A stretch of 22,191 nucleotides of DNA from positions 1 through 22,191 of IMG/VR virus record IMGVR_UViG_3300024518_001182; one strand, written 5' to 3'. This stretch comes from a virus. Both the position numbers and the translations under genes were made by a program. Below are positions 1 through 22,191 of the stretch, piece after piece (positions within the stretch are counted from its first letter, which is position 1; each line of letters starts with the position of its first letter). Below the pieces are notes generated by a model that saw only the letters and a list, made by a program, of their open reading frames with translations, had not been told where the DNA came from and searched no databases.

Positions 1-535
1 CTTCGATAAAGTAATCCTGTCCTAAGACATCACCACTACCTATAGCTATACTTTCAGAAACAAACATAGTGTAATTATCTTCTGAGCTTGTCAATCCACT
101 TATATTAAAGTCGTAGCCTTTTATATTTATACCTCCTATTGGTATGGTTATCTGATTAGATCCCATGTCAATAATACCGTCAAGAAAATACTCTTTAGTA
201 CTATCTATTACACCTCCTAGCGTAGAGTCTGCATTTTCTTGAGTTACAAGTATTCTGTTAACTAATTCATAAGGACTAGTTCCTCCTTCAAACATAACCC
301 AAGAGTTACCGTCATAGTATTTAGGTTTGTTTATTGTAACGTCATACGCTATAGCTCCTTCCTTGCTGAATATCTCATCGTCATCAAACTGAACTGCTGA
401 TATATCATCAGGAACTACTCTGTAGCTAGTATTCTTTATTTCTTTTTCTGTGTTTTCATGTGTTACATTTCCAACACCCTCTCCACTTGGGAACGGATCG
501 TTGCTTTCATGTGGTGTACTCGTGTTTCTTTCCAT
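1..535 (-). CDS. Tail spike/fibre-type structural protein, 3' end cut by window edge
   Basis: An open frame runs from an ATG at 535 leftward to the window edge with no stop, giving about 178 residues. It begins MERNTSTPHESNDPFPSGEG and later contains DGIIDMGSNQITIPIGG followed by INIKGYDFNISGLTSSEDN. The alternation of short hydrophobic strands and Gly/Asn/Asp turns in that part is what the start of a right-handed beta-helix looks like, and recalled phage tail-spike and receptor-binding proteins of Bacteroidota carry a similar segment. It follows the lysis genes, 11 nt after the endolysin stop, so it is probably the last or next-to-last virion gene of the late unit. The C-terminal receptor-binding or enzymatic part lies outside the window, so no enzyme activity can be assigned. 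Confidence 0.7.
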   Translation of the reverse strand, partial: MERNTSTPHESNDPFPSGEGVGNVTHENTEKEIKNTSYRVVPDDISAVQFDDDEIFSKEGAIAYDVTINKPKYYDGNSWVMFEGGTSPYELVNRILVTQENADSTLGGVIDSTKEYFLDGIIDMGSNQITIPIGGINIKGYDFNISGLTSSEDNYTMFVSESIAIGSGDVLGQDYFIE

Positions 536-546
536 AGCTTTTTGTT

Positions 547-936
547 TTATTCTGTTTTTCTGTTGTCCCACCTAGCTTTGTAGCCTCTGATGTCATAGTG
601 GACAAATGTATCATATAATCCTAAACCTCCTTCTGGAATAAAATCCCATTCTATAAGATATTCTATAACATCGTATAAATGCTCAGGGGTTATTGAATTC
701 ACGGATAAGTCTGCTGCTTTCCCTGTTACGTGTTGAGAAGTGTCTTTACTTCCAATAGACCTATTGAATTGAAGAGATCGATAAGAGCTATTCACATTTA
801 TTGAAACACCAATAGTATCTCTTATAACCTGTAAATAACTAGCAAGAACTCGTGTATTCGCCAATACATCATCTGGCATTTCACTGCCATCACTACAATC
901 AAATTCATGCTTGCTAAAGTTAGTTGTTAGTTTCAT
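547..936 (-). CDS. Peptidase M15-family endolysin (zinc D,D/L,D-peptidase)
   Basis: A 129-residue protein with the M15A zinc-peptidase signature. SSYRS at 50-54 is followed by SQHVTGKAAD at 67-76, which supplies the first two zinc ligands H69 and D76. FVHYDIRG at 111-118 carries the third His (H113). M15 peptidases cut peptide cross-links or stems in peptidoglycan, and single-domain versions of this size are common phage endolysins. No signal peptide is visible, so access to the wall would depend on the holin-like neighbours. I start it at the ATG at 936 because this makes an ATGA overlap with the preceding gene's stop. A 22-codon upstream extension to 1002 would lie entirely over the neighbour's membrane segment and adds nothing typical of the family. 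Confidence 0.88.
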   Translation of the reverse strand: MKLTTNFSKHEFDCSDGSEMPDDVLANTRVLASYLQVIRDTIGVSINVNSSYRSLQFNRSIGSKDTSQHVTGKAADLSVNSITPEHLYDVIEYLIEWDFIPEGGLGLYDTFVHYDIRGYKARWDNRKTE

Positions 937-1271
937 ATTATCTTTGCGAATATCCATTTTAAAGCTAATACAAGACCTGTAACTATAGTTGAAAACATCC
1001 ATATCTTTTTGTCTGTTTTGTGCTCAAGTCGTTCTAGTTGCCCTTCCATTCTGTTTACTTGCTTTACAAGTCCTTCTTCTCCTGTATGTCTGTTTACCTC
1101 AAGATAGCTTAGTATCTTTGTAATGTCTCCTTGTTGCTCGTTTAGTCTATTGCTTACTCTTAGAGCTTCTTCTAATTGTTTCTCTGCACGCACCTTCTCT
1201 TCATCGTGTCTTTCTTTGTTTGATTCTATCAAGTTCTGTAGTAACAGATTAGTTGTTGGTGGTGTGTTCAT
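933..1271 (-). CDS. Coiled-coil protein with C-terminal membrane anchor, lysis-associated
   Basis: A 112-residue protein. Residues about 12-88 are highly charged and heptad-like (ERHDEEKVRAEKQLEEAL, then VNRMEGQLERLEHKTDKK), predicting a long coiled coil. Residues 90-109 form one hydrophobic helix (WMFSTIVTGLVLALKWIFAK) at the C terminus. This is the layout of XhlA/hemolysin-type small lysis proteins and of some accessory holin or spanin components, but no sequence motif decides between them. It overlaps the 120-residue membrane protein upstream by 23 nt and the endolysin downstream through ATGA, so it sits in the middle of a lysis cassette. Function is inferred from topology and position. 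Confidence 0.7.
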   Translation of the reverse strand: MNTPPTTNLLLQNLIESNKERHDEEKVRAEKQLEEALRVSNRLNEQQGDITKILSYLEVNRHTGEEGLVKQVNRMEGQLERLEHKTDKKIWMFSTIVTGLVLALKWIFAKII

Positions 1272-1611
1272 TTTTCTTATAATCTAATACAGCTATAAGT
1301 ACAGTTAGAGCTATCATAATATAGTCTGACTTGTTAAACTGTGTTGTGTTAAAATACATTCTGTCAATAACATTAGACACTGCAAATCCAGCTCCAATAT
1401 CAAGAATAAATCTAAGAACACCTCTTTCTTTTAGCGTAGAAGCTAGCAGTAGCAGTGCAATAGTAATACCGTATATGCAAGAGTTAGTTTCCCACCACTT
1501 ATCGCATGATAAATCATCCATAGCAGGATATAGATACTGACATATACCGTAATTAGTTACAAACAAAGTCATAGCTAATAAGTAAAGAAATGTTCTTATA
1601 GATTTAATCAA
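1249..1611 (-). CDS. Multi-span membrane protein, holin-like
   Basis: A 120-residue protein with about four hydrophobic segments at roughly 7-25, 46-60, 66-80 and 96-110, and a charged tail (DYKKNEHTTNN). Size, topology and place directly before a coiled-coil membrane protein and an M15 endolysin fit a holin or antiholin. The frame has no ATG at its front. The likely initiation codon is the TTG at 1611, which follows the TAA of the preceding micropeptide without any gap (TAATTG), so it would be translated by coupling. The next ATG (residue 14) would remove half of the first membrane helix. Two Cys residues (about 36 and 45) lie in the first loop. Holin assignment is inference from context, since holins lack a common sequence signature. 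Confidence 0.65.
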   Translation of the reverse strand: MIKSIRTFLYLLAMTLFVTNYGICQYLYPAMDDLSCDKWWETNSCIYGITIALLLLASTLKERGVLRFILDIGAGFAVSNVIDRMYFNTTQFNKSDYIMIALTVLIAVLDYKKNEHTTNN

Positions 1612-1677
1612 TTAGCTTCTTTTTTTAGATCCTTTTTTTCTACTTGGAGATACTGTTCTTGTTGTTCTTGTTGCCAT
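1612..1677 (-). CDS. 21-residue basic micropeptide
   Basis: An ATG at 1677 opens a 21-codon frame, MATRTTRTVSPSRKKGSKKR plus a final S, ending in TAA at 1612. Nine of 21 residues are Arg or Lys. It sits between a 137-residue hypothetical gene and the TTG-started membrane gene, and its stop codon touches that TTG, so its translation could set the level of the holin-like protein. The leader AATTCAATAAAA before the ATG resembles other leaders here. It may be a true small nucleic-acid-binding or capsid-associated peptide, or simply a leader ORF. Confidence 0.45.
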   Translation of the reverse strand: MATRTTRTVSPSRKKGSKKRS

Positions 1678-1695
1678 TTTTATTGAATTTAATTA

Positions 1696-2109
1696 TTATA
1701 TTTTATTTTTTAAATAACTGTAACCTGCTAATCCATGATTACCTTCATGGCATAAATCTATTTTAGACGATTCCAAATCTTCTCCAACTTTAAACTCTTC
1801 GTCCTCTTCAAAAAACCAAAGAATATCTAACTGCCATTTACCTGTTGGATAAGATTCTTGAATAACTTCATCTGTGTCTATTTCCCAAGATTCATTCTTA
1901 CCTGTTTCTTCGTTTAAGATTTGTACCGTTTCTTTCTCGTAAACCGTTTTAGTTACCTCTGCTTTAAGTCCCATTGTTTTATGATAGCAAGGTGTTAAAA
2001 TCTCTCCATCTTCGCTTAAAACGTGCTTAAAACTATCTACAACGCTTAACGCTTCTTCTTCTGTGTCGAAAAGATGTTTACTTATTTTAGGTTGTTTTAT
2101 TCTAGTCAT
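1696..2109 (-). CDS. Hypothetical protein following the fibre genes
   Basis: A 137-residue acidic protein that I do not recognise. It begins MTRIKQPKISKHLFDTEEEA and contains GKWQLDILWFFEEDEEFKVG (about residues 90-109) and a His/Gly-rich end (CHEGNHGLAGY). It has no membrane segment or signal peptide. Its ATG at 2109 lies inside the end of the upstream fibre-type gene (8-nt overlap), so it is translationally coupled to that gene. The position between tail fibres and the lysis cassette is where fibre chaperones or small attachment proteins are often found, but nothing in the sequence shows such a role. Confidence 0.6.
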   Translation of the reverse strand: MTRIKQPKISKHLFDTEEEALSVVDSFKHVLSEDGEILTPCYHKTMGLKAEVTKTVYEKETVQILNEETGKNESWEIDTDEVIQESYPTGKWQLDILWFFEEDEEFKVGEDLESSKIDLCHEGNHGLAGYSYLKNKI

Positions 2110-3202
2110 TTGATGTGAATTTTAAATAGTTTATATTTGCTTCTAAATGTTGAACATCAGCAGGATCTGAAAAACGTATATTGTTAATGTCTTTAGCAAA
2201 AGCGAAAATAGTATTATCAGTCCAAACGTTAATTCCATTTATATCCAAATAAACTTCCCCGCTTTTATATCCCAATTTATAGGTATTTAAATCTGTCTGG
2301 ACAACATTATCTATGTTTTGAGCAATCGTTACTATGCCTCCTACGTTTAACCTGACAGACACTCTATCTAATGACGTATTGAAGTAAAAATCAATCTTAT
2401 TGTCGCTCGATCCATCGTTTAATGAAATCCTTCTATTGGTTGCGCCATTAACCAAAGCAGCCATTTCAACCTCTAAAACTCCACTATTCAAATTAATCAA
2501 AGAAGAAATATCCGGAGTTTTAAATCCTACGTCTGCATCTCTTGTTTGGGTAGAGCCGTTTGTTGGAATGTAGGATGTCGCTTTTTTCGCTATCTCTAAT
2601 TGAGCACCGTATATATAAAAAACATCTCCTATATCCCCTGTAAAAGTCAATCCATATACATTGTTATCCGATATTGAGTCGCTTTCGTATCTTTCCCATT
2701 CATTAGATAAAGATATTGGAATAGTTGTATTTCCTATTCTAATCCCTGCTTGATTAGTACCGTTGTTTGATTTTACATAAAAACTACAATCTACTTGATT
2801 TCCTAGTTGGTCTTGGGTGTTGTAGACAGCGATAAATCCACTTCCTGTTATGGTTACTTTTGTGGCTGTGTTTTTACCATCAGGAGAAGTGTATCCATAA
2901 TCTATAGATACGTTGGATTTATTCCAATAGCTTTGACTAAAATCTTCGCTGTAAGTATATAAATTAGCACTCTCACCCTCCAAACTAGCAACAAGTACAC
3001 TATCTTTCAAAGTCATTGCAGGTTCTTTTGTCAGCGTTGAATATAATATACCATCTCTTCCTGTAGCTGTCTTTGTAGCTATTCTTTCACACCCCATTCC
3101 AACACCCTCAACAATTCCCGTTGCCGTATCTTCTACGGTCGCTACACTAACACCTGTACCCGTTGCTGTTTGGTTAGGATTCCATTTAAATATCTTTGCC
3201 AT
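2102..3202 (-). CDS. Tail fibre/receptor-type protein with CBM-like and LamG-like domains
   Basis: A 366-residue protein in three parts. Residues 1-80 are a Gly/Thr/Ala-rich N-terminal region. YTYSEDFSQSYWNKSN at 82-97 with SPDGKNTATKV at 106-116 starts a jelly-roll, carbohydrate-binding-like domain that closes at GAQLEIAKKATSYIPT (199-214), a pattern widely seen in phage tail and capsid decoration proteins. Residues about 235-366 form a beta-rich LamG/concanavalin-like domain (SGVLEVEMAALV, ISLNDGSSDNKIDFYF, GEVYLDINGINVW). The upstream gene has a similar C-terminus, so the two look like paralogues. The gene is joined to its upstream neighbour by TAATG. The role, inferred from family and position, is glycan or host-surface binding at the tail. 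Confidence 0.72.
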   Translation of the reverse strand: MAKIFKWNPNQTATGTGVSVATVEDTATGIVEGVGMGCERIATKTATGRDGILYSTLTKEPAMTLKDSVLVASLEGESANLYTYSEDFSQSYWNKSNVSIDYGYTSPDGKNTATKVTITGSGFIAVYNTQDQLGNQVDCSFYVKSNNGTNQAGIRIGNTTIPISLSNEWERYESDSISDNNVYGLTFTGDIGDVFYIYGAQLEIAKKATSYIPTNGSTQTRDADVGFKTPDISSLINLNSGVLEVEMAALVNGATNRRISLNDGSSDNKIDFYFNTSLDRVSVRLNVGGIVTIAQNIDNVVQTDLNTYKLGYKSGEVYLDINGINVWTDNTIFAFAKDINNIRFSDPADVQHLEANINYLKFTSND

Positions 3203-3897
3203 TATCGTATAGTTAATTTAGAGTTTATTAAAATATCGTTTATAGATAGTTCTGTAGAGTTAAAAGATGTTAAATCTTCTGAAACTGTGTCTGACTTTAT
3301 TTTGCCCTTGAAGTCTAATGAATTTCCTTCTGAATATTGTTTATTATTCAAAACGGCAGGCATCGTAAACCCATCTATATTTCCTGAGTATATCCCATTG
3401 ACTTTGATTTTTATATTTCCGTTTTCTTCTAGTATGTCGTATTGGTTATAATCACCAGTGTTGCCTACAGGCACGGTTAAACTTCCTTGATTTACGTTAT
3501 CAGTAACAACACCAACCCTGAACCCATCACCATCAACCAGCCTAGAATAAAACCTGTTACTTGACACTCCGTTATTTATAGATATTTCCTCTGAATTAGT
3601 AATAGCATCATTACTTAAAGCCGCCATATTCAACTTCCAAACCAATGAATTAGGGTTGTAGACTTGTTGGGAGTTTCCGCAAATATCACCGTCTAACACA
3701 AGTACAGGGCAACCCCCATCAGAATAATCTATTACAGGTGTGTCTATTGGTACATTTACAGTATCTCCGTTCTCGTTTACTCTTGTGGCTATACTGTTTC
3801 TTGTAAGTTTGTAATCCCCTGCCGCTGTATTTGGTATAGGTACATATGCTATTCCTGCTTTATATGCGCTTGGTATGTATGTAAATGCTTTACTCAT
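3202..3897 (-). CDS. Tail fibre-type protein with LamG-like C-terminus
   Basis: A 231-residue protein. TRNSIATRVNENGDT at 32-46 followed by IDYSDGGCPVLVLDG at 56-70 is a recurring tail-protein motif pair; in recalled homologues it usually leads straight into a TNL-Y-SE-F jelly-roll segment. Here that segment is missing, and the chain passes directly into a LamG-like beta-rich region (about 84-231: WKLNMAALSND, ISINNGVSSNRFYSR, GNIKIKVNGIYSG). The next gene downstream has the jelly-roll piece, so the usual single architecture seems to be spread over two TAATG-coupled genes. It is probably a virion surface or receptor-binding component; the exact place on the virion is unknown. Confidence 0.7.
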   Translation of the reverse strand: MSKAFTYIPSAYKAGIAYVPIPNTAAGDYKLTRNSIATRVNENGDTVNVPIDTPVIDYSDGGCPVLVLDGDICGNSQQVYNPNSLVWKLNMAALSNDAITNSEEISINNGVSSNRFYSRLVDGDGFRVGVVTDNVNQGSLTVPVGNTGDYNQYDILEENGNIKIKVNGIYSGNIDGFTMPAVLNNKQYSEGNSLDFKGKIKSDTVSEDLTSFNSTELSINDILINSKLTIR

Positions 3898-3906
3898 AAT
3901 ATATTT

Positions 3907-4134
3907 TTATTTAATTGATTGACTAACACAGTACAAAGACTCTACAATACCTCCATCAGAAACAACTCTATCTTTAAAGATTATAGCGTCTTGACTAAGA
4001 CCTTCAAGAAACGTATCTCCACTCCAAGAAAGCAAGTAGATAGAGCCCCAGCCTATAGTGTTGTTTGCTGATCCTTGTCCGTACCCTATTTCGTTATTTA
4101 CGTGAGCTTGACCCCACTCTGTGTTGTTTGACAT
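3907..4134 (-). CDS. Small Asn/Trp/Gly repeat virion protein of Bacteroidota phages
   Basis: A 75-residue protein whose first 40 residues are built from a degenerate repeat of about 10-12 residues: NNTEWGQAHV, NNEIGYGQGSA, NNTIGWGSIYLLSWSGDT. Short proteins with NN-GWG-type repeats followed by a SWSGDT element recur next to fibre genes in Bacteroidota phages and prophages; this is from memory, not from a search. It lies between the connector-like gene and the fibre genes, 9 nt before the first fibre start. It is likely a small structural or fibre-anchoring protein, with no known biochemical activity. Confidence 0.65.
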   Translation of the reverse strand: MSNNTEWGQAHVNNEIGYGQGSANNTIGWGSIYLLSWSGDTFLEGLSQDAIIFKDRVVSDGGIVESLYCVSQSIK

Positions 4135-4197
4135 CTTCTATTTTTTTTAGATATACTTTTAGTTTGTTTTCGTTTCCTTGTTTCGGTTTGTAAGTTC

Positions 4198-4707
4198 TTA
4201 TCTTAGATTCCATGGAGTATATGTTACTTGTTTATCTGGTTTAATATCATTTCCGCTATTTGTATAGTACTCTGGAAACTTAGCTCTTGTTCCGTTCATG
4301 CATAAATACTCTATAAGCCTATCAGAGTAGTAGTCGGCGTAGTTCTTATGTTTCCCAACAAGATAGTCCACTTCTTCTTTTGAAGCCGTCTCAGAGGTTT
4401 CTATACGGTGTTTGTATATCCCTGCGTTACTTATCTCGTACTGTGCAAAACCTAAATACTCAACCATACCGTAGTTAATAAGAATAGGTTTAATATAATC
4501 ATCAACAAGGTCTTTATAATCTCCTGACAAAGTACCTCCTACAATATCACTGCTTATCTTGTCGTATAAATCTGTACCAAGTAAGTTCTGAACATGAATC
4601 TCTTGAGCGACCTCTACGTACTGTAGAAACTTGTTTGAATCAACACTACCTGATAAAGAAGTCTTCTTTACAATGTCAGAGGTTTTTATGAATAATGCTT
4701 TAGCCAT
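4198..4707 (-). CDS. Head-tail connector-like protein
   Basis: A 169-residue, mostly helical protein beginning MAKALFIKTSDIVKKTSLSG, with KFLQYVEVAQEIHVQNLLGT at about 26-45 and DLVDDYIKPILINYGMVEYL at about 66-85. A recalled family of Bacteroidota phage proteins next to portal genes has the same pattern (a front strand, a helix with I-A-Q-x-x-x-x-Q-x-x-L-G-T, then a YLGFAQY-like segment), and it behaves like gp6-type head-tail adaptors. The ATG at 4707 comes 1 nt after the portal stop, supporting co-translation and a portal-proximal role. It ends in an aromatic/proline tail (TYTPWNLR). The adaptor role is inference. Confidence 0.62.
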   Translation of the reverse strand: MAKALFIKTSDIVKKTSLSGSVDSNKFLQYVEVAQEIHVQNLLGTDLYDKISSDIVGGTLSGDYKDLVDDYIKPILINYGMVEYLGFAQYEISNAGIYKHRIETSETASKEEVDYLVGKHKNYADYYSDRLIEYLCMNGTRAKFPEYYTNSGNDIKPDKQVTYTPWNLR

Positions 4708-4708
4708 G

Positions 4709-5938
4709 TTATATATCTTGTTCTGTTACCATTCCTGTATCTGTTTTAGCTCCTTTCTGACCTGTTTCACGCTCTATCTCTTCCTCTGTGATAGCGTTCT
4801 CTAGGTTAGTAAATTCAAGAGGCTGTAACGTCTTAAAGTAAAGCTCTTCGTCTTCCATTCCGTTGTAGTCAAGTATCTTCTCAAAAGCATCTAATATAGT
4901 TACTTGATAAGGTCTAATAACTATATTGTCCATAAGAGTTGATGCTGTTTGTAACTCCTCAGCATTGTTTCCTAATCCAGTCTGTTCTTTTATACCAACT
5001 ATCATTCCTGACACAATCCTATGAGAAACCATAATCTTATTACGAGATTCGTCTGCTAGGAATTGATATTGTTCTGCGGCATCAGATAAGATAACAGGCT
5101 CTATTGAAGCTGCTAACTCTCTACTGTCGTTAAAAGCAAGAATAAACTTACCGCTATTTGATGATCCACCAAACTTATCGATAATACTCTTTTCTATCTT
5201 TGACCTATCTTCTGGCGAAGGAACTCCATTGTTAAAGTTAATTAACATACTTGGAGATAATCCATTCTTTATGTTGTTTATATGGTAGTTAGCTATTTCT
5301 TCTTCTAGTTCAGCGTACTGAATACCTCCTTGATAAGATACAGGAGAGTAATAGAAGTAACCTGCTTTATAAGGCTTTATGAATAGTATCTCTACTTGTT
5401 TTCCATTTCCGTAACCAAATGAAGGATATCTCTTTGGAGCGTTCTTACCCGCTCTTGTTGCTTGACTCCAATCAGGTGAATAGTAATATCCTCTTATAAC
5501 ACCATCAATTGCTTTCTCTGCTCTTAATGTTTCAGCAGGCATATGAACTATTGGCATAATCTCTTTACCGCTCTTTGAATATATAACCTGACAAGCACCA
5601 CCTCCTAGTGTATAGAAGTCATTACATATTCTTCTAGTGTCTTCTTTAGGAAATAGTTTCTTTACTTTCTTTGACAAATCAGAGTCTTCTCCTTCAATAA
5701 CCTCAATACCTTTTCCGTATATCATCTCAACAATACCGTTTATAGCAGCGTTGTTCGTCGCACTACCGTTATATCTATTTATAAGGTAAGTGTAATAGTC
5801 GTTATCAGCACCATACTCAATCCAATCCTGTCCTGCGTTTTCAGTAACCTCTGGTCTTGTATGTGAAGACATTTCAACTATATGAATAGCTCCGTTGTCT
5901 TTTGTAGCTAATGTTTTCTTATGATTTCTTCTGCTCAT
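4709..5938 (-). CDS. Portal protein
   Basis: A 409-residue protein with features of siphovirus portal proteins (HK97/SPP1-like superfamily). It has an N-terminal region with YTYLINRYNGSATNNAAING (49-68) that sets up the wing, a central part with a PAETLR segment (134-139), and KNGLSPSMLINFNNGVPSPE (about 223-242). The stretch EDRSKIEKSIIDKFGGSSNSG is typical of portals before the clip and stem, and SHRIVSGMIVGIKEQTGLGN (about 305-324) follows. The C-terminal tail is acidic and Gly/Thr-rich. Portals form the dodecameric ring through which DNA is packaged. It lies between a small virion protein (2-nt gap) and the connector-like gene (1-nt gap). The terminase expected next to a portal is not in the window. 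Confidence 0.88.
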   Translation of the reverse strand: MSRRNHKKTLATKDNGAIHIVEMSSHTRPEVTENAGQDWIEYGADNDYYTYLINRYNGSATNNAAINGIVEMIYGKGIEVIEGEDSDLSKKVKKLFPKEDTRRICNDFYTLGGGACQVIYSKSGKEIMPIVHMPAETLRAEKAIDGVIRGYYYSPDWSQATRAGKNAPKRYPSFGYGNGKQVEILFIKPYKAGYFYYSPVSYQGGIQYAELEEEIANYHINNIKNGLSPSMLINFNNGVPSPEDRSKIEKSIIDKFGGSSNSGKFILAFNDSRELAASIEPVILSDAAEQYQFLADESRNKIMVSHRIVSGMIVGIKEQTGLGNNAEELQTASTLMDNIVIRPYQVTILDAFEKILDYNGMEDEELYFKTLQPLEFTNLENAITEEEIERETGQKGAKTDTGMVTEQDI

Positions 5939-5940
5939 GT

Positions 5941-6375
5941 CTAATCGTTTACAACAACATATTCGTTATCGGTTGTTTCTGCTTCAATGTATTCTCCTTT
6001 CTGGATATTGTATCTATCGTATTCTGTTTGGTCTGTACATAGAATTATATCTCTATATAAAACCTCTTCTGACCCTATTGAATTGTCAAGGAAGTCGTCA
6101 ACGCAATCTTCTGCTTCTATAATTCCATAATCAGCTTCTACTCTAGCAAAGAAATCAGAACTAGAAGAAACAACTCTAAGAGAATACCTACTTCCTTCTG
6201 TGAGATTAAATATTGCTGTTGCGTCTATATAGTTATCAGCCCTATTGAATTCAGCAGAGAGTATAATAACATCTCTCTCGTCTTTTCTAGTAAGAACAAG
6301 TTTACCTGCAAGTAGATACTTTCTTGGTATAAATGTTATTGTTTGTGCGTCAGTTGACGTGGTTAGTACTATCAT
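5941..6375 (-). CDS. Conserved small virion-associated protein of unknown role
   Basis: A 144-residue acidic, beta-rich protein. It starts MIVLTTSTDAQTITFIPRKY, has NLTEGSRYSLRVVSSSSDF in the middle, and LYRDIILCTDQTEYDRYNIQ followed by KGEYIEAETTDNEYVVVND at the C-terminus. Small proteins with this R-D-x-I-x-C-T-D-Q then Y-x-x-x-KG-x-Y-x-E pattern are recalled from structural regions of Bacteroidota prophages without an assigned function. It follows a terminator-like hairpin and is preceded 2 nt before its ATG by the TTAGTTAATTTT element, so it may begin its own transcript covering the portal and connector genes. Confidence 0.6.
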   Translation of the reverse strand: MIVLTTSTDAQTITFIPRKYLLAGKLVLTRKDERDVIILSAEFNRADNYIDATAIFNLTEGSRYSLRVVSSSSDFFARVEADYGIIEAEDCVDDFLDNSIGSEEVLYRDIILCTDQTEYDRYNIQKGEYIEAETTDNEYVVVND

Positions 6376-6377
6376 GT

Positions 6378-6389
6378 AAAATTAACTAA
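6378..6389 (-). promoter_or_regulatory. TTAGTTAATTTT element before the portal unit
   Basis: On the minus strand TTAGTTAATTTT lies 2 nt before the ATG at 6375. The same 11-12 nt word precedes the scaffold gene (8525-8535) and the first tail-module gene (17031-17042). It may be a promoter-type element or a shared translation leader. No matching TTTG -33 box was found at the distance expected for a Bacteroidota promoter. Confidence 0.35.
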
Positions 6390-6411
6390 TGCCATACTCA
6401 CGTTTCGAGCC

Positions 6412-6437
6412 AAAAAAAGGCATCCGAAGACACCTTT
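6412..6437 (-). terminator. Rho-independent terminator with UUCG loop
   Basis: On the minus strand AAAGGTGTC-TTCG-GATGCCTTT forms a 9-bp stem (two G-U pairs) closed by a TTCG tetraloop, followed by four more Ts. It stands 26 nt after the stop of the tail tube-like gene and before the portal unit, where it could reduce readthrough from the abundantly made capsid and tube genes. Confidence 0.72.
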
Positions 6438-6463
6438 GATTGTACTGTGATAAAAAATTACTA

Positions 6464-7015
6464 TTACTCTGGGTCTCTCTGAGATCCTGCTGTTGCAGTA
6501 CCTACGATTCCTTGTAAGAAACCACCTACGTTTAAAGCAGGGTCTACAAAGTTAGCAAAGCACACTTCGTTAGCCGTTAATGAAAGAGTATATCCGTTAA
6601 GGTCTCCCATTGCTGTTCCTGTTACCGCTGTTCCTTCTGTTACATCAGCTCCATTTTCAAGACCAACACACATTACGTTACCTTTGTAGTCTTCAACGAA
6701 TACATGAGGTTGACCGTAAACCATTAGTTTTAATTCTTTATTATCTTCTTTTGTTAGTTTAGTAAAAGTAGCACTAACAACCTGTTCAAAGAATGTAGTA
6801 CCATTCTCAAGAGAAGAGTTAATATTCTGAGTTAGTTCTGAGTTTCCTTTTACATCATACTCATAGTAAGTAAACGTTCCGTCAATCTCTGTGATTTCGT
6901 CTTCAACCTCGGTTACTTCACCAAGCTGTCCAAAATCAACAAAGTATAACTTTCTGATACCACCTACAGCATCTTTACAAGGTTTTGACCTCCCTGTTGT
7001 TAAAATACAAGCCAT
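6464..7015 (-). CDS. Probable major tail tube protein
   Basis: A 183-residue protein starting MACILTTGRSKPCKDAVGGI. It has a beta-rich middle with ENGTTFFEQVVSATFTKLTK (about 70-89) and KELKLMVYGQPHVFVEDYKG (about 93-112), then GLENGADVTEGTAVTGTAMG (about 117-136). The combination of an NGTTFF-Q motif, a strand ending in VF-EDY-GN, and a G-x-x-x-GTAMGDLNGYTL closing hairpin fits a tail tube (gpV/Hcp-like) fold, and similar Bacteroidota proteins are recalled as tube proteins. It stands alone between two UUCG hairpins just after the capsid gene, consistent with separately tuned, high expression. A head decoration role cannot be excluded. Confidence 0.6.
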   Translation of the reverse strand: MACILTTGRSKPCKDAVGGIRKLYFVDFGQLGEVTEVEDEITEIDGTFTYYEYDVKGNSELTQNINSSLENGTTFFEQVVSATFTKLTKEDNKELKLMVYGQPHVFVEDYKGNVMCVGLENGADVTEGTAVTGTAMGDLNGYTLSLTANEVCFANFVDPALNVGGFLQGIVGTATAGSQRDPE

Positions 7016-7035
7016 ATTATTTATTTTATTAGTTA

Positions 7036-7059
7036 AAAGGGAGACCGAAATCCCCCTTT
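7036..7059 (-). terminator. Hairpin with UUCG loop after the capsid gene
   Basis: On the minus strand AAAGGGGGAT-TTCG-GTCTCCCTTT makes a 10-bp stem (two G-U pairs) with a TTCG tetraloop. Only one T follows the stem before AACTAATAAAATAA, so termination is likely partial. It lies 18 nt after the capsid stop codon and may attenuate transcription or protect the capsid mRNA 3' end. Confidence 0.62.
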
Positions 7060-7077
7060 GATATCATTAGTTAATCT

Positions 7078-8010
7078 TTATACTGGTACGTAAGTGATAA
7101 CTTCACTTCCAATTCCGTAGTTTACTGTTGCAGTCCATCTCATTGCGAATCTTACATTCTGAGATAAATCAACATCTTCCATGTCTTTTACTTTCAACAT
7201 ATTTTGATCGTTAAACAATCCTGTTCCAAACCATAAGTTAGAAGATTCTGCTGCTACGATAGTATTATCAGGCAATCCGTTACATACAAGTAATCTAACT
7301 CCGTCAAACACTAAGTCTCCGAAAGTTTGGTTATTCCCTCTGTCTTGGAAACCTGCTGCACCTTGACCTCCTGATTGGAATCCACCTAAAGCTCTTACAT
7401 AAGCTCTGTACACGTTTTGAGGAATATAGATAGATAAGTCTGGATTACCATATAATTGAGGTAAAATTGCGTCAACCACTCTTCCTAATTCATCAACAAC
7501 ATTAGCTGCCGTGATAGCTGTTCCGACTAATTTAACCACATCTGCGTCTGCTGCAAACAATTCTAAGAATCCTGCGTACTCTCCTGCAACCGCATCAGCG
7601 CCTTGCCAGATAATTCTTTCGTTTGCTGTTGCTACTCTAGCAATTATCCTAGCTACGAAATAAGTCTCGAAGTCTGGAGGTAAGTTATCCCAAGCAGAGT
7701 AACCCATAGAAATTGCTTCCCAATCATCTCTAAAGTCTTGCTTACATAATTGCATATTTACTTGAAACTCTTCTGGTTCAAGATATCTTTCTGTTAAATC
7801 AACAGATGATGTAGCATCGAAATCACAAGAACCTTCTTTAATAAGATCTGTTCCTAATGCCATTTGTTTGATAACGTCTCTAAATTTAACGTTAGCCTTT
7901 ACTGAAACCCCTCCGTTTGAGATAGAGTTAGCAGATAATAAAGCAGTTGCGATATAGCCTCTTAGCTTTTCCCCTGCGTAAGTTGTTGTAATAGTTGTTG
8001 TAGTTGCCAT
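7078..8010 (-). CDS. Major capsid protein
   Basis: A 310-residue protein with an HK97-fold capsid look. It has a Thr-rich N-terminus and an early helix with LRGYIATALLSANSISNGG. The E-loop/P-domain region contains RYLEPEEFQVNMQLCKQDFR, and then comes NERIIWQGADA. The A-domain region includes VVDAILPQLYGNPDLSIYIP, and the end is a strand (MRWTATVNYGIGSEVITYVPV). It follows the protease and acidic scaffold genes, as expected. I use the ATG at 8010, 5 nt after the scaffold stop, which gives MATTTTITTT; an upstream start at 8040 would add ten residues read over the scaffold's end. A terminator-like hairpin follows the gene. Confidence 0.85.
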   Translation of the reverse strand: MATTTTITTTYAGEKLRGYIATALLSANSISNGGVSVKANVKFRDVIKQMALGTDLIKEGSCDFDATSSVDLTERYLEPEEFQVNMQLCKQDFRDDWEAISMGYSAWDNLPPDFETYFVARIIARVATANERIIWQGADAVAGEYAGFLELFAADADVVKLVGTAITAANVVDELGRVVDAILPQLYGNPDLSIYIPQNVYRAYVRALGGFQSGGQGAAGFQDRGNNQTFGDLVFDGVRLLVCNGLPDNTIVAAESSNLWFGTGLFNDQNMLKVKDMEDVDLSQNVRFAMRWTATVNYGIGSEVITYVPV

Positions 8011-8014
8011 TTTT

Positions 8015-8500
8015 TTATTTATATTTTGATAATTGTTCAATAACGTTGTCCATCATTCCTTTTGGTTTATTTTGTGCGTATCTAAACCCAGATACTCCTT
8101 CTGTGTTCATCTCAGGACTGTGTAAAATAGGCTCTGTTGCAGGCTGTGCAGATAACTCTACTACTTGCTCAGATAACTCTACCTTCTCAGCTTCAACCTC
8201 TTCAACTTTACCTTTTACGATAGCTGTTAATTCAGTTTTAAACTTTTCAAAGTCTTCTGCTGTAACATAATTTACTTTAGGTTCTGCTGATAACTCTGCC
8301 TCAATAGGCTCTTCAATAACCTCTTGAGCGTCTTCTTGTGTAGCTTCAATAACAACCTCTTCAACAACTGTCTCAACAGCTTCTTCCGAAAGTTCTACCT
8401 CAGCAACAACATCTTCCATCACTTCTGCTTTCTTGTCAACGCCTGACAGCATAGTCAAAACCTTTTCCAAGATGCCTTTAGCTTCTTTTTCTTTATTCAT
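8015..8500 (-). CDS. Acidic capsid scaffold protein
   Basis: A 161-residue, very Glu/Val-rich protein between protease and capsid genes. Residues about 24-73 are a low-complexity acidic tract (VVAEVELSEEAVETVVEEVV and more), and 79-118 is a coiled-coil-like stretch (AEDFEKFKTELTAIVKGKVE). The end (residues 133-161, VSGFRYAQNKPKGMMDNVIE and onward) is basic and helical, as in scaffolds that contact the capsid protein through a C-terminal helix. ELSAEP (69-74) and ELSAQP (115-120) repeat a word that also occurs in the neighbouring protease (ALSAEP) and, shortened, in the capsid N-terminus, which may be a processing site. It is presumably removed by proteolysis during maturation. Confidence 0.75.
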   Translation of the reverse strand: MNKEKEAKGILEKVLTMLSGVDKKAEVMEDVVAEVELSEEAVETVVEEVVIEATQEDAQEVIEEPIEAELSAEPKVNYVTAEDFEKFKTELTAIVKGKVEEVEAEKVELSEQVVELSAQPATEPILHSPEMNTEGVSGFRYAQNKPKGMMDNVIEQLSKYK

Positions 8501-8524
8501 GAAAATATTATTTGATTATTATAC

Positions 8525-8535
8525 AAAATTAACTA
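8525..8535 (-). promoter_or_regulatory. TAGTTAATTTT element before the scaffold gene
   Basis: TAGTTAATTTTG on the minus strand lies about 25 nt before the scaffold ATG, in the 38-nt gap after the Cys-rich small gene. It includes TAATTTTG, which matches the Bacteroidota -7 consensus TAnnTTTG; no TTTG lies 19-21 nt upstream. The word is shared with elements at 6378 and 17031. Confidence 0.35.
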
Positions 8536-8538
8536 TTC

Positions 8539-8706
8539 TTATATGTCCGTTGCGTTTCTAACTCTAACACGTGTTCTAATGGTGTTTTCATTCGTTATAA
8601 AGCCTTCTGACTGATTATCTAACTCACCTATCCCTTGAGCTAAATAATCGTCACAGCAGTCCTTAGAATAGCTTCCGTTTTTACATTGACAAACTCTCTT
8701 ACTCAT
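8539..8706 (-). CDS. Small Cys-rich protein between protease and scaffold
   Basis: A 55-codon frame from an ATG at 8706 to a TAA at 8539, beginning MSKRVCQCKNGSYSKDCCDD and continuing YLAQGIGELDNQ. The C-x-C-x9-CC spacing (Cys 6, 8, 17 and 18) suggests a small zinc- or disulfide-stabilised knob. A similar CxCK-GSYS-xCC-xxxLAQGIG pattern is recalled from short proteins in flavobacterial phages, with no assigned function. Its start overlaps the protease stop by 8 nt, showing coupled translation and making a chance frame unlikely. It is possibly a virion decoration or connector protein; this is inference only. Confidence 0.68.
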   Translation of the reverse strand: MSKRVCQCKNGSYSKDCCDDYLAQGIGELDNQSEGFITNENTIRTRVRVRNATDI

Positions 8707-9295
8707 TTTCTTTTAATTTAGATTCAACAACTTCTTTTAATATAGATAAAGCATTTGAATAATAGTTGTCAACTACTTCTTTACCACTGAATAAACCCTC
8801 TACAGAGAACCCTTTTACTTTACCTAGTTTTACATAGTCATTCCACACTTCATCGTTGTCAACTTTCATTGAAACCATCCATGTTCCAACAGGGTGTGTC
8901 ATACCAAACTTTCTTGACTTATCATGAACTTCATCTTCTATAATCCAAGACTCAACAACAGTTTGTCCTGTTAGCTCTATTTCGTGCTCTAGGTTAGAAT
9001 TGTGTTGATTACCCCTTTCAAGATATAACTGTGATGCTCTTGAGATAGTTTCTGCTGAGAACATAATATTGTAATATCCATTATCTCCCTTTCTTAGAAT
9101 CTTCTTATCAGGCACTAGAACAGCTCCCATTAGTATTCTTCTCTCTTTGTCTACCTCTGCTAAAAGAACCTCTACAGGCTCTGCTGAAAGAGCTATAAAC
9201 TCTTCTTCTATTGCAGGTGTGTCTGTTAGTGCAAGTGTTTCAATAACACCACTCCAATCTTTACTCTCGTCAATTATCATTTCTATTGTATCCAT
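8699..9295 (-). CDS. XkdF-like prohead serine protease
   Basis: A 198-residue protein with the order of motifs of the XkdF-type phage protease family: TDTPAIEEEFIALS at 24-37, RRILMGAVLVPDKKILR at 52-68, candidate catalytic His in NLEHE (H104), VVESWI at 113-118, PVGTWM at 135-140 and GFSVEG at 162-167 with candidate Ser164. Such proteases cleave scaffold and capsid N-termini inside the prohead. It precedes the Cys-rich small gene, scaffold and capsid genes in one unit and comes 4 nt after the tape measure stop. Its N-terminal ALSAEP word is shared with the scaffold, which may mark self-processing. Confidence 0.83.
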   Translation of the reverse strand: MDTIEMIIDESKDWSGVIETLALTDTPAIEEEFIALSAEPVEVLLAEVDKERRILMGAVLVPDKKILRKGDNGYYNIMFSAETISRASQLYLERGNQHNSNLEHEIELTGQTVVESWIIEDEVHDKSRKFGMTHPVGTWMVSMKVDNDEVWNDYVKLGKVKGFSVEGLFSGKEVVDNYYSNALSILKEVVESKLKENE

Positions 9296-9299
9296 ATCT

Positions 9300-11528
9300 T
9301 TATATTTCTGATGATTCTCTAATGTTTCTTGTTAATGCTTGTTTTGTAGTTATGTCTGATGTAACTACATATGCTCTTATATCTTGCTTCTCAGTACTTC
9401 CTATAGCTTCTGCTAGTTGATTAGTCCCTGAGCTTCCGATGATGTTAAAATCGGGTGCTTGAACGGTTGTACTTCCTATTCCTCCAGAAGACGATCCTTC
9501 GCTTGAGTTTGGAGAGTTAGTAGAGAGGATGTTTTTAACTTGAGCAAACCCAGCTAATCCTATAACCGCTGCGTTGGCTATCCTAAGAGATTGCGTAGGC
9601 GTAGGGTCTGTTGTTTCTGCTAAAGTTTTTGTTATAGCTTGATAAGTGTTTATCGTTGCCGCTGTTGCAGCTGCTATCTTACCCGCTTTCGTTTGCTTAC
9701 CTAGTATTGATGCTATAGCATTTACGCCTTGAACGGTTAAATCGTATTTCGCATCCTCTACCTTTCTTGCGTATAACAAATCCGTATCGCTTTTCTGTAT
9801 CTTATAAATAGCTAACTCGTTTATCAGGTCTTTTCTTTTTTCCGTGTCTTCTGTTTCTAGTTCTAAAAGTCTATTTAATTGAGCTACTTTGTTGTCGTAA
9901 AGCAAATCGTCAAGAGCCTTCTGAGAGTCTAACTTAGCTAATTCTGTTTCCGATCTAGCTAAAGCACTTTGACCACCTGCTTCACTTAAGCCTGCTTCTC
10001 TGTCTTTTTTAGCATTAGCCTGATCTATTTCTCTTAGCTCTTGTTTTTTCTGACTAACCTTTTGGATAGCTTTTATTACAGATTCCGCTTCTTTTTCAGC
10101 AAGTTCTATAGATTCTAAATAATCTTCTTTTGCTTCTTCTTTCTGTTCGTCTGTAAGTTTTGCTGTTTTAAGATAAGATTCAAACCTTATTTTCTCTTTT
10201 GCCTTAAACTCTTCAAGTTTTATGTCTATTGATATCTCACTAGCCTCTCTTTGGTCTTCTATTATTTGCTCTTGCGTTCTTCTGTTTAGAGCTATTCTCT
10301 TGTTATTAAAAGATTGTTCTTCTGTATTTAAAAGTAAAGAACCTTGCTTAAAAGCTCTTAAAGGAGCGTTGTTTGAAGTTTTAGACTTACTTGACCCTCT
10401 GCTTCTTGAATTTAAAGAACCCGCATCAAAATATTTCTCTAGTGATTTTTGCTTTTTCTTTTCAGCTTCTATCTCTTTTTCATTCTCTTTTTCTATTTGA
10501 TTTATTTCATTCTGTCTTAACGCTATTGCTTGGTTTGTTATATCTTCTTTCGTGGTGTAGCCATCCTTTATTATACTGTTTATTTGATTAGTAGAAAGAA
10601 CGTAATTATAGCCTAGTTCTTTTAACTTCTCTATTTCAGCTTCAATTGGTGCTGTTCTAGCGTCTGTAGAAGTTTCTAGGTCTAATATCTTAGCTTCTGC
10701 TTCTCTGAACTTAGACATAGCTGCCTCTGCTCTAGCTCTTTGCTTAAGTAGTTTTATATAGTCTTCAACAGCTTCATTTTGCTTCTCTTGTTGCTCTGTA
10801 CTCTCAAACAAACTAGCATTGAATTCTGGGTATTCTTCGTTTAGTTGTTTTATCAACTTAACTCTTTCTTCTTGCTCTAAGTTCTCGTCTTGTAATAAAG
10901 ATACATACACCTTGAATTGACCAACAGATTCACCTGCTATCTTAGAGGTTTCTTTCATTAATTCGCCAAACTCTTTTAATCCCTTGTTAACGGAGAACAA
11001 TCCTTCTGTCCATTTCTGAAACCATTCTGTTTGAGCTATTGCAACAACAACCTGTAAAGCTGTCATAATACCGATTATCCCTTTCATCTGACCAAAGATT
11101 TCTTTGAATCCATCAGTCATGCTTCTACCGCTCTTCTTTACGTTTACAGCAAACACACCGAATAAAGAACCTAATTGAGAAAGGTTATTCCCCATTCCTC
11201 GTATTCCGTAAGGTGCATCAGAGATAGTTCTACCAAATTCCGTAACAATAGCTCCAGAAAGACCTGCTGTGGTCTTCATTTCGTTTAATCCTTTTGTTAC
11301 TTTCTCTGTAGAGTTAGCCATGTCTATATTAGACTGTGCTAGTTCTTTATTAGCTTTCTTTGCGTGAGCTGTCTGTAAGTTAACTTGCGCAAGTGCTTTT
11401 GCCTCATCCGTAAGCTCGTGCTCTAACTTCTTAGTGGCTTCTGCAAGTTTATCTACTTCTTTAGTTACCTTTTTAGTCGGTTCTGCTCCTTCTACTTTTA
11501 TCTGTACAAGTACTTTTTTAGTTGCCAT
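9300..11528 (-). CDS. Tail tape measure protein
   Basis: A 742-residue protein. Residues 1-90 are charged and coiled-coil-like, EFGRTISDAPYGIRGMGNNL at 97-116 is a recalled Bacteroidota tape-measure signature, and a hydrophobic segment lies at about 148-166 (GQMKGIIGIMTALQVVVAIA). Long Lys/Glu coiled coil follows to about residue 590, including EAEKKKQKSLEKYFD. An Ala/Thr-rich end has GKQTKAGKIAAATAATINTY, then a Ser/Gly linker. At about 0.15 nm per residue the tail would be near 110 nm, a family rule rather than a measurement. It follows the baseplate-type proteins and precedes the protease, so tail genes come before head genes here. Its start overlaps a 48-codon gene. Confidence 0.86.
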   Translation of the reverse strand: MATKKVLVQIKVEGAEPTKKVTKEVDKLAEATKKLEHELTDEAKALAQVNLQTAHAKKANKELAQSNIDMANSTEKVTKGLNEMKTTAGLSGAIVTEFGRTISDAPYGIRGMGNNLSQLGSLFGVFAVNVKKSGRSMTDGFKEIFGQMKGIIGIMTALQVVVAIAQTEWFQKWTEGLFSVNKGLKEFGELMKETSKIAGESVGQFKVYVSLLQDENLEQEERVKLIKQLNEEYPEFNASLFESTEQQEKQNEAVEDYIKLLKQRARAEAAMSKFREAEAKILDLETSTDARTAPIEAEIEKLKELGYNYVLSTNQINSIIKDGYTTKEDITNQAIALRQNEINQIEKENEKEIEAEKKKQKSLEKYFDAGSLNSRSRGSSKSKTSNNAPLRAFKQGSLLLNTEEQSFNNKRIALNRRTQEQIIEDQREASEISIDIKLEEFKAKEKIRFESYLKTAKLTDEQKEEAKEDYLESIELAEKEAESVIKAIQKVSQKKQELREIDQANAKKDREAGLSEAGGQSALARSETELAKLDSQKALDDLLYDNKVAQLNRLLELETEDTEKRKDLINELAIYKIQKSDTDLLYARKVEDAKYDLTVQGVNAIASILGKQTKAGKIAAATAATINTYQAITKTLAETTDPTPTQSLRIANAAVIGLAGFAQVKNILSTNSPNSSEGSSSGGIGSTTVQAPDFNIIGSSGTNQLAEAIGSTEKQDIRAYVVTSDITTKQALTRNIRESSEI

Positions 11529-11664
11529 GTGCTTTTCTTTTACCTTGTTCGTATGCGTGTTTAATACTTGTTGGAATAGCGTACTTTCCTTTTGCTATCT
11601 CTATATTCTCAGAAACTCCGTAGAAATCTGCTGAGGATAGTAGTTTTATTATATCTTTTATCAT
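11518..11664 (-). CDS. 48-residue small protein before the tape measure
   Basis: An ATG at 11664 (ATGA overlap with the stop of the preceding tail gene) opens 48 codons ending in TAA at 11518, 11 nt inside the tape measure gene. The product begins MIKDIIKLLSSADFYGVSEN and has KGKYAIPTSIKHAYEQGKRK near its end. It is soluble and basic at the C-terminus. Overlaps at both ends and a helical, protein-like composition support a real gene. Small ORFs placed just before tape measure genes can be tail chaperones, but no motif shows this. Confidence 0.62.
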   Translation of the reverse strand: MIKDIIKLLSSADFYGVSENIEIAKGKYAIPTSIKHAYEQGKRKAHGN

Positions 11665-12188
11665 ATTACAAGTAATTCAAATGATGTCCTTCCTGTTGTG
11701 TAATTAGTTTTCTTACTGTTTATTATGTAAGTATCACTATTTATTATAATCTTGTCGTTTAACTTTATGTCTCTTACCTTGTCTATAGGCAACTGTGCCT
11801 CAACAGAGAACAACCTTGACTGTTTGTTGTAAATAGACAGTATGTAATTTTCATGATATTTCTTAAACAGAGAATTATCGTTTATGTCTTGATTGTTATA
11901 TGACTCATCTCCAAAGTTAAGGTTTACAGTATCAGCACCGTCCTCAAAGAAGTTTCGTGGAGATGCAAACACAGGGAAAGACGTAAAAGGGAGTTTTGTA
12001 TAGGATGTTCCATCAGTTATCTTATAGTCGTAGTCAGTTCCGTTTACAGACACATAAAAAGGCTGTATCTTCAAGCAGTGTATAAGATTGTCTTCTATCG
12101 TTGGAGAGAAAGATTCACCTACGCTATAACCCCATCTACTATTAACATATTGATTTGTTGAAACGTCATAAAACTTCTCATATATCAT
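11661..12188 (-). CDS. Tail/baseplate protein, possibly the detached C-terminal part of the upstream gene
   Basis: A 175-residue beta-rich protein starting MIYEKFYDVSTNQYVNSRWG, with aromatic-rich strands (IQPFYVSVNGTDYDYKITDG) and an end INSDTYIINSKKTNYTTGRT. The same frame stays open upstream of the ATG for 12 codons and reads protein-like (SYDVKVDFGK), joining in register, after a one-base shift, with the end of the 634-residue protein. In recalled Bacteroidota phage homologues a similar MxYEK segment lies inside a single long tail protein. This gene is therefore either a natural split module or the product of an indel at about 12200-12225. No canonical slippery heptamer is present in the overlap. 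Confidence 0.65.
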   Translation of the reverse strand: MIYEKFYDVSTNQYVNSRWGYSVGESFSPTIEDNLIHCLKIQPFYVSVNGTDYDYKITDGTSYTKLPFTSFPVFASPRNFFEDGADTVNLNFGDESYNNQDINDNSLFKKYHENYILSIYNKQSRLFSVEAQLPIDKVRDIKLNDKIIINSDTYIINSKKTNYTTGRTSFELLVI

Positions 12189-12199
12189 TTTACCGAAAT

Positions 12200-14104
12200 C
12201 TACTTTAACATCGTAAGATCCTCGTCAAAAGAAGAGTTATTCTCTGACTTAAACTTTTCATCTCCAAAACTATCGCTTGTCAATTCATTGCTTTTTATTC
12301 TAAATACTGTTTTAGCTTCCTTGAACTCGTAATTTATCTCGCTAAATACATCTGACCTGCTTATCTTATGAGAATTGAAATCCACGAACCTAGTTATATT
12401 GTGAGTATTTCCTTCTTCGTAGTAAGAATCAAGTGTTTTAATAACTATAATGTTATTCTCTATGTAAGCAACAAGGTTAAACGTTTTAAATAAACTTCTT
12501 ATAAAATCCATACACTTCATTCTTGGAACTAACTCTTTTCTGAACTCTATTCCTTGAGACAGACTAGTATCTCTTGTGGTTGTGTAGTTTCCTATAGTGT
12601 TTACTGTCGCTCCGAACACAGGATCAAAAACTCTTGTAAGAACCACGTTTGTAAGCTCCACTTGTGTTACACCTCCCTTTGTGGTTATTACAACCACTGG
12701 CTTCACAGCTTCAAGAGAACGAGAAGAAGAAACAACTACGCTTAGGTTGTAATTACCTCCGTCGCTATCATCAGAAAAATATTCTACATTCGTGTCTTTA
12801 TCAATAACAGATACAGAGTAAGCTCCACTTCCTGTAACATCAACAGTAGCTTCATATGTGTAGGATGTTAAATCTCTTCTACCTCCTGTCGGTAATCCAG
12901 AACGACCAACAGATATGTAATCCAAAGCAACACCCTCTCTCGTTTCAGTTCCTGTTGAAAAAGAAAGACTCTCTAAAGGGAAATCCGTATTTGTCTCTTC
13001 TATTTTATCTATTATCCTTCCGCTTTCCCCTGCGCAGTGCATATATGTAGATTGAAAAACAGTAGAATACTCATTAAAGAAATCTGTTGAAAACTCTATT
13101 CCGTACTTAAACTCCATTGCTTTTATGAAGTGTATTATCTTTATTGATGGCTTTAAATCGTAACAGTACAATGCGTGATACTGATCGTTTGTAGGCGTGT
13201 AAAGATTTCTAGTTCCAGATATATCTGGTTGAGAGTCTGAAACATCTACGTAATACCTGTCTTTTGCCGATATAAGAGGGTACATCATATCAGGAAAGTC
13301 CTGTGGAAGAGGTGCTAAAAACCCAGGAGGCGTTGTTCTAGTTGTGTTTCCTGTTGGATATCCATCTACATCATAATCTAATTCAGCACCTAGATTCAGA
13401 TAGTCTTTTATACTAGAGAAAGATACCTCATGGTTAAAGGCATCAAGATACTCAAGCTCGTCAAGCGTGTCGTCTCCAAGTATAGTTTTTAAAGAAGATA
13501 ATGTAGAGAAGAATGTTATGTTATAAGATACAGCGTTGTTGTTCTCCATATCAACACTTGTCAATCTTATAGCTCCCTCTTTCCAATCAGCTCCTGCTAA
13601 TTTCATTATACATTTTCTTCTAAACCTAGCGTCAAACCCATCTACAATATCATTGTTGTAATAGTTCTCGAATATACCGTTGTTTATCTTTGAAGCAGGT
13701 ACTTTAAACTGCTGAGAGTAATCTGATAAAACCTTTGCTACATCCTTGAAGTCTTTTATGTTCTCAGTTACTTCTATTGGCTCGTCGTCGTAAAGGTCTA
13801 GTTTACTGTATCTATCTTCTGCGTATTCCGAAGAAACTTGAACACTGTAAATGTCTGTTGAGTTAGATATTATCTGAGACTCTAACACAAGGTAGTTTGT
13901 AAACTGTATATCTATTAAGGTTGTTGATGCTCCTGTTGTTTCGTTTATTACGATAGATCCTATTTGAGTTCCTTCACCAACTACATCTACTCCTGCTGTC
14001 TGAACATAGTAAGTCATGGGAACACCCCCAAGAGAATCCCCATATGCAGTAACAGAGTTTGTCTTTCTATCGTAATCGTCTCTTACGTATATATCTAAAG
14101 CCAT
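12200..14104 (-). CDS. Large tail/baseplate protein of Bacteroidota phage type
   Basis: A 634-residue protein. The early segment KDFKDVAKVLSDYSQQFKVP with ASKINNGIFENYYNNDIVDG and RFRRKCIMKLAG (about 115-170) is strongly reminiscent of conserved tail proteins found just before tape measure genes in Bacteroidota prophages. Later come MEFKYGIEFSTDFFN (about 330) and MKCMDFIRSLFKTFNLVAYI (about 532), which resemble baseplate hub segments with repeated modules. It is coupled by TAATG to the upstream tail gene. Its last residues (SSFDEDLTMLK) look truncated, and the following frame continues the expected architecture after a one-base shift. It is probably a distal tail or hub structural protein. 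Confidence 0.72.
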   Translation of the reverse strand: MALDIYVRDDYDRKTNSVTAYGDSLGGVPMTYYVQTAGVDVVGEGTQIGSIVINETTGASTTLIDIQFTNYLVLESQIISNSTDIYSVQVSSEYAEDRYSKLDLYDDEPIEVTENIKDFKDVAKVLSDYSQQFKVPASKINNGIFENYYNNDIVDGFDARFRRKCIMKLAGADWKEGAIRLTSVDMENNNAVSYNITFFSTLSSLKTILGDDTLDELEYLDAFNHEVSFSSIKDYLNLGAELDYDVDGYPTGNTTRTTPPGFLAPLPQDFPDMMYPLISAKDRYYVDVSDSQPDISGTRNLYTPTNDQYHALYCYDLKPSIKIIHFIKAMEFKYGIEFSTDFFNEYSTVFQSTYMHCAGESGRIIDKIEETNTDFPLESLSFSTGTETREGVALDYISVGRSGLPTGGRRDLTSYTYEATVDVTGSGAYSVSVIDKDTNVEYFSDDSDGGNYNLSVVVSSSRSLEAVKPVVVITTKGGVTQVELTNVVLTRVFDPVFGATVNTIGNYTTTRDTSLSQGIEFRKELVPRMKCMDFIRSLFKTFNLVAYIENNIIVIKTLDSYYEEGNTHNITRFVDFNSHKISRSDVFSEINYEFKEAKTVFRIKSNELTSDSFGDEKFKSENNSSFDEDLTMLK

Positions 14105-15225
14105 TATCTAATATTGTTTATCTTATCAAAAGCAAAATCCAACTCTATTGAATAGCTAATTAACTTCTCGTTTAGTTTCGTTTTATAAGCGAATTGACCG
14201 TCTTTTATGTTTACAGGTAGCACTTGTCCATCATATGTAACATAAGCCTGCTCAGATAGCTGCAACTCTCTAAAAACACTATTATAATCTTCTGGATAGT
14301 AGCCTGAGTTAAGACTTAGCTTTTCTCTACCGTTCTTTATAAAAGTCTTGTATTGATGTCTATTTGTACTGTATTGACCTCCAGAAAGCACTTGTGAGTT
14401 ATACTCTTCTGATTTTGTTGTTATACTTAGGTCAGAACGCTTAAAGAACCACAAATCTTGCCATACACCGTATAGATTCTTAAACGTAACCTTGTATGTG
14501 CTGTATTTACACTCTTCAACCTCTTTTACAGGTATAATCTCTTCTATTCCGTTATAAGATACAACTATGTAGTCTACATCCATAGAGCTATAATAGTCGT
14601 CATAAGCGTCTTTAACACATTCCTTTGCCTCTACCACCCCTCCATCAAGGGTAACTCTGCTTACAAACATATCTATGTCCCCTACCGAATTACTAGTGTA
14701 CTGAACAACCTGATCTGAGTTATCCACGAAAGTCTTTGTTGAGGTGTATTCAAGTATTCCTTTGCTATAGTAATCAACTGTTACGTCATAATCCTTTACA
14801 TACACAGGCACTTCTATAGGGTAGTAGTCATTTGCTATGATAGTATTATTTGACATCATTACAACGTCGTTTAACTGTGCGTTTGTTCCTAGTTCAAAAT
14901 AAGGAAATCCCTCGAAAACACTGTATGTTGTATTTGAACCTGCTATTTCAATACCATCTGAATCATAAACAATAAGCAGTACATTACACCATGGAGGATT
15001 TATACTATAATCTCCAGAAAACACATCATCTATGTAACTTCTTAAAACTTGTGATATATCTATAGTTACTTCATTGTTTATTGCCGTGGATCTAAGAACT
15101 TGATTTGCTAAAGAAGGTTCGTTTGATATATCTCCTGTATAAATCCTAAGCTCGACCTCAGCATAACTCATGTATTCATTGTATGTATATACATGAAATG
15201 GTGCTCTTACGTTTATTTTACTCAT
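14104..15225 (-). CDS. Conserved tail protein upstream of the baseplate gene
   Basis: A 373-residue beta-rich protein. It opens MSKINVRAPFHVYTYNEYMS and has AEVELRIYTGD at 22-32 and a VTIDISQVLRSYIDDVFSGD stretch at about 53-72. Later come EECKYSTYKVTFKNLYGVWQ with DLWFFKRSDLS (about 232-268), STNRHQYKTFIKNGREKLSL and SGYYPEDYNSVFRELQLSEQ. This set of motifs (RAPFxV-x-Y, ECKYxxxKVTFxNxxGxxQDLWFFK, YPEDYNxVxxELxLSEQ) is recalled from tail regions of Bacteroidota siphoviruses and prophages. It starts with ATGA on the stop of the gp10-like gene and ends in TAATG with the next. It is probably a tail tip or distal tail component; no enzymatic motif is present. Confidence 0.7.
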   Translation of the reverse strand: MSKINVRAPFHVYTYNEYMSYAEVELRIYTGDISNEPSLANQVLRSTAINNEVTIDISQVLRSYIDDVFSGDYSINPPWCNVLLIVYDSDGIEIAGSNTTYSVFEGFPYFELGTNAQLNDVVMMSNNTIIANDYYPIEVPVYVKDYDVTVDYYSKGILEYTSTKTFVDNSDQVVQYTSNSVGDIDMFVSRVTLDGGVVEAKECVKDAYDDYYSSMDVDYIVVSYNGIEEIIPVKEVEECKYSTYKVTFKNLYGVWQDLWFFKRSDLSITTKSEEYNSQVLSGGQYSTNRHQYKTFIKNGREKLSLNSGYYPEDYNSVFRELQLSEQAYVTYDGQVLPVNIKDGQFAYKTKLNEKLISYSIELDFAFDKINNIR

Positions 15226-15776
15226 CTTTTTATATCTAAAATGTATTTCTCTCCTTTTTCTACGAATCCATGCGCTTCAAGTATTTTACCCATATCAGCA
15301 ACTACATCATCTGCAACAGCGTTTTCAATACCGTTTAACATAACAATACTTCTATCAACAAGGTCTGTTAGAAATGCTGTTCGCTTTATTCCTTCAAACA
15401 CTAACTTCCTTTGTATTATTCTTGCAACAGCATCTCTTCTTTCTGAGGACTGTTTTATAACTTTTCCTTTTGAGTTTGTAACAAGCACTGGTTTCTTCTT
15501 CATCCAAGCTATAATCTCTGATAGAGTTGCTTTTGTGCTCTGTGTTCCTTCATCTACGTCCTCAAGATAATCGTTACCAACTACATTAAAACCATCTGTG
15601 TCAGACACCTTATGTATGCTCTTTCTACCCTCTCCAGAAGACTCTATAGGAGTGTTTAGTGTTCTTGTACCGTACTGTCTTTTACGCTTCCTTAGGATCT
15701 CTAATTTAGTCTTCTCAACTACTTTGTCCGTATAGTTGCTAAGAAAGGCTAATGTATTTTTTCTTTGTATATCCAT
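15222..15776 (-). CDS. HK97 gp10-like head-tail/tail completion protein
   Basis: A 184-residue basic protein. It begins MDIQRKNTLAFLSNYTDKVV, has a basic helix KLEILRKRKRQYGTRTLN, SGEGRKSIHKVSDTDGFNVV with GNDYLEDVDEGTQ (about 47-79) and a helical C-terminal half. A small basic protein with a central G-x-x-Y-x-x-x-x-EeGT-like element between terminator-like and tail genes fits the gp10/HK97-type tail completion family. I start it at the ATG at 15776, which overlaps the upstream stop as TAATG; a TTG start two codons earlier is less likely. Confidence 0.6.
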   Translation of the reverse strand: MDIQRKNTLAFLSNYTDKVVEKTKLEILRKRKRQYGTRTLNTPIESSGEGRKSIHKVSDTDGFNVVGNDYLEDVDEGTQSTKATLSEIIAWMKKKPVLVTNSKGKVIKQSSERRDAVARIIQRKLVFEGIKRTAFLTDLVDRSIVMLNGIENAVADDVVADMGKILEAHGFVEKGEKYILDIKR

Positions 15777-16249
15777 TAGCAAACTGATATATCATCGTTT
15801 GGTATATCTATAATAACGTTTAACACCCATCCTGCAAGTAAGTTTTCAAACCTTTGCTCAAATGGCGTTGCAACTGATGACTCATCTTTGTCTAATACAA
15901 AATCTATATCATTTAAGCTACCTCTCTTTAAAGTAGACTGCAATAGATTCATAACAGTTAACTGAGTATTGTATATGTCTTGTAGATTGTTTGCTCCATG
16001 GAATACGTTTTGCATATTCTTTTCGTTGGTCTTTATTTCGTCAACTATATCAGCAGCTACTATCTGCATAGTAAACCTATTATAGTGTTCAAGAAACTCT
16101 ACAGTAACTACATCCATATTCACAAGAGGAAATACAGATTCTTTACTTAGGTCAACCTTAAAGAAATCTCCTTCATGTATAGTATTTACATTAGGATTTG
16201 CTTGTAGATACTCTTTAAGTGCATCCATTAATAAATAATACTGTCTCAT
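15776..16249 (-). CDS. Tail terminator-like protein
   Basis: A 157-residue protein starting MRQYYLLMDALKEYLQANPN, with VNTIHEGDFFKVDLSKESVF and PLVNMDVVTVEFLEHYNRF (about 21-59). It continues TMQIVAADIVDEIKTNEKN, NTQLTVMNLLQSTLKRGSLN and FEQRFENLLAGWVLNVIIDI near the end. The pattern (N-x-NTxxxGD-x-x-xVDLxKxxxFPLVN, then a mid-chain D-V-D strand, then F-x-x-RFENxLAGW) is recalled from Bacteroidota phages in the slot of tail terminator or head-tail completion proteins. The ATG overlaps the upstream frame's stop (ATGA), which supports that -1 frame being translated. Confidence 0.62.
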   Translation of the reverse strand: MRQYYLLMDALKEYLQANPNVNTIHEGDFFKVDLSKESVFPLVNMDVVTVEFLEHYNRFTMQIVAADIVDEIKTNEKNMQNVFHGANNLQDIYNTQLTVMNLLQSTLKRGSLNDIDFVLDKDESSVATPFEQRFENLLAGWVLNVIIDIPNDDISVC

Positions 16250-16512
16250 CGTTTCATGCTTTTTTCTATTCTTCTATTCTCTAACTCTATCTTTCCTTTT
16301 TCATATGTAAGGTATCTCAATGACGCAATGATTGGTGATGCTTCAACTTCATCAAACTTCGTGTAAGAACCTCCTGCGAGTGTATAAATTGAGTTATACC
16401 ATCCGTTTTTAGCTGCAAATACTGCTTCTGCTGACTGAAATCCTTGCTCTGATTCTTCATTGTTTCCAAATAGCTCAGGGAAGTCTTCAACAAGTCCATG
16501 CTTAAATTGCAA
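16246..16512 (-). CDS. -1 frame extension of the gene at 17027, joined at a T9 slip site
   Basis: This 88-codon frame has only a TTG at its front, immediately after a run of nine Ts on the coding strand. Read as a -1 continuation of the upstream frame (GTT TTT TTT then TTG CAA), it gives an estimated 260-residue fusion. The segment FAAKNGWYNSIYTLAGGSYT with KFDEVEASPIIASLRYLTYE and KGKIELENR looks like a genuine conserved protein: NGWYxxIYxLAGG followed by a helical E-K-x-E-x-E tail is recalled from Bacteroidota phage tail regions. It ends in ATGA with the tail terminator-like gene. It is either the downstream part of a tail assembly chaperone made by programmed -1 frameshifting, or an intact gene broken by a homopolymer error. 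Confidence 0.7.
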   Translation of the reverse strand: MQFKHGLVEDFPELFGNNEESEQGFQSAEAVFAAKNGWYNSIYTLAGGSYTKFDEVEASPIIASLRYLTYEKGKIELENRRIEKSMKR

Positions 16513-17027
16513 AAAAAAACTCTAGCACTCATAACAACGTCAAGAGGTGCTTGTTTCATTAACTCTGCTTTCTTTAAGCAAGGTTCATAATCTTCAATAG
16601 CATACTGATCTACTCCGTAAGCCTTTCTATTGAATGTTATTGGTCTGTATAAAGCATCCATAGCTACGTGAAAGTCCTGCCATTCCAGATTACCTTCTGT
16701 ATCTATGTAAACTGCTGTACTCATTCGCTCCATGTTAGGTTCAAATCCATACTCTATGCCATTCATAGTAAATCTCTCAATAAGAGTTTCTGACTTAGCA
16801 TTGAATGTTTCTCTTAAAACTTCTAACACCCTATCAAACTCAAGGAAGTCTATTTTATCAACTTCTTTCCTTGGGACTTTACAGAATATTCTAACAAGTG
16901 CTTTATCTAGCAGTCCTCCATCTGGATTATCACCAACTGCTTCAACAAGCTCACACCACTTCTGATACTGTTTTAAAGTAATACCATCAAGTGATGATGG
17001 CACTTCTATTTCCAATGTATCTTTCAT
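16317..17027 (-). CDS. First tail-module gene, 0 frame; possible tail assembly chaperone
   Basis: A 236-residue frame. The first 172 residues are clearly protein-like: IPSS-type opening (EVPSSLDGITLKQYQKWCEL), DGGLLDKALVRIFCKVPRKE at about 36-55, DFHVAMDALYRPIT at 118-131 and QAPLDVVMSARVFF at 159-172. From the T9 run onward the last 64 codons (CNLSMDLLKTSLSYL and so on) share DNA with the more convincing -1 frame. Gene position (start of the tail module), N-terminal length and the exact T-TTT-TTT heptamer in the right phase fit a gpG/gpGT-like chaperone pair, but the long 0-frame tail is unusual for that. TTAGTTAATTTTT precedes its ATG by a few bases. Confidence 0.7.
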   Translation of the reverse strand: MKDTLEIEVPSSLDGITLKQYQKWCELVEAVGDNPDGGLLDKALVRIFCKVPRKEVDKIDFLEFDRVLEVLRETFNAKSETLIERFTMNGIEYGFEPNMERMSTAVYIDTEGNLEWQDFHVAMDALYRPITFNRKAYGVDQYAIEDYEPCLKKAELMKQAPLDVVMSARVFFCNLSMDLLKTSLSYLETMKNQSKDFSQQKQYLQLKTDGITQFIHSQEVLTRSLMKLKHHQSLRH

Positions 17028-17030
17028 ATA

Positions 17031-17042
17031 AAAATTAACTAA
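17031..17042 (-). promoter_or_regulatory. TTAGTTAATTTT element before the tail module
   Basis: TTAGTTAATTTT on the minus strand begins the leader of the first tail-module gene, 3 nt before its ATG. It lies just after the last of the small genes (stop at 17050). Sharing this word with the leaders of the scaffold and portal units makes it a candidate late-gene control or translation signal. Confidence 0.35.
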
Positions 17043-17049
17043 GGTTAGT

Positions 17050-17220
17050 TTAGTGTAAGCCTTTAGCTTTTACTAATTCATATATTTCTACATTCAACTC
17101 TCTTAGAGTTTCTAAATCCATATCTCTTGCAATAAATCCTAACTGATCAAGATACTTGGCAGTTGCAAATACATCTTGTAAGTCAATTGCATCCATTAAT
17201 TCATCTAATCTTCTATTCAT
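17050..17220 (-). CDS. 56-residue helical hypothetical protein
   Basis: A 56-codon frame from an ATG at 17220 (ATGA overlap with the upstream stop) to TAA at 17050. The product, MNRRLDELMDAIDLQDVFAT followed by AKYLDQLGFIARDMDLETLR, is almost wholly helical and acidic. I do not recognise it. It is the last gene before the tail module and is followed by the shared TTAGTTAATTTT element. The coupled start and clean amphipathic pattern support a real gene. Confidence 0.6.
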   Translation of the reverse strand: MNRRLDELMDAIDLQDVFATAKYLDQLGFIARDMDLETLRELNVEIYELVKAKGLH

Positions 17221-17423
17221 GCTTTCTCTAATTTAATTCCCCAATCATTATTATAATCTACATTAGTACACTCTTCAAATGCCAGCTTAAAAGCGTCTGT
17301 TACTTCTTTACTTGTCTTCTCTTCTACGCAGGTGTCTCCTTTCCATTTCCATTTACTAAATGTAGCTAAGTTTCCAACTACATAACAGTAGACTTCTTTT
17401 TCTTTATGCTTGTAATACTTCAT
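17217..17423 (-). CDS. 68-residue hypothetical protein
   Basis: A small protein, MKYYKHKEKEVYCYVVGNLA and then TFSKWKWKGDTCVEEKTSKE. I choose the ATG at 17423 rather than one four codons upstream because MKYYK-type starts recur among its neighbours. The gene overlaps the end of a one-helix peptide gene by 20 nt and is joined to the next gene by ATGA. The beta-strand and Trp pattern in the first 35 residues suggests a small SH3-like barrel, but no family is recognised. Confidence 0.58.
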   Translation of the reverse strand: MKYYKHKEKEVYCYVVGNLATFSKWKWKGDTCVEEKTSKEVTDAFKLAFEECTNVDYNNDWGIKLEKA

Positions 17424-17511
17424 AATATACTCCAATTAAAAAGCCTAAGCCAATTCCTGCTAAGAATATAACCAAGGCTAATGTTAATATAAATCTTATT
17501 GTGCTATTCAT
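17404..17511 (-). CDS. 35-residue single-helix membrane peptide
   Basis: A 35-codon frame from an ATG at 17511 to TAA at 17404: MNSTIRFILTLALVIFLAGI followed by GLGFLIGVYYEVLQA. Residues 5-30 are one continuous hydrophobic helix with small-residue (G-x-G) faces suited to helix packing. It overlaps the next gene by 20 nt and starts 13 nt after the previous stop. It could be a superinfection-exclusion or membrane-modulating micropeptide; role unknown. Confidence 0.5.
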   Translation of the reverse strand: MNSTIRFILTLALVIFLAGIGLGFLIGVYYEVLQA

Positions 17512-17524
17512 GTCAGTTGCGTAG

Positions 17525-17794
17525 TTATAGTTTTACGTTATCTACTTTCCCTGATGCGACAGCTAACATTTTTAAAGCAAAAGACTCTGATAACATATTC
17601 TCTTTAGGTTCTTCATCTTCTTTAGATTCTTCTTTATATGTTTCTATATCTGATCCTTCACAAACAAACCAAGGGCAATTACTAGAATCTATAAAGTATA
17701 TCTTGTTATCTGATATACTTAGATAAAACCCCTTCTCTTTTGCATCAGCACTAAATACATCATTAGTTTCTGTTATCGTTATTTCTGCTTTCAT
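17525..17794 (-). CDS. 89-residue acidic hypothetical protein
   Basis: It begins MKAEITITETNDVFSADAKE and has KGFYLSISDNKIYFIDSSNC, an acidic linker (KEESKEDEEPKEN) and a helical end. The front half reads as a small beta sheet and the back half as a disordered acidic tail. It starts in ATGA overlap with the gene upstream. No family is recognised and no membrane segment is present. Confidence 0.58.
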   Translation of the reverse strand: MKAEITITETNDVFSADAKEKGFYLSISDNKIYFIDSSNCPWFVCEGSDIETYKEESKEDEEPKENMLSESFALKMLAVASGKVDNVKL

Positions 17795-18006
17795 ATATCT
17801 CTTTTATTATAAAAATGAACATACAGTTCCCACGTCTTATCGTTTAACTGTTTCTTATTATACATCTCTTTTGAAACTATAGGTTTCTGACCTCTATAAC
17901 TAACTTCTAGCTTCCACGTAGTCTTTGATACAGGTACTGGATATATAAGTATAGAGTTATTCAAACAGTAACTCTGAGCTTTATATCTTTCTGGTAACTT
18001 TCTCAT
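17791..18006 (-). CDS. 71-residue basic hypothetical protein
   Basis: The product begins MRKLPERYKAQSYCLNNSIL and continues IYPVPVSKTTWKLEVSYRGQ. It is basic with alternating strands (a small beta barrel by pattern) and no recognised domain. The ATG follows the stop of a 27-codon peptide gene after one base (TAATATG), and the stop overlaps the next start by ATGA, so it belongs to the same tight cluster. Confidence 0.58.
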   Translation of the reverse strand: MRKLPERYKAQSYCLNNSILIYPVPVSKTTWKLEVSYRGQKPIVSKEMYNKKQLNDKTWELYVHFYNKRDI

Positions 18007-18007
18007 A

Positions 18008-18091
18008 TTATTTCTTTTTACCTAAGTAAGTTCCTATATTCCATCCTAACCAACTCATAAAACACCAATAAAACAACCAAACTAAATCCAT
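18008..18091 (-). CDS. 27-residue Trp-rich membrane micropeptide
   Basis: A 27-codon frame from an ATG at 18091 to TAA at 18008: MDLVWLFYWCFMSWLGWNIG then TYLGKKK. It is one hydrophobic helix with four Trp residues and a Lys-rich cytoplasmic-type tail. It is the first gene after the 490-nt non-coding block and ends one base before the next start. It is short enough to be chance, but composition and spacing favour translation. Confidence 0.42.
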   Translation of the reverse strand: MDLVWLFYWCFMSWLGWNIGTYLGKKK

Positions 18092-18112
18092 ATAAAAACT
18101 ATTTTAATTACT

Positions 18113-18131
18113 ATGAAGCTGACGCTTTACC
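18113..18131. repeat. 19-bp direct repeat, copy A
   Basis: ATGAAGCTGACGCTTTACC differs from copy B at 18396 by one base (G/T). The two copies are 283 nt apart in the same non-coding block and same orientation. AAGC[TG]...GCTT is partly palindromic, as expected for a protein-binding site. Confidence 0.6.
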
Positions 18132-18395
18132 ATTTCATGGCTTGGTTAATAAAAAACTAATCAACTAGCTAAATACTCAACTATTGTAAAGGTAGTGAAA
18201 AAATTTTTAATATGCAACTATTTAAACACCTAATTACTTCTGAGTTATTATCAATATTAGATAGTTATTAACATAGCTATTTTATAAAACCTAAGCATAC
18301 TTACAATCCTGAATGAAATGAAGGTAACGAAGTCATCTATTTAGTGTCTATAACTATCTAAAACCTATTTGCAAGAACTATTGTATATTATACAG

Positions 18396-18414
18396 ATGAA
18401 GCTTACGCTTTACC
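18396..18414. repeat. 19-bp direct repeat, copy B
   Basis: ATGAAGCTTACGCTTTACC, one mismatch from copy A at 18113. It stands 2 nt before the first of two TATTGAATT repeats, which groups three kinds of element at the right side of this block. Confidence 0.6.
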
Positions 18415-18416
18415 CT

Positions 18417-18447
18417 TATTGAATTAATCCTATAGCCTATTGAATTG
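18417..18447. repeat. Two TATTGAATT(G/A) repeats, left block
   Basis: TATTGAATTA at 18417-18426 and TATTGAATTG at 18438-18447, 21 bp apart start to start (two helical turns) and in the same orientation as the six-copy cluster at 20990-21166. They are preceded by CCCT and GCC, as in most other copies. Confidence 0.7.
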
Positions 18448-18449
18448 TC

Positions 18450-18544
18450 GGTTGGGAGTATGTCAGTTGGAGATGTGTGTATGTGTTATTTGGTGGGTAA
18501 TCACGCACATCCCTTTTCAAAACACCCAGAGTACCCTACCAACC
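18450..18544. other. Potential long stem-loop, possibly a structured RNA or origin element
   Basis: GGTTGG (18450-18455) can pair with CCAACC (18539-18544), with GTA/TAC next inside; within it GATGTGTG (18472-18479) pairs with CGCACATC (18504-18511) over 8 bp with one G-T. The section is clearly less AT-rich than its surroundings. Such nested complementarity can mark a non-coding RNA or a single-strand origin, but it could also occur by chance and the paired strand is not known. Confidence 0.3.
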
Positions 18545-18584
18545 AACTAGGCTAATAGAGTACTGTTTACCAGTGTTCTAGATA

Positions 18585-18800
18585 CTATTCAAACTTCTCT
18601 AGTTCATTGTCTATAGTTTCAAATACATCTGAATCATTGTTAGTGCACCATTCGTTATCACATAATTCATTCAGATACGAACCACATGCGTTGAATCTGT
18701 TGTGTAAGTCTTTCAATTCTGATAAACTTTCTACAGAAATAATCAACTTAAATCCCTCAAATTCAACTTTTTTCTCAATTCTCTCAATTTCTACCCTCAT
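18585..18800 (-). CDS. 71-residue acidic hypothetical protein
   Basis: The product, MRVEIERIEKKVEFEGFKLI and then ISVESLSELKDLHNRFNACG, reads as two strands followed by a helix, with Cys and Trp near the C-terminus (LCDNEWCTNNDSD). No domain is recognised. Its leader contains AATTAAA just before the ATG and a CCGTTA/TAACGG hairpin about 45 nt upstream. A long opposite-strand frame covers the same bases but has no supporting context. Confidence 0.55.
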   Translation of the reverse strand: MRVEIERIEKKVEFEGFKLIISVESLSELKDLHNRFNACGSYLNELCDNEWCTNNDSDVFETIDNELEKFE

Positions 18801-18841
18801 TTTAATTAATCTTTATTTGTTAATACTCAGTATGTTATGTT

Positions 18842-18858
18842 CCGTTACCACCTAACGG
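18842..18858. promoter_or_regulatory. CCGTTA-loop-TAACGG inverted repeat in a leader
   Basis: A perfect 6-bp inverted repeat with a 5-base loop, in the leader of the 71-residue gene, 42 nt before its ATG. There is no T-run, so it is not a terminator. It is a candidate operator or leader-RNA hairpin. Confidence 0.35.
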
Positions 18859-18897
18859 TGATCAATTTAATCGTACTATATTATTTAATTTATACAA

Positions 18898-18922
18898 TAG
18901 TTATTTAATTAGTAATTAATTA
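18898..18922. repeat. 25-nt AT-rich leader repeat, copy 1
   Basis: TAGTTATTTAATTAGTAATT plus AATTA overlaps the stop codon of the 75-residue gene and matches copy 2 at 19152 except for two positions. The two copies therefore bracket that gene. It may be a shared leader or promoter spacer duplicated together with the small gene. Confidence 0.5.
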
Positions 18923-19147
18923 TGAGATACTACCGTATATAGATACTATATTATCTTGTTTCCATGTACAGTTATTTTGTAGATGTTTGAAATGTAAACT
19001 TGTTTTAGTTAGTTTATCATCAGTATTATCGTTTTTAACGTGTTTAATTAGCACTTCTTTTATAGTATCTTTTGTTATTGTACTGTATTCGTATAGGTGG
19101 TTACCTTTGTCGTTTATACTGTATATATTTATAGTTCTGTATCTCAT
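18920..19147 (-). CDS. 75-residue hypothetical protein bracketed by leader repeats
   Basis: It begins MRYRTINIYSINDKGNHLYE, then YSTITKDTIKEVLIKHVKND, basic and with mixed strand and helix. No family is recognised. Nearly identical 25-nt AT-rich repeats sit just before its ATG and over its stop, as if the gene were a cassette unit. The ATG follows an A/T-only leader, as in the neighbouring genes. Confidence 0.55.
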   Translation of the reverse strand: MRYRTINIYSINDKGNHLYEYSTITKDTIKEVLIKHVKNDNTDDKLTKTSLHFKHLQNNCTWKQDNIVSIYGSIS

Positions 19148-19151
19148 AATG

Positions 19152-19176
19152 TAGTTATTTAATTAGTATTTAATTT
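19152..19176. repeat. 25-nt AT-rich leader repeat, copy 2
   Basis: TAGTTATTTAATTAGTATTT plus AATTT lies in the 22-nt gap between the 63-residue gene's stop (19170) and the 75-residue gene's ATG (19147), partly overlapping the former. It differs from copy 1 at two positions. Confidence 0.5.
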
Positions 19177-19361
19177 AATAGGTGTTCGTATTTGTACCAC
19201 TTGTTATTCATTTTGTATTCTAATAGGGTTATATTGTATCCTATTCTGATAGATACGTTCTTATATCCGTTTCTAGTAGCGTATTGCTTAGCGCCTAATA
19301 AAGTGTTGGATGTATCTGTATGAATGTTTTTATTATCTGTTGAACCGTATGCTTTTATCAT
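19170..19361 (-). CDS. 63-residue hypothetical protein
   Basis: The product starts MIKAYGSTDNKNIHTDTSNT and continues LLGAKQYATRNGYKNVSIRI. The stretch A-K-x-Y-A-x-x-N-G-Y-K-x-V-S-I-R followed by strands resembles small phage proteins of the AKxYAxxNGxxxVSVR type that I cannot name. It is basic and soluble. The leader is AT-rich, and an 11-bp tandem repeat lies 16 nt upstream. Confidence 0.55.
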   Translation of the reverse strand: MIKAYGSTDNKNIHTDTSNTLLGAKQYATRNGYKNVSIRIGYNITLLEYKMNNKWYKYEHLLN

Positions 19362-19376
19362 AATTTATATTTTTTA

Positions 19377-19398
19377 GTGTCGTAGTTGTGTCGTAGTT
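19377..19398. repeat. 11-bp perfect tandem repeat (2 copies)
   Basis: GTGTCGTAGTT occurs twice back to back, between the 63- and 76-residue genes and reaching the stop of the latter. Two units only; possibly slippage or an operator. Confidence 0.5.
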
Positions 19399-19628
19399 TA
19401 AAGACTAAACCTACAACCAAAAAAGAAGTAAGTATTATTTTTGTTTATTTCTACTAAATTAGCGTGTTTACTAAGTGACTGTGTTAGTCCTTGTTTATTA
19501 GCTTCTTTTATTGTTATAAGTTCATTTGCCACTAGGATAGAGCGTTTATAATATACTTCTAGCACATTGCCCTTTTTAATGAATATTCTTTTATTGTCTG
19601 ACTCTTTTTTCACTTTGTAATATTTCAT
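19398..19628 (-). CDS. 76-residue small protein of Bacteroidota phage type
   Basis: It begins MKYYKVKKESDNKRIFIKKG, has LVANELITIKEANKQGL at 33-49 and ends NLVEINKNNTYFFFGCRFSL. The three-part pattern (YKVKKExDN, LVANELxTxxEA, VEIxKxxTYxFFGxRF) is recalled from many short proteins in Bacteroidota phages and mobile elements. The function is unknown; a role in phage or element replication has not been shown. The stop overlaps the start of a small tandem repeat. Confidence 0.62.
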   Translation of the reverse strand: MKYYKVKKESDNKRIFIKKGNVLEVYYKRSILVANELITIKEANKQGLTQSLSKHANLVEINKNNTYFFFGCRFSL

Positions 19629-19732
19629 AATTTTATGTTTTATTAGTTTTAAAGGACTAAAACCAGTTTACCATACAATATGGATCTTTACTGTAGATAA
19701 TCCCTTAAAAGCGTTTATAATAGGTTTATTTA

Positions 19733-20164
19733 TTAAATTCTCATGTATATATAATCGATATTATTTAATGTGATTTCGTCATAACTATGATCGTATGAGC
19801 CTAACGCATGGCCATAGCCGTCAAGTCTGATATACTCTTCCATCATGTTTTCAAGTTCACCAGAATTTAACACTAGTTTACCAAGTATTTCAAAATTAGA
19901 TTCATTTTCCTGCATGGTTTTTATATCATCATAATCAAGCGGTAAATAATCACATAAGAAACTAGCATTAAAACAACCTAAAATATACGGATCGCCTTCA
20001 TGCATATTTATAACCTCTTTTAAAGATTCCTGTTCTGTTATAAATTTGTAGTTATCTAGCTCAAAACTTTCATCTTGCTTATTAACGTAGTTAAATAGTT
20101 CTGTTTTGTCAATATCTAATTGATTAGCTAAATTTATTATTTCTTTAATTTCTGAATATTTCAT
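19733..20164 (-). CDS. 143-residue hypothetical protein
   Basis: It starts MKYSEIKEIINLANQLDIDK and contains NYKFITEQESLKEV, a hydrophobic DPYILGCFNASFLCDYLPLD (58-77), and a C-terminal DGYGHALGSYDHSYDEITLN (114-133). The segment order (FI-E-x, LGCFNASF, ADGYGH-x-x-x-YD) is recalled from uncharacterised phage and plasmid proteins of Bacteroidota and Firmicutes. It carries no known catalytic set. It is the largest gene of the 18.6-20.7 kb small-gene block and is followed by a 104-nt gap in which I see only a weak CCATA/TATGG hairpin. Confidence 0.6.
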   Translation of the reverse strand: MKYSEIKEIINLANQLDIDKTELFNYVNKQDESFELDNYKFITEQESLKEVINMHEGDPYILGCFNASFLCDYLPLDYDDIKTMQENESNFEILGKLVLNSGELENMMEEYIRLDGYGHALGSYDHSYDEITLNNIDYIYMRI

Positions 20165-20178
20165 AATAGTATAATTTA

Positions 20179-20277
20179 TTAGTTAGTTTGTCCGTAGTTT
20201 AAAAGTATCAACCCAATTACTAAAAATATAGTAACTACAATAGCTTTTTTTATTAGTGTTTTAGTTTCTGTTTTCAT
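20179..20277 (-). CDS. 32-residue single-helix membrane peptide
   Basis: A 32-codon frame from an ATG at 20277 to TAA at 20179: MKTETKTLIKKAIVVTIFLV then IGLILLNYGQTN. A basic front (residues 1-11) precedes one hydrophobic helix (12-27), the pattern of an inner-membrane micropeptide with its N-terminus inside. It fits the 123-nt gap between two hypothetical genes exactly. The function is unknown. Confidence 0.5.
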   Translation of the reverse strand: MKTETKTLIKKAIVVTIFLVIGLILLNYGQTN

Positions 20278-20287
20278 AATGTATATA

Positions 20288-20479
20288 TTATATGGTTGTA
20301 TATTTTAAGTCGTTTTTAATAGTGCTAACTACCCTAACTTTATCATATTGGTTTTTATACCTTTTATAGTCGTTAGTTAGTTTAACGTTAGTTATCTTGT
20401 TATTCTCGTTTAAATTAAAGAATAAGAACTCTTTTTTACTTAGTGCTATTTTACTAGCTAAAATTGTTGGTATCATCAT
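20288..20479 (-). CDS. 63-residue basic hypothetical protein
   Basis: The product begins MMIPTILASKIALSKKEFLF and continues FNLNENNKITNVKLTNDYKR; it is Lys/Asn/Tyr-rich. A start one codon later is equally possible. No recognised domain. It is short and of very AT-driven composition, so a chance frame cannot be excluded, though its place (5 nt after the upstream stop) supports it. Confidence 0.48.
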   Translation of the reverse strand: MMIPTILASKIALSKKEFLFFNLNENNKITNVKLTNDYKRYKNQYDKVRVVSTIKNDLKYTTI

Positions 20480-20483
20480 GATA

Positions 20484-20678
20484 TTATTTATTTAAAGGTT
20501 TATATTTTTTGATAGTCCATGCACCTATGCTATATTTTCTAGTGCTCAAGTGTTCGTATATTTTAGGATAAGGAATAAAAGAAACAAGTTCTAAATCATT
20601 ATAATAATTTTGCACCAAAGCATTATTTCCTTTATTATGTAGAAATTTGTTTTCGACTTTTATATTTGACGGTATCAT
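20484..20678 (-). CDS. 64-residue basic hypothetical protein, first gene after the repeat block
   Basis: It begins MIPSNIKVENKFLHNKGNNA and continues LVQNYYNDLELVSFIPYPKI. Basic, no recognised domain. It is the first gene downstream of the 490-nt repeat-bearing region, so whatever that region controls on the minus strand would act on it first. A TATTTTTG word (TAnnTTTG on the minus strand, 20747-20754) lies about 70 nt before its ATG, without a matching -33 box. Confidence 0.5.
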   Translation of the reverse strand: MIPSNIKVENKFLHNKGNNALVQNYYNDLELVSFIPYPKIYEHLSTRKYSIGAWTIKKYKPLNK

Positions 20679-20945
20679 AATGTAAAAATTAAATTGTTGT
20701 GCCTTATTGACATTGCTAAATTACATTATATAAATGAATCCCACAACAAAAATATTAAAAAACTACACATTTTTTTATAAAAACTAGCTACTTTTTTGCT
20801 AACTGTGTAGTATTTAAGGTTTTACGAATAAATATATTTATGTTTGGGTTATGGATATTAAAAACGTCAATTTTCTATATAATGAACACGCTACGAATAG
20901 CAATATATTTGATATACGCAAGAAAAAAGTGATATATTTTTTACC

Positions 20946-20971
20946 CTACTAACCTAATAGGTTTTAGGTAG
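20946..20971. promoter_or_regulatory. Inverted repeat beside the repeat cluster
   Basis: CTAC-T-AACCT-AAT-AGGTT-TTAG-GTAG: two nested inverted arms (4 and 5 bp) around a 3-base centre, 17 nt left of the first TATTGAATTG copy. It has the form of a repressor operator; there is no T-run after it on either strand. Confidence 0.4.
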
Positions 20972-20989
20972 TATTTTGAAATATACCCC

Positions 20990-21166
20990 TATTGAATTGC
21001 GGAGGGGGTATTGAATTGCAGGGGTATTGAATTGAAATTTCCTTATTCGAATATAGAATAACCTATTGAATTGCAGTATCGTACTGGAAACAAAACACTG
21101 GTAACAAAAAAATAGGAGTAACGATCTAACGCTACCCCCTATTGAATTGACACCCCTATTGAATTG
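20990..21166. repeat. Cluster of six direct TATTGAATTG repeats
   Basis: Perfect copies start at 20990, 21009, 21025, 21064, 21140 and 21157, all in one orientation, with start spacings of 19, 16, 39, 76 and 17 bp. Four are preceded by CCC or CC and two by GGGG, so the repeat is really a decamer with a G/C run at its left edge. The spacing is irregular and the unit short, so this is not a CRISPR array. It may bind a phage replication initiator or regulator. Confidence 0.85.
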
Positions 21167-21171
21167 TTTCC

Positions 21172-21372
21172 TTACTTAGACAGTAAAACATTAAGTAGCT
21201 CGTCTCCGTGCTTTACGATAAGCTCTTCTAACGTGTATCCGAACCTACCATAGTTGTACACGAACTCAGAAATCCCCTTATGATAGTCCAACTCGTGTTG
21301 TCTCCTTTTAGCAGTGACTTGATCAGCTACTATCTCTCCGTTTGACAGCTTGTATGCTTTTATTTCTTCCAT
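21172..21372 (-). CDS. 66-residue hypothetical protein
   Basis: It begins MEEIKAYKLSNGEIVADQVT with AKRRQHELDYHKGISEFVYN, then YTLEELIVKHGDELLNVLLS. The opening KAYKLSNGEIVxDxxxA followed by a helical stretch and a C-terminal helix is a common small-phage-protein shape. The ATG lies 2 nt after the stop of the 112-residue gene, so the two are one unit. The gene ends at the border of the repeat cluster. No function can be given. Confidence 0.6.
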   Translation of the reverse strand: MEEIKAYKLSNGEIVADQVTAKRRQHELDYHKGISEFVYNYGRFGYTLEELIVKHGDELLNVLLSK

Positions 21373-21374
21373 AT

Positions 21375-21713
21375 CTATTGTTGTTTTCTTATTTCTTGCA
21401 TGGCTTTTTCTATATACAACACCCCATCAAGCATTTCTTCCTGAAAATGATTAAGCCATTCTAAGACACTTAAATCATCTCTATCAAGCGTAGTGCCATA
21501 TTTATCTATACCTACCTTAGAACGACTCTTATACTTATGTACTACAGACTCTACAACTGTATCAACTATCTCAAACTTCTCTGATACAAACCAACACTTT
21601 ATACCAGTATCATCTATAATCTCTAAACAACCATTCTCTGTTGCTGTTACTGGGTAAATGCTGTCTTGTGTTAGATCATCTACACCGTTATCTCTTATGT
21701 ATTTCGCTTTCAT
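21375..21713 (-). CDS. 112-residue two-domain protein with MazG-like helical half
   Basis: Residues 1-52 are a small beta domain (MKAKYIRDNGVDDLTQDSIY, then CLEIIDDTGIKCWFVSEKFE), like short SH3-type phage proteins. Residues 55-112 form a helical part with HKYKSRSKVGIDKYGTTLDR and DDLSVLEWLNHFQEEMLDGV. The K-x-R-x-x-x-GIDKYGTxLDRxDL then EEMLDGxLYIE pattern recurs in phage proteins, and the ExxxD near the end resembles the metal-binding EExxD of all-alpha NTP pyrophosphatases. The two halves occur apart in recalled phages, so this may be a fusion. A nucleotide-pool role is possible but unproved. Confidence 0.6.
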   Translation of the reverse strand: MKAKYIRDNGVDDLTQDSIYPVTATENGCLEIIDDTGIKCWFVSEKFEIVDTVVESVVHKYKSRSKVGIDKYGTTLDRDDLSVLEWLNHFQEEMLDGVLYIEKAMQEIRKQQ

Positions 21714-21715
21714 AA

Positions 21716-21865
21716 TTATTGTTTTATTTGTTTCGCTATAACCTTTTCAAGGCTCTCTATAGCCATCTTTAGTTGTTTTTCTAGGTATGTATTGTTTCCA
21801 CTGTGTTCGGCTATATTTAAACTATACCTAGTATGCTGATATGCTGCTAATAAATCACTATCCAT
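21716..21865 (-). CDS. 49-residue helical hypothetical protein
   Basis: A 49-codon frame from an ATG at 21865 to TAA at 21716: MDSDLLAAYQHTRYSLNIAE and then HSGNNTYLEKQLKMAIESLE. It is entirely helical and amphipathic. The ATG overlaps the upstream stop by 8 nt and the stop lies 2 nt before the next ATG, which supports translation. No family is recognised. Confidence 0.58.
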   Translation of the reverse strand: MDSDLLAAYQHTRYSLNIAEHSGNNTYLEKQLKMAIESLEKVIAKQIKQ

Positions 21866-22037
21866 TGTCGTCTGATTTAGTAAATGTTATTGATGTTTCT
21901 CTCTTGTAGTACTTCTTAGAGTCGTCTTGTGTGTTGTCTTCTCTCTCTGCTGTAGAAAACCCTGATACTGGGTTTAACTTGTAGTTCCAAAAATCTCTTG
22001 GTAATGCACCTCCTGTAAATGATTTTAATCTAGCCAT
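21858..22037 (-). CDS. 59-residue hypothetical protein
   Basis: A 59-codon frame from an ATG at 22037 to TAG at 21858. The product begins MARLKSFTGGALPRDFWNYK and continues LNPVSGFSTAEREDNTQDDS, with a Lys/Tyr-rich and acidic end. The front resembles a short recalled Bacteroidota phage peptide but no function is known. It starts 2 nt after the stop of the gene cut by the window edge. Confidence 0.55.
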   Translation of the reverse strand: MARLKSFTGGALPRDFWNYKLNPVSGFSTAEREDNTQDDSKKYYKRETSITFTKSDDNG

Positions 22038-22039
22038 AA

Positions 22040-22191
22040 TTATAGTTCTGTTTTATTTAAAAATAAGTTTACTTCTTCTTCTGTAGCAAGTTCATTGCTT
22101 AGGAATACTTCGGGCAGGTTTTGTATCTGGTAAAACTGACCTTCACAAACCTTAATCCAATCTCCTATTTTCTTTTTGTCTTCATAATATT
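22040..22191 (-). CDS. Hypothetical protein, 5' part outside the window
   Basis: An open frame enters from the right edge and ends in TAA at 22040. The 49 residues visible are YYEDKKKIGDWIKVCEGQFY followed by QIQNLPEVFLSNELATEEEV and a short tail. The start is not in the window. It reads as a genuine acidic protein and is spaced 2 nt from the next gene. No domain can be recognised from the fragment. Confidence 0.6.
   Translation of the reverse strand, partial: YYEDKKKIGDWIKVCEGQFYQIQNLPEVFLSNELATEEEVNLFLNKTEL

Follow-up and report, generated by a model that had tools for sequence, protein, structure and literature searches.

The window, that is the whole stretch of 22,191 nt analysed here, is a 22-kb tailed-phage fragment with genes for a portal, an XkdF-like capsid protease and an endolysin as well as genes of tape-measure size. 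By its portal the nearest isolate is the Nonlabens phage P12024 (37% identity). All called genes of the window are on the minus strand. The main feature is an array of six copies of the word AATTCAATA on the minus strand (20990..21165; words at 20990, 21009, 21025, 21064, 21140 and 21157), each followed by GG(GG) or CCCC. It begins 6–7 nt past the stop codon of the gene at 21172..21372 (minus strand), which codes for 66 amino acids without assigned function and is located directly upstream of the array in the direction of transcription. For the next gene beside the array, 21375-21713, a pattern scan of viral contigs found no relative. Folding and a terminator scan predict an intrinsic-terminator-like hairpin within the array (21106..21142, minus strand; ATAGGGGGTAGCG-TTAGAT-CGTTACTCCTAT and then a T run), the 5′ arm of which is formed by the end of the 21140 word plus its G run. 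A second predicted hairpin (20983..21027, minus strand) pairs ATACCCC with GGGGTAT and encloses two words, and the whole array folds with a z of -2.73 versus shuffles. About 240 nt downstream of the array and upstream of the gene 20484-20678 lies the Bacteroidetes-type -7 element TATTTTTG (20747..20754, minus strand).

The remaining words of the window, all likewise on the minus strand, are more scattered. Two form a short array in a region of small genes (18417..18446; words at 18417 and 18438). One lies in a gap just past the stop of the gene 1696-2109 and a few nucleotides ahead of an ATG (1681..1689). Four are within genes, where they are read as AAT-TCA-ATA in the endolysin-like gene 547-1002 (691..699) and in the gene 5941-6375 (6076..6084), and as TTC-AAT-AGG in the same two genes (762..770 and 6243..6251, respectively); these are the frames given in the first-pass annotation. 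The AT-rich small-gene region also has an imperfect direct repeat of approximately TGAAGCTKACGCTTTACC at 18114-18131 and 18398-18415, whose second copy abuts a word.

Written on the plus strand the word is TATTGAATT, and the window has 13 exact copies on this strand and 0 on the other. The first-pass annotation had listed these 13 copies by eye and proposed a comparison with shuffled sequence; in 100 shuffles the expectation is 0.78 (sd 0.75, maximum 3), and one-mismatch variants are mildly enriched (31 versus 17.4 expected). One detail can be added to that list: it described 18417-18447 as one copy with a variant, and the one at 18417 is also an exact 9-mer. Among all 9-mers of the window TATTGAATT is the most over-represented (Poisson -log10 p 15.9 versus 5.3 for the next unrelated word), and therefore the word does not owe its prominence to selection by eye. 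Since all genes of the window are on the minus strand, the word is AATTCAATA on the sense strand, usually followed by a run of GGG or CCC, which agrees with the bordering runs noted before. The strand bias noted at the same time is a real strand lock, and the locked strand is the sense strand.

We scanned viral contigs for two close copies of the word and obtained 97 loci, many of them with 5–11 copies on one strand and 0 on the other. A second survey started from TerL and was independent of the word. Loci whose TerL is at least ~64% identical to that of L083 carry AATTCAATA in sense (clade A; pooled 245 sense versus 8 antisense, 12.8 expected). Below ~61% identity AATTCAATA is mostly absent and TTAAACGCARTA is present instead, again followed by GGG or CCC (clade B); its 9-base core TTAAACGCA occurs 147 times in sense and 0 times in antisense with 2.1 expected. 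In clade C, which comprises few genomes (G017, G038 and two TerL relatives), GTTTAATATGA occurs strictly in sense ahead of a run of G or C, and the arrays begin 4 nt past a stop codon. On the TerL tree each word is restricted to its own clade; most rows that lack a word belong to fragments which break off shortly past TerL. The contigs have 5–31 copies of a word made up of a 9–12 bp core plus flanks, and the strand lock holds over whole contigs. A look at related phages had been proposed earlier and shows that the word is present clade-wide in the relatives; it marks a whole clade of phages, all uncultured, which are distantly related to Nonlabens phage P12024. The different words in the same layout in the sister clades had been missed. 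From the nearest isolates P12024L/S AATTCAATA is absent. A literature search for this word returned unrelated matches only, and further searches met no published account of repeats of this kind in flavobacterial phages.

The words within genes exceed what the encoded proteins require. Compared with synonymous-codon shuffles we count 17 versus 1.8 for in-gene sense AATTYAATASS, 15 versus 1.1 for in-gene sense TTAAACGCA and 4 versus 0.6 in the window alone, numbers which overstate the independent events because homologous copies were dropped only if their context was identical; in general, homologous loci inflate several counts. As the in-gene copies exceed these shuffles in several frames, the nucleotide-level function suggested by the first-pass annotation is supported. 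In three alignments the columns of the word are better conserved than the flanks, and the copy number of the arrays differs among near relatives. Single words are also found inside structural genes and TerL. The run after the word is GGG in 76 cases, CCC in 78 and mixed in 32, so that G and C runs appear to be exchanged as whole runs. Neighbouring runs are the same in 55 cases versus complementary in 34. Simple hairpin arrays between neighbouring words are rejected, as same runs outnumber complementary ones.

Where the arrays are located is also characteristic. In the word-bearing phages small genes fill an interval of 4–7 kb that parts TerL from the structural genes, and the majority of the words fall within or beside it. 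In P12024L, P12024S and G016 this distance is 0–42 bp and there is no word array; intergenic lengths are upper estimates because the simple codon-usage script used for gene calling misses genes, among them the window's endolysin gene. The array starts at most 20 nt past the upstream stop codon in 15 of 61 cases in clade A and in 9 of 21 in clade B versus 7–8% for random placement. A strong terminator-like hairpin directly follows 28% of the clade A arrays versus 6% of random windows from the same gaps. In clade B it follows 17%, an enrichment which is confined to the strongest hairpins and falls below the control at lower thresholds. Within 150 nt after the array we find TANNTTTG, which we take to be the Bacteroidetes-type -7 element, for 28 of 61 arrays in clade A (46% versus 12% expected, p 1e-10) and for 15 of 25 in clade B (60% versus 17%, p 2e-6), the expected rates being from position-matched controls. 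At several homologous sites clade A words are 2–4 or 9–12 nt upstream of TANNTTTG. The typical order thus is gene, stop codon, array, promoter and next gene. In clade B, however, a promoter is upstream of the words in 8 of 25 cases, and some words must therefore be in transcript leaders.

Words in an antisense gene beside TerL keep the main orientation, thus the lock goes with the main transcript or with the genome rather than with the local gene. A dATP/dGTP diphosphohydrolase-like gene beside TerL on the opposite strand (L063:9398-9811:+) took up words in the part coding for its N-terminus with the frame remaining open. Just past TerL in G017 and G038 (L363, L365/L366) a small opposite-strand ORF is nested among clade C words, and in G038 one of these words lies within its frame.

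We suggest, as a tentative reading for which the odds are slightly short of even, that the word is a sense-oriented asymmetric cis site at which a clade-specific factor would stop or gate transcription one way. The site would be TRTS-AATTYAATA with a run of G or C behind it. Its arrays come after a gene's stop codon and ahead of the sigma-A-type promoter that serves the next gene, mostly in the small-gene interval that separates TerL from the structural operon. A sequence-specific DNA-binding factor, presumably a phage protein, could occupy the arrays, and once bound it would halt or silence RNA polymerase coming from upstream. In some cases an overlapping intrinsic terminator would assist the arrest, and words against a -7 element would serve as operators. 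If the reader co-evolves with the word, the drift of the word between phage clades is as expected.

Two other accounts of the same layout are each unlikely, though they deserve consideration. A phage activator or repressor could act on initiation only, bound upstream of the small genes' sigma-A-type promoters, and contact with RNA polymerase would set the orientation of the sites. The arrays are indeed upstream of -7 elements, several of them at a nearly fixed distance of 3–4 or 9 nt. However, the distances between array and -7 element run from 3 to more than 130 nt, about half of the arrays are without a recognisable -7 element within 150 nt, and lone words occur within structural genes and TerL. 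Nor would such a regulator require the placement directly after stop codons.

About as doubtful is an action at the RNA level, in which a protein binds AAUUYAAUA, or the corresponding word of clade B or C, as a single strand within read-through transcripts and causes or prevents termination or processing, the G/C runs being parts of hairpins. The strict sense orientation and the arrays after stop codons suit this idea, the runs frequently supply the 5′ arm of a terminator hairpin and pair slightly more than with shuffled flanks, and the window array folds better than its shuffles. On the other hand the G and C runs are interchangeable with more same than complementary neighbours, and words upstream of promoters are absent from the transcripts of those promoters. 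Whole-run G/C replacement and words ahead of promoters thus favour reading of DNA; interchangeable, unmixed runs fit double-stranded DNA better than reading of an RNA sequence.

A protein that reads the word could be the DnaA-domain-IV phage protein (PF08299), which we find in 20 of 28 records searched and in all three word clades. The words would then be its DnaA-box-like sites, DnaA boxes being asymmetric 9-mers too; standard boxes are scarce and not enriched in these phages. We nevertheless reject this protein as the reader and consider the idea improbable, because its recognition helix does not co-vary with the word: the motif [DN]HATVLH is common to clades A and B despite their different words, the protein is otherwise very diverse within clade A where the word is constant, and a divergent copy is encoded by P12024 which has no words. 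All three clades also encode a sigma-like factor or a sigma-like HTH protein, and a sigma-like gene is present in P12024 as well. Phage_integrase matched in 0 of 17 records, which may be incomplete contigs, whereas all control genomes match; no HTH_3 repressor scored above the cut-off and the Pfam tables list no repressor either. An immunity-repressor role is therefore unlikely. The Pfam and PHROG lists obtained contain no phage RNA polymerase. Among 299 genomes no prophage with a TerL relative at E <= 1e-60 was found, a weak negative as the search had no positive control.

Equally improbable is a polar motif for DNA processing, be it a Chi-like recombination site, a replication-fork barrier, replication iterons or a packaging site. 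The lock over whole contigs, the genome orientation kept by copies inside the antisense gene and the arrays adjoining TerL would agree with it. The first-pass annotation had considered a packaging or replication motif; for this we find no support, since the arrays follow stop codons and precede -7 elements and the lock follows the direction of transcription. Its description of the cluster as iteron- or operator-like stands for the operator-like character and not for replication iterons, of which a single cluster by the initiator or origin is expected, whereas we find several arrays per genome, at operon borders and tied to promoters, and single copies in genes. A host-wide motif is rejected as well: in 299 Flavobacteriaceae, which may not be the true hosts, there are ~4 copies per strand per ~3.4 Mb, a density about twice that of a reversed-pattern control and far below that of the phages. 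Recombination sites are rejected, as in the L083 family the arrays do not coincide with mosaic breakpoints. P12024 with its homologous TerL and structural genes has no words. Altogether, the one-way stop or gate proposed above fits better than iterons, phage promoters, packaging sites or a Chi-like motif of the host.

Several other repeats were seen outside the window. In G011 the palindrome TACACTTAGTGTA forms arrays with 8–10 copies in two intergenic regions (L270:9270-9381 and L271:10033-10141), a separate operator-like repeat. A second repeat is ACATAGTGTAATATA in G005 (L262:4892-4945 and L263:2725-2833) and ACATAGTGTATTATA in G036; its 7–8 copies are grouped into two intergenic clusters, each ahead of genes. 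In G033 (L359:11806-14279) start codons of small genes have ACTAAAACTATG in seven copies, which resemble start-associated sequences. In P12024L TTTCCGTTAATA, exact or with one mismatch, is ~16 nt upstream of start codons (L256:3015, 5396, 24755, 25995) and is possibly a late promoter element.

It is conceivable, albeit less probable than the cis site as such, that these apparently lytic phages possess a stoperator-like system in which a rapidly diversifying putative reader on tandem, direction-locked arrays at operon borders shields the promoters of early genes against read-through, and that one lineage has evolved three or more word specificities. If true, this would reveal a more general means by which phages insulate their operons, and it would provide natural pairs of word and reader for finding the reader and for studying the evolution of DNA specificity.

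How do the words compare with known systems? The closest cultured relatives, Nonlabens P12024L/S (Inhavirus), have homologous TerL, portal and structural genes but lack the words, and no interval of small genes parts their TerL from the structural genes. DnaA boxes are asymmetric 9-mer sites in irregular arrays, and DnaA can block transcription. The arrays described here are similarly irregular arrays of asymmetric 9-mers in phages with a DnaA-domain-IV-like protein, but the words differ from DnaA boxes and show no co-variation with the recognition helix. T7-type promoters are strand-locked words which end in a G run and drift between relatives. In these features our words are alike; they differ in their tandem spacing of 13–21 bp, in C runs as frequent as G runs and in their position after stop codons.

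Transcription stop sites with a locked direction have, to our knowledge, been studied in depth essentially only in the cluster A actinobacteriophages, in which they are part of lysogenic immunity. The stoperators of L5 and other cluster A phages are many short asymmetric sites, oriented to transcription, in intergenic gaps and in some promoters, with a consensus that differs between subclusters (PMC9283540, PMC6550527). Our system differs from them by dense tandem arrays with 2–8 sites, by the run of G or C that follows the word, by copies in genes, by overlap with intrinsic terminators, by hosts which presumably are Bacteroidota, and by phages which look lytic, with no repressor and no integrase found. 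Because we found no tyrosine integrase and no HTH_3 repressor and the reader is putative, we say that the system works like stoperators and do not file it as such. Sites of ~13 bp there and of a 9–12 bp core plus flanks here are asymmetric and many per genome, follow transcription (here 245:8 and 147:0), occupy short intergenic spaces and promoters, and have a subclade-specific consensus, here three words in separate TerL clades. Three drifting words in one lineage of uncultured, apparently lytic phages would then follow the same logic as stoperators.
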